From: Cytobacillus oceanisediminis 2691
GTDB lineage: Bacteria > Bacillota > Bacilli > Bacillales > Cytobacillaceae
Reading direction: 5' to 3'
Assembly (NCBI RefSeq): GCF_007678455.1
Contig: NZ_VEEP01000007.1
Span: 1-61,395 of the forward strand
Length of the DNA: 61,395 nt
Shown: positions 1 through 61,395 of the stretch, one piece after another
Layout of the letters: each line of letters starts with the position of its first letter
Position numbering within the stretch: position 1 is the stretch's first letter
Notes under the pieces: generated by a model
Database searches by the model: none
Told to the model about the DNA's origin: nothing
Seen by the model: the letters and a program-made list of their open reading frames with translations, nothing else
Made by a program: the position numbers and the translations under genes

Positions 1-33
1 ATCAACAGCCCCATTCCAGCACAAACCAAAAAA

Positions 34-73
34 ACTGTAGGCAAGCTCGATTTCCATCGAGTTTGTCTACAGT
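34..73 (-). terminator. Hairpin, leftward terminator
   Basis: An 18-base arm (34-51) pairs with 56-73 around a TTCC loop, with two G-T wobbles. On the minus strand it is followed by a run of T (A-run at 28-33 on the plus strand), so it fits a Rho-independent terminator for the leftward gene that stops at 279. Confidence 0.75.
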
Positions 74-77
74 CTGA

Positions 78-104
78 AGCGGCCATTATGCCGCTTTCTT
101 TTCA
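78..104 (+). terminator. Hairpin, rightward terminator
   Basis: AGCGGC (78-83) pairs with GCCGCT (90-95), followed by TTTCTTTTC. It probably ends a plus-strand transcript entering from the left of the window; with the neighbouring hairpin it forms a back-to-back terminator pair. Confidence 0.6.
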
Positions 105-138
105 TTATTAGGGGATAAGATAAGCAAAAAAATGAGAC

Positions 139-264
139 AATCTCTACGATTTGCACATTAATCTCTACGGTAAAAGGGGTAATCTCTACAATTTACCCCA
201 TAATCTCTACGAAAAGTTTAATAATCTCTACGATTTACCCCATAATCTCTACAATTTCCAAAAA
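139..264. repeat. 21-bp tandem array A, 6 units
   Basis: AATCTCTAC starts at 139, 160, 181, 202, 223 and 244, an exact 21-bp pitch. The remaining 12 bases vary: units 3 and 5 both carry ATTTACCCCAT, the others differ. The array lies between the stop codon of the leftward gene (279) and its likely terminator (34-73), so it should be part of that mRNA's 3' untranslated region. No coding capacity was seen. It is not a recognised repeat family. Confidence 0.9.
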
Positions 265-278
265 GTAGGAACCACGCC

Positions 279-1301
279 TTAATAAAACAGTCTGACAAGC
301 AAATAACCAAACCCCGAAAGCAGCACAGACCCGGCAAGTCCGGCTGTCAATGCCTTTCCGCCCATTTGGCGGAATGATTTGAAATCAACATTCAATCCTA
401 ATCCGGCCATTGCCATCCCGATCAGCAGATAGGCGAAGCTGACGATTGCCGAAGCGGCGCCTTCGCTGACCAGTCCTGTCGTATTGAAGGCACTGACGGC
501 GAGGAAACCAAGGATGAACCAGGGAATCGGAAGGGAGGCGAACGTCATTTTCTCTCCCGTTGCTCCGGTTTCCTTCCGTTTAATCAGGATGCCGATTAAA
601 ATGGCGACAGGGACAAGCAGTGCTACTCTCGTCAATTTTACGATGATGGCGAGGTCAAGCGCTGCCTGTCCAGCCGGATCGGCAGCTGCGACGACGTGGG
701 CGATCTCATGCAAGGTGCCTCCGGCGAAAACGCCATAGTCCAGTGCATTCAACCCAAGATAAGAAAAAATCAACGTATAAAGGATAGTAAATATAGTTCC
801 GAGCACCGCAACATTTGCTGCACCGACGGCTGTTTCTTTTTCATTCGCCTTGATGACTGGTGCGATGGCGACGACTGCTGCAGCTCCGCATATCGCCGTG
901 CCACAGGCAGTCAGGATGCCGAGTCGCTTTTCAACCTTGAAAAGCCTGCTCAGACCATAAACCACCAGCAAGGCAAACGTCAGATTCGCAAATGCGATGA
1001 AAAAGACAGTCGCCCCTGCATTGTATATATCATAAAGATTCAGCCTGAAACCCAGCAAAATAATACCGAGCCGAAGGAGCTTTTTGCTGGAATAAGAGGC
1101 ACCCTCCAACAAACCGTTATCCACTCCAACGGCAGCACGCCACATCATTCCGAGCATGATGGCGATGACAAGCTGGCCCATGATCGCGAAGAAGGGCAGT
1201 CCTGCGATCAGGCGCGCAGCCAGTGCCAGTACCAACGTTAAAGCAATCCCTTTGAACACCGGCACGCTAAAACGAGGCAAAAGTTCATTCATTTTCATCA
1301 T
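279..1301 (-). CDS. YeiH/UPF0324 family membrane protein
   Basis: A 340-residue integral membrane protein of the YeiH (UPF0324) family, often annotated as a putative sulfate exporter; the true substrate of the family is not settled. The sequence has about ten hydrophobic segments and the family hallmark LTACGTAICGAAAVVAIAP around residues 130-150, followed by ANVAVLGT and GTLHEIAHV. Length is normal for the family. The start is ATGATG at 1301/1298 behind GGAAG; either codon could be used. It stands alone, divergent from the MASE3 sensor gene, and its 3' side carries a 21-bp tandem array before the terminator. Confidence 0.85.
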   Translation of the reverse strand: MMKMNELLPRFSVPVFKGIALTLVLALAARLIAGLPFFAIMGQLVIAIMLGMMWRAAVGVDNGLLEGASYSSKKLLRLGIILLGFRLNLYDIYNAGATVFFIAFANLTFALLVVYGLSRLFKVEKRLGILTACGTAICGAAAVVAIAPVIKANEKETAVGAANVAVLGTIFTILYTLIFSYLGLNALDYGVFAGGTLHEIAHVVAAADPAGQAALDLAIIVKLTRVALLVPVAILIGILIKRKETGATGEKMTFASLPIPWFILGFLAVSAFNTTGLVSEGAASAIVSFAYLLIGMAMAGLGLNVDFKSFRQMGGKALTAGLAGSVLLSGFGYLLVRLFY

Positions 1302-1486
1302 TACACTTCCTCTGAATCAATCTATCTACCACTTTATCGAATAAAAGAAAAATAGCAAAACCCATGTATGTATTCAATCCCGAATTGTCAATATTCACAA
1401 AACGGATATATGTGGGCTAAGTTTTGCACCTGGATGGTGATTATAATGAAAGTAACTATACGACCTCCAAAAGCAGGTGAGAAAAA

Positions 1487-2692
1487 ATGGAGAGAAGCAT
1501 GTCGGAGGGAAGATTCCTAATCTATACCATTGCTGCGGTGATGTTCTTTATGCTGATTCATCTTTATCACTCCGATCTTTCACCCTACTTGAATCCTGAA
1601 AACTATATTGCCATCCATACTATTTTGGAATTTTTCAGTATTGCAGTTTCCTTTTCGATTTTTTCATATGGCTGGAAATTGTTCGGTTTCACTAAGTCAA
1701 GAAAGATCCTGATGCTTTCGTTTTTGTTCTTCATTGTCGGTGTACTCGATTTATTACACACGGTGACGTTCAAAGGCATGCCGTTTTTTATAACCGAAAG
1801 CTCGATCGCAAAGGCGACATGGTTCTGGGTTGCCGCCAGGGTGGCCGAGTCGTTGTTGATAGTCCTTGTTCTCATTCTGCCGGAACGCCAGCTGAAGGTG
1901 GATTCAAGGCGAATCTGCCTTGCTTTATGTACCATTGTTCTCGGTACCATTATGTATATGATTTTCAGGTATGAACAAAGTCTGCCTCTTCTCGTCATTG
2001 AAGGAGAAGGAACGACGCTTTTAAAAAATGTCATCGAATATGGTGTCGGTTTCCTGCACTTTATTTCCATCGTGATTTCGCTTTATTTTTATCATGAAGG
2101 CAAGGATGGCCAGCATCTGTATGTGGCTCTCGCATTTACGTTTTTATTCCTGTCGGAGCTTGTTTTTACCATCTATCAGAGCGTCTACGACATCGATAAT
2201 TTCACCGGCCATTTATACAAGGCAGCAGGCTACTTTTTCATCATGAGAGGCTTCTACTTCTCGACCATTGCCGATGACAGCTTTTTTACAGGTCCCCGGG
2301 AAAAAGTTTGGTCTCAGCCTGAAGAAATGATCCAGAGTCACTACGGAATCATCTTCAGGCTGACGAAGCAGGGAAATGACTTCATCCATAAGATTGTCGG
2401 CGGTGGATTGCTGGAGGATCTCGGCTTCACCCCGAATGAAATCAACGGCAAGACGCTGAAGGAGTTTTTGCCCGAAAAAGCGGGAAGAGTTGAGAAGTAT
2501 TATGAATGTGTCTGGAAAAATAATGAGAAAATCGTCTTTGATATCGAAATAGGCGGGAACACCTATGCCATTTCGCTTATGCCTGTTTTGAACAACGGGG
2601 AAGTTGTCGAGATTGCCGGGGCAGTGATGGGAATCGTGAAGCATTCACGGTTGGACCGCTGTTCAAGGAGTACAAAGGCAAGTGCCTTGTGA
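1487..2692 (+). CDS. MASE3 membrane sensor with PAS domain
   Basis: A 401-residue protein with an N-terminal MASE3-type membrane sensor (about seven hydrophobic segments, residues 10-255, with the typical GVLDLLHTVTFKGMP stretch) and a PAS-like domain at about 280-390. MASE3 domains usually feed a histidine kinase, GGDEF or phosphatase output; none is present, and the last 20 residues are basic and Ser-rich with no family feel. It may act by partner binding or be the remnant of a longer sensor. ATG follows AGGTGAGAAAA. A strong terminator follows the stop directly. Confidence 0.75.
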   Translation: MERSMSEGRFLIYTIAAVMFFMLIHLYHSDLSPYLNPENYIAIHTILEFFSIAVSFSIFSYGWKLFGFTKSRKILMLSFLFFIVGVLDLLHTVTFKGMPFFITESSIAKATWFWVAARVAESLLIVLVLILPERQLKVDSRRICLALCTIVLGTIMYMIFRYEQSLPLLVIEGEGTTLLKNVIEYGVGFLHFISIVISLYFYHEGKDGQHLYVALAFTFLFLSELVFTIYQSVYDIDNFTGHLYKAAGYFFIMRGFYFSTIADDSFFTGPREKVWSQPEEMIQSHYGIIFRLTKQGNDFIHKIVGGGLLEDLGFTPNEINGKTLKEFLPEKAGRVEKYYECVWKNNEKIVFDIEIGGNTYAISLMPVLNNGEVVEIAGAVMGIVKHSRLDRCSRSTKASAL

Positions 2693-2700
2693 GATTAAAG

Positions 2701-2728
2701 AAAACCTGCACCCGTGCAGGTTTTTTTC
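2701..2728 (+). terminator. Rho-independent terminator
   Basis: AACCTGCAC and GTGCAGGTT flank a two-base loop and are followed by seven T. It begins a few bases after the stop of the MASE3-PAS gene. Confidence 0.9.
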
Positions 2729-2789
2729 TTTGTTGTTTAGGAAATTATAAAAGTATTTTTGTGTGGATAACTACATATGGGAGTCTTAA

Positions 2790-2910
2790 TCCAGCTCCAG
2801 CGCCTAGCCCCTCGAGACGCTTCGGTCCTGCCAATGAAGTCAAAGAACGACTTCACTGTCAGGCCCTCCAGCGCTTGTCGGGGCTGAGCAAGGCGCTTGC
2901 GCTTTTTGTT
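2790..2910. repeat. Dispersed fold-back repeat, copy 1
   Basis: Begins with CCAGCTCCAGCGCCTAGCC and ends with GGCGCTTGCGCTTTTT; AGCGCCT...AGCCCC near the left end pairs with GGGGCT...AGGCGCT near the right end. A central hairpin has TGAAGTC (2835-2841), loop AAAGAAC and GACTTCA (2849-2855). Related copies lie at 9201-9280 and 25352-25620. An apparent reading frame through it is not a gene. From 2911 to 3090 only a small CCCTGT/ACAGGG hairpin (2971-2989) was seen. Confidence 0.85.
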
Positions 2911-3090
2911 CTTGTTAACCAGTCCTTAATGGAATTTTAGGGAACTCAGCGAATAAGCTATTAGTATCAGCCCTGTCCGATGTACAGGGTGACCAACTCA
3001 AGAGGGGAGCATACTTTTTCAGTAGTCAAGAGGATGTAAATAGTCTTTTTACAGGATGTTTTTAGCGGGAGGAAATGTTAATTTGGTTAT

Positions 3091-3138
3091 GTGTTTACAA
3101 ATATCAACAATATTTCTGGAAAAATGTAAACACTTACA
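3091..3138. promoter_or_regulatory. Candidate operator pair ahead of nagP
   Basis: GTGTTTACA (3091-3099) and TGTAAACAC (3125-3133) are exact inverted copies 25 bases apart; between them AAATAT and ATATTT form a smaller inverted pair. TGTAAACACTTACA at 3125-3138 is one base off the catabolite-responsive element consensus. Either a cre/GntR-type operator or an RNA hairpin would fit. The role is inferred from position only. Confidence 0.4.
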
Positions 3139-3162
3139 ATTTTTAAGGAAGAGGTGTTGACA

Positions 3163-4539
3163 GTGCTGGGATTTTTACAAAGAATCGGGAAGGCTTTGAT
3201 GCTTCCAATCGCTGTTTTGCCTGCAGCGGCTTTATTGCTGCGTCTTGGGCAGCCGGACTTATTCAATATTCCTTTTATATCTGCAGCAGGTGACGCGATT
3301 TTTGCGAATCTTGCGCTGCTATTCGCAATTGGTGTGGCTGTTGGTATTGCGAAGGACGGGAATGGCGCTGCGGGTCTTGCTGGTGCAATTGGCTATTTCG
3401 TTTTGACTAAAGGTGCAGGTGCGATTAATGAAGATATCAATATGGCGGTGCTTGGAGGTATTTTATCCGGCGTGATCGCAGGATTGCTTTATAACCGATA
3501 TCACGATATCAAGCTGCCAGACTATCTTGGTTTTTTCGGGGGCAGACGCTTCGTCCCCATCATTACTTCTCTGGTGATGATTATTTTAGCAGGAATCTTT
3601 GGTTATGTATGGCCGCCGATCCAGGCTGGCATCAACAATATCGGTGAGTGGATCGTTGGAGCCGGCGCACTAGGTGTCGGGGTATTCGGTTTCCTTAACC
3701 GCTTATTGATCCCATTGGGTCTTCACCATGTTCTGAACGCACTTGTATGGTTTGAATTTGGTGAATTCACGAATGCTGCAGGGGAAATAGTAAAAGGTGA
3801 CCTGAACCGTTTCTTCGCAGGTGACCCTAAGGCAGGAATCTTCATGAACGGCTTCTTCCCAGTGATGATGTTCGGTCTTCCAGCTGCTGCGTTCGCGATG
3901 ATTGCGGCGGCGAAAAAAGAGCGGAAGAAAGCTGTAACAGGCGCCCTGGCCGGCGTTGCATTTACTTCATTCCTGACAGGGATCACAGAACCGATCGAAT
4001 TCTTGTTCATGTTCCTGTCTCCTTTATTATATGGTATCCACGCTGTCATGACCGGCCTCGCCATGTCGATCACCTATATGCTGGATATCCACCATGGTTT
4101 TGGATTCTCAGCAGGTGCGATTGATTATGTCCTGAACTATGGAATTGCTCAAAAGCCACTATTGCTGCTGGGTGTCGGTCTCGTATACGGTGTGCTATAT
4201 TTCGTGCTTTTCTACTTTTTGATCATCAAGCTTGACCTGAAGACACCAGGACGTGAGGACGAAGTCGAGGGAGAGTTTACAGATAGCGGTGCTTCACAAG
4301 GCAATTATGCTGAGCTTGCAGATCATTATCTTGCTGCATTGGGAGGCAAAAACAATCTTAGGGAACTCGATAATTGCGTCACACGCCTCCGTTTAAAAGT
4401 CGATGATATGTCACAAGTGAATGAAGCAGACCTGAAACGGCTTGGCGCAAAAGGGGTATTGAAACTCAACAAAACAGACTTGCAGGTTATTGTTGGTACA
4501 GATGTCGAGTACCTGGCAAATGAAATGAAACGAAAATAA
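3163..4539 (+). CDS. nagP: PTS N-acetylglucosamine transporter EIICB
   Basis: A 458-residue phosphotransferase permease that takes up and phosphorylates a sugar, most likely N-acetylglucosamine. Residues 1-375 are the glucose-superfamily EIIC membrane domain, with SKDGNGAAG-like (AKDGNGAAGLAGAI), FFGGRRFVPI and RLLIPLGLHHVLN motifs; the C-terminal EIIB domain carries the phosphorylated Cys in DNCVTRLRL. No EIIA domain is fused. The start is GTG at 3163, giving MLGFLQRIGKA as in B. subtilis NagP, eight bases after AAGGAAGAGG; an upstream in-frame GTG (3154) overlaps that site. A glucose-specific relative is possible but the N-terminus favours NagP. Confidence 0.85.
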   Translation: MLGFLQRIGKALMLPIAVLPAAALLLRLGQPDLFNIPFISAAGDAIFANLALLFAIGVAVGIAKDGNGAAGLAGAIGYFVLTKGAGAINEDINMAVLGGILSGVIAGLLYNRYHDIKLPDYLGFFGGRRFVPIITSLVMIILAGIFGYVWPPIQAGINNIGEWIVGAGALGVGVFGFLNRLLIPLGLHHVLNALVWFEFGEFTNAAGEIVKGDLNRFFAGDPKAGIFMNGFFPVMMFGLPAAAFAMIAAAKKERKKAVTGALAGVAFTSFLTGITEPIEFLFMFLSPLLYGIHAVMTGLAMSITYMLDIHHGFGFSAGAIDYVLNYGIAQKPLLLLGVGLVYGVLYFVLFYFLIIKLDLKTPGREDEVEGEFTDSGASQGNYAELADHYLAALGGKNNLRELDNCVTRLRLKVDDMSQVNEADLKRLGAKGVLKLNKTDLQVIVGTDVEYLANEMKRK

Positions 4540-4700
4540 GGAGGCGGCAGTCCACCGCAGTTTACTGTGTCTTCTCTTTTATTGCCGTCCACCGGAAGCG
4601 CCTATTCCATATGTATTCCCTAATTTTGTAAGTTCGTTTCAGCATTTATCCGGGTAAAAACAAACACGGCCGCTGATACTAACTTAAGGAGGGATTCAAC

Positions 4701-4892
4701 ATGGATAAGGATAAACTTGTGGACATTGATCCAAACGCAAAGCCTGGGAATCAACGTGAGATGGAAGAACATTTAAAGACGACGGAGGCGAATCAGAAGC
4801 TTCAGGATGCTTTTTATGACGAAAACAAAAGCGACGGAGTTGACCCCGCAAACCTTAATAACCAATCAGCCATACTAACGGAAATGGACTAA
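4701..4892 (+). CDS. Small acidic hydrophilic protein
   Basis: A 63-residue protein I do not recognise. It has no Cys, no hydrophobic segment and is rich in Asp, Glu, Asn, Lys and Gln, so it is probably soluble and flexible. A good AAGGAGGGATT site lies seven bases before the ATG, and a terminator follows at once, which supports it as a real single-gene transcript. It is convergent with another small hydrophilic gene at 4927-5082. A spore or stress role would fit the composition but nothing shows it. Confidence 0.7.
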   Translation: MDKDKLVDIDPNAKPGNQREMEEHLKTTEANQKLQDAFYDENKSDGVDPANLNNQSAILTEMD

Positions 4893-4917
4893 AGCCGGCA
4901 GACGAGTGCCGGCTTTT
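4892..4917 (+). terminator. Rho-independent terminator
   Basis: AAGCCGGCA pairs with TGCCGGCTT around GACGAG, then TT. Ends the small acidic protein gene. Confidence 0.8.
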
Positions 4918-4926
4918 GCCTTGGTT

Positions 4927-5082
4927 TTATTGATGTCGGTCCGTTTTATCGTTCTGGTCTTTGTTGCGTTTGTTGCCTTTGCTGTTATCCCCGCTGGCCA
5001 ACTCGCCGGAAAACTCAGCCATCTGGTTGCCGAGCCTCGGTGAATTCTGGTTTTTGCTGCCTTTATTGTTCTTTTTGGTCAT
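4927..5082 (-). CDS. Small basic Asn/Lys-rich protein
   Basis: A 51-residue reading frame too short for most callers: it starts MTKKNNKGSKNQNSPRLGNQ and ends NDKTDRHQ. It is almost free of hydrophobic residues and rich in Lys, Asn, Ser and Gly, as in minor small acid-soluble spore proteins, but it matches none of the ones I know well (SspK, L, N, O, P). ATG at 5082 is preceded by AGGGGGGC on the minus strand at suitable spacing. Identity is unknown; existence is fairly likely. Confidence 0.6.
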   Translation of the reverse strand: MTKKNNKGSKNQNSPRLGNQMAEFSGELASGDNSKGNKRNKDQNDKTDRHQ

Positions 5083-5163
5083 TTTAAGCCCCCCTAGTAG
5101 TAAGTTCAGTTTAGTTTTCCCGGAAAGCAGGGAGCAATATGTACTGTTTTCTTAGTATGAAAA

Positions 5164-5190
5164 AAAGAAGCAGCTGTCTGACAGCTGCCC
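5164..5190 (-). terminator. Leftward terminator
   Basis: GCAGCTGT and ACAGCTGC flank CTG; on the minus strand they are followed by a T-rich run (A-rich 5157-5167). It ends the leftward kinase/small-protein transcript. Confidence 0.75.
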
Positions 5191-5197
5191 CTTCTGC

Positions 5198-5506
5198 TTA
5201 CTCTTTGATCGCTTGTTCGATTTCTTTTTCGCTCACATTCGTTACTTGAGCGGTTTCCTTCAATTCCTGAATCAGCTCATTTGCTTCCTCATAAAGCGTG
5301 TCATCGGTGAATTCCTCGGAAAAGTACAAGGAATCTTCCAGCACGGCCTTTACCCGCAGCCTTGTACCGGACTCCGTGTCCTCGTCGCCAAGTGTGACTG
5401 CAGAGCGGGAGGTCTCATGCTGGCTGAGCAAAATTTTCTTTGGATTTTGATCTTCTTTTACAGCTTCAACAATTTCCGCCAACGAATGAACTCGTTTCAA
5501 TGACAT
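5198..5506 (-). CDS. Hypothetical protein after histidine kinase
   Basis: A 102-residue soluble, acidic protein beginning MSLKRVHSLAEIVEAVKEDQ, of unknown family. It is predicted to be largely helical with a middle stretch that looks like beta strands (TRLRVKAVLEDSLYF). The ATG at 5506 sits behind AGAGGGG; a longer frame from a TTG at 5554 overlaps the kinase stop and is less likely. It lies 45 bases downstream of the histidine kinase on the same strand, so it is probably cotranscribed with it. No function can be assigned. Confidence 0.65.
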   Translation of the reverse strand: MSLKRVHSLAEIVEAVKEDQNPKKILLSQHETSRSAVTLGDEDTESGTRLRVKAVLEDSLYFSEEFTDDTLYEEANELIQELKETAQVTNVSEKEIEQAIKE

Positions 5507-5550
5507 CACCCCTCTATTATGTATTCCATATTTGATGATTTTAAAACCAG

Positions 5551-6897
5551 TCAAAGAATAATTTCGAAAATTGTCCCTTTGCCGGGCTCGCTTTTAAGTC
5601 TGATTTTGCCGCCATGCGCCTCCACAAGCTCCTTTACGATGGCTAGCCCAAGGCCAGAGCCGCCAAGGGATGATGACCGCGACTTGTCGACGCGGTAAAA
5701 ACGGTCGAAAACCCATGCCTGGTCCTCTTTAGGGATGCCTTTCCCTTCATCTTCAATCGTAAGATGTGTGCGGCCGCTCTTTTTAAATGCATGAATTGTA
5801 GTTGTTGTGCCTGCAGCAGAATACTTCCGGGCATTATCCAGCAGGTTGATGACGATCTGCTCAAAACGGACTGGATCGGCCTCGATATAGCTTTCCTCGT
5901 CACAGATTAAGTTAAGCATGATATTTATCTCCTGGAAGGAGGGAAGCATTTTCATCTGGATGCTATGCAAAAATCCGCAAAGCTCCAAAGGCTCTTTTTG
6001 GATGGGAAAAGTATTCTCATCCATTTTGGCTAGATCGAATAAACTCTTGACGAGATCGGACAGCCTGGCTGCTTCTTCATTGATAATTTGCAGGTATTTG
6101 CTTTTGTCCTCTGGACTCGTTGATTCCCTTCCAGCAATGTCTGCATAACCTTTTATATAAGTCAGCGGTGTCCTTAGTTCATGCGAAATGCTTGCGAGAA
6201 ACTCACTGCGCTGCTGCTTGATATGGTTGAGGTCATCCGCCAGCACTTTGATCGATTCCCCCAGTTCTCCCAGCTCATCGTTCCCAAGGCGGGGCAAAGC
6301 GACAGAATAGTCGCCCTGGCGGATCTTCAAGGTTGCCTCATTCATTTTGATCACTGGCTTTGTAATGAATCTGGAAAGGAAAAGTGTGATGACTACCATT
6401 GAAGAAAGCAGCAGGATTCCCGCAAGCCAGAAATGCCTGTTAAGCCTGGCGATCAGCCCCTGGACACGCTGCGTGTTCTTGAACATATAGACGTTTCCAT
6501 TTGCCTCTAAAGGGCTGACCGAAGCAATGTACTTCTTGTCCTGCCAGTCATCCTCAAGGATCAAGCCGGTTCGCGGAACGTCCGGTGCTGCGGTAATAAT
6601 ATTTTGTATGTATTGGTCAACCGGAATGGAGGAAGCAACCACTTCACCATTCTGGCCGGTGATGACAACATGAGTTTCCGTCCTGGATTCCATCGTTGTA
6701 ATGTGGTGAATCGTTTCCGCAGTATAGGAAGTTTCCAGAATATCTCGATGGTTATTCCCGCGTGTCAGCAGGGAATCCAGTTCTTCATCAATTCGTGAAT
6801 GGATGATTGATGAGTGAAGAAAGTAAAACAGGAAGCCCTCAACCATCAATATTGTTATGAAAAATACAATGCCTATTTTAAGTGAAATGCGATCCAT
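5551..6897 (-). CDS. Sensor histidine kinase, PhoR-like
   Basis: A 448-residue membrane sensor kinase. Transmembrane segments are at about 8-28 and 157-177 with an extracytoplasmic domain between; HAMP follows to about 230, then a HisKA domain with the phosphorylated His 239 in SHELRTP and an HATPase domain with N box INLLDNARKYS, G1 box DEGKGIP, F box FDRFYRVDKSRS and G2 box GGSGLGLAIVKE. All key residues are present, so it should be active. No response regulator gene is adjacent, which makes it an orphan in this window; the signal is unknown. Confidence 0.9.
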   Translation of the reverse strand: MDRISLKIGIVFFITILMVEGFLFYFLHSSIIHSRIDEELDSLLTRGNNHRDILETSYTAETIHHITTMESRTETHVVITGQNGEVVASSIPVDQYIQNIITAAPDVPRTGLILEDDWQDKKYIASVSPLEANGNVYMFKNTQRVQGLIARLNRHFWLAGILLLSSMVVITLFLSRFITKPVIKMNEATLKIRQGDYSVALPRLGNDELGELGESIKVLADDLNHIKQQRSEFLASISHELRTPLTYIKGYADIAGRESTSPEDKSKYLQIINEEAARLSDLVKSLFDLAKMDENTFPIQKEPLELCGFLHSIQMKMLPSFQEINIMLNLICDEESYIEADPVRFEQIVINLLDNARKYSAAGTTTTIHAFKKSGRTHLTIEDEGKGIPKEDQAWVFDRFYRVDKSRSSSLGGSGLGLAIVKELVEAHGGKIRLKSEPGKGTIFEIIL

Positions 6898-7042
6898 ATT
6901 TGCTCACTCCAAAGGATATCTTTATATTCATCATACTAAAAAAGAAGAGTGATAATAAGTGTTTGATAAATGGAATAAACTGGTTTATGCATTTCAATAA
7001 TGGGTAATTTATCCAAGTGTACAAAAAAGGGGGAGCGAAAAC

Positions 7043-7600
7043 ATGGAGAAAGATTTTTATTTTTCCAAGCTGAGGATAGCGGTCCTGTTCTTTTTTATCA
7101 GTCTCGTGACCATCGGATTTAGTTGGGGATTCCTCAGCATGATGTCAGAACCAGAGGGAAATGGGGGAGGACTTGTATTGTTTGGGGCAATCATCCTGAT
7201 TCTTGGATGGAGTCTGGTCTTTCTCGGAAAAACTTTTTTCCAAAAAGAGGCCAATGTAACAATCAGTGACCGCGGTCTCACATTAAGAGGGAAGGCAGGA
7301 CCTGGCTTCATTCCCTGGGAAGACATTGAGGGGATTCTGCCATATGAGGTACATAATAATGCGACACTGGGCATTATCCTTAAGGATGAGGAATACTACC
7401 TGAATGCAATGCCAAAGGGAGGTCAGCGTCTCGCCAGGCTGAATGTCAAAACAGGATTTCCGGCTTTCAATATAGGCCTGAGCAATATTAAAGACAAGCA
7501 GGGGCTCATCGATTTCCTGCTTGAAATGAAAGTCCCATTCTTCATTGAAGCGGACGAGAATGAGCTTGTTGACCAGGAAAAGGAAACGAATATGCAGTAG
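7043..7600 (+). CDS. Membrane-anchored PH-like protein, STM3941-like
   Basis: A 185-residue protein with two N-terminal membrane segments (about 12-33 and 43-65) followed by a cytoplasmic domain with alternating strands and the phrase SDRGLTLRG...GFIPWEDIEGI, typical of the STM3941/PH-like family of small membrane proteins. Function of the family is unknown to me. ATG at 7043 follows AAAAGGGGGAGCG. It is divergent from the histidine kinase and ends at a terminator shared with the converging tungstate operon. Confidence 0.65.
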   Translation: MEKDFYFSKLRIAVLFFFISLVTIGFSWGFLSMMSEPEGNGGGLVLFGAIILILGWSLVFLGKTFFQKEANVTISDRGLTLRGKAGPGFIPWEDIEGILPYEVHNNATLGIILKDEEYYLNAMPKGGQRLARLNVKTGFPAFNIGLSNIKDKQGLIDFLLEMKVPFFIEADENELVDQEKETNMQ

Positions 7601-7604
7601 CAAA

Positions 7605-7632
7605 AAAGCGGAGGAGCAGGGCTCTCCGCTTT
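7605..7632. terminator. Terminator after STM3941-like gene
   Basis: AAAGCGGAG (7605-7613) pairs with CTCCGCTTT (7624-7632). A-run before and short T-run after allow action in both directions. Confidence 0.7.
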
Positions 7633-7660
7633 CCTTGAATTTATATCCTTCCTCTATTTG

Positions 7661-7694
7661 AAAAAACAGCATGGCATCTTGCAGCCATGCTGTT
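7661..7694 (-). terminator. Leftward terminator of tup operon
   Basis: AACAGCATGG (7665-7674) pairs with CCATGCTGTT (7685-7694); on the minus strand the stem is followed by a T-run. It lies just beyond the tupC stop. Confidence 0.75.
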
Positions 7695-7700
7695 AAGCAA

Positions 7701-8432
7701 CTAATTGAGAAGGCTTTTCCAATCATTTATAAAAGTGGAAGCAGATGCGTTGGGGGATGACAACACTTCCTCTGTGGGACCAGTCTGTTTCAGCTCACCA
7801 TCCATCAGGATCGCAAGCGTTCCAGCAAGGTATTTCAGTTCCATAAGATCGTGGCTGACAAAAACTGTTGTCGTTTTCGTCTGCCCGATAATCGACTTAA
7901 TATCCTTCAATAACTGCACCTTCGTGGGGAAGTCAAGTGCAGAGAAGGGTTCATCGAGGAACAGGACTTCCGGCTCAAGCACCATTGCCCGGGCAAGGTT
8001 GACACGCTGGGCCTCGCCGCCGGACAGGTATGCTGCGTGTTTTTTGGCAAGATGGCTAATCTGGAATTTTTCCAGCCAGTAGGCAACCTTTTGCTTTACT
8101 TCCTGGCGGGGAAGATTCCTTAGCTTCAAGCCAATCGCAACATTTTGAAAAACGGTTGTATCAAGAAGCAGCGGCTGTTGCATCGCGACAGCGAATTTTC
8201 TTCGCATCTTAAGAGAGAGATCGTCAGAGATATCCTGACCTTTGAAAAAAATCGAGCCCTGAGCTGGTTTCTCCAGCAGGGACAAAGCTTTTATAAAAGT
8301 GCTTTTTCCAGCACCATTCGGACCCATGATCCCTAGGATTTCTCCGTCTTGTATCTCAAAGTGGGGGATGGACAGCAGGTTTTTCTTCCCGGCTCTCACT
8401 TCTAAATTTTTTACAGTAATCAGTGGGGTCAT
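7701..8432 (-). CDS. tupC: Tungstate ABC transporter ATP-binding protein
   Basis: A 243-residue ABC ATPase that powers tungstate (possibly also molybdate) import. Walker A is GPNGAGKST at about 37-45, the Q-loop region QQPLLLDTTVFQN follows, signature LSGGEAQRVNLARAM and Walker B VLFLDEPFSALD with the switch His in VSHD. No C-terminal TOBE-like extension is present, unlike ModC. Its ATG overlaps the tupB stop by four bases (ATGA), so the two are translationally coupled. The assignment to tungstate comes mainly from the neighbouring TupA-type binding protein. Confidence 0.85.
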   Translation of the reverse strand: MTPLITVKNLEVRAGKKNLLSIPHFEIQDGEILGIMGPNGAGKSTFIKALSLLEKPAQGSIFFKGQDISDDLSLKMRRKFAVAMQQPLLLDTTVFQNVAIGLKLRNLPRQEVKQKVAYWLEKFQISHLAKKHAAYLSGGEAQRVNLARAMVLEPEVLFLDEPFSALDFPTKVQLLKDIKSIIGQTKTTTVFVSHDLMELKYLAGTLAILMDGELKQTGPTEEVLSSPNASASTFINDWKSLLN

Positions 8433-9127
8433 AGGCTCCGCTTCCTTTGCTGTAAGTAAGTCAGGCTAAATGTGATAATGAACGCCAATGTCATCAGGAT
8501 GAATGAAAGTGCAAGAGCGATATCGAAATTGCCTTTCGATACTTCCATGACAATCGAAGTCGTGAGGATCCGGGTCTCGCCGCTGAGATTGCCGCCGACC
8601 ATCATTGCGGCGCCGACCTCGGCAATGACTCGTCCAAATCCGGCTATGATGGCGGCAAGAATCGCAAGCTTTACTTCTTTCATCAAAATCCAATATAGCT
8701 GGAACTTCGTCGCTCCAAGCGCTTTGACCTGAAGGATCAGTTTAGGATTGATTTGCTGGAATGCCGTGCTTGTCAGCGCTGTGACAATCGGCAGTGAAAC
8801 GAGAATCTGTGCCATGATGATTGCGGTTGGCGTGTACAGCCAGGCCAGATCGCCAAGCGGACCAGAGCGCCACAGGAAAAGAGTGATCCATAGACCAGCG
8901 ACGACAGGAGGGAGGCCCATGCCGATATTGATGATGGCAAGGAGCAGCTTCCTTCCCGGAAATCGGGCAAGCCCAAGGAACATTCCCGCTGGAATACCGA
9001 TCATTGTGCTGATCAGCACAGCTGTAATCGATACCCTCAGCGTCAGCAGGGTAATCTCGAGGATTTCCCGGTCTCCTGACAGGATCATTTCTATCGCTTT
9101 TTTCAATCCTTCTAATAAAAGTTCCAT
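8429..9127 (-). CDS. tupB: Tungstate ABC transporter permease
   Basis: A 232-residue permease with about six hydrophobic segments and a BPD-type EAA-like loop (LGATKFQLYWILMKEVKLAIL). It belongs to the TupB/WtpB/ModB permeases and would form the membrane channel with TupC. The start is taken at ATG 9127; a TTG two codons upstream (9133) is possible and neither has a strong ribosome site. Unusually, 175 bases separate it from tupA, and this gap holds a dispersed fold-back repeat. Confidence 0.85.
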   Translation of the reverse strand: MELLLEGLKKAIEMILSGDREILEITLLTLRVSITAVLISTMIGIPAGMFLGLARFPGRKLLLAIINIGMGLPPVVAGLWITLFLWRSGPLGDLAWLYTPTAIIMAQILVSLPIVTALTSTAFQQINPKLILQVKALGATKFQLYWILMKEVKLAILAAIIAGFGRVIAEVGAAMMVGGNLSGETRILTTSIVMEVSKGNFDIALALSFILMTLAFIITFSLTYLQQRKRSL

Positions 9128-9200
9128 ACGCAATCAGACTTTCTTTTGAATTTGTACTTGCAAAATTTCTGAGAATTGAAGTATTACACTTCAAGAATTG

Positions 9201-9280
9201 TCCATCTCCAGCGCCTTAGCCCTGGAGATGCTTCGTACCTGCCAATGAAGCCAAAGAACGGCTTCATTTCTTGTCGGGAT
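9201..9280. repeat. Dispersed fold-back repeat, short copy 2
   Basis: CATCTCCAG (from 9203) pairs with CTGGAGATG around GCGCCTTAGCC-type sequence, then a second hairpin has TGAAGCC (9246-9252), loop AAAGAAC and GGCTTCA (9260-9266). Other copies have TGAAGTC/GACTTCA, so both arms changed together. The copy sits inside the tup operon between tupA and tupB and lacks the right-hand part of copy 1. Confidence 0.8.
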
Positions 9281-9302
9281 AATCAAGACTGTTCCAATTT
9301 TC

Positions 9303-10172
9303 TTATTCAAAAAGGAAGAATAATGGCTCGCCGTACTCATCGGTGCCAAATTCCTTGATAATCTTCTTTGTCTCTTCTGAGGTCATATAGTCGACAAATG
9401 CTTTCGCACCTTCTGCATTTACTTTATCATGTTTTTCCTCGTTAACTTGCATAACGTGATAAATATTCAGCAGGCTTTCGTCACCTTCAACCAAAATTCC
9501 GGTGTCAGGCATGTTCTTTTTCTGAGCCAGGAATGTAGCACGGTCTGTCAAAGTATAAGCTTGTTTTTCGGAAGCGATCTGCAGTGTTGCACCCATCCCT
9601 TGTCCAGCTTCGATATATGCATCACCAAGGCTTTTCGGATCAAGAGAAGATTTCTTCCAAAGTTCGATCTCTTTTTTATGAGTGCCGGAATCATCACCAC
9701 GAGACACGAATGAAGCTTTTGTATCAATGATTTTTTTCAATGTTTCAGGTACTGTTAAGCCTTTTACTTTTGCTGGGTCTTCAGCTGGTCCAACAATGAT
9801 GAAGTCATTGTACATGACCTTCTGTCGGTTGATGGCATCGCCGCTTTTTACGATTTCTTCCTCCGCTGCAGGTGCGTGCACAAGAAGGACGTCCGCTTCA
9901 CCGCGTGTTCCCATTTCAAGAGCCTGTCCGGTACCAACGGCAATGATTTTCAGATTATAATTGTTTTTTTCTTCAAAATCAGGCTTCAGAACATCAAGAA
10001 GGCCGCTATCCTGAGTACTGGTAGTTGTCGCTAGGATCAAATCCGTTTTTTCTGTTTTTTCCGTTTTTGTCTCTTGCTGATTTTCAGCTTCCTTTGTCGA
10101 GGAGTCAGAACAGCCTGTAACAAAAGCGAACATAAGTACAAGCAATAGTGAAATTAAATGTTTGAATTTCAT
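9303..10172 (-). CDS. tupA: Tungstate-binding lipoprotein
   Basis: A 289-residue extracellular solute-binding lipoprotein. The signal peptide ends in the lipobox FVTGC with Cys 21, followed by a Ser/Glu/Lys/Thr-rich linker. The TupA hallmark LILATTTSTQDSGLLD follows, and FVSRGDDSGTHKKEIELWKK is the second conserved oxyanion-binding region. TupA proteins bind tungstate very tightly and discriminate against molybdate. ATG at 10172 follows GGAGGAATAAGGA, which lies inside the last codons of the upstream regulator gene, so the two are coupled. The binding protein supplies metal for tungsten- or molybdenum-cofactor enzymes not seen here. Confidence 0.9.
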   Translation of the reverse strand: MKFKHLISLLLVLMFAFVTGCSDSSTKEAENQQETKTEKTEKTDLILATTTSTQDSGLLDVLKPDFEEKNNYNLKIIAVGTGQALEMGTRGEADVLLVHAPAAEEEIVKSGDAINRQKVMYNDFIIVGPAEDPAKVKGLTVPETLKKIIDTKASFVSRGDDSGTHKKEIELWKKSSLDPKSLGDAYIEAGQGMGATLQIASEKQAYTLTDRATFLAQKKNMPDTGILVEGDESLLNIYHVMQVNEEKHDKVNAEGAKAFVDYMTSEETKKIIKEFGTDEYGEPLFFLFE

Positions 10173-10175
10173 TCC

Positions 10176-11096
10176 TTATTCCTCCGTTGAGTGGTTTCCA
10201 TAAATGATGTTTCCGAATTCTTCAGCATCATAGCCATCAAGGTCTGCAATGCTATCTTTGAAATTGGTGAGCTGGATCAGGTCGATCAAGTGCTGGAGGG
10301 CTTCTTTGTTTCCAGGAGTCCAGCGGAACACTAAGTCAAACTGTTCCCTCGTGAGCGGGATGAAATCGAGACCTAGCTGGCTTGCTGCGCACCTGATTCC
10401 AAATGCTGCATCTGCTGTACCCCTGCTGATATGAGCTGCAGCCCCCAGGTGTGTCCACTCTTCATTTTCATAACCCTTCACATTTGTCGGCTCAAGTTTT
10501 TCATTGGCAAGGAAGGAATCGAGCAGGAAACGGGTGCCGGCTCCTTTTTGGCGATTGACAATAGTGACGTCAGTCCTTGCCAAATCTTTGACCCCGGTAA
10601 TATCCTTTGGATTGCCCTTCGCGACAATCATACCCTGCTCCCTTGAAGCAAGCCTCATAACGGTAATAGGCTCGTGGACAAACAGCTGCCGGATGAAGGG
10701 AAGATTGTATTGCTGCGATGTCGGGTCGAGCAAATGGACGGCCGCAATATCGGCGCTGCCGCGATACAGCATCATCAGACCTTCGAGACTGCCGATGTAG
10801 GAGGGAGTGATGCTGAGTCCCGTTCCTTCAGAGGCTATGTACTTTACCAGCTGTTCGACCAGGAAATCATGGCTGCCAGCGAGCTGCACAGAATGCTGGG
10901 AATTTCCCTTTGCTTCCTGAACTCTGGCAGGAGTTGCGGACATGCTGGTTTTGTATCTTTCAAACTCGCTTTCTTCGATGCGCATCTTATTGCCCACTTT
11001 GAAAGCGGCAAGGTCTCCGCGCTTGATCATTTCATAGACGGTATGCTTTGAAATCTTCAGCATGGAGGCGATTTCATCGGGAGTGTAAATTTGCAA
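10176..11096 (-). CDS. HTH regulator with oxyanion-binding-like domain
   Basis: A 306-residue likely regulator of tungstate/molybdate uptake. Residues 1-50 are an excisionase/MerR-like winged helix (YTPDEIASMLKISKHTVYEMIKRGDLAAFKVGNKMRI in pieces), and about 75-295 resemble the periplasmic-binding-protein-like domain of type 2 (PBP_like), here without a signal peptide, so cytoplasmic. Such fusions commonly lie beside modABC or tupABC and are thought to sense the oxyanion or cofactor. It is the first gene of the operon, two to three bases before tupA's start region, and is divergent from the selenoprotein gene. Helically phased 10-bp repeats upstream may be its operator. Confidence 0.85.
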   Translation of the reverse strand: MQIYTPDEIASMLKISKHTVYEMIKRGDLAAFKVGNKMRIEESEFERYKTSMSATPARVQEAKGNSQHSVQLAGSHDFLVEQLVKYIASEGTGLSITPSYIGSLEGLMMLYRGSADIAAVHLLDPTSQQYNLPFIRQLFVHEPITVMRLASREQGMIVAKGNPKDITGVKDLARTDVTIVNRQKGAGTRFLLDSFLANEKLEPTNVKGYENEEWTHLGAAAHISRGTADAAFGIRCAASQLGLDFIPLTREQFDLVFRWTPGNKEALQHLIDLIQLTNFKDSIADLDGYDAEEFGNIIYGNHSTEE

Positions 11097-11160
11097 AAGG
11101 CTTCCCTCCTTTTCTTCCTAATCTAAATATAATAAAATATTTAATAGTTAGGTAGAGTTT

Positions 11161-11217
11161 TTGTTTGGTTTTGTTTATTTTCGTTAAGTTTTGTTTGTGG
11201 TTTATCATATTTTGTTC
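11161..11217. promoter_or_regulatory. 10-bp phased TTGTTT repeats, candidate operator
   Basis: TTGTTT begins at 11161, 11171 and 11191, with the weaker TCGTTA at 11181 and TTTGTT at 11211, so similar hexamers recur every ten bases along one face of the helix. The run lies between the divergent regulator and HesB-like genes, about 65 bases from the regulator start. Binding by the Xis-like regulator is inferred only. Confidence 0.45.
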
Positions 11218-11344
11218 ACAATTTAGGAATTAGATTACCAAATAAAACCTTCACAAAATACTCCAGGCAGTATCGTGTATTTCTGATTCAATACATGGTA
11301 AACTAAACTCTAGAAATATTTGATGCAGAAAGGAATACGGGAGA

Positions 11345-11620
11345 ATGCAGATTTCAGATAAAGCGCGCGACATTTTAAAAGAAATCCTCGCAGAGCGCAA
11401 TGCGGAAGGTATCCGCGTCTACTTTGGCGGCTTTGGCTGAGGAGGCCCGCAGATTGGTCTGGCTCTGGAAGAGCCGGAAGAAGATGATCATGTAACAGTA
11501 ATCAATGAAATCCAAGTTGCGATTGAATCCAATATCGTCGACTATACAGAAGGCATGGCCCTCGAATATGACGAATACCGTGAAGGCCTCGTCCTCATGG
11601 GCGGCGACGGCGGCTGCTGA
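11345..11620 (+). CDS. HesB/IscA-like selenoprotein, TGA at codon 32
   Basis: A 91-residue HesB-like protein read through an in-frame TGA (11438-11440). It starts MQISDKARDILKEILAERNA, continues GIRVYFGGFG, then TGA, then GGPQIGLALEEPEEDD, and ends GLVLMGGDGGC before tandem TGA-TAA. In cysteine relatives the TGA position is the first conserved Cys of the GFGCxGPxxGL motif, and HesB-like selenoproteins are an established family. Frame, codon use and similarity continue on both sides of the TGA. AAAGGA lies nine bases before the ATG. The C-terminal CGC pair of IscA is reduced to GGC, leaving Cys 91 and Sec 32 as likely redox or metal ligands. A broken gene is the alternative. Confidence 0.85.
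11459..11477 (+). promoter_or_regulatory. Candidate bacterial SECIS stem-loop
   Basis: CTGGCTCT (11459-11466) pairs with AGAGCCGG (11470-11477), eight pairs with one wobble, around the loop GGA. The loop's first G is 27 bases beyond the TGA, within the usual distance for bacterial selenocysteine insertion elements, which need a G at the loop start. Confidence 0.65.
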
Positions 11621-11688
11621 TAAATGTGCACACCTCATGTGCATGCCTGACATAAATGGCGCACATCTATTTGCACAGGCCTGACATC

Positions 11689-11727
11689 AAAAAATGCACA
11701 CCATCTTGTGAATGGTGTGCATTTTTT
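11689..11727. terminator. Bidirectional terminator
   Basis: AAATGCACACCAT (11692-11704) pairs with ATGGTGTGCATTT (11712-11724), with A-run before and T-run after. It can end the selenoprotein transcript rightward and the uppP transcript leftward. A smaller TGCACA/TGTGCA hairpin lies at 11627-11643. Confidence 0.9.
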
Positions 11728-11767
11728 CGTAGTTGATTACTGGAAAAAAACGCGTGGAATTTCCAAT

Positions 11768-11867
11768 TCGCTATATAAAGTAAAAAGTCGCTATAAAAAA
11801 ATAAAAGTCGCTATAAAAAGTAAAAACTCGCTATAAAAATGAAAAACTCGCTATAAAAAATTTCAGA
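11768..11867. repeat. 20-bp tandem array B, 5 units
   Basis: TCGCTAT starts at 11768, 11788, 11808, 11828 and 11848, an exact 20-bp pitch; typical unit TCGCTATAAAAAGTAAAAAC. The last unit overlaps the uppP stop codon region (11863), so the array occupies the 3' untranslated region of uppP up to its terminator, the same placement as array A. Confidence 0.9.
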
Positions 11868-12645
11868 ACTGCCCGGTGAACTGAAAATACAGCACGATCA
11901 GCCCGATTACCCATACATAAATCGCAAAAGGTTTTAATGAGCGCTTTTTTAAATAGCCAATCATCCATTTTACGGCGATATAACCGAAAATCGCAGCCGA
12001 AATGATGCCAATCAGCAAAGCCTGAAGTGAAATCGTCTCGCTCCCGCCGCTGAAGAGGTCCTTTCCCTGAAGGACGATTGCCCCGAGAATGGCTGGCGTC
12101 GAAAGCAGAAAAGAGAAGTAAGCTGCTGTCTCGCGGTCAAGCTTCCTCCAAAGCGCAGCGACGATGGTCAGCCCTGAACGGGAAATAGCCGGGAAGATCG
12201 CAGCAGCCTGGAAGCTCCCGATTACAAGGGCATCTGTATAACTGATGTCATCCATCTTTTTACGCCCATTTTTAATCGAATCCGCGAACCACATCAATGT
12301 TCCAGTGATCAGGAATTCCCAGCCGATTGTCACGCCTGTTTTGGAGATTTCATCAAAATAATCCTCAAACAGCAAACCGACAACGACAGCGGGAAGCGTA
12401 CCGACAACAAGCAGGAAGGTCAGCTTCCCGAATGGATTTTTCAACATCTTGATGAATTCATACCTATAAAACACAAATACGGCCAGAAGCGTACCAACAT
12501 GTAGCATCGTGTCGAGCAGAAGGCCAGCTTCCTCGAGCCCAAACAGGTTCCTGCCGAGATAAAGGTGCCCGGTCGAGCTGATCGGCAAGAACTCGGTCAG
12601 TCCCTGAATCAGCCCAAGAATAAAAGCTTCAATTTTAGATAGCAT
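11863..12645 (-). CDS. uppP: Undecaprenyl-diphosphate phosphatase
   Basis: A 260-residue polytopic membrane enzyme of the BacA/UppP family that dephosphorylates undecaprenyl diphosphate to recycle the lipid carrier for cell-wall synthesis; overexpression of relatives gives bacitracin resistance. The catalytic region GLIQGLTEFLPISSTGH is at about 11-27. The second motif, usually PGxSRSxxT, reads PAISRSGLT, with Ala for Gly. The start is ATG 12645 (MLSKIEAFIL), preceded by GTGGGG; a TTG start seven codons upstream is less likely. It stands alone, with an array of 20-bp repeats directly after the stop. Confidence 0.9.
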   Translation of the reverse strand: MLSKIEAFILGLIQGLTEFLPISSTGHLYLGRNLFGLEEAGLLLDTMLHVGTLLAVFVFYRYEFIKMLKNPFGKLTFLLVVGTLPAVVVGLLFEDYFDEISKTGVTIGWEFLITGTLMWFADSIKNGRKKMDDISYTDALVIGSFQAAAIFPAISRSGLTIVAALWRKLDRETAAYFSFLLSTPAILGAIVLQGKDLFSGGSETISLQALLIGIISAAIFGYIAVKWMIGYLKKRSLKPFAIYVWVIGLIVLYFQFTGQF

Positions 12646-12689
12646 GAAGTATCCCCACTTTTTCAAAGACTTTGTCCATTACAAAGCTA

Positions 12690-12873
12690 TGAAACATGTC
12701 CCGGTGGTATGCAAGCTATTTTTTGATGACTCCAATGGAAGGCCAGCTTCCTTTTGGTGACACCACCGGAATGTGAGCCTCATATGAATTTTACCGTTGG
12801 ACTGTGCTTCAATTTGATGACATCATAGAGTGCCATGTTCTCATGTTGCGGACGCCACCAAATTGCCACAAGC
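12690..12873. repeat. 30-31-bp degenerate tandem array E
   Basis: Units starting near 12690, 12721, 12752, 12783, 12813 and 12844 share the pattern TGRTGACNCCAnnGGAAtG with GCC/GCTTC near the end; TGATGAC or TGGTGAC appears at 12724, 12755 and 12815. The pitch is 30-31 bp, with considerable decay. It fills most of the 394-base gap between the divergent uppP and rodA-like genes. No gene was seen in the gap. Confidence 0.6.
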
Positions 12874-13039
12874 CACCGCCTGTGTCAATATGCCTGAATA
12901 CAGTGAATATGGATATGTAATAATAACCATTTCAGAGTCAGAAGTTGTGATTTATTGTCGAAAAAAATATAATGAAGTATTGAACAGTTCTTCTGATATT
13001 TTTGCAGAAAACGTCCTTCATTTAAAAAGGGGAATAAAC

Positions 13040-14215
13040 ATGACATCGAATCAAAAAAATAATTCCCGGCTCGACTATGGGCTGGTTACGATACTGATCC
13101 TTTTATTTCTTGCAAGCTGCATTGCCATTTACAGCGCCCAGACAACGGGGCAGTATGGCTCTGAAAACTTCCTGATCAAACAGATTATCTGGTACGTCAT
13201 CGGTGCCGGCATCATTACCGCGGTCATCACACTGGATTCCGACCAGCTGCAAAAACTGAGCTGGTATGCTTACGGCTTTGGGCTGGTGCTGCTGGCAGGG
13301 TTGATTGTTGCTCCCTCAGGTATCGCTCCGGTCATCAATGGAGCAAAAAGCTGGTACAAGGTGCCGGCAATGGGGACGCTGCAGCCGTCTGAACTAGTCA
13401 AAGTGTTCATCATCCTGGCTCTGGCGAGAGTGATAGTCGATCATCATCAGAAATACCGCTTAAAAACGATCCAAACAGACTTATGGCTTTTGATTAAAAT
13501 CGGCTTGGTGACAATGGCGCCGCTCATGCTTGTCATGCAGCAGCCTGACCTTGGGACTTCGCTTGTGTATATTGCGATCATGCTCGGGATGATTTTCATC
13601 TCCGGCATCACATGGAAGCTGCTAGTACCGATTTTTGGCACAGGTCTAACATTAATCTCGATTATCTTTTATTTTGTCATCTGGAAACCAGAAATTCTTG
13701 AGAAATACCTTGGCGTAAAAGAGTATCAATTCGGCCGGATCTATTCCTGGCTGGATCCATATAATTATCAGAGTTCGACCGGCTTCCAGCTGACGAGATC
13801 GCTGCTGGCAATTGGCTCCGGTGAAACAGTAGGTAAAGGCTATGGAACAAGGGAAGTTTACCTTCCGGAGAGCCATACCGATTTCATTTTCAGCATAATC
13901 GGTGAGGAATTTGGATTTGTTGGTGCAAGTGTTCTTGTCAGCTTGTTTTTCTTGCTGATTTATCAGATCACGAAAATCGGAATGGAAACAAAAAACGATT
14001 TTTATACCTATATTTGTGTAGGTGTTATCAGCATGATCACCTTCCACGTTTTCCAGAACATCGGCATGACGATCGGCCTTCTGCCAATCACCGGAATTCC
14101 GCTGCCATTCATCAGCTACGGAGGCAGCTCCCTGATGGGGAATATGCTTGCCGTCAGCCTGATCTTCTCGATACGGTACCATTACAAAAAATATATGTTT
14201 TCAACATCCACATAA
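13040..14215 (+). CDS. RodA/FtsW/SpoVE family glycosyltransferase
   Basis: A 391-residue SEDS-family protein with about ten membrane segments. SEDS proteins polymerise lipid II into peptidoglycan glycan strands with a partner class B PBP. The hallmark QQPDLGTSLV lies at about 165-175, and ESHTDFIFSIIGEEFGFVG and GIPLPFISYGGSSL follow near the end. Length and sequence fit RodA best, but FtsW or a sporulation paralogue cannot be excluded. The start is ATG 13040 behind AAAAAGGGGAATAAAC; a much longer upstream open frame crosses array E and has no ribosome site. It is monocistronic. Confidence 0.85.
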   Translation: MTSNQKNNSRLDYGLVTILILLFLASCIAIYSAQTTGQYGSENFLIKQIIWYVIGAGIITAVITLDSDQLQKLSWYAYGFGLVLLAGLIVAPSGIAPVINGAKSWYKVPAMGTLQPSELVKVFIILALARVIVDHHQKYRLKTIQTDLWLLIKIGLVTMAPLMLVMQQPDLGTSLVYIAIMLGMIFISGITWKLLVPIFGTGLTLISIIFYFVIWKPEILEKYLGVKEYQFGRIYSWLDPYNYQSSTGFQLTRSLLAIGSGETVGKGYGTREVYLPESHTDFIFSIIGEEFGFVGASVLVSLFFLLIYQITKIGMETKNDFYTYICVGVISMITFHVFQNIGMTIGLLPITGIPLPFISYGGSSLMGNMLAVSLIFSIRYHYKKYMFSTST

Positions 14216-14250
14216 AAACGAGCAGGAATCGATTCCTGCTCGTTTTTTTT
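14215..14250. terminator. Bidirectional terminator
   Basis: AACGAGCAGGAATC (14217-14230) and GATTCCTGCTCGTT (14231-14244) form a perfect inverted repeat followed by T-run. It separates the converging rodA-like and ger transcripts. Confidence 0.9.
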
Positions 14251-14270
14251 TCCTGTTCAAGACCCAATTC

Positions 14271-15338
14271 TTATTCAATGATTCCTACCTCAGTAATGAC
14301 CACATCAGTGTTAACATGCACGGTCAGGTTTTTGTATTCATCTTCCCATTTTTTAAAATCAAAGCCTCTCGTTTTGGTTTTAATGAAGTGGCCGAATCCT
14401 ACCGGGTCGGTGCCCTTTTCCTGAAAATCTTTGATCATTGCGGTGGCCTCTTTGTTGACCTGTGTTTCGAATTGCTTTTCGATATCTTTGATAATCGCCG
14501 GCGTTACGATATTCCCGGTATATTCCCGTATCAGGCCTTTAATTTTGATATCCACTGTGATGGTGTAAGGGTCCCGTTTTGTCAGTTTTAGTTTATGTTT
14601 GGAATCCAGGTCTTTTATAACAGCTTTCTTATTATCTACGGAAAGCTTAAAAGACCCTTCGCTGAACTTATCTGTCAGCAGTTTGAAAAAGAACATTTTT
14701 TCAGGAGGGAGTTCGCCTACAAGCTGATCATCTTTGAATAATGCAATCCCTACGATATCCACGATCTCCGGCTCTACCTTTTTTAAGATGGGGAGGTAGG
14801 GATCCTTTCCTTCCTGAAAACGGTCAAAGGTAAACAGATGCATATTTGTTTCAGGGAGATTCCGGTTTTTCATATTGTGCTCGATCAGTTGGGATAAGTG
14901 TACGGCGTTCCCACGGTCTCCATATGTACCGGATAAAATACTTTTTGCTGACTCATCAGCTACGGCAAAATAAACCCCTGCGCCGATACTCGCATCGCGC
15001 TGAAAAGCATCTGTATACTCGCTGATGCCTTTTTTGGCAATATCCTCTCCGAACAAGGCAATTTCCAGTGCGCCTGTAACAATTGGCTGCGCTGATTTCC
15101 GCTGTACCTCCTGGATGAGATCCATACTGCTTAAGGCCGTGGCGGAATAGGTGAAATTGCCGATCTTTTTATCAGGGTTGAAGATGGGAATCATGACGGT
15201 TCCTTCAATTTTTCCATCCTCAGCCACGTCATAACCCACGCCCATTTCAATATTGACATCATCGATGATTTCTTTTTCGACACAGCCGGTAAGGGCCATT
15301 ACGGCTGTGATAATCAGACAGAGCATTTTAATTCTCAT
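14271..15338 (-). CDS. Spore germination receptor lipoprotein, GerC type
   Basis: A 355-residue GerAC-family lipoprotein, the C subunit of a germinant receptor in the spore inner membrane. The signal peptide ends in ALTGC with Cys 19. Family features include VGYDVAEDGKIEGTVMIPIF near the start and a C-terminal domain ending with a long helix (WEDEYKNL). It is the last gene of the operon and its start overlaps the end of the gerB gene by 11 bases. Transcription in the forespore is expected for the family; no promoter was identified. Confidence 0.9.
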   Translation of the reverse strand: MRIKMLCLIITAVMALTGCVEKEIIDDVNIEMGVGYDVAEDGKIEGTVMIPIFNPDKKIGNFTYSATALSSMDLIQEVQRKSAQPIVTGALEIALFGEDIAKKGISEYTDAFQRDASIGAGVYFAVADESAKSILSGTYGDRGNAVHLSQLIEHNMKNRNLPETNMHLFTFDRFQEGKDPYLPILKKVEPEIVDIVGIALFKDDQLVGELPPEKMFFFKLLTDKFSEGSFKLSVDNKKAVIKDLDSKHKLKLTKRDPYTITVDIKIKGLIREYTGNIVTPAIIKDIEKQFETQVNKEATAMIKDFQEKGTDPVGFGHFIKTKTRGFDFKKWEDEYKNLTVHVNTDVVITEVGIIE

Positions 15339-16425
15339 TTTTATTTTTCACCTTCTTCGCAATCCATGTGGCGATAAATAAAAAGGGGATATAAACATAG
15401 GTTATGACGAAGCCGATTCTTGCAGTCCAATCATTCAGAAGATTGATTCTAGCACGAGTATCAAAGAACATGATCGCAACTAAACATATCAAGGCAAGAC
15501 CAATGACGCCTTTTCTTTGCCGCAGCTTAAAAGCCCTTTTTAAAATCATGCTGCCACCCCAAAGGGCAATGCATACATTCGGGAGGATGATCAGATTCCA
15601 GTTGGCAATCCCAATATATTCAAACCTTTCAACGAAGGGCATGGTGACGATCTTCCACATGTCGAGGGTCGCCCAAATGGATTTTGCCAGCTGGCCCTCT
15701 GAAAAGAAACTGAATGTAATGATTGCCAGGACAGTATAGATTATAGTCGTCAAAAAGACGCCTAGATGAGCCCACTTTTGGGATTTGGGTGCGTCTTTAA
15801 TGAATGGATAGAAAAAAAGCGGGATCTCGAATCCGATATAGGTCAAAGACATATTATAGGCACTGGTTGCAAGTTCTTTAACAGAGTGATCAAAAATCGG
15901 CAGAAGGTTCGTGAAATCTGCATATTTTAATGTGAAACCGAAAGTCAGCAGCAGATAACTTGGCAGTACGATACAGAAAAAGGCAACACCAGTTACTGTG
16001 CGAAACCCTCCAAATACGATGTAGATAGAAAGAATCAAAAAAACAAAGCTGTACCAGAACGCGCTGATTTCAGGAAACATCCATACCTGGATGACTTCAA
16101 TATAGGTCCGTAATACCGCCATTACAAAAATGAGAAGGTAGATAATGGAAATGGCACTTATCATATTGCCGATTTTTTTGCCAAACACATAAGCGTTCGC
16201 CGCCACAATATCTCCTTCGACTGTCCCGCAAATTTTATAGATCATCCAGATAATAATGTGGATGCTCAAACCGGCAGCAAGAACGGAGATCCAGGCGTCA
16301 TAACCTGCAGCCTTCGCGATGATTCGCTGGTAACCCAGTACCCCGATGCCGATTTGCATGGACATGATCAAATAGAGAACGAGAAAGGGTGAAACTTGCA
16401 ATCTTTCGGGTACTGGCTGCTGCAT
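15328..16425 (-). CDS. Spore germination receptor permease, GerB type
   Basis: A 365-residue membrane protein of the GerAB/endospore germination permease family, within the amino acid transporter superfamily, with about ten membrane segments. GerB subunits hold the pocket that recognises nutrient germinants. The start region QVSPFLVLYLIMSMQIGIGVLG (read in part) is typical. It lies 19 bases after gerA and overlaps gerC. Which germinant it senses cannot be read from the sequence. Confidence 0.9.
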   Translation of the reverse strand: MQQPVPERLQVSPFLVLYLIMSMQIGIGVLGYQRIIAKAAGYDAWISVLAAGLSIHIIIWMIYKICGTVEGDIVAANAYVFGKKIGNMISAISIIYLLIFVMAVLRTYIEVIQVWMFPEISAFWYSFVFLILSIYIVFGGFRTVTGVAFFCIVLPSYLLLTFGFTLKYADFTNLLPIFDHSVKELATSAYNMSLTYIGFEIPLFFYPFIKDAPKSQKWAHLGVFLTTIIYTVLAIITFSFFSEGQLAKSIWATLDMWKIVTMPFVERFEYIGIANWNLIILPNVCIALWGGSMILKRAFKLRQRKGVIGLALICLVAIMFFDTRARINLLNDWTARIGFVITYVYIPFLFIATWIAKKVKNKNEN

Positions 16426-16444
16426 GACTCAAAACCTCCAATGC

Positions 16445-17989
16445 TCATTCATCAATATCCTTCTTTTCCTTCGCCTTTTTCTCACTGAAGCGGGCAGGAT
16501 TTTCCGTCCTCAAATATTGTGGCCGATTGTATTGCATCGTAAACGGCAGACGGATGATCGCATCCTTGAAATCAGTGACCCTGGGAGGGTAAAGAGGTTC
16601 CAAAAATGGCCTTCCCAAAGATGTCAGTCTAAGCAAATGGGTCAGAAGGAATGAAAAGGAGACGACGATTCCGAGCAAGCCCCAGAGCTCCGCGAACAAC
16701 AGGAATGGAAAACGCAGCAACCTGATTGTGTTGCCCATTCGGTATACAGGTGTTGTAAAGGACGCCAGTGCGGCCAACGCAACAATAATCAGCAGGACAT
16801 TACTGGTCAGGCCGGCTTCAACGGAAGCTGTCCCGATTACGATACCGCCCACGATACCGATTGTCTGGCCAACCTTGGTTGGCAGTCGGGCTCCAGCCTC
16901 ACGCAGAAGTTCGATCGTCAGCTCAAGGAACAATGCTTCCAGGATAGGAGGAAGGGGAATTTCTCTTCTAGACGTAATCAATGTGCTTAGCAGGTCCTTC
17001 GGGATCAATTCATAGTGATACGACAAAGTTGCCACATAAATCGGTGTAATCAGAATCGAGAAGGCAACAGCGAACAAACGAACCAAACGGAAAAAAGAAG
17101 AGAGTAAATAATTCAGGAAATAGTCTTCGAATGACCCGAAAAATTCGACCAGGGTCGTAGGGCCAATCAGCGCATGTGGTGACCCGTCAACAAGGATGGC
17201 GACTTTTCCCTCCGCGAGTACAGCCGCAATCCGGTCGGGCCTTTCTGTATCGAGCAATTGCGGGAAGGGAGAATTCTGGTTATCTGAAATTAATTGCACA
17301 ATATAGGAACTATCCGTAATTTCATCAAACTCGATATCCTTAATTCGCTGAATGACCGTATCGACATTATCCTTATTTGTAATGCCATCAATGTAAAGGA
17401 CAGCGACCCCACTTTTTGAAAGCGAACCAACCGTGTAGTTTTCGACGATTAGCTCTTTAACAGGAACCCTTTTCCGGATCATATTAAGATTCTGGTCAAT
17501 TGACTCGACAAAAGACTCTTTTGGACCGATGACACTGAACTCGACTTCTGGCATCCCGACTGCGCGGACGATTTCCTTCTGTGCTGCGATGAACGCAAAA
17601 TATTTCTCTTCATTTTCAAGGGTCAGCAGTACATAGCCGTTAAAGAGCTTCGTTTCAATCTCCTCGTTCTTGTCCGATACCTGGACATCTGCGACGGGGA
17701 CCAGCTTTTTGACATCTTCAATGGTGAAAAAATCACCTTCAAGCAGTCCGGGGAGAGCATTATTCTGAAGAAGGCTTTCATCCACAAGAGTGGAAATAAA
17801 GGAAAAACAGAATTTTTTTTCTGATTTCTGGTTCACGTAAAAGGTTTTTTTATAATCGTGCGACTTGAAAAGCGTATTTTCCCAGCCATGGTCATTTAGA
17901 TATTGGTCAGGCCTTTGACCATCTGTATCCTGCCTGGCCGCTTCTTTTTCAATGTCTTCCAGCAGTTTTTTCTTGAATAACTTTCTCAT
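16445..17989 (-). CDS. Spore germination receptor protein, GerA type
   Basis: A 514-residue GerAA-family subunit. The N-terminal half is soluble and the C-terminal half has about five membrane segments. Motifs typical of the family include VDGSPHALIGPTTLVEFF, EIPLPPILEALFLELTIELLREAG and LPTKVGQTIGIVGGIVIG. The start is ATG 17989, behind GGCGGAG at good spacing; a TTG five codons upstream is unlikely. Gene order A-B-C is as in gerA-type operons. GerAA oligomers are thought to act as ion channels during germination. Confidence 0.9.
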   Translation of the reverse strand: MRKLFKKKLLEDIEKEAARQDTDGQRPDQYLNDHGWENTLFKSHDYKKTFYVNQKSEKKFCFSFISTLVDESLLQNNALPGLLEGDFFTIEDVKKLVPVADVQVSDKNEEIETKLFNGYVLLTLENEEKYFAFIAAQKEIVRAVGMPEVEFSVIGPKESFVESIDQNLNMIRKRVPVKELIVENYTVGSLSKSGVAVLYIDGITNKDNVDTVIQRIKDIEFDEITDSSYIVQLISDNQNSPFPQLLDTERPDRIAAVLAEGKVAILVDGSPHALIGPTTLVEFFGSFEDYFLNYLLSSFFRLVRLFAVAFSILITPIYVATLSYHYELIPKDLLSTLITSRREIPLPPILEALFLELTIELLREAGARLPTKVGQTIGIVGGIVIGTASVEAGLTSNVLLIIVALAALASFTTPVYRMGNTIRLLRFPFLLFAELWGLLGIVVSFSFLLTHLLRLTSLGRPFLEPLYPPRVTDFKDAIIRLPFTMQYNRPQYLRTENPARFSEKKAKEKKDIDE

Positions 17990-18111
17990 TGCACTCTCCG
18001 CCAATCTTGGTTTACGCTTATCATTTCCGAAATTGGGAGGAATATGAAGTCATTACGAAATTTTGTTAAATATGCCTCCTATCATCAACCTAGTGCTCAT
18101 TTGGAAGAATA

Positions 18112-18141
18112 AAAAAACCCGCATATCTTTGCGGGTTTTCT
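18112..18141 (-). terminator. Leftward terminator of siderophore-binding gene
   Basis: AACCCGCA and TGCGGGTT flank TATCTT, with A-rich sequence on the left giving a T-run on the minus strand. Confidence 0.85.
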
Positions 18142-18194
18142 GCTTTATATATATATGGGGAGGGAATTAGTAAAAATAAAATCTTGGGGGGATT

Positions 18195-19157
18195 TTATTT
18201 CAACATATGTTTTTCAAGATCATCAAGCATCAGGTTGGCAGCCTTGACTCCGCCTGCTGTATTCCAGATGGCATCATCTACTTTATATACTTCACCTTTT
18301 TTTGCTGCCTCTAGGTTTTGGAATAACGGATCCTCGATCCATTCTTTTTCGACTTCAGTTGCTTTGCCGTCACCTTCATCATATGTGAAGTAGAACAGGA
18401 TATCTCCGTCCATTGCCGGAATTCTTTCCTTCGTTACGCCTTTTTCAGCAAAGTCTTCTTGGTCCTGGCTTTCTGGACGGGCCAGGCCAATTTGTTCAAG
18501 AATCACTCCTGAGAATGAATCCTTGTGGTAAATACGAACATCGCCGGCCATAAAACGGACCATTGATACTTCAGTGTTTATTTTATCTCCAAGCTTTTCT
18601 TTTAAATCTTCAATGCGCTTGTCATAGGCAGCTAGTACTTCCTTGCCTTTTTCCTCTTTGTTCACGGCTTTTGCATAAAGTTCAAAGTTGTTTTTCCAGT
18701 TTCCGCGAAGATCTTCCGCAAAAACGGTAGGTGCGATTGCTTTAAGCTGTTCATAAATATCTTCCTGGCGCATCTTATTCCCAATGATCAAATCAGGCTG
18801 AAGCGCAGCAATTGCTTCTACGTTAACCTGGCTTTCAACGCCAACGACTTTTACATCTTTCATATCCTCTGCAATATGGTCATACCATGGATCTCCTGTC
18901 CATGACTGGACCGCTCCCACAGGTGTGACTCCAAGTGCAAGAAGTGCTTCCGTTCCTTCATTTGTCAGGATGACAACCTTTTCAGGACTCTTTTCCAGGG
19001 TTGTTGTACCCATAGCGTGTTCCACTGTATAGCTTTCTTCTTTTTCTTTAGGCTTTTCAGCTATATCCTTCGCCTGATCCTCATCTGTCCCGCATGCTGC
19101 CAAAAGCAGGATGGTGAAAATGCTGATAAGAACCAGCAAGTGTTTGGTAACTTTCAT
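18195..19157 (-). CDS. yfiY: Siderophore-binding lipoprotein, YfiY-like
   Basis: A 320-residue class III (FecB/FhuD-like) solute-binding lipoprotein for ferric siderophore uptake. The lipobox LLAAC has Cys 22; VVILTNEGTEALLALGV and LQPDLIIG are class features. It is divergent from two FecCD permease genes, as yfiY is from yfiZ-yfhA in B. subtilis, where the system takes up hydroxamate-citrate siderophores such as schizokinen. Fur boxes lie in the shared promoter region. The exact siderophore is an inference from synteny. Confidence 0.85.
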   Translation of the reverse strand: MKVTKHLLVLISIFTILLLAACGTDEDQAKDIAEKPKEKEESYTVEHAMGTTTLEKSPEKVVILTNEGTEALLALGVTPVGAVQSWTGDPWYDHIAEDMKDVKVVGVESQVNVEAIAALQPDLIIGNKMRQEDIYEQLKAIAPTVFAEDLRGNWKNNFELYAKAVNKEEKGKEVLAAYDKRIEDLKEKLGDKINTEVSMVRFMAGDVRIYHKDSFSGVILEQIGLARPESQDQEDFAEKGVTKERIPAMDGDILFYFTYDEGDGKATEVEKEWIEDPLFQNLEAAKKGEVYKVDDAIWNTAGGVKAANLMLDDLEKHMLK

Positions 19158-19180
19158 ATGTATTTCCTCCTGTGTTGGTA

Positions 19181-19199
19181 TTGATAATCATTTTCAATT
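19181..19199. promoter_or_regulatory. Fur box 1
   Basis: TTGATAATCATTTTCAATT fits the 19-base Fur operator (GATAATGATAATCATTATC) well. It lies about 25 bases upstream of yfiY, overlapping its expected promoter. Confidence 0.8.
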
Positions 19200-19246
19200 A
19201 CTGCCTCTTTATGATAAAATGCAAGAGGAGACATTGTCAATACTAA

Positions 19247-19265
19247 TTGATAATGATTTTCATCA
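19247..19265. promoter_or_regulatory. Fur box 2
   Basis: TTGATAATGATTTTCATCA is a second good Fur operator in the yfiY-yfiZ intergenic region, 133 bases before the yfiZ start. Together the pair indicates iron repression of both transcripts. Confidence 0.8.
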
Positions 19266-19397
19266 TCATTGACAATTTTGTGAATATGTTTCGTCAAATG
19301 GTGAAAAGAGTGCTAATTTCACGTACAGTAAATAAACAATATAAGCAACTAACTTAATTTAAAAAAGCCACATTGTAAACAAGAAAGGTTAATCATT

Positions 19398-20402
19398 ATG
19401 CTGCTGAAAACCAATGCTCACAGATTGGCAGGGCTCCTGGCCGCTATCATCTTTATATTTTTTTTAATATGTGCAAGCATCGTTTACGGATATACCGATA
19501 CTTCATGGGGAACTGCTTTCGATGCCTTCACTAAATATGACGGATCAAATGAACATATCATCATTCAATCTGTCCGGCTGCCGCGTGCGCTGATTGCCGC
19601 AGCAGTGGGGGCAAGCCTGGCGATCGCGGGTGTCCTGATGCAGACATTGACGAAAAACCCGCTTGCATCACCTGGCATATTTGGAGTTAATGCGGGGGCT
19701 GGGTTCGCGGTGGTAGTGGCGGTGACGATTTTTTCAGTCGGCAGCCTCCAGGCTTTCGCGTGGATTTCCTTTTTAGGTGCTGCTCTTGCTGCAATCAGCG
19801 TCTATGTAATCGGGTCAGCAGGACGTGAAGGATTGACACCCATGAAATTGACACTTGCCGGCGCTGCGATGAGCGCGATGTTTTCATCGTTCACACAGGG
19901 TTTGCTCGTGTTGGATGAAGCAGCACTCGAACAGGTGCTTTACTGGCTTGCGGGCTCTGTGCAGGGACGTAAGCTGGAAACACTCATCGGTGTCCTCCCA
20001 TATCTGGCGATTGGCTGGATCGCAGCCATTCTGATTTCCACGAAAATGAATGTACTGTCAATGGGGGAAGATGTGGCCAAGGGGCTTGGTTTGAATACCG
20101 GATTTGTAAAGCTGGGCGCGGGCGTGATCATAGTCCTCTTATCCGGTGGCGCTGTGGCTGTGGCTGGTCCAATTGGGTTCCTCGGTATTGTAATCCCGCA
20201 TTTGACAAGGGCAGTAGTTGGCATTGATCACCGCTGGGTCATTCCTTTCTCGGCGATCTTCGGCGGGATGCTGCTGTTGGCGGCGGATATCGCTGCCCGA
20301 TATGTGTTAATGCCGCAGGAAATCCCGGTAGGTGTGATGACCGCGATGATCGGAACTCCATTTTTCATTTATATCGCGAGAAAGGGGTTCAACGGAAAAT
20401 GA
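19398..20402 (+). CDS. yfiZ: Siderophore ABC permease, YfiZ-like
   Basis: A 334-residue FecCD-family permease with about ten membrane segments. Conserved phrases are RLPRALIAAAVGASLAIAG near residue 56, LTKNPLASPGIFGVNAGAG, and GPIGFLGIVIPHLTR near the C-terminus, the site that contacts the ATPase. With YfhA it forms the heterodimeric channel for ferric siderophores delivered by the divergent YfiY-like lipoprotein. Its stop overlaps the next start (ATGA). AAGAAAGG lies ahead of the ATG. Confidence 0.88.
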   Translation: MLLKTNAHRLAGLLAAIIFIFFLICASIVYGYTDTSWGTAFDAFTKYDGSNEHIIIQSVRLPRALIAAAVGASLAIAGVLMQTLTKNPLASPGIFGVNAGAGFAVVVAVTIFSVGSLQAFAWISFLGAALAAISVYVIGSAGREGLTPMKLTLAGAAMSAMFSSFTQGLLVLDEAALEQVLYWLAGSVQGRKLETLIGVLPYLAIGWIAAILISTKMNVLSMGEDVAKGLGLNTGFVKLGAGVIIVLLSGGAVAVAGPIGFLGIVIPHLTRAVVGIDHRWVIPFSAIFGGMLLLAADIAARYVLMPQEIPVGVMTAMIGTPFFIYIARKGFNGK

Positions 20403-21454
20403 GCCAGTTTAAAAGCTTAAGATTTTTCAAGGATAGAGTATCCTTTTTAATCGATAAAAAAGCCGCAGCTGTTATGATTGGCCTGCTTGTTACGGCTTTT
20501 GCTGTCTTTGTCATCAGTACTGGATTGGGCGATATGGAAATAAGCCCGCTAAGAGTGCTTGCTGTGTTTTTTGGCGGGGGAAGCGATATGGAGAGATTGG
20601 TTGTGCAATCCTTCCGTCTTCCGAGAATAATCGTAGCGCTAATGGTTGGAATCAGCCTGGCTGTTGCCGGAGGACTTCTGCAGGGCATGATCCGAAATCC
20701 GCTTGCTTCACCTGATATTTTGGGGATCACCGGGGGAGCATCGGTGGCAGTAGTCGGATTTTTAGCTATTTTCAGTGATGACAATAATGCTTTGACAGTA
20801 AGTATAGAATGGATGCCGGTTGCCGCGTTTGCTGGTGCTGCGATCGTAGCCTTCCTCGTTTATTTTCTTTCCTGGAAAAATGGTGTTTCGCCTATTCGCC
20901 TCGTCTTGATTGGTATCGGTATTTCCGCGATGATGCAGGCTTTGACTACACTAATGATGATAATGGGGCCAATTTACAGGGCCAGCCAGGCGAACATCTG
21001 GATTACCGGTACGGTATATGGCTCAACATGGGGAAATGTAGCTGTGCTCGTACCATGGACAATCATCATGCTTTTGATTTCCTTCATTCTTGCCAGAAAG
21101 GTAAATGTACAGGAACTAGGGGAAGATATCGCTACTGGTGTCGGGGGACATGTCCAGCGTCAGCGTTTTGCGCTTTTGCTGGTCAGCACCGCGCTTATAG
21201 CCAGCTCAGTTGCTTTTGCCGGTGGAATTGGTTTCGTCGGCCTGATGGCACCACATATGGCCAGAAGGCTTGTCGGTTCTGCATTCGGAGCGCTTTTGCC
21301 AGTATCTGCTTTAATTGGCGGCATTCTTGTCATGCTTGCTGATTTGATAGGGCGGACGATGTTTTCGCCATTGGAAGTCCCCGCGGGCGTTTTCACCGCA
21401 GGCATAGGAGCGCCATATTTTATTTACCTGTTATTCAAGACACGAAATTCTTAA
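20399..21454 (+). CDS. yfhA: Siderophore ABC permease, YfhA-like
   Basis: A 351-residue second FecCD permease, paralogous to its upstream neighbour, with RLPRIIVALMVGISLAVAGGLL, RNPLASPDILGITGGA and GFVGLMAPHMARRLVG motifs. It begins with a short basic N-terminal tail before the first membrane segment. The gene overlaps yfiZ by four bases and is followed 17 bases later by an ATPase gene, so all three should be made together under Fur control. Confidence 0.88.
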   Translation: MSQFKSLRFFKDRVSFLIDKKAAAVMIGLLVTAFAVFVISTGLGDMEISPLRVLAVFFGGGSDMERLVVQSFRLPRIIVALMVGISLAVAGGLLQGMIRNPLASPDILGITGGASVAVVGFLAIFSDDNNALTVSIEWMPVAAFAGAAIVAFLVYFLSWKNGVSPIRLVLIGIGISAMMQALTTLMMIMGPIYRASQANIWITGTVYGSTWGNVAVLVPWTIIMLLISFILARKVNVQELGEDIATGVGGHVQRQRFALLLVSTALIASSVAFAGGIGFVGLMAPHMARRLVGSAFGALLPVSALIGGILVMLADLIGRTMFSPLEVPAGVFTAGIGAPYFIYLLFKTRNS

Positions 21455-21471
21455 CAGAAGGGGGAACCGAC

Positions 21472-22293
21472 ATGGCCCAGGCAATTGAAACAGAAAAACT
21501 GACTCTCTCCTATGGAGATTCGATCATCATAAATGAGTTAGACCTTCAAATTCCCAAAGGCGAGATTACTGTTTTTATAGGAGGGAATGGCTGCGGCAAG
21601 TCGACTTTGCTTCGCTCGATCGCGAGACTGCTCAAGCCTCGGGATGGATCAATTCTGCTTGAAGGCGAATCGATTGCAAAGCTGTCAACAAAGGAAGTTG
21701 CCCGCAAAATGGCAATCCTTCCGCAATCTCCTTCCTCGCCGGAAGGATTAACGGTCCTGCAGCTTGTGAAACAGGGAAGATATCCATACCAGACATGGCT
21801 GAAGCAATGGTCTGAAGAAGATGAAAAAAGTGTTGAGAATGCGTTGAAGGCAACAGGCATCAACCATCTTAAAGATCGGACAGTCGATTCATTGTCCGGA
21901 GGACAGCGACAGCGTGCCTGGATTGCGATGACCCTGGCCCAGGACACTGATATCATCCTTCTCGACGAACCAACGACGTATTTGGACATGACCCATCAAA
22001 TCGACATTCTTGATTTGCTTTATGAGTTGAATGAAAATGAAGGCAGAACGATTGTCATGGTTTTGCATGACCTGAACCTGGCATGCAGGTATGCCCACAA
22101 TATTGTGGCAATCAAAGACCAGAAGATTTTTGACCAGGGAAAACCGGAAATTGTTATTAATTGCGGTCTTGTGAAGCATGTTTTCGGAATGGATTGCGAA
22201 GTGACGATTGATCCGCTATTCGGTACGCCATTATGCATTCCACATGGTAAAGGCCGCCGCATACTCAGGGATAATGTGGGTGCGCCAATATGA
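21472..22293 (+). CDS. yusV: Siderophore ABC transporter ATPase, YusV-like
   Basis: A 273-residue FecE/FhuC-type ATPase. Walker A is GGNGCGKST at about 37-45, signature LSGGQRQRAWIAMTLAQ, Walker B IILLDEPTTYLDM and switch VLHDLN. In B. subtilis YusV serves several siderophore permeases lacking their own ATPase, including YfiZ-YfhA and FeuBC; here the gene is placed directly behind the permeases. GAAGGGGG precedes the ATG. It overlaps the following FhuF-like gene by four bases. Confidence 0.9.
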   Translation: MAQAIETEKLTLSYGDSIIINELDLQIPKGEITVFIGGNGCGKSTLLRSIARLLKPRDGSILLEGESIAKLSTKEVARKMAILPQSPSSPEGLTVLQLVKQGRYPYQTWLKQWSEEDEKSVENALKATGINHLKDRTVDSLSGGQRQRAWIAMTLAQDTDIILLDEPTTYLDMTHQIDILDLLYELNENEGRTIVMVLHDLNLACRYAHNIVAIKDQKIFDQGKPEIVINCGLVKHVFGMDCEVTIDPLFGTPLCIPHGKGRRILRDNVGAPI

Positions 22294-23063
22294 ACGCGGA
22301 GTTGACAGCAAAGGAAAGCGGTATTCTCGCCAACTACCGATTTGTCGTTTCTGAACCTGATAAGGAGGTCCAAATTGAATTCAAGCCATTCATGGATGAA
22401 TCAATGATGGGAGCTTATCTGGATAGGTTCAATGAGGGATTGAAGGCACCGGATGCGAAAACGGCTGCTTCAGTATTCATGAAAAGACATGCCTTCCTGG
22501 CAGTTCTATACTTATATTCAATGACCGCTTTTAACAAAAAGCTTGATGTTTCACCTGAGAATATTATCCTTGCTGATGCTATCAAAGATGGCCTTTGGCT
22601 TCCAGAGTTTTATCTGAAAAGCAAAATTGCCGATGTGTGTCCGGACGAGGAACGGGAAGTGTGGCGGATGGAAGCAGTAAGGCACTTATTTGTCGACAAT
22701 CTGTTTCCTGTCATGGATGCCATCTCAAAATCTGCGAAAATCTCAAAATTGGTGCTGTGGGAAAATGTTGCGGTCTATATCTTTTGGCTTTATGAAAAAA
22801 TCCTGAATGAATCCGGTGACCCAGATGTAAGGGTGAAGGCAGCAGAGGACTTTGCTTTTTTGGTTGAGTCAGCTCCCGGCAGACTATTCGGAAGGTATCA
22901 CAAAAACCCGATTGCAAGATATTACACTAAACCAATCTATCAAGAAGTAACAGATTCTTATATCAGGGTACGAGAAACCTGCTGTTACAGCTACAGGCTA
23001 AAGGGAAAAGGCGATTTCTGCAAAACTTGTCCCCGCACATGCGGCGGAGGAAAAAAGGAGTAG
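22290..23063 (+). CDS. FhuF-like ferric siderophore reductase
   Basis: A 257-residue protein with the C-terminal cysteine pattern of FhuF-type (2Fe-2S) ferric siderophore reductases: Cys 231-Cys 232, then Cys 244 and Cys 247 (C-C-x11-C-x2-C), plus Cys 251. The rest is helical and soluble. It would release iron from the imported complex by reduction in the cytoplasm. It overlaps yusV by four bases (ATGA) and precedes yusU by one base. The N-terminal part is divergent from E. coli FhuF, so the substrate is open. Confidence 0.8.
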   Translation: MNAELTAKESGILANYRFVVSEPDKEVQIEFKPFMDESMMGAYLDRFNEGLKAPDAKTAASVFMKRHAFLAVLYLYSMTAFNKKLDVSPENIILADAIKDGLWLPEFYLKSKIADVCPDEEREVWRMEAVRHLFVDNLFPVMDAISKSAKISKLVLWENVAVYIFWLYEKILNESGDPDVRVKAAEDFAFLVESAPGRLFGRYHKNPIARYYTKPIYQEVTDSYIRVRETCCYSYRLKGKGDFCKTCPRTCGGGKKE

Positions 23064-23064
23064 G

Positions 23065-23310
23065 ATGATGGAGAATAATATGAATGAACAAATCAACGGA
23101 TTGCTGGAAAAGTATACTGAACTTCTGGTTGGCGAAGCCTCAGCTGAAAATATCGAAAAGGTAAAAACGTGGATTTTGTACGGTCATATCGCCAAGTCAA
23201 TGCCGCCTCTGGCTAAACATTGGAATGCGGAATATCCAGAGGCAAAGGAGCAGATCAAGAATGTGATCGCGGAAATCAAAGAAATGAATGAGCGAAACCG
23301 CCAGAAATAA
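23065..23310 (+). CDS. yusU: YusU family (DUF2573) protein
   Basis: An 81-residue soluble helical protein of the DUF2573/YusU family, recognised by KVKTWILYGHIAKSMPPLAKHWN. Function is unknown, but the family sits next to yusV in Bacillus genomes, as here. AAAAAGGAG lies just before the ATGATG start. It closes the iron-uptake operon; no strong terminator was seen directly after it. Confidence 0.75.
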   Translation: MMENNMNEQINGLLEKYTELLVGEASAENIEKVKTWILYGHIAKSMPPLAKHWNAEYPEAKEQIKNVIAEIKEMNERNRQK

Positions 23311-23416
23311 CCAAGGGCCATCTCTAAGCGAGGTGGTTTATTATAAGGAAAAGGCCTTCTTGAGTTTCAATATCCAATTGAAGGTGAAAAGGAAAGAGGA
23401 AAGTCATTTTTTAGCA

Positions 23417-23457
23417 CGAAAAAACAAAATAAGAACCGGACGTTGTGCCCGGTTCGG
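23417..23457 (-). terminator. Leftward terminator of coat genes
   Basis: GAACCGG and CCGGTTC around a nine-base loop, followed on the minus strand by TTATTTTGTTTTTT. Confidence 0.7.
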
Positions 23458-23475
23458 TGAGAAACACATATGGAA

Positions 23476-23823
23476 TTACTGAAGCTGCTGTCCGCCATAA
23501 GGAAATTGATTCGTATACCCCTGGAATTGCTGGTGTGATTGCTGCAGCTTTTGCGCGTCCGCCGCTTCGACTGCGTACCAGCCCTTTTTGAACATCAAGT
23601 TGTAAAGGCTGCGCTGTGCGTTTGCTGTTTCTGTGTAGATTGCAAGTACATCCTGGAACAGCTGATCGTGGCTCGCTTCATGGAGTGCCTGTGTGTAAGC
23701 GTCAGTCATGTATTTTTCTGTCGTTAAAATATCATTGATGAAATCACGCTCATTCATTTGCGGTGTCTTTTGCACCTGTGTTTCCGGATTCTGGATTTTC
23801 TGCTGATTCTGGTTCTGGTTCAT
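23476..23823 (-). CDS. CotF-like spore coat protein
   Basis: A 115-residue protein of the CotF coat family. After a Gln/Asn-rich N-terminus comes the core NERDFINDILTTEKYMTDAY with two long helices, as in CotF-like ferritin-fold proteins, then a Gln-rich tail. ATG 23823 has CAGGAGGAAAAAGC before it; longer frames upstream run through the neighbouring gene and are not supported. It follows a second CotF-like gene by 26 bases, forming a two-gene coat operon beside fadM, where B. subtilis has yusN. Confidence 0.8.
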   Translation of the reverse strand: MNQNQNQQKIQNPETQVQKTPQMNERDFINDILTTEKYMTDAYTQALHEASHDQLFQDVLAIYTETANAQRSLYNLMFKKGWYAVEAADAQKLQQSHQQFQGYTNQFPYGGQQLQ

Positions 23824-23849
23824 CCGCTTTTTCCTCCTGTCTATTTCGA

Positions 23850-24134
23850 TTATTGCATTCCTGGCGATTGGGAATATGCCTGGTTTTGCGGGCTGCTCAG
23901 GTGCGTAAGGATTTTCTGGTAATGCTTCTGATGCATTTGGCCGCACTTTTCGATTTCCATCTTCAGCTCCTGGTCCTGGCATTGCTGTGCAAAGAAATGT
24001 GCTTTTTTCATGGCAAGTAAATTCCATGAAAGCATATCTGTTAAGTATAGGGAATCCTTAGTGGATACAACAGATGGCGGCGTCTGCATGATCCCTTGCT
24101 GCTGGCTTTGAAAATTCATGTTTTGCTGCTGCAT
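23850..24134 (-). CDS. CotF-like small spore coat protein
   Basis: A 94-residue protein, Gln/Met-rich at the N-terminus (MQQQNMNFQSQQQG), then a CotF-type helical pair: STKDSLYLTDMLSWNLLAMK and AQQCQDQELKMEIEKCGQMH. CAGGAGGT lies six bases before ATG 24134. The pairing with the neighbouring CotF-like gene suggests that the two proteins act together in the spore coat. Position matches yusN of B. subtilis. Confidence 0.75.
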   Translation of the reverse strand: MQQQNMNFQSQQQGIMQTPPSVVSTKDSLYLTDMLSWNLLAMKKAHFFAQQCQDQELKMEIEKCGQMHQKHYQKILTHLSSPQNQAYSQSPGMQ

Positions 24135-24352
24135 AGTAGAACCTCCTGTTTTTATGATCATTCCTACGGATATTATCGTTCCCGCGCCAAAATAAAGTAT
24201 GCAGGTCAAGATTCGCCAAAAAAGAACATTTTTCTACGAAAGTAATATTCAAAGTTCTCAAAAAGTGATAAAATGATTTTGCAAAATAGATATAGATGAA
24301 GCAATTTTTTTAAAGGGTAATGTAATCGTTTTCACTAAGGGGAGGAAAAGCT

Positions 24353-25270
24353 ATGGAACAACTAATGAGGAACTTTTTTCTTTTTCTATCAAAAAATAAA
24401 TTTTTCACCAAAATGGCGAAAAAGTATGGCCTGCGTTTAGGAGCTAAACGCTTCGTTTCAGGAGAAAGTGTCGAGCAGGCAGTGGCAGTCATTAAGGAAC
24501 TGAATAGCAAGAAGCTTGCGGCAACTGTCGATTATCTTGGCGAATTCGTTGACAATGAACGAGAAGCGAATGAGAGAGCGGAAAGTTCAATTGCGATGAT
24601 CAAAGCGATTGGCCGAGAAAAATTAAATGCCCAGATGAGCGTTAAAATGACTTCACTTGGCTTTGACATCTCTGAGAAAGTAGTCATGAACAATATGCGC
24701 CGAATCATGGATACTGCCAAGGAGAATAATGTATTCGTGACTATTGATATGGAGGACTACGAGCGCTGCCAGAAGACGCTGGATATTTTCAGACAGCTGA
24801 AGTCTGAGTACGATAATATCGGAACCGTCATTCAGGCATATCTATACAGGACAGAAAAGGATATCGAGGATTTAAATCAATACTCACCAAATCTCCGTCT
24901 TGTGAAGGGAGCTTACAAAGAGTCTCCGGAAGTAGCTTTCCCTGAGAAGAAGGATGTAGATGAGAACTTCAAGAAAATCATCAAGATGCATATGCTGAAT
25001 GGAAATTATACAGCAGTTGCCTCACATGATGACAATATCATCAATTTCACGAAGGAATTTGCCAAGGCTAATAATATCCCGAAAACCCAGTTCGAATTCC
25101 AGATGCTGTTCGGGATCATGCCGGAAAGACAGCTCCAGCTTGCTGAAGAAGGCTATACAATGCGCGTTTATGTGCCTTTCGGAACAGACTGGTACGGTTA
25201 TTTCATGCGCCGCCTTGCAGAACGCCCGGCAAACGTAGCATTTGTTTTAAAAGGAATGCTGAAGAAATAA
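24353..25270 (+). CDS. fadM: Proline dehydrogenase family protein FadM
   Basis: A 305-residue FAD-dependent proline dehydrogenase-family protein (TIM barrel). Motifs include VTIDMEDYERCQ, LRLVKGAYKE, VASHDDNIIN, FEFQMLFGIMP and the C-terminal RVYVPFGTDWYGYFMRRLAERPAN, which matches the proline-binding region. It oxidises proline to pyrroline-5-carboxylate; in B. subtilis the yusM/fadM homologue sits beside the fatty acid operon and its own role is less clear. AAGGGGAGGAAAAGC precedes the ATG, and a terminator follows. Confidence 0.88.
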   Translation: MEQLMRNFFLFLSKNKFFTKMAKKYGLRLGAKRFVSGESVEQAVAVIKELNSKKLAATVDYLGEFVDNEREANERAESSIAMIKAIGREKLNAQMSVKMTSLGFDISEKVVMNNMRRIMDTAKENNVFVTIDMEDYERCQKTLDIFRQLKSEYDNIGTVIQAYLYRTEKDIEDLNQYSPNLRLVKGAYKESPEVAFPEKKDVDENFKKIIKMHMLNGNYTAVASHDDNIINFTKEFAKANNIPKTQFEFQMLFGIMPERQLQLAEEGYTMRVYVPFGTDWYGYFMRRLAERPANVAFVLKGMLKK

Positions 25271-25277
25271 TGAGCAG

Positions 25278-25306
25278 CAGGCTGACAAACTTGTCAGCCT
25301 GTTTTT
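25278..25306 (+). terminator. Rho-independent terminator
   Basis: AGGCTGACAA pairs with TTGTCAGCCT around AC, then a T-run. Ends fadM. Confidence 0.9.
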
Positions 25307-25351
25307 ATTTATTTCATTTAGGAAGATGTAAAACTCTACTTTGAGATTTTT

Positions 25352-25620
25352 CCAGCTCCAGCGCCTAGCCAGTTTTCATTCCTGAAAAGGCTTCCTGGAG
25401 TATCTTGCGGGAAGCGTTAGCTTTGAGCATCTCGAGACGCTTCGGTCCTGCCAATGAAGTCAAAGAGCGACTTCACTGCCAGGCCCTCCAGCGCTTTTCG
25501 GAGTTGGGCAGTCGCCTCCGCATTTCGTTTTTCGGTCCGCCCAATGAAGTCAAAGAACGACTTCATTGGGCGGAACTCCAACGCTTGTCGAGGTTGACCG
25601 AGGCGCTTGCGCTTTATTTT
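25352..25620. repeat. Dispersed fold-back repeat, composite copy 3
   Basis: Begins CCAGCTCCAGCGCCTAGCC and ends GGCGCTTGCGCTTTATT, like copy 1, but contains two core hairpins: TGAAGTC-AAAGAGC-GACTTCA at 25455-25475 and TGAAGTC-AAAGAAC-GACTTCA at 25545-25565. The second is extended by matching CGCCCAA and TTGGGCG. It looks like two units joined, with about 60 unrelated bases inserted near the left. Its right end overlaps the yuzL stop codon. An apparent forward reading frame is not a gene. Confidence 0.85.
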
Positions 25621-25745
25621 TTATATTGGCTGTTCTGGCTGTTCTGCTTTCTTTCTCCGCCCTTACCCATTGACGGGCCTGCATCGCCTTTGACGCTTGC
25701 TGCACTTACGCCGGCCTTGGACGGATCTTTTTTCATTCTTGCCAT
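25614..25745 (-). CDS. yuzL: YuzL family small protein
   Basis: A 43-residue protein reading MARMKKDPSKAGVSAASVKG, then DAGPSMGKGGERKQNSQNSQYKK, recognisable as the YuzL family of small, very hydrophilic Bacillus proteins. Function is unknown; the composition resembles minor spore proteins. GGAGGT lies six bases before ATG 25745. It is placed between fadM and fadN as in B. subtilis. Its last codons lie at the edge of the dispersed repeat, so the repeat may have supplied its 3' end or terminator. Confidence 0.8.
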   Translation of the reverse strand: MARMKKDPSKAGVSAASVKGDAGPSMGKGGERKQNSQNSQYKK

Positions 25746-25939
25746 GATCATACCTCCGTATTTCAAGTGATAAAAGTAACGCTTTTATAGATTGCCCAAG
25801 TGTTCAAGAAAAAGCATATGGATTAAAGATTCAAAAAATTTTATTTTTTCCGCACCTTATTATTGCGGAAATTTTTTAAATATTTTATAGTAGTAATTAA
25901 CAGAGCTCATTTATATGCATATTTTTTTTGGTGCAAAAA

Positions 25940-25957
25940 TGAATGAGTATTCATTCA
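25940..25957. promoter_or_regulatory. FadR-type operator
   Basis: TGAATGAGTATTCATTCA is a perfect 7-4-7 palindrome matching the TGAATGANTANTCATTCA operator of the B. subtilis TetR-family regulator FadR. It lies 29 bases before fadN and should repress fadN-fadA-fadE until long-chain acyl-CoA appears. Confidence 0.9.
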
Positions 25958-25985
25958 AAAAGAGTCAAAGGGGGAGACAAATTTG

Positions 25986-28367
25986 ATGCGACAAATTCAA
26001 AAGGCAGCGGTGCTTGGTTCGGGTGTCATGGGATCAGGAATTGCCGCACATCTGGCCAACATCGGGATTCCGACATTGCTGCTGGACATTGTACCTCGGG
26101 AAATAACGGAACAGGAAAAAGCGAAAGGCCTGACACTTGAAGATAAGCAGGTGCGCAACCGAATCAGTGCAGGAGCACTGCAGAAGTTATTGAAGCAAAA
26201 ACCGGCACCTTTGGCCTCCAAAAAGAATCTTGCTCTAATTGAAGCGGGCAACTTTGATGATGATATGGAAAAACTCAAGGATGTAGACTGGGTAATCGAA
26301 GTAGTCGTTGAAAACCTTGATATTAAAAAGAAAGTTTTTACGGATGTAGATAAATACCGCAAGCAGGGAAGCATCATCAGTTCCAACACTTCGGGAATTT
26401 CTGTAGAGGCAATGGCTGAAGGGAGGTCCGAAGATTTCAGGAAGCATTTCCTTGGCACTCACTTCTTCAACCCGCCTCGTTACTTGAAGCTGCTTGAAGT
26501 GATTCCTACCAAAGATACGGATCCTGAAGTCCTGTCTTTCATGAAGGCGTTCGGTGAAGACCAGCTTGGTAAAGGTGTTGTAGAAGCAAAGGATACGCCT
26601 AACTTCATCGCCAACCGAATCGGTACTTACGGATTGCTTGTGACAGTAAGGGAAATGGTCAAAGGCGGATACAGTGTAGGTGAGGTTGACTCCGTGACTG
26701 GTCCAATGATTGGCCGTCCTAAGAGCGCAACATTCCGCACACTTGATGTAGTTGGTCTCGATACTTTCGCGCATGTTGCGAAAAACGTGTACGACCAGGT
26801 TAAAGGAGAAGAGAAGGAAGTCTTTGAAGTACCTGGATTCATGAAGAAGATGCTGGAGAACGGCTGGCTTGGAAGCAAGTCAGGACAGGGATTCTTCTTG
26901 AAGCAGGGCAAGGAAATCCTTGAACTTGACCCTGTAACACTTGAATACGGTCCACGCAAGAAATTAAAGACAGCGTCAACTGAAATGGCCAAACAAGAAA
27001 AAGGCCTTGCCAATAAAATGAAAGCGCTTGTTTATGCTAAGGACCGTGCTGGAGAGCTTTTATGGAATATCTTCAGTCCAGTGCTTGTTTACTCAGCTGA
27101 TTTGCTCGGTACGATTGCTGACGATATCGTTGCGATTGACCGTGCGATGAAGTGGGGATTCGGCTGGGAAATGGGACCTTTCGAAGCATGGGATGCACTG
27201 GGTGTCGAAAAAGCAATCAGTAAAATGGAGTCTGAAGGTAAGACTGTTCCTGCATGGGTTAAAGAAATGGTCGAAAAAGGCTTTACTTCTTTCTATAAGG
27301 AAGAGGATGGCAGACTGAGCTATTACAACAATGGTGAATACGTAACTGTTGAGGAAAACCCAAAGTCAATCAACCTGAAGCTTTTAAAGAAGCAAAATGG
27401 TGTCATTAAAAAGAATGGCGGCGCAAGCCTGATCGACCTTGGCGATGGCATCGCATTGCTGGAGTTCCATTCACACAGCAATTCGATCGGACCTGATATC
27501 CTCCAGATGATCAATTTCGCAATCGATGAAGTAGAAAAGAATTACAAAGGACTTGTCATCGGCAACCAGGGCAAAAACTTCTCTGTTGGAGCTAATCTGG
27601 CGATGATCCTGATGGAAGCACAGGACGATAACATTTGGGACCTTGATATGGTCGTTCGCCAGTTCCAGCAGACGACGATGAAAATCAAATACAGCTCCAA
27701 GCCGATTGTTGCTGCTCCGTTCGGAATGACGCTCGGAGGCGGAGCCGAAATGTGCTTGCCGGCCGCGCATATCCAGGCGTCCATGGAAACATACATGGGA
27801 CTTGTTGAAGCGGGAGTTGGCCTCATCCCTGGCGGAGGCGGAAACAAGGAGCTTTATATCAAGCACCTTGAAGGCCTGCCAAAAGGCGTCGATTTTGATC
27901 TTCAAAAGGTTGCGAATAAGGTATTTGAAACAATTGCGATGGCTAAGGTCTCCACTTCAGGAGAGGAAGCTCGTGAAAATAACTTCCTGAATGAAGCAGA
28001 CGGCATCAGTGTCAATAGCGATCACTTATTATACGATGCGAAACAGGCTGCATTGAATTTATATGAAACCGGTTATAAAGCACCGGTAAGAAAGAAAGTA
28101 CCTGTAACTGGTGAGCCGGGATATGCTACCCTGCTGCTGGGTGCTCAAACGATGCACCTGTCCGGATACATTTCAGAACATGACCTGAAGATCGCAAAGA
28201 AGCTCGCGTATGTCATCTCCGGCGGAAAAGTGCCGTACGGAACCGAAGTCGATGAGCAATACTTGCTTGATCTTGAAAGGGAAGCGTTCCTGAGTCTGGT
28301 GGCAGAACCGAAATCACAGCAGCGCATGCAGCATATGCTCGTAAAAGGAAAACCGTTGCGCAATTAA
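25986..28367 (+). CDS. fadN: 3-hydroxyacyl-CoA dehydrogenase/enoyl-CoA hydratase
   Basis: A 793-residue two-function beta-oxidation enzyme. The N-terminal dehydrogenase has the NAD-binding GSGVMGSGIAAHLANIG, the SSNTSGIS and GTHFFNPPRYLKLLEVIPT motifs; the C-terminal third is a crotonase-fold hydratase with GLVIGNQGKNFSVGANL and PIVAAPFGMTLGGGAEM. This order (dehydrogenase first) is as in Bacillus FadN and opposite to E. coli FadB. ATG 25986 is chosen because it aligns with FadN and follows GGGGGAG; a TTG one codon earlier is possible. Confidence 0.93.
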   Translation: MRQIQKAAVLGSGVMGSGIAAHLANIGIPTLLLDIVPREITEQEKAKGLTLEDKQVRNRISAGALQKLLKQKPAPLASKKNLALIEAGNFDDDMEKLKDVDWVIEVVVENLDIKKKVFTDVDKYRKQGSIISSNTSGISVEAMAEGRSEDFRKHFLGTHFFNPPRYLKLLEVIPTKDTDPEVLSFMKAFGEDQLGKGVVEAKDTPNFIANRIGTYGLLVTVREMVKGGYSVGEVDSVTGPMIGRPKSATFRTLDVVGLDTFAHVAKNVYDQVKGEEKEVFEVPGFMKKMLENGWLGSKSGQGFFLKQGKEILELDPVTLEYGPRKKLKTASTEMAKQEKGLANKMKALVYAKDRAGELLWNIFSPVLVYSADLLGTIADDIVAIDRAMKWGFGWEMGPFEAWDALGVEKAISKMESEGKTVPAWVKEMVEKGFTSFYKEEDGRLSYYNNGEYVTVEENPKSINLKLLKKQNGVIKKNGGASLIDLGDGIALLEFHSHSNSIGPDILQMINFAIDEVEKNYKGLVIGNQGKNFSVGANLAMILMEAQDDNIWDLDMVVRQFQQTTMKIKYSSKPIVAAPFGMTLGGGAEMCLPAAHIQASMETYMGLVEAGVGLIPGGGGNKELYIKHLEGLPKGVDFDLQKVANKVFETIAMAKVSTSGEEARENNFLNEADGISVNSDHLLYDAKQAALNLYETGYKAPVRKKVPVTGEPGYATLLLGAQTMHLSGYISEHDLKIAKKLAYVISGGKVPYGTEVDEQYLLDLEREAFLSLVAEPKSQQRMQHMLVKGKPLRN

Positions 28368-28426
28368 TAGATTGATAGTTTGACAGTGAAATATATTTTA
28401 ACATCCAAGGAAAGAGAGGGAATGAG

Positions 28427-29602
28427 ATGAGAGAAGCGGTAATCGTAGCCGGAGCACGGACACCGGTCGGAAAAGCGAAAAAAGGAACTCTTGCTAACGT
28501 CCGGCCTGATGATCTTGGAGCTCTTGTAGTAAGAGAAACTCTAAAGCGTGCAGGCAATTATGAAGGGAATATTGATGATTTGATCATCGGCTGTGCTATG
28601 CCAGAAGCAGAGCAAGGATTGAATATGGCGCGTAATATCGGTGCCTTAGCTGGATTGTCACATGAAGTGCCGGCGATCACCATCAACCGTTATTGCTCTT
28701 CAGGACTGCAGGCGATTGCGAATGCATCCGAGCGCATCATGCTTGGCCATGCAGACACAATCATTGCCGGCGGTGCGGAATCAATGAGCCTGGTGCCGAT
28801 GATGGGCCATGTCGTCCGTCCAAACTCGAAGCTTGCTGAAACAGCTCCGCAATATTATATGGGAATGGGCCATACTGCTGAAGAAGTAGCAAAGAAATAC
28901 GGAATTTCCCGTGAAGACCAGGATGCTTTTGCAGTAAGAAGCCATCAGCGCGCGGCAAAAGCAATCCAGGAAGGCAAATTTGAGGATGAAATCGTTCCTG
29001 TTGATGTAACCCTCCGTACCGTAGGAAAAGACAATAAGCTTGTCGAAAAGACAATCCAATTCAAACATGATGAAGGTGTACGCCCTGATACGAACATGGA
29101 AACTCTTGCGAAACTGCGTCCGGCATTCAATATCAACGGCACAGTCACTGCAGGGAACTCCTCTCAGACAAGTGACGGAGCAGCGGCTGTCATGGTCATG
29201 GACCGTGAAAAGGCTGAATCACTAGGATTGAAACCACTTGCTAAATTCCGTTCATTCGCACTTGGCGGAGTGCCGCCTGAAATCATGGGAATCGGTCCTG
29301 TCGTGGCAATTCCAAAAGCATTGAAGCTTGCTGGACTGCAGGTATCTGACATTGGTGTCTTCGAACTGAACGAAGCATTTGCTTCCCAATCCATCCAGGT
29401 CATCCGTGAGCTGGGTCTTGATGAGGAGAAGGTCAATGTCAACGGCGGAGCGATCGCATTGGGCCACCCGCTGGGAACAACTGGCGCAAAATTGACTTTG
29501 ACAGTAATCCACGAAATGAAACGCAGAAATGAGCAATTCGGTGTCGTCACGATGTGTATCGGCGGTGGCATGGGAGCAGCTGGAGTTTTTGAGCTTTTAT
29601 AG
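28427..29602 (+). CDS. fadA: Acetyl-CoA acyltransferase (thiolase)
   Basis: A 391-residue thiolase that cleaves 3-ketoacyl-CoA with CoA to give acetyl-CoA. The nucleophile is Cys 90 in [11 protein letters not shown]; His 347 in [11 protein letters not shown] and Cys 377 in [10 protein letters not shown] complete the active site. Length is normal. It lies 59 bases after fadN, with AAGAGAGGG before the ATG, and precedes fadE in the FadR-controlled operon. Confidence 0.95.
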
Positions 29603-29656
29603 AATAAAAATTGGAGGGGTTGGACCCCTCCCAAAAATGGATAGGAGGAACATTAA

Positions 29657-31441
29657 ATGGGTAACCAAACAGAAAAGCTTGTAAAAGGCGGAAGCTTCTT
29701 AATCGAAGATGTATCATATGACCATGTTTTTACTCCAGAGGATTACACAGATGAGCACAAAATGATTGCCAAAACCACTGAGGATTTCGTAACAAACGAA
29801 GTGTTGCCTCAGGTTGAATATATCGAGCAGCATGAGTTCGACCGTACTGTAAAACTATTGAAGGAAGCTGGAGAGCTTGGTCTCCTTGGAGCGGACGTTC
29901 CTGAAGAGTATGGCGGCTTGAGCCTTGATAAAGTCAGCTCAGCTTTGATCGCTGAAAAGATGGCAGTTGCAGGCGGCTTCTCAATCTCCCACGGTGCACA
30001 CGTAGGAATCGGGTCATTGCCAATCGTTCTTTTCGGTAATGAAGAACAAAAGCAAAAATATCTTCCTGTACTGGCAACTGGTGAAAAGCTTGCAGCCTAT
30101 GCACTTACTGAGCCAGGTTCAGGATCAGATGCATTGGGTGCAAAGACAACAGCTAAACTGAATGCTGAAGGCACTCACTACGTCCTTAATGGAGAAAAGC
30201 AATGGATTACTAACGCTGGTTTTGCAGATGTATTCGTTGTCTATGCAAAAATCGACGGCGAACAATTCACAGCTTTCATCGTTGAAAGAGAATATCCAGG
30301 CGTATCAGTAGGCGCAGAAGAAAAGAAAATGGGAATCAAGAGCTCTTCAACACGTACATTGATTCTTGAAGATGCTCAAGTACCTGTGGAAAACCTTCTT
30401 GGTGAAGCAGGAAAAGGCCATCTTATCGCCTTCAATATCCTGAACATCGGCCGTTATAAGTTGGGAGTAGGCGCAACTGGCGGTGCCAAGCAGGCATTCG
30501 GTCTGACTGTAAAATATGCGAACCAGCGCCAGCAGTTCAAGACACCTATTTCCCAGTTCAACCTTACAAAAGAGAAGCTTGCGACAATGGCTTCCAAAAT
30601 CTATGCATCTGAAAGCTCTGTATACCGTACAGTAGGGTTGTTCGAGGAAAGAATGAACCAGCTGTCAGAAGAAGAAATCAACAACGGCAAAGCCGTTGCA
30701 GATTCAATTGCTGAGTATGCAATTGAGTGTTCAATGAATAAAGTGTTCGCAACCGAGACACTTGATTATGTAGTTGATGAAGGCGTCCAGATCCACGGTG
30801 GATACGGCTTCATGCAAGAGTATGAAATCGAAAGAGCTTACCGTGATTCAAGGATCAACCGTATTTTTGAAGGAACAAATGAAATCAACCGCCTTCTTGT
30901 ACCGGGAACCTTCCTGCGTAAGGCAATGAAAGGCGAGCTTCCATTATTGCAAAAAGCTCAGCAGCTTCAGGAAGAACTGATGATGCTTATGCCTGAAGAG
31001 CCAGGCGATGAGCCACTGGCACAGGAAAAATATCTTGTGAAGAACGCCAAGAAAATTGGCTTGCTTGCAGCTGGATTGGCTGCACAGAAGTTCGGAAAAG
31101 CTTTGGAAAAAGAACAGGAAATCCTCGTCAATATCGCAGATATCATTTCAAATGCGTATTCAATGGAATCTGCTGTTCTTCGTACAGAAAAGGCAATCGC
31201 AAAAGATGGAGTAGAGAAGAGCAAGCAAAAGCTTCTTTACACTCAAATCTTCTGCCAGGAAGCATTCAATGAAATCGAGCGTGACGCTAAGGAAACGCTT
31301 GTGGCTACAGAAGAAGGCGACGCACTTCGCATGCTGACTTCCGCATTGCGCAAGTTCACAAGACACACTCCAATCAACGTCATCGCGAAGAAGCGTGAAG
31401 CAGCTGAAAAGCTAATCGATGCAGAACGCTTTATCGTTTAA
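29657..31441 (+). CDS. fadE: Acyl-CoA dehydrogenase
   Basis: A 594-residue FAD-linked acyl-CoA dehydrogenase that makes the first double bond of beta-oxidation. Motifs AYALTEPGSGSDALGAKTTA and GYGFMQEYEIERAYRDSRINRIFEGTNEI (given in part) hold substrate contacts and the catalytic Glu. It is about 200 residues longer than basic ACADs, with a C-terminal helical domain as in the long-chain group and Bacillus FadE/YusJ. Ends the fad operon at a strong terminator. Confidence 0.95.
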   Translation: MGNQTEKLVKGGSFLIEDVSYDHVFTPEDYTDEHKMIAKTTEDFVTNEVLPQVEYIEQHEFDRTVKLLKEAGELGLLGADVPEEYGGLSLDKVSSALIAEKMAVAGGFSISHGAHVGIGSLPIVLFGNEEQKQKYLPVLATGEKLAAYALTEPGSGSDALGAKTTAKLNAEGTHYVLNGEKQWITNAGFADVFVVYAKIDGEQFTAFIVEREYPGVSVGAEEKKMGIKSSSTRTLILEDAQVPVENLLGEAGKGHLIAFNILNIGRYKLGVGATGGAKQAFGLTVKYANQRQQFKTPISQFNLTKEKLATMASKIYASESSVYRTVGLFEERMNQLSEEEINNGKAVADSIAEYAIECSMNKVFATETLDYVVDEGVQIHGGYGFMQEYEIERAYRDSRINRIFEGTNEINRLLVPGTFLRKAMKGELPLLQKAQQLQEELMMLMPEEPGDEPLAQEKYLVKNAKKIGLLAAGLAAQKFGKALEKEQEILVNIADIISNAYSMESAVLRTEKAIAKDGVEKSKQKLLYTQIFCQEAFNEIERDAKETLVATEEGDALRMLTSALRKFTRHTPINVIAKKREAAEKLIDAERFIV

Positions 31442-31457
31442 AAACTGATTTTGCCGA

Positions 31458-31489
31458 ACACTCCTCTCCATTCCGGGAGGAGTGTTTTT
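31458..31489 (+). terminator. Rho-independent terminator of fad operon
   Basis: ACACTCCTC (31458-31466) pairs with GAGGAGTGT (31477-31485), then TTTTT. Confidence 0.92.
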
Positions 31490-31660
31490 GCTAATCTTTT
31501 TAAAATGGCAGGATTTTTGCAAACATTGTTGAATTTAATAAAAGGATGTTAAAATTAAAGGGTTGATCAGGCACTGAATGATAGTATTTCACCTCAATAA
31601 TATGTTACTATCCGTTTAGAGGGTTTAATCTATGGGATACTAGCAAAGGGTGGTGAAATC

Positions 31661-32017
31661 ATGGAAAAAACTTTTTATTGGTACCCTAAATGTGGTACGT
31701 GCAGGAATGCGAAGAAATGGCTGGACCAGCATGAAGTTGCCTATAACGAAGTACATATTGTTGAAAATCCGCCAACCCAGTCACAGCTGGAAGAAATGCT
31801 TGAGAAAAGCGGCCTCGAGATCAAGAAGTTTTTTAACACGAGCGGTCAAAAGTACCGTGAGCTTGGATTGAAAGACAAAATCAAGACGGCATCCAGAAAT
31901 GAATTAGTGGAACTGCTGGCATCTGATGGTATGCTCATCAAACGCCCGCTGATGACAGATGGCGAAAAAGTGACCGTAGGTTTCAAAGAAGATGAGTATG
32001 AAAAAGCATGGCTGTAA
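31661..32017 (+). CDS. yusI: ArsC/Spx family protein YusI
   Basis: A 118-residue thioredoxin-fold protein of the ArsC/Spx family. The CxxC motif is Cys 11-Gly-Thr-Cys 14 in YPKCGTCRNAKKWL, as in Spx and YffB/MgsR types. It lacks the Arg pattern that would make arsenate reductase likely, so a regulatory or redox role is favoured. RBS AAAGGGTGG precedes the ATG. Placed between fadE and gcvH as in B. subtilis. The role of YusI itself is unknown. Confidence 0.8.
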   Translation: MEKTFYWYPKCGTCRNAKKWLDQHEVAYNEVHIVENPPTQSQLEEMLEKSGLEIKKFFNTSGQKYRELGLKDKIKTASRNELVELLASDGMLIKRPLMTDGEKVTVGFKEDEYEKAWL

Positions 32018-32070
32018 TTTTGGTCCCATCGATATTAATCGATAGAGATATACAATTGGAGGGATAGTCA

Positions 32071-32451
32071 ATGAATACACCAAAAGATTTACGTTATTCT
32101 GCAGAACACGAATGGGTAAAAGTTGAAGGAGAAAAGGTTCGCGTGGGCATTACTGATTTCGCTCAATCCGAGCTTGGTGACATCGTTTTCGTCGAACTTC
32201 CAGAAGTGGGAGACGAAATCACTTTGGACCAGCCTTTCGGAAGCGTTGAATCAGTTAAGACCGTATCTGAGCTATATGCACCAGTGAGCGGCAAGGTTGT
32301 TGAAATCAACGAAGAACTGAACGACAGCCCTGAATTCGTTAACGAATCTCCTTATGAAAAAGCCTGGATGATTACAGTTGAACTCACAGACAGCAGTGAA
32401 GTAGAAAAGCTTATGACACCAGAACAATACGAAGAAATGATCAAAGAATAA
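32071..32451 (+). CDS. gcvH: Glycine cleavage system H protein
   Basis: A 126-residue lipoyl carrier protein. Lys 63 in [15 protein letters not shown] is the lipoylation site. In Bacillus GcvH also acts as the hub from which lipoyl groups are moved to the other complexes, which ties it to lipA farther right in this window. GGAGGGATAG precedes the ATG. It stands apart from the gcvT-P genes, as in B. subtilis, and ends at its own terminator. Confidence 0.95.
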
Positions 32452-32459
32452 GATTTGCC

Positions 32460-32486
32460 GACGCCTTGAACCTTCAAGGCGTTTTT
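32460..32486 (+). terminator. Rho-independent terminator
   Basis: ACGCCTTGAA pairs with TTCAAGGCGT around CC, then TTTT. Ends gcvH. Confidence 0.9.
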
Positions 32487-32581
32487 CATTTCTCCATGTA
32501 AATCTCCTTCATTTTTCCATCACTTCATTCCAGCAGTTTGGACAAACTAATGTTAATGATTATATAAAAAGGGTGAAATTC

Positions 32582-32821
32582 ATGGCTTTGAACCAGCAAA
32601 AAATCGATATCACAGACAGGGTAACAGGAAAACTGGAAAATGGTCAGATCCAACTTTACCTTGAAAAAGAACCTATTGGGAACATCGAGCTTCCTGAAGG
32701 AATCCAGATGAAACTTGAGCATCATTATGAAGCAGAACAGAATAAGATTTACCAGCATGTATCAGTACCGGACCAAACTGAGCAACGGTATACTGACTGT
32801 GATGAAGGCGGCTGGTGCTAA
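32582..32821 (+). CDS. yusG: YusG family (DUF2553) protein
   Basis: A 79-residue small protein of the YusG/DUF2553 family, beginning MALNQQKIDITDRVTGKLEN and ending with DCDEGGWC, whose two Cys may bind metal. Function is unknown. ATG 32582 lies after AAAGGGTGAAATTC; an upstream codon in frame lacks a site. It follows gcvH and precedes yusF as in B. subtilis, with its own terminator. Confidence 0.75.
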   Translation: MALNQQKIDITDRVTGKLENGQIQLYLEKEPIGNIELPEGIQMKLEHHYEAEQNKIYQHVSVPDQTEQRYTDCDEGGWC

Positions 32822-32827
32822 AAAATG

Positions 32828-32855
32828 AACAGCGGCCAGCCTGGCCGCTGTTTTT
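32828..32855 (+). terminator. Rho-independent terminator
   Basis: ACAGCGGCCAG and CTGGCCGCTGT flank two bases, then TTTTT. Confidence 0.9.
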
Positions 32856-33035
32856 AGTTGGCTTCCGGGTATAAAATTCCTTTTACTCCCTGATAAAGTT
32901 AATATTGGACTAAATCTTTGCAATCTCCCAAAAAAACAGTAACAATAGAAAGATACAAGTAAACAGCACAATTTATTTAATAATGTTTATAATGTTGTAA
33001 AGTAATTATTTTCTGGTGCATAGGTGGTTATGGCG

Positions 33036-33386
33036 ATGGACGAAAATCACAAGGTGATCATAGTAGAAGGTTCGTCAGACAAAAAGAAAGTACAGACCGT
33101 GTTGAAGGAGCCAGTGGAAATTATATGCACGAATGGGACAATTGGCGTTTCAAAGCTTGATGAGCTGATTGACTCGCTTTTTGATAAAGATGTCTATATC
33201 CTCGTAGATGCAGACGCATCAGGCGAAAAGCTGAGGAAGCAATTCAAAAGGGAATTTCCTGAGGCGAACCATCTGTACATTGACAGGATGTACCGGGAAG
33301 TGGCAACCGCACCTGAAAATCACCTTGCTACTGTTTTAATCGGAGCAAATATTGATGTTCATGCAGAGTACTTAGAAAAAGGATGA
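33036..33386 (+). CDS. yusF: Toprim domain protein YusF
   Basis: A 116-residue stand-alone Toprim-fold protein. The metal-binding motifs are visible: Glu in VIIVEGSSDKKKV near residue 11 and the DxD-type ILVDADASGEKLRKQF near residue 60. Small Toprim proteins of this type relate to the RNase M5/OLD nuclease fold; the activity of YusF is unknown. The start is ATG 33036, eight bases after AGGTGG; ATG 33030 and GTG 33024 overlap that site. It overlaps the thioredoxin-like gene region by a few bases and is probably cotranscribed with it. Confidence 0.8.
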   Translation: MDENHKVIIVEGSSDKKKVQTVLKEPVEIICTNGTIGVSKLDELIDSLFDKDVYILVDADASGEKLRKQFKREFPEANHLYIDRMYREVATAPENHLATVLIGANIDVHAEYLEKG

Positions 33387-33391
33387 CTTTA

Positions 33392-33703
33392 ATGGAAGAC
33401 TGGACCAGGACGGACATGGAAACATTCCTCGCAGAAAAACAAACGGGTTACCTATACTTTTATACACCAATGTGCGGAACCTGTCAGGTAGCAAGCAAAA
33501 TGCTGACAGTAATTGAACAACTCCTGCCTGACCTCCCATCAGGGAAAGCCGATTTGAATTTCCTGCCTGAAATGGCAGGACGATTTGAAATAGAAAGTGT
33601 ACCATGTCTGATTGTATTAGAAAATGGGGAGGTACAGGAGAAAATCTATGCTTTTCAATCTGTTCCGTATCTCTTTGGAAAATTGAAAGAGTTGAAAGGG
33701 TAA
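33392..33703 (+). CDS. yusE: Thioredoxin family protein YusE
   Basis: A 103-residue thioredoxin-like protein with active-site Cys 28-Gly-Thr-Cys 31 in FYTPMCGTCQVA and the cis-Pro in ESVPCLIVLENG. Unlike thioredoxin the CxxC is CGTC, so its redox potential may differ. ATG 33392 follows AAAAAGG at nine bases; ATG 33383, which overlaps the yusF stop, has no spacing for that site. Cytosolic. Terminator follows. Confidence 0.85.
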   Translation: MEDWTRTDMETFLAEKQTGYLYFYTPMCGTCQVASKMLTVIEQLLPDLPSGKADLNFLPEMAGRFEIESVPCLIVLENGEVQEKIYAFQSVPYLFGKLKELKG

Positions 33704-33708
33704 ATATA

Positions 33709-33729
33709 AACGGCTTGGCCGTTTTTTTT
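33709..33729 (+). terminator. Rho-independent terminator
   Basis: AACGGC and GCCGTT around TTG, then eight T. Ends yusF-yusE. Confidence 0.85.
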
Positions 33730-33894
33730 GTGTTAATCAGGTTTTGGCCAAAGATAAAGGCTCTAACACCCAATCCCCAGTTCCGAATTATATGGTCTCC
33801 TAAGCGGCGAAAGGCAACACTGAAAAATATTTACATTTCATGCCAAACGGTTTATATTTAGGTTATCGAAATAACCGAGGGGCGAAATGAAAAA

Positions 33895-35160
33895 ATGGCT
33901 CTTTATCAAGAGTGGGCAGACCAAATCAAAAGTTATAATCGCAATATAAAATTGACCTTCCTGGCAAACATCCTCACCCAAATCGGTCTGGGGATCTTTA
34001 TGGTGATTTATAATTTTTACATACGAGAGCTGGGATTCAATGAACTGGTAAACGGGAAAGTGATTTCAATGACGTCTCTTTCCACGGCACTGGTACTCAT
34101 TCCGGCAGGCGTTATGAGCGACAGGGCTGGCCGGAAAAAGCTGATGCTGTTTGGAGCATTCTCGACTGGAATCATTTTATTTACACGGAGTATGGTTGAG
34201 AGTCAGGAACTACTGATATTGTTTGCATTTGGTACTGGTCTTGCGTCCGCTTTTATCCAGGTTTCCATCATTCCGTGGCTGGCAGAAAACTCCCAACCTG
34301 AACAGCGCGTGCATATCTTCAGCATACATTTTGCAGCGATGACAGCAGCCAATGTTGTCGGAAGCCTTTTGGGCGGAATCCTTACAGATGTGTTTTCTTT
34401 ATTCCTCCCTGAACTGGAGAGTATCCGTTTCACATTGGTCGCTGGTTCAGCACTGTTTCTGGCCGCACTTCTTCCTATTTTCCGACTTAAGGAAGTACGG
34501 ATAGAAAACCAGACAGACAGAAAGTTCATGGATTTTAAAAGAGGAATCCCTCATAAAGCGAGCCTTAAAATCATCATTCTATTTGCGGTCGCACAGTTGA
34601 TGATCGGCTTCGGTGCTGGACTGGTCATCCCTTACTTGAATCTTTATTTTGCTGATCGGTTCATGGCATCAAATTCACTGATTGGCCTGGTCATTTCACT
34701 TGGACAGGGAGCGACTGCAGTAGCCATGATCATTGGACCGATGGTTGTGCGCAGGCTTGGGGAAGTGAAAGCAGTAGTTGTCCTGCAAATGCTCTCCCTC
34801 CCGTTTTTGCTGCTTACTGCTTACACTCAGCATTTCTGGCTTGCTGCCCTGGGCTTTTTATTTCGACAAGCACTCATGAACGCAGGGAATCCAATTCAAA
34901 TGTCACTAATGATGTCGAAGGTTGATGATTCGATGAAAGGATTGGCCAACTCTGTGAATCAAATGGTATTTAACCTTGGATGGGCGATTATGGGACCGGT
35001 TTCGACGGGGATCGTTTTGAAATATGGCTCCTATTGGGGATATGCAGCGGTTTTCACCATCACAGCAGGTCTTTATTTAGTAGGGTCAACTTACTTCTTC
35101 TTTGTCTTCAAGACGATGGACAAAACAAAATCCGCCCTCTCAGCCACCAAGACAGCTTGA
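33895..35160 (+). CDS. MFS transporter
   Basis: A 421-residue major facilitator superfamily transporter with twelve predicted membrane segments. The loop 2-3 motif is GVMSDRAGRKKLMLFG at about residues 73-88. The sequence does not identify a substrate; it resembles drug-efflux-type MFS proteins. ATG 33895 lies about twelve bases after GAGGGG, which is a long spacing. A GGTTAT-CGAA-ATAACC inverted repeat at 33862-33877 sits directly before the ribosome site and may be an operator or an RNA hairpin. It is not part of the conserved B. subtilis order here. Confidence 0.85.
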   Translation: MALYQEWADQIKSYNRNIKLTFLANILTQIGLGIFMVIYNFYIRELGFNELVNGKVISMTSLSTALVLIPAGVMSDRAGRKKLMLFGAFSTGIILFTRSMVESQELLILFAFGTGLASAFIQVSIIPWLAENSQPEQRVHIFSIHFAAMTAANVVGSLLGGILTDVFSLFLPELESIRFTLVAGSALFLAALLPIFRLKEVRIENQTDRKFMDFKRGIPHKASLKIIILFAVAQLMIGFGAGLVIPYLNLYFADRFMASNSLIGLVISLGQGATAVAMIIGPMVVRRLGEVKAVVVLQMLSLPFLLLTAYTQHFWLAALGFLFRQALMNAGNPIQMSLMMSKVDDSMKGLANSVNQMVFNLGWAIMGPVSTGIVLKYGSYWGYAAVFTITAGLYLVGSTYFFFVFKTMDKTKSALSATKTA

Positions 35161-35344
35161 TTGCTGTATTTCTTTGGATATATTTCTCGGGAAATGAAAG
35201 ACAATGGCGAAATATCATTCGTTATTGTCTTTTTTCTATGTTTGTTATGTTGTTAACCGCTTATTAACGAAGTATTTGTCGAAGGATTCCAACAGGTTTT
35301 TTTCCTTGCGAAAAAGAATTATGTATGTAAGGGAGTTGAGCGGC

Positions 35345-35686
35345 ATGCGGGAATCTATTGAACTTTTTGCGAATGAAGTTGGCGGTAAGGCTCATATACT
35401 GCAATTGATCAAAAAGCTGGATCTTTGTTTGAAATTAGAGTCAGAAAAGGAAGAAGTATACCTAGTATTCAAGGGGGGACGAGTGGAACTCCTAACAAGC
35501 AATCTTAATTCTCAATTCCAGATTACAATCAAAGGAAGTGAAGCCAGCATTGCCGGACTGCTGAAAGGGGAATTCAAACTTAGACAAGGTCTCAGATGGG
35601 GATATTATACCGTTGAAGACGGCCGGTTTAGAGATTTATTGGTCCTTGAGTCAATTTTCTACCTTGCAAGACCAATCTCCGCTTGA
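35345..35686 (+). CDS. yusD: SCP2 sterol-binding-like protein YusD
   Basis: A 113-residue SCP2-fold protein, recognised by KLDLCLKLESEKEEVYLVFKGG (read in part) and the FQITIKGSEASIAGLLKGEF stretch. SCP2 domains bind lipids in a hydrophobic tunnel; the ligand here is unknown. The start is taken at ATG 35345 after AAGGGAG; a longer frame has M-Y-V-R eight codons upstream without a site. It lies between yusE and the met genes as yusD does in B. subtilis. Confidence 0.7.
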   Translation: MRESIELFANEVGGKAHILQLIKKLDLCLKLESEKEEVYLVFKGGRVELLTSNLNSQFQITIKGSEASIAGLLKGEFKLRQGLRWGYYTVEDGRFRDLLVLESIFYLARPISA

Positions 35687-35710
35687 TTTATTCAGAAAAA
35701 TCGTAATATA

Positions 35711-35740
35711 TTGACTTTAAATGCGTGGAAATGATATTAT
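35711..35740 (+). promoter_or_regulatory. SigA-type promoter for metY
   Basis: TTGACT (35711-35716), 18 bases, TATTAT (35735-35740). It lies about 33 bases before the SAM riboswitch. Confidence 0.65.
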
Positions 35741-35772
35741 CACTTTAACGCAATAAAAACGAACTGAATATT

Positions 35773-35876
35773 CTTATCCAGAGAGGCGGAGGGACTGGCC
35801 CGATGAAGCCCGGCAACCGGTTATTAAACACGGTGCTAATTCCTGCAGAGTGTAGACTCTGAAAAGATAAGGAGAG
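35773..35876 (+). promoter_or_regulatory. SAM riboswitch (S-box), metY
   Basis: S-box landmarks are present in order: ATCCAGAGAGGCGGAGGGA, GGCCCGATGAAGCCCGGCAAC, CGGTGCTAATTCC and the closing GATAAGGAGAGAT. The aptamer binds S-adenosylmethionine and, when occupied, leaves the terminator at 35888-35913 free to form, turning off metY. Confidence 0.97.
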
Positions 35877-35887
35877 ATGATAAATGG

Positions 35888-35913
35888 CCCTCTTCTTAGG
35901 AAGTGGGTTTTTT
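35888..35913 (+). terminator. Riboswitch-controlled terminator, metY
   Basis: CCCTCTTC and GAAGTGGG around TTAG with one T-T mismatch, followed by six T, twelve bases after the S-box aptamer. Confidence 0.85.
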
Positions 35914-35955
35914 GTATCACCTTTCCATTTTATTTTTATGATAGGAGAGATGGAG

Positions 35956-37272
35956 ATGGCAAATGAGCAAAAAAGCTACAGAATCGAAACAATCGGTGTC
36001 CACGGAGGACAATCACCAGACCCGGTGACTGGGGCAAGGGCTGTGCCAATTTACTCAAGCAATGCATTCCAATTTGAAAACACGGATCATGCAGCCGATT
36101 TGTTCGCACTCAAGGAGCCTGGTTACATTTACTCGAGAATCCACAACCCAACTGTGACAGCCCTGGAAGAAAAAGTCGCCCTGCTTGAAGGAGGGGTAGG
36201 TGCACTTGCCTTATCAAGCGGGATGTCGGCAATCACGATGGCGATTCTGAATATTGCCCATGCAGGGGATGAAATCGTTGCAGCCTCTAATCTGTACGGA
36301 GGGACGTATAATTTATTTGCTGAAACCTTGCCGAAATATGGAATTAATGTCCACCTTGTGGATCCTGAAGACCCGGAGAATTTCAGGAAGGCGATCACAC
36401 CAAAAACGAAGGCGGTTTATGCGGAAACAATCGGAAATCCAAGTCTCAGGGTCTTGGACATTGAAGCAGTTGCCGATGTTGCCCATGAAGCTGGGATTCC
36501 GTTGATCATTGATAACACATTTGCCACTCCATATCTATGCCGGCCGATTGAAAACGGCGCAGACATCGTGATACACTCGGCTACCAAGTGGCTTTTAGGC
36601 AACGGCACAGTCATGGGCGGAATCATTGTGGATGGAGGCAAGTTTGATTGGAGATCCCCGAAGTTCCCTGGTTTCAATGAGCCAGACTCCAGTTACCATG
36701 ACATTGTTTATAGTGAAGCGATAGGGGCAGCAGCCTATATTGTAAAGGCCAGGGTTCAGCTGCTTCGCGACCTTGGTCCGGCCATCAGCCCGCAGAGTGC
36801 TTTCCAATTCAATCTTGGAATCGAAACATTGCATGTCCGCATGAAAGAGCATGTCGCCAATACGCTTAAAGTAGTTGACTACCTGGAGGCACATCCTGCT
36901 GTTACCTGGGTCACCTACCCGGGGCATGACTCTCACCCTGATAAGCAATTGGCAGTTCGATACCTTCCAAAAGGTGCAGGATCAGTTGTAGTTTTTGGCA
37001 TCGAGGGAGGCAGGGAAGCTGGAGCAAAACTGATTAACTCATTGACGCTTTGGTCCCATGTTGCGAATGTCGGTGACGCGAAGAGCCTGGTCATCCACCC
37101 TGCAAGCACCACTCATCAGCAGCTTGATTCAGACGGACTTAAGGCAGCGGGAGTTCCAGAAGATTTAATCCGTCTTTCTGTCGGAATTGAAAACGTTGAT
37201 GACATCATCGAAGACCTGGAGCAGGCAATTGAAAAAGCTACTGGAGTACCAGGGGTCACGGCGAGAACCTAA
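35956..37272 (+). CDS. metY: O-acetylhomoserine sulfhydrylase
   Basis: A 438-residue PLP enzyme of the Cys/Met metabolism family, which makes homocysteine from O-acetylhomoserine and sulfide. PLP binds Lys 211 in IHSATKWLLGNG; YIYSRIHNPTVTALEEKVALLEGG and DNTFATPYLCRP are diagnostic for the longer MetY/OAH sulfhydrylase group. ATG 35956 lies seven bases after AGGAGA; the upstream part of the open frame crosses the riboswitch terminator and is not translated. SAM control through the S-box fits the role. Confidence 0.93.
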   Translation: MANEQKSYRIETIGVHGGQSPDPVTGARAVPIYSSNAFQFENTDHAADLFALKEPGYIYSRIHNPTVTALEEKVALLEGGVGALALSSGMSAITMAILNIAHAGDEIVAASNLYGGTYNLFAETLPKYGINVHLVDPEDPENFRKAITPKTKAVYAETIGNPSLRVLDIEAVADVAHEAGIPLIIDNTFATPYLCRPIENGADIVIHSATKWLLGNGTVMGGIIVDGGKFDWRSPKFPGFNEPDSSYHDIVYSEAIGAAAYIVKARVQLLRDLGPAISPQSAFQFNLGIETLHVRMKEHVANTLKVVDYLEAHPAVTWVTYPGHDSHPDKQLAVRYLPKGAGSVVVFGIEGGREAGAKLINSLTLWSHVANVGDAKSLVIHPASTTHQQLDSDGLKAAGVPEDLIRLSVGIENVDDIIEDLEQAIEKATGVPGVTART

Positions 37273-37311
37273 TATCCAGTACCTTCCAAAAGGTATTTGA
37301 AAATAATTTTA

Positions 37312-37341
37312 TTGACACCCATTTTTGTTACGTGCTACAAT
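37312..37341 (+). promoter_or_regulatory. SigA-type promoter for metNPQ
   Basis: TTGACA (37312-37317), 18 bases, TACAAT (37336-37341), about 45 bases ahead of the second S-box. Confidence 0.7.
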
Positions 37342-37385
37342 CATTTTCGTAACTAAAAACCGATTTTAAAATTTAATAGCGTACT

Positions 37386-37505
37386 CTTATCAAGAGAGGT
37401 GGAGGGAAGTGCCCTATGAAACCCGGCAACCGTCAGTAAGCTTGCTTATCTGAAACGGTGCCAATTCACTCAAAGCTGATGGCTTTGGCAGATGAGAGAA
37501 AGGAT
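37386..37505 (+). promoter_or_regulatory. SAM riboswitch (S-box), metNPQ
   Basis: Second S-box, with TTATCAAGAGAGGTGGAGGGA, CTATGAAACCCGGCAACCGTC, an extended P3 region, GGTGCCAATTC and closing GATGAGAGAAAGG. It controls the methionine transporter genes through the terminator at 37521-37552. Between this terminator and metN (37553-37753) no other signal was recognised. Confidence 0.97.
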
Positions 37506-37520
37506 ACAGCCAATTATTAT

Positions 37521-37552
37521 GCCTTTCTGCTTATTTGCAGGAAGGCTTTTTT
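37521..37552 (+). terminator. Riboswitch-controlled terminator, metNPQ
   Basis: GCCTTTCTGC and GCAGGAAGGC around TTATTT, then six T. Confidence 0.92.
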
Positions 37553-37753
37553 AATGCCAAATCGACCCTGTTCGGTTCTAACGTGATTTTCACAAGGGCA
37601 TTTTCTTCAAGGAAGGGCATCCCATTTTACCTGAAGTTTGAATTTTTACGGGCAGGGAATGGGAAACTAGATTGATAACCTTCTTACTTAGGATGGAAGA
37701 TTCAACGGTTTTTTGAGTTAAGAATATAGTTGTTGCAAAAGAGGGGGAGTCAA

Positions 37754-38779
37754 TTGATCACGATAAAAAAGGCCAGAAAGATTTATCCTTCAAAGAAAGG
37801 TGAAGTCAAAGCAGTTGATGATGTCAACCTTGAAGTGAAAGAAGGCGAAATCTTTGGCGTCATTGGATACAGCGGCGCAGGTAAAAGCACATTGATCCGC
37901 ATGTTGAATGGTCTTGAAATCCCAACTTCGGGTTCTGTCGTCGTGGCAGGCAGGGAAGTTTCAAGAATCAAGGGTGCGGAATTAAGGAAAGCAAGACAGG
38001 AAATCAGCATGATTTTCCAGCATTTCAACCTTCTTTGGTCAAGGACGGTTGCAGATAACATTTCATTCCCTCTTGAAATCGCAGGAGTGTCGAAAACTGA
38101 GAGGGACAAAAGGGTAAAAGAATTGATCAAGCTTGTCGGTCTTGAGGGACGCGGCGATGCTTATCCCTCACAATTAAGCGGCGGGCAGAAGCAGAGAGTC
38201 GGTATCGCCAGGGCACTGGCGAATAATCCAAAAGTTCTTCTCGGTGATGAAGCGACGTCAGCACTTGACCCGCAAACGACCGACCAGATCCTGGATCTTC
38301 TCGTTGATATCAATAAGAGATTGGGACTTACCATTGTCCTGATCACTCATGAAATGCATGTCATCCGTAAGATTTGTCACCGGGTTGCGGTCATGGAGGG
38401 CGGAAACATCGTTGAGACTGGACCAGTATTGGATGTGTTCAAGAACCCGCAGCAGCCAATTACGAAAAGGTTTGTCCAGCAGGTGACTGAACCGGAGGAA
38501 ACAAAGGAAACGGTAGACCATTTACTGGAGCGATATCCGCATGGACGGGTCATCCAGCTGACATTCGTAGGCGAAGGTGCCGAGCAGCCGCTGATCACCA
38601 ATCTGATCCGCAAATTCGCCATCACCGTCAATATTGTGCAGGGTAAAATTTCCCAGACACAAAACGGTTCATATGGAACCTTGTTCATCCATCTTGATGG
38701 TGAAGAGGAAGAATTAGCCCGTGCGATTGAATTTATCGGCCAGCATGAAGTCGGCGTGGAGGTGATTTCGAATGGCTGA
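37754..38779 (+). CDS. metN: Methionine ABC transporter ATPase
   Basis: A 341-residue ABC ATPase of the MetN group. Walker A GYSGAGKST at about 38-46, IFQHFNLLWSRTVADN, signature LSGGQKQRVGIARAL, Walker B VLLGDEATSALD and the C-terminal NIL/ACT-like domain (about 260-341), which in relatives binds methionine and gives transinhibition. In Walker B the usual Cys/Leu before Asp is Gly. The start is TTG 37754, placed by alignment with B. subtilis MetN and the GAGGGGGAG just before it. Confidence 0.93.
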   Translation: MITIKKARKIYPSKKGEVKAVDDVNLEVKEGEIFGVIGYSGAGKSTLIRMLNGLEIPTSGSVVVAGREVSRIKGAELRKARQEISMIFQHFNLLWSRTVADNISFPLEIAGVSKTERDKRVKELIKLVGLEGRGDAYPSQLSGGQKQRVGIARALANNPKVLLGDEATSALDPQTTDQILDLLVDINKRLGLTIVLITHEMHVIRKICHRVAVMEGGNIVETGPVLDVFKNPQQPITKRFVQQVTEPEETKETVDHLLERYPHGRVIQLTFVGEGAEQPLITNLIRKFAITVNIVQGKISQTQNGSYGTLFIHLDGEEEELARAIEFIGQHEVGVEVISNG

Positions 38780-39440
38780 AACTTTATTCCCGAATGTTAA
38801 CTGGGACCGCATGTGGGAGGCGACAATTGAGACACTATACATGAGTGCCATTTCCGTTGTTGCTACCTTTATAATTGGAGCCGTTCTTGGATTGTTGCTC
38901 TTTTTGACCTCAAAAGGAAATATATGGGAAAGCAAACCGGTAAATGTCGTACTGAGCGCAGTGGTAAATATTTTCAGGTCGATTCCATTCATCATTTTGA
39001 TCGTCCTGCTGATTCCTTTTACAAAATTCATCGTTGGATCAATGATTGGCGAAAATGCCGCCTTGCCAGCGCTGATTATCGGTTCAGCACCATTTTACGC
39101 CAGGATGGTTGAAATCGGTTTGCGTGAGATTGATAAGGGAGTCATTGAAGCAGCAAAATCAATGGGAGCAAAAACGACGACCATCATCTGGAAGGTTCTG
39201 CTACCGGAATCAATGCCTGCCTTGGTGTCAGGCATCACAGTCACAGCGATTGCGCTCGTAAGTTATACGGCGATGGCTGGAGTCATCGGCGCAGGCGGTC
39301 TTGGAAACCTTGCCTACATGGAAGGATTCCAAAGGAGCCGGAATGATGTCACACTGATGGCGACCATCATTATTTTGATTATCGTATTTTTAATCCAGAT
39401 TATTGGAGATTCCATTACAAGAAAATTAGACAAAAGATAA
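38772..39440 (+). CDS. metP: Methionine ABC transporter permease
   Basis: A 222-residue permease with five to six membrane segments; the EAA-type loop AAKSMGAKTTTIIWKVLLPESMPAL contacts MetN (only the first part is quoted as landmark: AAKSMGAKTTTIIWKVLL). It overlaps metN by eight bases, indicating tight coupling. It imports methionine (both isomers and sulfoxide in B. subtilis) with MetN and MetQ. Called metI in other species. Confidence 0.93.
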   Translation: MAETLFPNVNWDRMWEATIETLYMSAISVVATFIIGAVLGLLLFLTSKGNIWESKPVNVVLSAVVNIFRSIPFIILIVLLIPFTKFIVGSMIGENAALPALIIGSAPFYARMVEIGLREIDKGVIEAAKSMGAKTTTIIWKVLLPESMPALVSGITVTAIALVSYTAMAGVIGAGGLGNLAYMEGFQRSRNDVTLMATIIILIIVFLIQIIGDSITRKLDKR

Positions 39441-39454
39441 AGGAGAGATTGAAA

Positions 39455-40288
39455 TTGAAAAAATGGCTATTATCACTTTTAGTATTAGTTTTAACAGCAG
39501 GACTTGCAGCTTGCGGATCATCTGAGGAAAAAACAGAAGGCGGCAAGGAAGAAAGCAAGAAAATCGTAGTGGGTGCTTCAAACGTACCTCATGCTGAAAT
39601 CCTTGAAGAAGCGAAACCGCTTCTTGAAGAAAAAGGATTTGAAATGGAAATCAAGACATTCAATGACTATGTTGTTCCAAACCAGGCGTTAGATTCAGGA
39701 GAACTTGATGCGAACTACTTCCAGCACATCCCTTACCTTGAATCACAAATGGCTGAAAACGGCTATAAGTTTGAAAATGCGGGTGGAATCCACATCGAGC
39801 CAATCGGTGTTTATTCTAAAGACTACACAACTCTTGAGGACCTGCCAAAAGGTGCGCATATCATCATGAGCAGTTCAGTAGCAGACCATGGCCGTATTTT
39901 GACAATGCTTGAAAAAGAGGGCCTGATCACTCTTAAAGACGGCGTGGAAAAAGTAAAAGCAACAATTGACGATATCGCAGAAAACCCTAAAGACTTGAAG
40001 TTCGATACAGAATACGAAGCAGCATTGCTTCCACAGATTTTTAACAATGGTGAAGGCGACGCCGTTCTAATCAACTCAAACTACGCGATTGACGCCGGAT
40101 TGAACCCACTGAAGGATTCTATCGCTATTGAGGAAAGTGATTCTCCATACGTGAACGTCATTGCCGTTCGTGAAGGCGATGCAGACAAGCCGGCAATCAA
40201 AGCGCTTGTAGAAGTCCTTCATTCTAAAGAAATCCAGGACTTTATCCTTGAAAAATATGATGGTGCAGTCGTACCAGTAAAAGAATAA
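39455..40288 (+). CDS. metQ: Methionine-binding lipoprotein
   Basis: A 277-residue NlpA/MetQ-family lipoprotein. The signal sequence ends in the lipobox GLAACG, followed by a Ser/Glu/Gly-rich linker and the MetQ features VVGASNVPHAEIL and DANYFQHIPYLE. TTG 39455 is preferred over TTG 39449 by its spacing from AAAGGAGAG and by alignment (MKKWLLSLL); the two cannot be told apart for certain. It ends the S-box-controlled operon at a terminator. Confidence 0.93.
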   Translation: MKKWLLSLLVLVLTAGLAACGSSEEKTEGGKEESKKIVVGASNVPHAEILEEAKPLLEEKGFEMEIKTFNDYVVPNQALDSGELDANYFQHIPYLESQMAENGYKFENAGGIHIEPIGVYSKDYTTLEDLPKGAHIIMSSSVADHGRILTMLEKEGLITLKDGVEKVKATIDDIAENPKDLKFDTEYEAALLPQIFNNGEGDAVLINSNYAIDAGLNPLKDSIAIEESDSPYVNVIAVREGDADKPAIKALVEVLHSKEIQDFILEKYDGAVVPVKE

Positions 40289-40298
40289 ACCTTTGGAA

Positions 40299-40327
40299 AG
40301 CAGGCGAATAGCCTGCTTTTCTTTTTG
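40299..40327 (+). terminator. Rho-independent terminator
   Basis: AAAGCAGGC and GCCTGCTTT flank GAATA, then TCTTTTT. Ends metNPQ. Confidence 0.9.
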
Positions 40328-40391
40328 CCGCATAACCCGCTCTGAAATTTAACATACTAACCGAGAAAAAAGCAGATTGGAGTGGAAGGTA

Positions 40392-40763
40392 ATGGAGCAT
40401 CATTATGAACCTCGGAATTCAACAGAAGCAGCTCTTCATGAATATAAACAGGGATTGGGCGTATTTACGCAAAAAATGCCGGAGCTTGCAAGCCATTATA
40501 ATGCATTTACGGAAGTGTGTTTTCAGGAAGGAACATTGACACAAAAAGAAAAGCAGCTGATCGCGCTGGGAATTTCCTTGTATTCCCAGGACGAATACTG
40601 CATCATTTACCATTTAAAAGGCTGCCTGGACCAGGGAGCCACTGAAGAACAAATTTTGGAAGCGGTTGGTGTGACAGCGGCTTTTGGCGGCGGGGCGGCC
40701 ATGAGCCAGGCAGTCACGCTTGTTCAGGAAGCCATGGCAGAATTGAATACTTTGAAGCAGTAA
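40392..40763 (+). CDS. yurZ: Carboxymuconolactone decarboxylase-like YurZ
   Basis: A 123-residue AhpD/carboxymuconolactone decarboxylase-fold protein. Conserved Glu 68, Cys 70, His 74 and Cys 78 ([11 protein letters not shown]) resemble the AhpD proton-relay and redox centre, but the first Cys pair spacing differs from the classic CxxC, so peroxide-linked activity is uncertain. ATG 40392 lies after GGAAGG; an upstream TTG in frame is less likely. Placed just ahead of the suf genes as yurZ is in B. subtilis. Confidence 0.8.
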
Positions 40764-40996
40764 AAGCTGTTGTAGTCAGATTAATTGACTGCTGGCTAAC
40801 AGGAAAGGCTTCATTTGGGAGGATATTGCCAGTATTCTAAGAATGACAGAGGTGAACCCTCCATAGGACTCCACATTCCATTACATCCAAAAATTAACGG
40901 TTTTAAACGCTTTGATAGTGGTAAACAAAAGGTGTTACCATTGCAATAACAAAAAAACGCTTTGTTAAAAGCGAAAAACCGAAGGGATGATTCACT

Positions 40997-41182
40997 ATTA
41001 GTCAGCTAAAACTGAACTACACAAGTGAAATGGAAAAAGCGATGCATGGAGCCCATGGAATTAGTTACGAGGTCTACAGCATGAACCATGACGCAAGAAT
41101 GGAAGTCGAAAGAAAACGAGAGCAAGATTATATCAAAAGCCAACGGATGGTCGCTGACCTGGATAGAAAAATCCACTCGTAA
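40997..41182 (+). CDS. Small hydrophilic protein, possible ATT start
   Basis: A 50-residue frame from ATG 41030 (MEKAMHGAHGISYEVYSMNH...) to TAA 41180, extendable upstream with no stop to an ATT at 40997 that sits nine bases after the good site GAAGGGA; the ATG itself has no ribosome site. With ATT the product has 61 residues, is basic/acidic mixed and helical toward the C-terminus (EVERKREQDYIKSQ). I do not recognise the family. A terminator follows 30 bases later, supporting a transcribed gene. If ATT is not used, CTG 41012 is the other candidate. Confidence 0.55.
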   Translation: MSQLKLNYTSEMEKAMHGAHGISYEVYSMNHDARMEVERKREQDYIKSQRMVADLDRKIHS

Positions 41183-41211
41183 GCGATGGGATATATAATA
41201 GAAGAAAAATG

Positions 41212-41243
41212 GAACCAGTGTATTTTTTGCACTGGTTTCTTTA
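41212..41243 (+). terminator. Rho-independent terminator
   Basis: GAACCAGTG and CACTGGTTTC flank TATTTTTTG, then TTTATT. Confidence 0.85.
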
Positions 41244-41326
41244 TTATTTATGTTAAGAATGAAGATGTTTGAAACTAGAAAATTAGGCTTGTCGAGAGAT
41301 GGGACTGGATCTCCCTGTTCAACCTG

Positions 41327-41650
41327 TTATTTTGACAGGTTTGAGGCGGTAGGTGGGAAAGCTGCCAAGAAACGCTCGTTATTTTGACAGGTTTGAGACG
41401 AGAGGAAGGAAAGTTGTCAAGAAACGCTCGTTATTTTGACAGGTTTGGGGCGAGAGGAAGGAAGGCAGTCAAGAAACGCTCGTTATTTTGACAGGTTTGG
41501 GGCGAGAGGAAGGAAAGCAGTCAAGAATCCGAGTTTATTTTGACAGGTTTGGGGCGAGAGGAAGGAAAGCAGTCAAGAAACGCTCGTTATTTTGACAGCT
41601 TAGAGGGATTAGCATGCAAACCTTTCAATAATCCCTCATAATCTAGACAG
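41327..41650. repeat. 52-bp tandem array F, 6 units
   Basis: TTATTTTGACAG (TTTATTTTGACAG in one unit) recurs at 41327, 41379, 41431, 41483, 41535 and 41587, exactly 52 bp apart, with a decayed seventh copy near 41640. Each unit has TGACAGGTTTG, then GAGAGGAAGGAAAG, then CAGTCAAG or CTGTCAAG, then AAACGCTCG. TGACAG and CTGTCA can pair within a unit. A related array lies at 61222-61395. From 41651 to 41874 I see nothing else. Confidence 0.92.
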
Positions 41651-41874
41651 GTTTTGAGTCAAGAAGTAAAAAGCTGACTGAATCTGAATTGTCTTTGCGT
41701 TAAATTTACATTCCTGCTTATTAAATCAAACTGATATAACTGTCTATAGGCTATCCAGTACATTTTTTCCCTACAGAAGGTAAAAATAAAATGATGTACA
41801 AGCTGTGAGCGGGATATCCTGCTTTGCTAGGCTTGGTCTGGTAAAATGTAGATGGAGTGTTCGAACCCTGCTGT

Positions 41875-41899
41875 CGCCTTTCAGCTAAGCTGAAAGGCG
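41875..41899. other. Perfect hairpin
   Basis: CGCCTTTCAGC and GCTGAAAGGCG flank TAA. There is no T-run, so it is not a standard terminator. It precedes the cloverleaf element by 75 bases and shares its style of near-perfect palindromes (the CAGC/GCTG end occurs there too). Confidence 0.75.
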
Positions 41900-41974
41900 G
41901 TGGCGGGAAGTTAAAAGAAGTAATTAGAGAAAACCAAGGATTCTTGATGAGATGATTCTAAATTAATTTGTGCT

Positions 41975-42114
41975 GATTTTTGGCTCATTGGCGTGAAGCT
42001 TACGCTTCACTGGCTTTTCAGCTTACGCTGAAAAGCTGCCGAGTGGGAATGAAACGCTGCGGGCAAATGCATTTGCCCGGTCGTTTCCTCCCCACTCGGC
42101 ATGAGCCAAAAATC
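41975..42114. repeat. Cloverleaf-like fold-back element
   Basis: An outer 14-bp stem, GATTTTTGGCTCAT (41975-41988) with ATGAGCCAAAAATC (42101-42114), encloses three branches: GTGAAGC-TTAC-GCTTCAC (41993-42010); CTTTTCAGC-TTAC-GCTGAAAAG (42014-42035); and GCCGAGTGGG with CCCACTCGGC (42038-42100) carrying an inner GAAACG/CGTTTC stem and a CGGGCAAAT/ATTTGCCCG hairpin. All stems are perfect. It contains no frame of note. It lies 170 bases before sufC. A mobile fold-back element or a structured RNA would fit. Confidence 0.85.
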
Positions 42115-42285
42115 TTTTAAAGAATTTGTCAACAATCTACAGTTTTTGATATTCCTCTTTCCACTTCTAAGGTGTTGCTAACACTTTTCATTTGTTATAA
42201 GATTGTAATGAGAATAAAATGAGAATAGAGTTAAAGACGGCAATAGTCGGCTTAAAATCTTTTCTATATTGACGGAGGTATTATT

Positions 42286-43071
42286 ATGGCAGGATCTGTA
42301 TTATCAATTAAGGACCTTCAGGTTGAGATTGAAGGCAAGCAGATATTAAAAGGTGTGAACCTTGAAGTTAAGGGTGGAGAAATCCACGCGATCATGGGAC
42401 CGAATGGTACTGGTAAATCAACTTTATCTTCTTCTATCATGGGTCATCCTAAATATGAAGTAACGAACGGTTCTGTTACTCTTGATGGCGAAGATGTTCT
42501 TGAAATGGAAGTGGACGAAAGAGCACGCGCTGGTCTTTTCCTTGCGATGCAATACCCAAGTGAAATCAGCGGTGTAACGAATGCTGACTTCCTTCGTTCT
42601 GCTTTGAACAGCCGTCTTGGCGAAGGCAATGAAATTTCTCTTATGAAATTCATCCGCAAGATGGATAAGCAAATGGAATTCCTTGAAATGGATCTTGATA
42701 TGGCACAGCGTTATCTTAACGAAGGTTTCTCCGGCGGTGAGAAGAAGCGTAACGAAATCCTTCAATTGATGATGCTTGAACCAAAAATTGCAATCCTTGA
42801 CGAAATCGACTCAGGTCTTGATATCGATGCATTGAAGGTTGTTTCTAAAGGAATCAACGAAATGCGCGGCGAAGATTTCGGCTGCTTGATTATCACTCAC
42901 TACCAGCGCCTTCTTGATTACATCACTCCTGACTATGTTCACGTTATGATGCAGGGCCGCATTGTGAAGTCTGGCGGACCAGAACTTGCACAGCGCTTAG
43001 AAGCAGAAGGGTACGACTGGATTAAGAAAGAACTGGGCATCGAAGACGAAACAGTTGGGCAAGAAGCTTAA
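42286..43071 (+). CDS. sufC: Fe-S cluster assembly ATPase SufC
   Basis: A 261-residue ABC-type ATPase that works with SufB and SufD as the scaffold complex of the SUF iron-sulfur system. Walker A is GPNGTGKST at about 37-45, signature FSGGEKKRNEILQ and Walker B IAILDEIDSGLDID, all typical of SufC. First gene of the sufC-D-S-U-B operon, in the Bacillus order. GGAGG precedes the ATG. The promoter region holds two copies of AATGAGAATA (about 42207-42228), of unknown meaning. Confidence 0.97.
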   Translation: MAGSVLSIKDLQVEIEGKQILKGVNLEVKGGEIHAIMGPNGTGKSTLSSSIMGHPKYEVTNGSVTLDGEDVLEMEVDERARAGLFLAMQYPSEISGVTNADFLRSALNSRLGEGNEISLMKFIRKMDKQMEFLEMDLDMAQRYLNEGFSGGEKKRNEILQLMMLEPKIAILDEIDSGLDIDALKVVSKGINEMRGEDFGCLIITHYQRLLDYITPDYVHVMMQGRIVKSGGPELAQRLEAEGYDWIKKELGIEDETVGQEA

Positions 43072-43089
43072 GCGTTGGGGGGATTTATA

Positions 43090-46062
<2,973 letters not shown>

Positions 46063-46173
46063 AAATCATCGCAGGATGATTATTCCGAAAGAGCTGCGGG
46101 GGATTGGCCTGCAGCTAACAACTACAAAGCAGGAAACCTGGTTTCCTTGCTTTAAGAATGGAGGAATTCGACG

Positions 46174-47571
46174 ATGGCTAAAAAAATGCCAGAGATCGGT
46201 GATTATAAATACGGATTTTCCGATAAAGACGTTTCCATCTTCCGGTCTAAGCGCGGTCTGACGCGTGAAATCGTTGAAGAAATTTCGAAAATGAAGGAAG
46301 AGCCCCAGTGGATGCTGGACTTCCGTTTAAAATCATTGGAGCACTTCTACAATATGCCAATGCCTCAGTGGGGCGGAGACATGGCTTCATTGAACTTTGA
46401 TGAAATCACGTACTATGTAAAACCATCTGAGAAATCTGAAAAGTCATGGGATGAAGTACCTGATGAAATCAAGGCTACTTTTGACAAGCTTGGAATCCCT
46501 GAAGCTGAGCAAAAATACCTTGCTGGTGTTTCTGCACAATATGAATCAGAGGTTGTATACCACAACATGAAGGAAGAGCTTGAAGAGCTGGGAATCGTTT
46601 TCAAAGACACAGATTCTGCTCTGAAGGAAAACGAAGACATTTTCCGTGAGCATTTCGGAAAAGTCATTCCTCCAACAGACAACAAGTTCTCAGCTTTGAA
46701 CTCTGCGGTCTGGTCTGGCGGATCTTTCATCTATGTTCCAAAAGGAATCAAAGTGGATACTCCGCTTCAGGCGTACTTCCGCATCAACTCCGAAAACATG
46801 GGACAGTTCGAGCGTACACTGATCATCGTTGATGAAGGCGCGCACGTACACTATGTTGAAGGATGTACAGCTCCTGTTTACACAACGAACTCCCTTCATA
46901 GTGCGGTCGTTGAAATCATCATCAAAAAGGACGCATATTGCCGTTATACAACAATCCAGAACTGGGCAAACAACGTCTTCAACCTTGTTACAAAGCGTGC
47001 GGTTTGTGAAGCGAATGCGACAATGGAATGGATCGATGGCAACATCGGTTCCAAGCTGACTATGAAATACCCAGCAGTCATCCTTAAGGGTGAAGGCGCT
47101 CGCGGTATGACATTATCAATCGCTATTGCTGGTAAAGGCCAGCACCAGGATGCAGGTGCGAAAATGATCCACCTTGCACCGAACACATCATCAACCATCG
47201 TATCAAAATCAATCTCAAAGCAAGGCGGAAAAGTAACATACCGCGGTATCGTCCACTTCGGACGCAAAGCCGACGGCGCCCGCTCAAACATTGAGTGCGA
47301 TACGCTGATCATGGATAACAAGTCTACTTCAGACACGATTCCATACAATGAAATCCTGAACGACAACATTTCTCTTGAGCACGAAGCGAAGGTTTCCAAG
47401 GTATCAGAAGAGCAACTGTTCTACCTGATGAGCCGCGGAGTCTCCGAAGAAGAAGCAACAGAAATGATCGTCATGGGCTTCATCGAGCCGTTCACAAAAG
47501 AACTGCCAATGGAATATGCCGTCGAAATGAACCGCCTGATCAAGTTCGAGATGGAAGGTTCAATCGGTTAA
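46174..47571 (+). CDS. sufB: Fe-S cluster assembly protein SufB
   Basis: A 465-residue scaffold subunit of SufBCD on which clusters are formed. Features are the conserved opening [39 protein letters not shown] in the beta-helix core and [19 protein letters not shown] with the conserved Cys near residue 378, plus [19 protein letters not shown] at the end. It is separated from sufU by 111 bases but shares strand and order with the operon. A strong terminator follows. Confidence 0.97.
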
Positions 47572-47585
47572 TAGATGATTACGGG

Positions 47586-47617
47586 AATCCACCTGCCTCG
47601 GCAGGTGGATTTTTTTA
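47586..47617 (+). terminator. Rho-independent terminator of suf operon
   Basis: AATCCACCTGCC and GGCAGGTGGATT flank TC, then TTTTT. Confidence 0.95.
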
Positions 47618-47670
47618 CCGTTTGAAAGAATATTGAATGAAATAAAATTTCCACTAAAATGGAAGACGGT

Positions 47671-47794
47671 GCAATTCTCATGCTTTACCATGCAATAATT
47701 TGATTTACCGCGCAATTATTTGTTTTAACCGTGCAATTATCTGTTTTACCGTGCAAATATCTGAAATGACCGTGCAATTAGTGCAGTACATCGT
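47671..47794. repeat. 20-21-bp tandem array C, 6 units
   Basis: GCAAT or GCAAA starts at 47671, 47692, 47712, 47733, 47753 and 47774 (steps 21, 20, 21, 20, 21). The common core is ACCGTGCAATTATCTGTTTT, with decay at both ends. It lies in the 520-base gap between sufB and yunF, after the suf terminator. No gene was seen in this gap. Confidence 0.88.
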
Positions 47795-47842
47795 ACACTT
47801 CATGGAGTTATAGGTAAGGTTGACACCTAATTTTTGTAAAAA

Positions 47843-47968
47843 GTAGTGATTATCTAGAATTTCGTAGTGAATCGGTCTATTTTCGTAGTGATAAGCTTCT
47901 TAAGTGTAGTGATTCCTTGTAAAATTGTAGTGATTCAACTCAAAAACGTAGTGATTAGCAACAACCAG
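47843..47968. repeat. 21-bp tandem array D, 6 units, unique remainders
   Basis: GTAGTGA starts at 47843, 47864, 47885, 47906, 47927 and 47948, exactly 21 bp apart. The 7-9-base core GTAGTGATT is constant, while the following 12 or so bases differ in every unit. The core is one base from the reverse complement of array A's core (GTAGAGATT). It lies 50 bases after array C, in the same gap before yunF. Confidence 0.92.
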
Positions 47969-48092
47969 AGACAAGGCGTCAATTAATAATGCGTTTTCCC
48001 CCTTCTATAAGCGGGAAATAAGGGTAGAACATGTCTTAGTTCTAGTTCAGCGCTTAATTGTGCTATTATGAAGGGAAAATGGAGGTGCACAG

Positions 48093-48941
48093 ATGATTAT
48101 TGTTGGCTTAACGGGTTGGGGAGACCATGACAGTTTATATGAAGGCAAGGTTTCGCCTCGTGATAAACTGAAGGAGTATTCCAGCCACTTTCCTGCAGTT
48201 GAGGTCGATGCCTCGTTTTACGCTGTGCAGCCTGTGAAGAACGCGGCGAAATGGGCAGAGGATACACCAGACAAGTTTCAATTCATTGTAAAAGCGTATC
48301 AGGGAATGACCGGCCATCAGCGCGGTGAAATTCCTTTTACAGATAAAAATGAGATGTTCACAGCCTACAAAGAGTCGCTGAGGCCCTATCTTGAGGCCAA
48401 TAAGCATGCGATGACGCTGTTCCAGTTCCCGCCATGGTTTGACCTGCGCAAAGAGAATGTCGATTATTTGCGCTGGTGCCGCGAGCAGATGGGGGACATT
48501 GACTGTGCGCTCGAGTTCCGGAACCAGTCATGGTTTGCAGGTGAGATGCGCAATAAGACGCTTGAGTTCATGCAAAAGGAAAATTGGATCCACAGCATTT
48601 GTGATGAGCCGCAGGCAGGGGAAGGCTCGATTCCAACCGTGCTTCAATCCACATCCAAGAAGAAGGTCCTTGTCCGCTTCCATGGCCGTAATGTCCATGG
48701 ATGGAACAAAAAGGGAAGAGGCCAGGATTGGCGAGAAGTACGTTATTTATATCGCTATAATCAGGCAGAATTGACAGAGTGGGCAGAGAACCTTCGAAAG
48801 CTTGATGAAGGGACTTCCCAGGTATTCGCCCTGTTCAATAACAATTCCGGCGGGGATGCGGCTGATAACGCGAAACAGATGATGGATTTATTGGATATCG
48901 AATATGAAGGGCTGAACCCGAGACAGCTTGATTTGTTTTGA
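48093..48941 (+). CDS. yunF: DUF72 family protein YunF
   Basis: A 282-residue DUF72 protein (TIM-barrel fold). Typical features are VGLTGWGDHDSLY at the N-terminus, VEVDASFYAVQPVKNAAKWAE, KFQFIVKAYQGMTGH, LFQFPPWF, ALEFRNQSWF and VRFHGRN. The family's reaction is unknown. AAATGGAGGTG precedes the ATG. The C-terminus ends RQLDLF. It starts the yun segment and precedes yunD as in B. subtilis. Confidence 0.85.
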   Translation: MIIVGLTGWGDHDSLYEGKVSPRDKLKEYSSHFPAVEVDASFYAVQPVKNAAKWAEDTPDKFQFIVKAYQGMTGHQRGEIPFTDKNEMFTAYKESLRPYLEANKHAMTLFQFPPWFDLRKENVDYLRWCREQMGDIDCALEFRNQSWFAGEMRNKTLEFMQKENWIHSICDEPQAGEGSIPTVLQSTSKKKVLVRFHGRNVHGWNKKGRGQDWREVRYLYRYNQAELTEWAENLRKLDEGTSQVFALFNNNSGGDAADNAKQMMDLLDIEYEGLNPRQLDLF

Positions 48942-49005
48942 TACTGGATTCCCCTCCTGGAAGCAGCGAGGGGACACTTCATTTTAAAAGAGGAATGATG
49001 GTTCA

Positions 49006-50388
49006 ATGGAAGAAATGATTCATATATACCATACGAATGATTTGCATAGCCATTTGGAGCACTGGCCGAGTATCCATAAGCTTGTAACTGAGCGGCGGCG
49101 CTGGCATGAGGAAGAAGGCGATGAGGTTTTCGTTTTTGATATTGGGGATCATATGGACCGCTGGCACCCATTATCAGATGCTACAAGGGGGAAGGCGAAT
49201 TGCCGACTGCTGAATGAAGCCGGTTATGATGCCGGAACCATTGGGAACAATGAAGGCATTACACTTCCATTCGAGGATCTGGATTCGATGTATCTGGAAA
49301 AAGAATTCGAGATGCTTGTGGCGAATCTATTCAATCAGGATGGAAGCCGTCCGGTTTGGGCAAAGCCTTATCATGTGTACATAAGCAAAAAAGGCACAAG
49401 GATCGGAGTAATTGGTGTCACGGTCAATTTCGGGCGCTTCTATGAGCAGCTCGGATGGAAGGTGACCGACCCAGTGGAGGAAATTGAGAACTGTGTCGAT
49501 GAGTTAAAAAAACAAAGTGATGTCATCATTCTGTTATCCCATCTCGGGATTCATGATGATGAAAGGATTGCAGAACAGTTCCCGGAAATTGACGTCATTC
49601 TTGGCGGGCACACACATCATATTTTACATGAAGGGAAAGAGGTTGGCTCGAGTTTGCTCGCGGGTGCTGGCAAATTTGGATATTACACCGGCCATGTGAC
49701 TGTGAAGCTGGATGTGGATTCAAAGCGGATTTTGCAGAAAACGGCTCTTCTGTACGATATGAATGAAGCCGGCCAGGCGGAAGACGAAAAGGAGATGGCT
49801 GCAGCCTATTACATGGAAGGAAGAGAACTTATGGGTGAGCCGGTGGCGAATCTGCCTGCTAAGTTAACAGCCGACCCCATGCAGCATACCGAACTGGCAA
49901 GGCTGCTCGTTCAGGCTTTAAGAGAGTGGTGTGATGCAGACTGCGCCTTTATGAATGCTGGCATGATTCTTAAGGGCCTCAAGCAGGGGGATGTAACGAG
50001 ATTCGACCTCCTCGAAATCTGTCCGCACCCGATCAATCCATGTACGATCAACATGTCAGGTGCGGAACTGAAAGAAGTACTCCTTCAGACAAGGGATGAA
50101 TCATGGCCCCATCTGCAGATAAAAGGACTTGGCTTCCGCGGCACCGTGATGGGTGTCATGGAGTACGACGGGATTGAGTTTCGCCAAAAGGGCAATGTCC
50201 AGCAAGTGTTCATCAACGGCGAGCTCATTGATGCGAAAAAGCAGTACTTGCTCGCCATTCCCGATATGTTCACGTTCGGCCGGTTTTTTCCGGAAATCCA
50301 GCGTGCTGAGGAAAAACGATACTGGCTGCCGGAGTTCCTCCGCAATCTGCTTGAGTGGAAGCTTACAAATATGACCATTAATATTTGA
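49006..50388 (+). CDS. yunD: Metallophosphatase YunD (5'-nucleotidase family)
   Basis: A 460-residue protein with an N-terminal calcineurin-like metallophosphatase domain (IYHTNDLHSHLEHW, DIGDHMDRW, GNNEG, LLSHLG, GGHTHH) and a C-terminal 5'-nucleotidase domain (about 270-440). It has no signal peptide, so unlike secreted UshA-type enzymes it is expected in the cytoplasm. All metal ligands of the first domain are visible. Substrate may be nucleotides or UDP-sugars. Start ATG 49006 follows AAAGAGGAATG at a long spacing. Its stop lies close to yunC. Confidence 0.88.
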   Translation: MEEMIHIYHTNDLHSHLEHWPSIHKLVTERRRWHEEEGDEVFVFDIGDHMDRWHPLSDATRGKANCRLLNEAGYDAGTIGNNEGITLPFEDLDSMYLEKEFEMLVANLFNQDGSRPVWAKPYHVYISKKGTRIGVIGVTVNFGRFYEQLGWKVTDPVEEIENCVDELKKQSDVIILLSHLGIHDDERIAEQFPEIDVILGGHTHHILHEGKEVGSSLLAGAGKFGYYTGHVTVKLDVDSKRILQKTALLYDMNEAGQAEDEKEMAAAYYMEGRELMGEPVANLPAKLTADPMQHTELARLLVQALREWCDADCAFMNAGMILKGLKQGDVTRFDLLEICPHPINPCTINMSGAELKEVLLQTRDESWPHLQIKGLGFRGTVMGVMEYDGIEFRQKGNVQQVFINGELIDAKKQYLLAIPDMFTFGRFFPEIQRAEEKRYWLPEFLRNLLEWKLTNMTINI

Positions 50389-50456
50389 TCAAAATATCAC
50401 GCTTTCCCTGTCATCTTCATAGAGTGTTATTGGGATTGAAGGGAGGAGTTGTGGTC

Positions 50457-50759
50457 ATGATCGATATGTCACCCATTGAACTAGAAGGCAAAACATTTTT
50501 ATGCATATCTGTAAAATTGCCAAAGACAAACCTTCTTGTCGTTACCGGCGACAAAGGATATATAATGTGCGGCGCCCTTGATGTCGCGCTTCTCAATGAA
50601 AAGCTCAAAAGCAGGAAAGTCATTGCAGGCAGGGCGGTTGGCGTGAAAACGATTGAAGAATTGCTCGAAGCCCCGCTTGAGTCCGTCACATTCGAGGCGG
50701 AGAACCTTGGCGCCATAAAAGGGATGGTCGGCAGGGAAGCATTGCTGCTAATGAATTAA
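50457..50759 (+). CDS. yunC: YunC family (DUF1805) protein
   Basis: A 100-residue DUF1805 protein with alternating strands and helices; KGYIMCGALDVALLN and SRKVIAGRAVGVKTIEELL are the family stretches. Function unknown. ATG 50457 lies eight bases after GGGAGGAG. The longer open frame upstream overlaps yunD and is not supported. Terminator follows. Confidence 0.8.
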   Translation: MIDMSPIELEGKTFLCISVKLPKTNLLVVTGDKGYIMCGALDVALLNEKLKSRKVIAGRAVGVKTIEELLEAPLESVTFEAENLGAIKGMVGREALLLMN

Positions 50760-50790
50760 ACAGGCTTTTCATATATAGAAACAACTACTT

Positions 50791-50820
50791 AAAAAGACAG
50801 CCTGAAGAGCTGTCTTTTTT
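50791..50820 (+). terminator. Rho-independent terminator
   Basis: AAAAAGACAG and CTGTCTTTTT flank CCTGAAGAG, then T. Ends yunC; also has an A-run for the other direction. Confidence 0.9.
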
Positions 50821-51055
50821 GTGTACTCCATGTGAATTTTTGCAGAAGCAGTATAAAAAGTGAGTTTCCATTCCGATATAATGATTGAATGCAAAAAATG
50901 GGCTCGTTTTTTCCCAACTCAAAAAGGAAAACGAATGACCCAATGATTTGTAATTGTGATAGAATACAAGAAAATATTGTCGTTTTATGTAAAATTTTCT
51001 TTATTCATGATAAGGCAGACATAGCCGCCAATTAACAGATAAAGTGGGAATGAAC

Positions 51056-52165
51056 ATGAGACTCGTAGCCACCACATCGGTAGAGGAAGGGGCTTTACTC
51101 GGGAAAGCCATTTATAATGACAAGGGCCAAATCCTGCTGAATGTGGGCGTACGGCTCGAGCGGAAGATTCTGAACAGGCTTGAAGAGTTTGGGATTGATT
51201 ATATCTATATTAAAGACCCTGATACCGATGATATCATCGTGAAAAACGCGATACCAGATGAAATGCGGATCAATGCGATCATGACAATCGGGGAAACTTT
51301 TAAACAGGTTCAGCTGGATTCCAAGATCTCACAAACCTTCGTGCTGGAAAAATCGGCGAGGAAATTCAAGAAGCTGATTGTTGCTTTACTTGATGAATTG
51401 AAGAGCAGCAAAGATCTTTTGAACCTGCTTTCGGATGTATTCCTGCATGACCATTATATTTTTTCGCATAGTTTGAACGTCACGCTTTACTCGCTTGCGA
51501 TTGGAATAGAAATGAAGCTCTCTCCAAAAGAACTTGAACAGCTGGGGCTCGGGGCGATTTTGCATGATGTAGGGAAAATGAAGGTCCCTGAAGAAATTTT
51601 ATCAAAGCCAGGCAAACTGACTGCGGAAGAATTCCAAATCATCAAGGCCCATGCTGAGGACGGCTTCCAGATGCTCAGGAATATTCCGACTGTCCCGCTG
51701 ATTGTTGCCCATTGTGCGTATCAGCATCATGAACGTTTGAATGGAGCGGGATATCCGCGCGGTTTAAAGGAGGCTGAAATCCACTTATTCGGAAAAATCC
51801 TCGGAGTGGCGGATGTATTTGATGCTGTCACATCCAATCGGGTATACCGGCCGGCAATGCTGCCGCATGAAGGCCTGGAAATCCTTTATTCCGGTGCAGG
51901 CAGCCTGTTTGATCCAAAGATCGTAGACGCGTTCCGCAGAGCTGTGGCCATCTATCCAATCGGCCTGACTGTCACCCTGAGTGATGGCCGGAAGGGAGTC
52001 GTAGCACAACAAAATCCTGGCTTGAGCGAGCGGCCTGTTGTCCGTATTCTGGAGGACAGCGGCCAAAGAGTGGAACCGTACAACCTGGATCTAAAAGCCA
52101 ATCTATCACAAATGATTGTCAGCTGTGATACGATCATACAATACGAGTATGCAACGAATTATTAA
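51056..52165 (+). CDS. HD-GYP domain phosphodiesterase
   Basis: A 369-residue likely cyclic di-GMP phosphodiesterase. The HD-GYP domain (about 120-305) has H138, the HD pair 170-171 (ILHDVGK), H199, H224-H225 (HHERLNGAGYP) and the GYP at 232-234, all catalytic. Residues 1-65 form a small domain common in Firmicute HD-GYP proteins, and a small beta domain ends the chain. No membrane segment or receiver domain. ATG 51056 is preferred over GTG 51044. In B. subtilis yunC is next to yunB with no such gene between, so this is an insertion or a loss there. Confidence 0.88.
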   Translation: MRLVATTSVEEGALLGKAIYNDKGQILLNVGVRLERKILNRLEEFGIDYIYIKDPDTDDIIVKNAIPDEMRINAIMTIGETFKQVQLDSKISQTFVLEKSARKFKKLIVALLDELKSSKDLLNLLSDVFLHDHYIFSHSLNVTLYSLAIGIEMKLSPKELEQLGLGAILHDVGKMKVPEEILSKPGKLTAEEFQIIKAHAEDGFQMLRNIPTVPLIVAHCAYQHHERLNGAGYPRGLKEAEIHLFGKILGVADVFDAVTSNRVYRPAMLPHEGLEILYSGAGSLFDPKIVDAFRRAVAIYPIGLTVTLSDGRKGVVAQQNPGLSERPVVRILEDSGQRVEPYNLDLKANLSQMIVSCDTIIQYEYATNY

Positions 52166-52230
52166 TTTCGTTCTGCTAAGTGAAATTCCTTTTACTATAA
52201 GTCAAAGTAATTATAGTTTTTAGGCTAGTT

Positions 52231-52267
52231 CCCCCCTTTGAAGCATACATATAGCTTTAGAGGGGGG
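52231..52267 (+). promoter_or_regulatory. Hairpin covering yunB ribosome site
   Basis: CCCCCCTTTGAAGC (52231-52244) pairs with GCTTTAGAGGGGGG (52254-52267) around ATACATATA, 14 pairs with two wobbles. The 3' arm is the AGGGGGG ribosome site of yunB. ATTTGTTTT follows, so it could also act as a weak terminator for the HD-GYP gene. Confidence 0.75.
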
Positions 52268-52274
52268 ATTTGTT

Positions 52275-53033
52275 TTGGCAAAATTCGGCCGGCGGCTGCC
52301 TCGGAAAGGGCCATTGCCTTTCAGGTATGTATTCCTGCTGACATTCGTATTTTTTTCCTTTTCCACTGCCGCAGGACTTTGGATCATCGATAAAGGACTT
52401 GAACCGACTTTGATGAAATATGCTGAATCCCAGACAAGAAAAATTGCGACTCTGGTTATCAACAAGGCAATCAACAAAAAAATAGCCAGCGGGATGGATA
52501 TTGATAAAGTAATTGAATTTGTACCGGTGGATGGAGGTACAACCACTGTGGTGAAATTCAACACAGAAATCATCAACCGGGTAAAAGCGGAAACAACCAA
52601 TATTGTACAAATGAACCTGAAAGAAGCAGAAAGAGGGAATCTTACCTCTCTCGAAATGTTATCCGATGTCGAGCTCGTAACCGATGAAAAAGACAGGGAA
52701 GAAGGAATCATTTATTATGTTCCTTTGGGTCAGGCGACCAACAATGCGCTGCTCGGTAATATGGGGCCAAGGGTTCCAGTGAAGTTCAATGCAATTGGCG
52801 ATGTGACGGCCGATGTCGTCTGGGATACTGAGGAGCATGGGATCAATAATACCCTTATAAATGTATCGGTCAGGGTAAAAGTGAATGTGCAAATCATTAT
52901 TCCTTTTGCGACCGAAATCGCAACCGTTCAGGAAAATATTCCGATTGGCAGCTTCTATTATCCTGGAAAAGTACCGCAGTTCTACAATGGCGGAGGAGAT
53001 ACATCCCCAGCCATCCAGCTTCCTGGCGAATAA
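52275..53033 (+). CDS. yunB: Sporulation protein YunB
   Basis: A 252-residue YunB-family protein, needed for proper sporulation in B. subtilis and made in the mother cell under SigE. One membrane segment (about 18-37) follows a basic N-terminus (RRLPRKGPLPFRY); the rest should be outside the cytoplasm of the mother cell, with VPLGQATNNALLGNMGPRVP as a conserved stretch. The start is TTG 52275, seven bases after AGGGGGG. The ribosome site is buried in a strong hairpin, so translation may be limited. Confidence 0.85.
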   Translation: MAKFGRRLPRKGPLPFRYVFLLTFVFFSFSTAAGLWIIDKGLEPTLMKYAESQTRKIATLVINKAINKKIASGMDIDKVIEFVPVDGGTTTVVKFNTEIINRVKAETTNIVQMNLKEAERGNLTSLEMLSDVELVTDEKDREEGIIYYVPLGQATNNALLGNMGPRVPVKFNAIGDVTADVVWDTEEHGINNTLINVSVRVKVNVQIIIPFATEIATVQENIPIGSFYYPGKVPQFYNGGGDTSPAIQLPGE

Positions 53034-53039
53034 TAACAG

Positions 53040-53068
53040 TTGTCAAGTTAGTGATATTGTTATATTAT
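53040..53068 (+). promoter_or_regulatory. SigA-type promoter of lysine riboswitch
   Basis: TTGTCA (53040-53045), 17 bases, TATTAT (53063-53068), some 30 bases before the riboswitch. Confidence 0.65.
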
Positions 53069-53098
53069 AAAATCAATTGAATAATAAACCACATCATT

Positions 53099-53284
53099 CC
53101 GATGGGGTAGAGGCGCAGGATTCAAGAGTAAGCTGTGTGAGGATGACAACGTTGACCACAGCAGAAAGGGAATTTTGCCGAAGTAATAAAAAATGAGTCG
53201 CATTTTTTATTGCTGGGGATACTTTGAACAGGAGTATCACTGTCATTATGGAGGTATATCCATAATGGGGAGCTACAGATCGTG
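53099..53284 (+). promoter_or_regulatory. Lysine riboswitch (L-box)
   Basis: L-box landmarks in order: GGGTAGAGGCGCAGGATTCA, AGAGTAAGCTGTG, GACCACAGCAGAAAGGGAA, TTTTGCCGAAGT, an AAAAAATG/TTTTTTATT arm, GCTGGGGATACTTT, GAACAGGAGTATCACTGTC and GGGGAGCTAC. The five-arm junction elements AGGGA and GCCGAAG are intact. With the terminator at 53309-53346 it should shut off the NhaC-family gene when lysine is plentiful. Confidence 0.93.
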
Positions 53285-53308
53285 ATGGAGACACTAGTTG
53301 CTTATTAA

Positions 53309-53346
53309 GGGCAGCGATAGAATGTTCTCTATCGTTGCCCTTTTTT
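53309..53346 (+). terminator. Riboswitch-controlled terminator
   Basis: GGGCAGCGATAGA and TCTATCGTTGCCC flank ATGTTC, then six T. Confidence 0.93.
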
Positions 53347-53421
53347 ATATTTTTATAGAAAGTGGCTACAACTCTTTTCATGGAACAGTTTCCCCCCTGT
53401 CAAAAACAAGGAGGAGAAAGA

Positions 53422-55008
53422 ATGGAGAACACAATTTTCTCATTGCTGCCGCCATTATTGGCTATTTTGATGGTAGTGATCACAAGGCGGGTGCTATTGT
53501 CTTTGGGGACAGGCATCGTCGCAGCAGCGTTTTTGCTTGCTGACTTTAATATCATTGAAACATTCGCTATTATGTGGGATGCAGCCAAGGGGATAGTCAT
53601 CGCTGATGGCGAACTGAACACGTATAGCCTATACATCATTTTATTTTTGCTGCTTTTGGGTACAATTACAGCCTTCATTTCTATTTCAGGAGGAAGCCGA
53701 GCGTTCGGCGAATGGGCAATGAAGCGTGTCAAAACAAGAGCTGGGGCTCAATTAGTCGGTGCTTTCCTTGGCATTATTATTTTTATTGATGATTATTTCA
53801 ATGCACTGGCTGTAGGGCAGATCACTCGTCCAATCACGGACCGCCAGAAGGTTTCGCGCGCAAAACTGGCCTATATAATCGATTCAACTTCAGCACCAAT
53901 GTGTGTCATCTCTCCGATTTCCAGCTGGGGTGCTTATATCATTGCATTGATTGGTACAATCCTTGCTGCACACGGCGTGAATGAATACAGTGCGTTCTCA
54001 GGGTTCATGCAGATCGTGCCGATGAACTTCTATGCTCTTGCAGCATTGGCAATGGTGTTCATTGTTGCTCTTAGGAATGTTGAAATCGGCCCAATGAAAA
54101 AGCATGAGGAACTTGCGATTACGGAAGGAATTGTTGTTCCTCAGGACAAGCCGGTACCAGGGGAACTGAAGGATGATCTGCCAACGAGTACGAAAGGTAC
54201 TGTTGGAGACCTTGTATGGCCGATTGTAGCCCTTGTCGTAGGAACAGTAGGCATGATGCTCTGGACAGGCGCAAGTGCTGTTGAAGGAAAAGTAACCATT
54301 TTCGGTATTTTTGAAAATACAGATGTCACCAAATCTCTTGTAACTGGCGGATTGTTGGGACTTGCTGTAGCGTTGATTCTTTTTGTCAGACAGGCGGCTG
54401 TATTAAAAGGCGTCAATGCCAATGTCTTTGGAAAAGGACTAGCTGAGGGCATTAAATCAATGCTTCCGGCTATCTATATTCTCGTTTTTGCCTGGGTCAT
54501 CGTTGACCTGATTGGCCGGCTTGAAACAGGTAAATATCTGGCAGGCATCGTTGAAAGCTCAAACATCAATATTGCCTTCCTGCCATTCCTGTTGTTCCTC
54601 GTAGCCGGAATCATGGCGTTCTCAACAGGAACATCATGGGGATCATTCGGAATACTGCTTCCGATTGCAGGAGATATCGCAGCGGCTGCTGATATTACAA
54701 TTCTTTTGCCTGCTTTAGCAGCTGTCCTGGCTGGTGCAGTTTTTGGAGACCACTGCTCGCCAATTTCCGATACAACGATCCTATCATCAACAGGTGCTGG
54801 TTCACATCATATGGACCATGTCATGACACAGCTGCCATACGCGCTGATTTCAGCAGCAATTTCTGCTGTCGGATTCCTGGTCCTCGGTTTTACAGGCAGC
54901 ACGCTCGCAGCTCTTGCAGTAGTGGCCATCCTGCTGGTTGCTTTTGCGTTCATCTTCGGAAGCAAAACAAACCAGGAAGAAGTACTGAAAGAAAATCTAG
55001 CAGAATAA
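53422..55008 (+). CDS. NhaC-family transporter, likely lysine-related
   Basis: A 528-residue NhaC/ion-transporter superfamily protein with about twelve membrane segments; FIDDYFNALAVGQITRPITD, SPISSWGAYI and GAVFGDHCSPISDTTILSS are family motifs. Annotated members are Na+/H+ antiporters, but the group behind lysine riboswitches has been proposed to move lysine, and the L-box here supports that. ATG 53422 follows AAGGAGGAG. The frame upstream overlaps the leader and is not used. Monocistronic. Confidence 0.88.
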   Translation: MENTIFSLLPPLLAILMVVITRRVLLSLGTGIVAAAFLLADFNIIETFAIMWDAAKGIVIADGELNTYSLYIILFLLLLGTITAFISISGGSRAFGEWAMKRVKTRAGAQLVGAFLGIIIFIDDYFNALAVGQITRPITDRQKVSRAKLAYIIDSTSAPMCVISPISSWGAYIIALIGTILAAHGVNEYSAFSGFMQIVPMNFYALAALAMVFIVALRNVEIGPMKKHEELAITEGIVVPQDKPVPGELKDDLPTSTKGTVGDLVWPIVALVVGTVGMMLWTGASAVEGKVTIFGIFENTDVTKSLVTGGLLGLAVALILFVRQAAVLKGVNANVFGKGLAEGIKSMLPAIYILVFAWVIVDLIGRLETGKYLAGIVESSNINIAFLPFLLFLVAGIMAFSTGTSWGSFGILLPIAGDIAAAADITILLPALAAVLAGAVFGDHCSPISDTTILSSTGAGSHHMDHVMTQLPYALISAAISAVGFLVLGFTGSTLAALAVVAILLVAFAFIFGSKTNQEEVLKENLAE

Positions 55009-55010
55009 TG

Positions 55011-55042
55011 AAAAAGCTGTCTGGTATCAGACAGCTTTTTTT
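55011..55042 (+). terminator. Rho-independent terminator
   Basis: AAAAAGCTGTCTG and CAGACAGCTTTTT flank GTAT. From here to 55258 only an AT-rich promoter region was seen. Confidence 0.92.
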
Positions 55043-55258
55043 CATAATTTTAAAATAGCGGGAATAGAATCCTAATTAATAGGAGTTTTAGTATAGTTGG
55101 GAAAATTTTATCGAAAAAAATTTATTATGACGCAAATAATATTTTGACAAGCCATTAAAAACTAGCTATACTATTTCTAGACCAAATAATCTGAAAATAT
55201 AAAACTTTCTAATTCATCAATATTTTCCAGGTGATTAGAAGGCAAGGGGGATTTATAA

Positions 55259-56770
55259 ATGGAAAATCGTCCACAGTGGGGCACGAGGGCAGGATTCATT
55301 CTTGCTGCGGTAGGTTCGGCAGTCGGGTTGGGAAATATTTGGCGCTTCCCGGGTGTAGCTTATGAGAATGGCGGGGGAGCATTCTTCTTCCCATACTTAT
55401 TTGCTTTATTAACAGCAGGTATCCCAATTTTGATTTTGGAATTCACCATCGGTCATAAGTACCGCGGATCTGCACCATTAAGTTATTTCAAGATGCGAAA
55501 AGGCGCAGAATGGCTTGGCTGGTGGCAGCTTGCTATTTCTTTTGTCATTTCGACGTATTACGCAGTCATTATCGCATGGGCAATGTCCTACGCTTATTTC
55601 TCGCTCAGCAAGCAGTGGGGAGACGATCCGCTTAGCTTCCTTGTTGGGGATTATTTAAAGGTAGTGGACGCTGGCCAGGTAGGCGGTATCGTACCAGGTG
55701 TATTCCTGCCATTAGTCATTGTATGGGTCATTTCTCTTGGTATTTTGTTCAAAGGCGTCAAGAAAGGTATTGAAGTAGCGAACAAGATCTTTATTCCTGC
55801 ACTTGTTATTTTATTTATGATTATTGTTGTTCGCGCATTGACTCTGGATGGAGCAATTGATGGTGTAAACGCATTTTTCAAGCCTGACTGGAGCCAGATC
55901 CTGAACGGTAAAGTATGGGTAGCGGCATATGGACAGATTTTCTTCAGTTTATCGATCGCATTTGCAATCATGATCACGTACTCAAGTTATCTTCCTAAGA
56001 AATCTGATATTACAAACAACGCTTTCATTACTGCTTTTGCCAACTCTTCCTTTGAATTGCTGGCTGGTATCGGCGTATTCGCGGCATTGGGCTTCATGGC
56101 AATGCAGCAAGGCGTTCCAATTGATGAAGTGGTAAGCAAAGGGGTTATCCTTGCATTTGCGGTCTTCCCGCAGATCATAAATGAATTGCCGGCGTTCAGT
56201 GCGGCGTTCGGAGTACTGTTCTTCGTCAGCTTAACACTGGCAGGACTGTCTTCGTTGATTTCAATCGTTGAAACATATATTGCCGGGGTACAGGACAAAT
56301 TCAATGTTTCCCGTACTAAGGCAGTAGCAATCGGCGGCGGTCTATCTGCATTGGTTTCCATCCTGTTCGCAACACAGGGCGGCTTGAATTTCCTTGACAC
56401 AGCAGATGCGTTCATCAATAACTATGGTGTCGCTCTTGCCGGTCTTGTTGAAGTAGTCTTCATTGTATGGGTTGCAAAGGAACTGAAGAACCTGCAAAAC
56501 CATGCTGATGCAATTTCTGATATCCGTCTTGGAAGCTGGTGGGTGATTTCCCTGAAATACATCACTCCAGTAGTATTGGGTATCATGATGGTCATGAACA
56601 TCATGACAGATATTAAAACAAGTTATGGCGGCTATCCAGTCATGTTCAATGTCTACTATGGATGGTTTGTCGCAATCGGTGCTGTTATTGTTGGATTCAT
56701 TTTTGCAAAAGCAAAGAAATGGGATACTGCACTTTATGAAGTTCCACAAGACAAGGGGGTTGCTAAGTAA
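55259..56770 (+). CDS. Sodium-dependent NSS/SNF family transporter
   Basis: A 503-residue neurotransmitter:sodium symporter-family protein (LeuT fold, twelve membrane segments). The first helix has the sodium- and substrate-site motif GFILAAVGSAVGLGNIWRFPG (read in part), and YENGGGAFFFPY follows. Coupling with the tiny gene behind it marks the methionine/alanine importer subgroup. AAGGGGG precedes the ATG. The stop codon overlaps the next start by one base (TAATG). Confidence 0.9.
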   Translation: MENRPQWGTRAGFILAAVGSAVGLGNIWRFPGVAYENGGGAFFFPYLFALLTAGIPILILEFTIGHKYRGSAPLSYFKMRKGAEWLGWWQLAISFVISTYYAVIIAWAMSYAYFSLSKQWGDDPLSFLVGDYLKVVDAGQVGGIVPGVFLPLVIVWVISLGILFKGVKKGIEVANKIFIPALVILFMIIVVRALTLDGAIDGVNAFFKPDWSQILNGKVWVAAYGQIFFSLSIAFAIMITYSSYLPKKSDITNNAFITAFANSSFELLAGIGVFAALGFMAMQQGVPIDEVVSKGVILAFAVFPQIINELPAFSAAFGVLFFVSLTLAGLSSLISIVETYIAGVQDKFNVSRTKAVAIGGGLSALVSILFATQGGLNFLDTADAFINNYGVALAGLVEVVFIVWVAKELKNLQNHADAISDIRLGSWWVISLKYITPVVLGIMMVMNIMTDIKTSYGGYPVMFNVYYGWFVAIGAVIVGFIFAKAKKWDTALYEVPQDKGVAK

Positions 56771-56871
56771 TGGATGCTAGCGCAGTTGCAATGATGGTAG
56801 TGGGTATGGTCATTATCTGGGGAGGACTCGCAGCAAGTGTAATTCATGCTGTTAGAAAAGCCCGTTCATAA
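56770..56871 (+). CDS. MetS-like NSS transporter small subunit
   Basis: A 33-residue single-pass membrane protein, MDASAVAMMVVGMVIIWGGL then AASVIHAVRKARS. This matches the methionine/alanine import NSS transporter small subunit (MetS-like) family, required for activity of its large partner in corynebacteria. Its ATG shares a base with the stop of the transporter gene, so it is translated by coupling. Too short for most gene callers. Terminator follows. Confidence 0.88.
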   Translation: MDASAVAMMVVGMVIIWGGLAASVIHAVRKARS

Positions 56872-56879
56872 GAAAAGAC

Positions 56880-56913
56880 AAAAGGTCAGCCTGAGGATAG
56901 GCTGGCCTTTTTT
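56880..56913. terminator. Terminator between converging genes
   Basis: AAAAGGTCAGCC and GGCTGGCCTTTT flank TGAGGATA, then TT; one T-G wobble. It can end both the NSS transcript and the leftward yunA transcript. Confidence 0.9.
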
Positions 56914-56918
56914 GATGT

Positions 56919-57914
56919 CTATCTTTTCTTCAACCTCGCTCTTTCCTGCCTGGACCATAACTTCAAATGAGGGTATGGATCGAAGGACCATTCAGTATAG
57001 CCATTGTCCTTGTACATGCCATAATGCAGGTGCGGGGGGAATTTCCCGCTGGTTCCCGGCGGCCCGTACCCGGAGCTTCCCACACCGCCTATGACCGTTC
57101 CAGGCTCAACGATCTGCCCTACTCTAAGGTCCTTGGCAAACCCGCTCAGGTGGGCGAAGTAATGGTAGGTATTATTGATATCACGGATGCCGACCCGCCA
57201 TCCGCCATATTTGTTCCAGCCTTTCATTTCAATAATGCCATACCCTGTGGCTCGGACTGGTACTCCATAGCCGGCGAAAATATCCGTCCCTTCATGGATC
57301 CGTCTGCCGCCCCAACCGCGTGCATCTCCCCAAGTGTTGTTATAGCTGTGGTTGCTCCGAAGCGGGAGAGGGAATACATGTGTATCAAGGTCCAAGCGTC
57401 CAAAATGCTTGTAGATCATCGCTTTTCCTATGATGATTCCGACTGTCTTATCGCGTTTATAGTAATTCCAGAGGCCAATTTTAATATTCTCATGGTCTGT
57501 ACCGTAATTCAGGAGATATTGGGCGAAAGCCTGCATTACATCTTCATCATCCTTCAGGCTTGCTTTGCTGTCACCATTTCCATCGAACCCGATTCCATTG
57601 AAAAATTGTATGGAAACTGGATTGTCATCCTCCAGATTTGGATTCAGAAGTCCAGCCCACTCTTCCGGCTTGAAGTAAATTCCGGCAGTACCTTCAGCTT
57701 TTGGCAAGTCCTTTCTTGCCTGGCGGACATTCCGTTCATATTGATCCACCGCAGCAATATAATACCAGGGAATCTGGGTAACCGCTTCAACTTGAGTGTA
57801 GAGATCCATTCTCTTTTTATAGATATCCTGGTCCTGCTCAGCTGCAGATGCTAAATCCACAGAAAGGACAGGACATAGGAAAAAAAGAACGATAACTGCT
57901 TTAAGGAATTTCAC
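56919..57914 (-). CDS. yunA: M23 peptidase YunA
   Basis: A 331-residue secreted or membrane-anchored M23 (LytM-type) metallopeptidase-like protein. An N-terminal signal/anchor (MKFLKAVIVLFFLCPVLSV) precedes a lytic-transglycosylase-like helical domain (TQIPWYYIAAVDQYERN) and the C-terminal M23 domain with zinc ligands in HEGTD and HLHYG. Such enzymes cut peptide cross-links of the cell wall. GTG 57914 after GGGAGGATTAC is the start; the longer frame upstream lacks signal features. In B. subtilis yunA sits next to yunB and lipA. Confidence 0.88.
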   Translation of the reverse strand: MKFLKAVIVLFFLCPVLSVDLASAAEQDQDIYKKRMDLYTQVEAVTQIPWYYIAAVDQYERNVRQARKDLPKAEGTAGIYFKPEEWAGLLNPNLEDDNPVSIQFFNGIGFDGNGDSKASLKDDEDVMQAFAQYLLNYGTDHENIKIGLWNYYKRDKTVGIIIGKAMIYKHFGRLDLDTHVFPLPLRSNHSYNNTWGDARGWGGRRIHEGTDIFAGYGVPVRATGYGIIEMKGWNKYGGWRVGIRDINNTYHYFAHLSGFAKDLRVGQIVEPGTVIGGVGSSGYGPPGTSGKFPPHLHYGMYKDNGYTEWSFDPYPHLKLWSRQERARLKKR

Positions 57915-58160
57915 CGTAATCCTCCCTTCATGATTTGACTCCTTTATTTTCCAGCTCGAGCATATAAAATATGCTTCCGCTTGTCTTCTGTTAGTTTGCG
58001 ATGATGGGGGTTTTTCATAAATATCAAATAATGGTAATCGCAAAGATATCGTACTTGTCGATAGTATTCCATTATGTTAAAGTGACATCAGAAGCTGTAT
58101 GCCAGCCTTGATTTTTTCATGGTGTTCTTGAGGAAGTGCAGCAGGAATGGAGTGAAAATA

Positions 58161-59075
58161 ATGAGCAAAAAAGAGGTACAGAGAAAGCCTGATTGGCTGA
58201 AAATAAAGTTAAATACGAACGAAAACTATACGGGCTTAAAAAAGATGATGCGCGAGAAAAACCTACATACTGTGTGTGAAGAAGCAAAGTGCCCGAACAT
58301 CCATGAATGCTGGGCAGTTAGACGGACTGCGACCTTCATGATCCTTGGCGATGTATGTACGCGTGCATGCCGTTTTTGTGCTGTAAAAACGGGACTGCCT
58401 ACGGAACTTGACTGGCAGGAGCCAGAAAGAGTAGCGGATTCCGTTACCCTAATGAACCTTAAGCACGTCGTCGTAACAGCGGTAGCCCGCGATGACCTGA
58501 AGGATGGAGGGGCAGCTGTATTTGCTGAGACTGTAAGAGCAATCCGCCGGAAAAATCCGTTTACCTCTATTGAAGTACTGCCTTCTGATATGGGCGGAGT
58601 TGCAGAAAACCTGCAGACACTGATGGATGCTCGCCCGGATATTCTTAACCACAATGTCGAAACGGTAAAGCGCCTGACACCTAGAATCCGTGCTCGTGCT
58701 ACCTATGAACGTTCACTGGAATTCCTGCGCAGGGCAAAAGAAATGCAGCCGGACATTCCGACAAAGTCAAGCATCATGGTTGGCCTGGGCGAAACGAAGG
58801 AAGAATTAATCGAAGCAATGGATGATTTGCGTGCGAACAATGTGGACATCCTTACACTTGGCCAATATTTACAGCCTTCCAAAAAGCATCTTGAGGTACA
58901 GAAGTACTACCATCCGGATGAGTTTGCCGAGCTAAGGGAAATTGCACTGGCGAAAGGCTTCAGCCATTGCGAGGCAGGCCCTCTTGTCCGTTCATCCTAC
59001 CATGCCGATGAACAGGTCAACTCAGCAGCGAAACATAAACAACAGCTTGCAGAGCAGGAAGCACAGCAGGCATAA
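58161..59075 (+). CDS. lipA: Lipoyl synthase
   Basis: A 304-residue radical SAM enzyme that inserts two sulfur atoms into octanoyl groups on GcvH or E2 proteins. The auxiliary cluster Cys are 39, 44 and 50 ([12 protein letters not shown]) and the radical SAM Cys are 66, 70 and 73 (CTRACRFC). The C-terminal RSSYHADEQ holds the conserved Ser ligand of the auxiliary cluster. ATG 58161 follows GGAATGGAG; an upstream extension is unlikely. Its clusters come from the SUF system also in this window. Confidence 0.97.
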
Positions 59076-59098
59076 TTGATTTGCACAAGCGAAAGCTA

Positions 59099-59135
59099 AA
59101 AAAGAGTTCAGCATTCAATACGCTGAACTCTTTTT
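59099..59135. terminator. Bidirectional terminator
   Basis: AAAGAGTTCAGC and GCTGAACTCTTT flank ATTCAATAC, then TT. Lies between the converging lipA and yutC genes. Confidence 0.9.
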
Positions 59136-59136
59136 G

Positions 59137-59835
59137 TTATTTACCTTTGTTCATCTGCCTTGAAAGATCATCTTTGTCTGTCTCTTCATTGAGTTCTCCC
59201 TTGGCTTCACCATTGGCGTTTTCACCTGAACTCATATCGCGGCCTTGAGGAGATTTAAGCATCTGCTTGATGACGCCATCGACCAAATCGTCGACATTGC
59301 GGCTATCGGTATCAAGCGAGGCGAAGTTCTCTACTTCATTTCGCAGGCTAGTATCGTCTGAAACGTATACATGGAACCAGCGAGGAACGACTGACATCGC
59401 CATCCGTTTCACCTGGTCTGCAGTTTCGTTGCGATTTGCAGAATCTGTCTGGTATACAATTAGTACTTCCTCATCAGTTACAAGTGTTGACACATCATCG
59501 ACATTCGGTGCCATCAAACTGAACCTGCTGATCATATCGGCGATACGCTCGCGGTCGATCGCTTCGTATGCGTTTTCTGGATTTTCCGTTCCCATTACAC
59601 CAGTTCTCTGCTGACGGACATATCCGAAGTCCTCGCTTCTATTTTTCAATCCTTTACGTCCATCTTCGTTATATAAGTCTGGACGCTGATCATTAACATT
59701 CAGTGTGTTTCCGCTTTGCTGGTAAATACCAGTCCTGCCATCACGGCCTTCCTGTGCGGCATTATCGTCACCCGCAGCACATCCAGTCATAGCCACTGTT
59801 CCGCAAATACCAAGAGCCATTAATGCTTTTTTCAA
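59137..59835 (-). CDS. yutC: YhcN/YlaJ family sporulation lipoprotein
   Basis: A 232-residue lipoprotein of the YhcN/YlaJ family. The lipobox MTGC has Cys 19. The domain at about 90-190 (DRERIADMISRFSLMAPNVDDVSTLVTDEEVLIVY in parts) matches spore cortex-lytic enzyme partners of the YhcN type, found in the inner spore membrane. The C-terminal tail is charged and likely disordered. Next to lipA, as yutC in B. subtilis. AGGGGGTG precedes the ATG. Confidence 0.85.
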   Translation of the reverse strand: MKKALMALGICGTVAMTGCAAGDDNAAQEGRDGRTGIYQQSGNTLNVNDQRPDLYNEDGRKGLKNRSEDFGYVRQQRTGVMGTENPENAYEAIDRERIADMISRFSLMAPNVDDVSTLVTDEEVLIVYQTDSANRNETADQVKRMAMSVVPRWFHVYVSDDTSLRNEVENFASLDTDSRNVDDLVDGVIKQMLKSPQGRDMSSGENANGEAKGELNEETDKDDLSRQMNKGK

Positions 59836-59983
59836 TTAAAACACCCCCTATTGATTAGAATGGCTCCGAAATTATTTTTTTTGCTTAGTAATTGATGGGG
59901 AATAAGTTATAATTAAGAAAAGCGCAGGCACGTTAGCTTGTTGACCAAGACAGATCGTTATGGAAAAAGAGGTGGACCTACCA

Positions 59984-60274
59984 ATGATTTGCATCAATAA
60001 CCTATGCTATGAAATAGTGGATGAAGAACGGAATGGCTTTAATGAGGAAGCATTTCGAGCCAGATACAGCGAGATTCTGACGAAATATGACTATATAGTT
60101 GGTGACTGGGGATATGGGCAGCTTCGCTTAAGAGGCTTTTTCGATGACCAGAACCAGAAATCAACATTCGATACGAAAATCAGTACGGTAAGTGAATACT
60201 TATATGAGTACTGCAATTTTGGCTGTGCCTATTTTGTCGCCAAGAAGGTAGCGAAGCAAGGTCAGGATAAATAG
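59984..60274 (+). CDS. yutD: YutD family (DUF1027) protein
   Basis: A 97-residue protein of the YutD/DUF1027 family, with NNLCYEIVDEERNGFNEEAF and DYIVGDWGYGQLRLRGF as landmarks and a C-terminal CNFGCAYFV with two Cys. Function is unknown. ATG 59984 lies nine bases after GAGGTGG; ATG 59960 in frame has no site. It is divergent from yutC and has its own terminator. Confidence 0.82.
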   Translation: MICINNLCYEIVDEERNGFNEEAFRARYSEILTKYDYIVGDWGYGQLRLRGFFDDQNQKSTFDTKISTVSEYLYEYCNFGCAYFVAKKVAKQGQDK

Positions 60275-60285
60275 AATAGAAAACG

Positions 60286-60326
60286 AAGGAATGCTCCAAT
60301 ACTGTGATTGGAGCATTCCTTTTTTT
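60286..60326. terminator. Bidirectional terminator
   Basis: AAGGAATGCTCCAAT and ATTGGAGCATTCCTT flank ACTGTG, then TTTTT. Confidence 0.92.
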
Positions 60327-60612
60327 ACATGTCGCTATATGGCGGCTGCTCACTTTCGCTCGGGTCATCATGGGTTGGGTGGGCACCAGCTTCTTTTCTT
60401 GGTGTACCCTGATGAAGGGACTTGAATTCATAATTGAAGTTACTGTAGGTCCGTTGTCCCTCACGCCAAGGTGTGCTTTTACCCTCAACCGGTTCATCCA
60501 TCCGGAATGGCGAACCATATGGTCCATCAGGTAAGTCTTCAGCCGTTATATAGTTCTTTTGCTTTTCAACATTCGAAAAATCAGAGTACTTTTCGCTGTC
60601 TTCCTTGCTCAT
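60325..60612 (-). CDS. Hypothetical hydrophilic cytosolic protein
   Basis: A 95-residue, highly hydrophilic protein beginning MSKEDSEKYSDFSNVEKQKN and rich in Ser, Glu, Pro and aromatic residues (DLPDGPYGSPFRMDEP, TPWREGQRTYSNFNYEF). It resembles proteins annotated only as cytosolic protein in Bacillus genomes; no known domain was seen. ATG 60612 follows AAGGTGAG. It lies about 75 bases after the DUF3055 gene on the same strand. Confidence 0.65.
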   Translation of the reverse strand: MSKEDSEKYSDFSNVEKQKNYITAEDLPDGPYGSPFRMDEPVEGKSTPWREGQRTYSNFNYEFKSLHQGTPRKEAGAHPTHDDPSESEQPPYSDM

Positions 60613-60688
60613 GAACTCACCTTCTTTTGCTTGTTGTCTTTTTAGTATTTCTTTGAAAAGACAAATCAAACAAACAGTTCATTCCAGA

Positions 60689-60955
60689 TTAAAGGATTGG
60701 CCGCAGGAATGAGCGAAGTTCTTCCGCATCTTCTTCGGATAAGTTGTAGGCATATTCGAGATAGCCTTCTTCATCAAGGTCATCGTGGCCAAGGATCGCG
60801 AATCGGCTCCCCTGGATATCCAATACGATACTCTTGCCATAATATCTTCCTGTCTGCAGGATGGCAAGGTCAAAACGCTGGTTTTCACCCACAAAGCTTA
60901 CAAAGCGTGTTTTTGTCGCTTCTGTTTCATCGTATAAAAAAAATTGTTCCGTCAT
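60689..60955 (-). CDS. DUF3055 family protein
   Basis: An 88-residue soluble protein of the DUF3055 family, with FLYDETEATKTRFVSFVGEN, FDLAILQTGRYYGKS and the acidic C-terminal NLSEEDAEELRSFL. Function is unknown. GGAGGT lies five to six bases before ATG 60955. The longer frame upstream has no similarity and is not used. Upstream (60956-61200) are short inverted repeats but no gene was found. Confidence 0.78.
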   Translation of the reverse strand: MTEQFFLYDETEATKTRFVSFVGENQRFDLAILQTGRYYGKSIVLDIQGSRFAILGHDDLDEEGYLEYAYNLSEEDAEELRSFLRPIL

Positions 60956-61221
60956 CGTGAACCTCCTATGTGCTGTAAAAGTATGTATTTTTTCAACCAT
61001 CACAAGATGCGGCTTGTGTTCGAGAGATGGTGTGCTGTGATGTAGCGGACAGTGTCCTTCGCATTCCAAAATCTCTCTCCTCCATTTTGGCAGCATTCTC
61101 ACCCACCATCAATCTTACCAGAAAAACTTTTGTTTCTGAATTTATCTTTGCGGGAAAATGCGAAAAGACCTATTTCAGACAGGATTAGTAGGGAAAGGAT
61201 TTAAAAACCAGTCACAGTTCG

Positions 61222-61395
61222 GACAGGTTTGGGAGGAGAACAAGGAAAGCTGTCAGAAGTAGCGCCGAGTTCGGACAGGTTTGAGGGAGTAACAAGAAAA
61301 GCTGTCAAAAAAAACCCGTAATTCTGACAGGTTTAGGTGAGAAGCATGAAAAGCTGTCAAAAAACCTCCGTAATTCTGACAGGTTTGAGGGAGAA
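61222..61395. repeat. 52-bp tandem array G, runs off the edge
   Basis: GACAGGTTT starts at 61222, 61274, 61326 and 61378, exactly 52 bp apart, and the array continues past the window end. Each unit has (G/T)GACAGGTTT, a GA-rich middle, GAAAAGCTGTCA or GGAAAGCTGTCAG and a unit-end ending in CCGTAATTC or CCGAGTTC. It shares the TGACAGGTTTG...AAAGCTGTCA frame and the pitch of array F, 20 kb away. Confidence 0.92.

Follow-up and report, generated by a model that had tools for sequence, protein, structure and literature searches.

A HesB-like gene with a very probable in-frame selenocysteine codon in Cytobacillus oceanisediminis 2691

A HesB-like selenoprotein, with the UGA at codon 32 as selenocysteine, is almost certainly encoded at positions 11345-11620 (+) of the 61,395-nucleotide stretch of Cytobacillus oceanisediminis 2691 analyzed here (contig NZ_VEEP01000007.1; hereafter the window), as judged from comparative sequence evidence. 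It is a selenoprotein gene of an already known kind: HesB-like selenoproteins are a known family, and with 86 organisms and 90 proteins in a table of PMC5029168 they rank as one of the commoner selenoprotein families. Callers that end frames at UGA do not see this gene. It and its features are:

11345-11620, forward strand: very probable HesB-like selenoprotein gene encoding 91 residues, with Sec at position 32 and its last Cys at position 91; the coordinates include the TGA stop (from frame, homology and selection)
11438-11440, forward strand: in-frame TGA, proposed selenocysteine codon (codon 32; Cys aligned there in relatives)
about 11329-11335, forward strand: likely ribosome-binding site AAAGGAA, largely conserved in a 21-row upstream alignment
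11459-11477, forward strand: SECIS-type hairpin (CTGGCTC-TGGAA-GAGCCGG), separated from the TGA by 18 nt, conserved and covarying
11618-11623, forward strand: tandem stop TGA TAA, read from the sequence
11690-11727, forward strand: terminator-like hairpin with a T run; similar hairpins lie 3' of the gene in many genus copies
11375-11653, reverse strand: antisense ORF of 92 aa with an ATG start, rejected as a gene

The reading frame, its relatives and its two TGA codons

The frame begins with ATG, runs for 59 further codons beyond the TGA at codon 32 and closes with TGA TAA. A single 91-codon frame with a start and a ribosome site was what an earlier, sequence-only reading had described, and we found both the ATG and AAAGGAA, with the TGA at codon 32 as the sole break. 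The predicted protein is MQISDKARDILKEILAERNAEGIRVYFGGFG-U-GGPQIGLALEEPEEDDHVTVINEIQVAIESNIVDYTEGMALEYDEYREGLVLMGGDGGC and its C-terminus is GGC. Around the TGA, the context GFG-TGA-GGP fits U-x-G-P, the motif given for the HesB-like selenoprotein family in the accessible part of PMC13188914, so that the protein would be a HesB-like selenoprotein in the literature sense. Downstream of the gene, at about 11768-11866 of the window, lie several close copies of TCGCTATAAAAA.

Our search of 18,950 NCBIfam models returned TIGR01911 (HesB_rel_seleno) as the top match of the window protein (E 5e-17, 62.3 bits), in agreement with the HesB-like identity first proposed for it. Because this score is under the curated TIGR01911 cut-off of 66.35, we file the protein as a homologue and not as a formal member of that model; TIGR01911 was matched at E 0.001 by 29 of the 29 members scanned. 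The match to PF01521 (E 6e-5, 23.6 bits) is under the Pfam cut-off of 26.3, the solved A-type proteins that match by sequence are 1nwb, 2apn and 1r94, and the predicted structure has a poor mean confidence (pLDDT 60.4). Scores against the A-type equivalogs ErpA, IscA and SufA were 31, 21 and 20.6 bits, far from their cut-offs of 117, 150.6 and 136.2. A C-terminal C-x-C is the motif of A-type carriers; it is absent from the window protein, its relatives end mostly in CC, SC or GC, and the canonical genes of other genomes show CGCG where C-x-C is expected. Copies that are 96-98% identical occur in ten named records, namely five Mesobacillus (among them M. boroniphilus, M. subterraneus and M. selenatarsenatis), four Bacillus sp. 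and one labelled Chryseobacterium sp.; a literature search for selenocysteine together with Mesobacillus found nothing.

The genus set comprised 21 genomes, 20 of them with a copy (19 distinct coding sequences) and one, 66% complete (G078), with no match. All 20 copies have TGA at codon 32. Codon differences from the window copy, counted over related and hence non-independent rows, were, before the TGA, 97 synonymous against 18 non-synonymous (all possible single changes, 61:218) and, after it, 256 synonymous against 30 non-synonymous (possible single changes, 120:411). Variable columns numbered 15, 6 and 67 at the three codon positions of the forward frame. On either side of the TGA these data point to strong purifying selection, as strong after it as before. 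Frameshifts in close relatives, which the sequence-only reading had named as evidence that would tell against a selenoprotein, occur in none of the 20 copies. Cys-containing relatives place their Cys at the TGA column of the alignment, as had been claimed, and among 120 loci the aligned codon is TGA in 105, TGC or TGT in 14 and TAA in one, with some genomes counted twice and five of the 14 Cys-codon loci being canonical IscA-like genes.

A nonsense mutation or a sequencing error in a dying gene would be another reading of the TGA. Decay is possible in this family, where one species has TAA at the codon and a genome without the machinery holds a truncated TGA-bearing relic, but the TGA persists in every genus copy with strong constraint beyond it, and many genera carry the same TGA together with a covarying hairpin. 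We give this explanation a negligible probability and reject it on the conservation of the TGA and the constraint downstream.

The antisense frame that had been expected over the gene does exist, open for 92 aa and with an ATG. It is, however, extremely improbable as a real gene: of the 20 genus copies only two, those of the window's genome and of another genome of its species, keep the ATG, an extra stop falls within the shared part of the ORF in five of the 20, and 67 of the 88 variable columns fall at third positions of forward-frame codons. With neither start nor frame conserved among the 20 genus copies, we rejected the antisense gene.

At the other end of the selenoprotein gene, the TGA at codon 92 could in principle encode a second selenocysteine (Cys-Sec-COOH), with the adjacent TAA as the true stop. 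Among 93 distinct TGA rows, which are related to one another, 57 end in Cys-Cys, 32 in a single Cys and four otherwise; the stop after Cys-Cys is TAA or TAG in 57 of 57 and TGA in none, whereas 19 of the 32 single-Cys rows, a good part of which belong to the genus, stop with TGA. The stop directly after this TGA is kept in 16 of the 16 genus copies that have it; by comparison, 23 of the 94 longer ORFs in the fetched stretches of this genome end in TGA and two of these 23 have a stop next. A Cys-Sec end is also listed for SaoC (PMC13188914, accessible part), and the downstream stems exceed those of shuffled sequence in length (5.75 vs 3.6). Against this, codon 92 is TAA in four of the 20 genus copies, a qualifying downstream hairpin is missing from five of the 16 TGA copies, the long stems are terminator-like hairpins and our covariance (SECIS) model reports nothing at the gene end. 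Because of the TAA copies and the lack of a conserved SECIS-like hairpin after it, we read codon 92 as a stop and rejected the second selenocysteine as very unlikely. One TGC to TGA change in a Cys-Cys-stop ancestor would explain an end of Cys followed by TGA TAA.

The hairpin downstream of the TGA

The TGA at codon 32 is followed by a spacer (11441-11458), a stem strand CTGGCTC (11459-11465), the loop TGGAA (11466-11470) and the second strand GAGCCGG (11471-11477), which gives the gene a hairpin after the UGA with G in its apical loop, as in selenoprotein genes. A loop starting with G at 27 bases past the TGA had been noted; with an extra T-A pair the loop becomes GGA, and its first G is indeed the 27th base. 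Taken alone, the window hairpin region shows just a modest gain in stability over synonymous recodings, 55 of 1000 of which fold with as low an energy, and this is weak single-sequence evidence.

Hairpin sequences were taken as distinct 42-mers with duplicates removed, giving 68 from the 105 TGA rows and 83 from rows scoring at least 80. In the 68-sequence set, 95.6% of the 476 cells of the seven pairs are paired, with both-side changes in five of the seven; none of 500 shuffles was as high on any of five pairing measures, and pairing falls to 21-47% when the partner strand is slid. When later rows were included, 544 of 581 cells over 83 sequences were paired and 19 both-side cells fell in six pairs, against a maximum of seven both-side cells and four pairs in 1000 shuffles. 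Entropy at the third codon positions within the hairpin is 0-0.26 bits (columns 24, 27, 30 and 36), with column 33 at the loop end (1.03 bits) and column 39 at a T-G/T-A pair (1.13 bits) as the others, while third positions outside the hairpin range over 0.42-1.76 bits. The loop is TGGAN in 82 of 82 distinct rows, and later rows add TGAAT and TGGGA. In one species (L162), all seven pairs are kept although the peptide has changed from LALDEP to LRLDGV. The 12 distinct sequences with a Cys codon, canonical genes included, form one to four of the seven pairs. In these alignments, the hairpin is nearly frozen across genera, with its pairs preserved through two-sided changes.

Searched against the genome, the covariance model gave its three highest scores, 64.2, 48.9 and 48.3 bits, to HesB-like TGA genes and 12.6 bits to the next hit; its training rows included these three genes, and scoring covered 150 of the 1820 first-look candidates. 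The SelD and FdhA hairpins were not listed in this search of the genome, so we regard the model as specific to HesB-like genes.

Selenocysteine machinery and distribution across the family

The genome, an assembly of 4.9 Mb in 477 contigs with completeness 100, contains all the machinery for which the sequence-only reading had proposed a search: SelA (568 bits), SelB (361.7 bits), SelD (397 bits) and two tRNA-Sec genes with anticodon TCA. SelD has its own in-frame TGA in STKAG-U-GCK, and the formate dehydrogenase FdhA has one in NRT-U-HAP. The two tRNA-Sec genes (C332:395485-406162; L001, L002, L009, L010) are 10.5 kb apart and differ at one of 97 bases, at acceptor position 2. Between them are what we take, from reading the ORFs, to be an OLD-like ATPase ORF and IS110-like transposases, and the stretch they flank is perhaps an island at selC. 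At least two tRNA-Sec genes are listed for several other genomes of the family. A third HesB-like TGA gene (C22:211550-211786; L021) is of the MGIG-U-GGP type without a terminal Cys and lies about 15 kb from selA and about 17 kb from selD; the same type occurs in other family genomes.

Across the bacillus family, we found a match to the window protein at E 0.001 in 144 of 193 genomes and none in 49. SelB is above its cut-off in 170 of the 193 and tRNA-Sec in 172, so that the sporadic selenocysteine use in Bacillaceae assumed at the outset does not hold here; the machinery is the rule. These bacilli are mostly aerobes. A 2026 review states, in its accessible part, that aerobic bacteria rarely retain selenoproteins (PMC13188914), and PMC5029168 found Sec users of both kinds, aerobic (40.4%) and anaerobic (35.8%). 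Since this source has Sec users on both sides, the surprise at selenocysteine in this family is moderate. The 170 genomes with SelB far exceed the three Bacillales selenoproteins counted in 2006, according to the accessible part of PMC1794560.

Both selB and tRNA-Sec are missing from 20 genomes (one of them 66% complete), and none of these has an intact TGA form. Seven have Cys forms (G064, G067, G165, G169, G172, G173, G176), three have only canonical IscA-like genes (G041, G168, G177), one has a truncated TGA-bearing relic (G171) and nine have no match. Among the other 173 genomes, 134 have a match at E 0.001, and 128 of these have at least one in-frame TGA row, a count that includes one genome whose row also has TAG (G020) and one whose best copy has TAA (G010); that this TGA stands at the Sec codon was checked in the fetched loci, the 120 aligned and later ones. 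In the six without a TGA row (G030, G032, G105, G127, G128, G131), five carry Cys forms of the HesB-like family, one of them partial, and one carries a canonical gene only. The remaining 39 of the 173 genomes have no match, and therefore selB is not kept for the HesB-like gene alone.

This distribution bears on whether the UGA might be read through without selenium, by suppression with Trp or Cys. Relatives have Cys and not Trp at the position, the hairpin accompanies the TGA forms while Cys forms make few of its pairs, and Sec machinery and TGA forms co-occur across genomes. We consider such readthrough highly improbable and retain selenocysteine insertion.

Broken HesB-like relics with TGA were found at L064/L148 (G171) and L165 (G020); in G171, where selB and tRNA-Sec are not found over the cut-offs, the relic represents decay after loss of the machinery. 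One HesB-like copy in G010 (L055) has TAA at the Sec codon with its hairpin intact. We rejected a recoded UAA in that genome, where the tRNA-Sec anticodon is TCA and the other HesB-like copy keeps TGA. In G044, where the first SelB is on C14, a second SelB over the cut-off adjoins a tRNA-Sec gene (C16:63779-65898) and may form with it a transferable selB-selC pair.

Gene neighborhood, proposed function and known systems

The following lie upstream of the gene or divergent from it:

10176-11096, reverse strand: HTH_17 + PBP_like regulator-type protein, divergent neighbor of hesB
9303-10172, reverse strand: TupA-like binding protein (237.6 bits, under the equivalog cut-off of 400)
8429-9133, reverse strand: TupB/ModB-like ABC permease (TupB 163.6 bits, under the cut-off of 320)
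7701-8432, reverse strand: ABC transporter ATP-binding protein of the same cluster as the TupA- and TupB-like genes
11296-11304, forward strand: extended -10-like element TGGTAAACT, from the upstream alignment, with a putative promoter role
11258-11273, forward strand: conserved upstream element ATACTCCAGGCAGTAT, from the upstream alignment, a possible regulator site

The pattern ATAC-N8-GTAT (16 bases) occurs at window 11258-11273 and upstream of hesB in L135, L137-L139, L141 and L143, and in these six other loci a -10-like TATAAT lies against it or partly within it. It has 40 matches in the 300 nt upstream of hesB in 108 TGA rows, compared with 51 in 648,525 background bases. It resembles the CsoR-family operator consensus. 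We do not claim it as such an operator, since 34 of the 40 matches come from the orthologous group of the window, where the conserved letters also fit another motif.

Gene context was surveyed in 56 loci (L090-L145), which were drawn from the best-scoring matches and not at random, mostly with 3 kb flanks, and in nine of 12 named loci (L076, L079 and L083 were left out). Neighbors were named on representatives and extended by BLAST cluster; for arsB- and arsR-like clusters of other genomes the naming was done by eye, and the CsoR-, DsrE2-, TupA- and TupB-type names rest on scores under the model cut-offs. In 22 of the 56 loci, arsC-, arsA-, arsD- or arsB-type genes lie upstream on the same strand, with arsA included in 19 and ending within 30 bases of hesB in 12. 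DsrE and rhodanese genes lie downstream in 10 loci, eight of which also have a CsoR-like gene. Tungstate-type genes are divergent in three of the 56 and are present in all nine named loci used; the HTH_17/PBP_like gene sits beside hesB in the same nine of nine and in three of the 56. None of the three contexts was found in 21 of the 56 loci. The window copy, with its tungstate-type neighbors, is outside any ars operon, and the second genomic copy (C221) follows arsR-arsB-arsC-phosphatase. On a protein tree of 92 columns, two changes are enough to account for the three context labels, which is the minimum possible; this tree is poorly resolved, with 53 of its 99 inner branches open. It was built without truncated, partial or low-scoring rows and without canonical IscA-like ones, and the 3.2 kb genus loci took their 'tup' label in it from the named loci.

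SelB brings Sec-tRNA to SECIS elements of this sort. SelB would thus deliver Sec-tRNA at the hairpin, the UGA would be read as selenocysteine and a 91-residue protein would result, in which a small A-type (IscA/HesB-like) domain may use Sec32, perhaps with Cys91, as a ligand or nucleophile. Its soft-element targets might be Fe-S, arsenic, reactive sulfur or a thiometalate. That the Sec32 domain acts as a soft-element ligand or nucleophile, as gene context suggests, seems to us plausible at somewhat below an even chance. For HesB-like selenoproteins, for which no function was found in the accessible parts of the literature examined, we infer that they take part in the handling of arsenic, reactive sulfur or metal, and the ars and sulfur-gene settings offer a handle on the function of a little-understood protein.

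More tentatively still, the HesB-like selenoproteins here may be soft-element handlers in operon-bound branches and not general Fe-S carriers, and they could be a main reason that nearly the whole family keeps selenocysteine. The branches in this doubtful but possible joint proposal would be arsenic resistance, a CsoR-rhodanese-DsrE reactive-sulfur cluster, and transport of the tungstate type next to formate dehydrogenase metabolism. A serious contender, also falling a little short of even, is an ordinary house-keeping Fe-S carrier of the A-type that happens to contain selenocysteine and has no tie to arsenic, sulfur or tungsten: the window protein is homologous to IscA/ErpA and more than a third of the surveyed loci show none of the three contexts, but the C-terminal C-x-C is missing, 35 of the 56 loci have ars, DsrE/rhodanese or tungstate-type genes, and a quarter of the family genomes (49 of 193) have no match at E 0.001.

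Among known systems, the ars1 operon of Bacillus sp. CDB3 (arsRYCDATorf7orf8) has a HesB-like orf7 adjoining a dual-specificity phosphatase gene, orf8, according to the accessible parts of PMC4562236 and PMC5481582, and the second copy in our genome likewise has a phosphatase gene and hesB after ars genes. The relatives studied here, however, use TGA, the window copy is outside ars, and those parts of the CDB3 reports mention no selenocysteine. With the A-type Fe-S carriers IscA, ErpA and SufA the window protein shares a homologous domain, but it scores far under their equivalog cut-offs, is without C-terminal C-x-C and would have Sec in place of the first Cys. With the HesB-like selenoproteins (TIGR01911; NF038090) it shares the proposed Sec in U-x-G-P, and it differs in its sub-cut-off score, its single terminal Cys and its position divergent from tungstate-type genes. 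Finally, bacterial SECIS elements are described in the accessible part of PMC1088965 as stem-loops that directly follow the UGA and have a small apical loop containing G. The window hairpin resembles them in lying directly after the UGA with such a loop, whereas the HesB-like hairpins are distinct in having a TGGAN loop nearly throughout and a nearly fixed stem.
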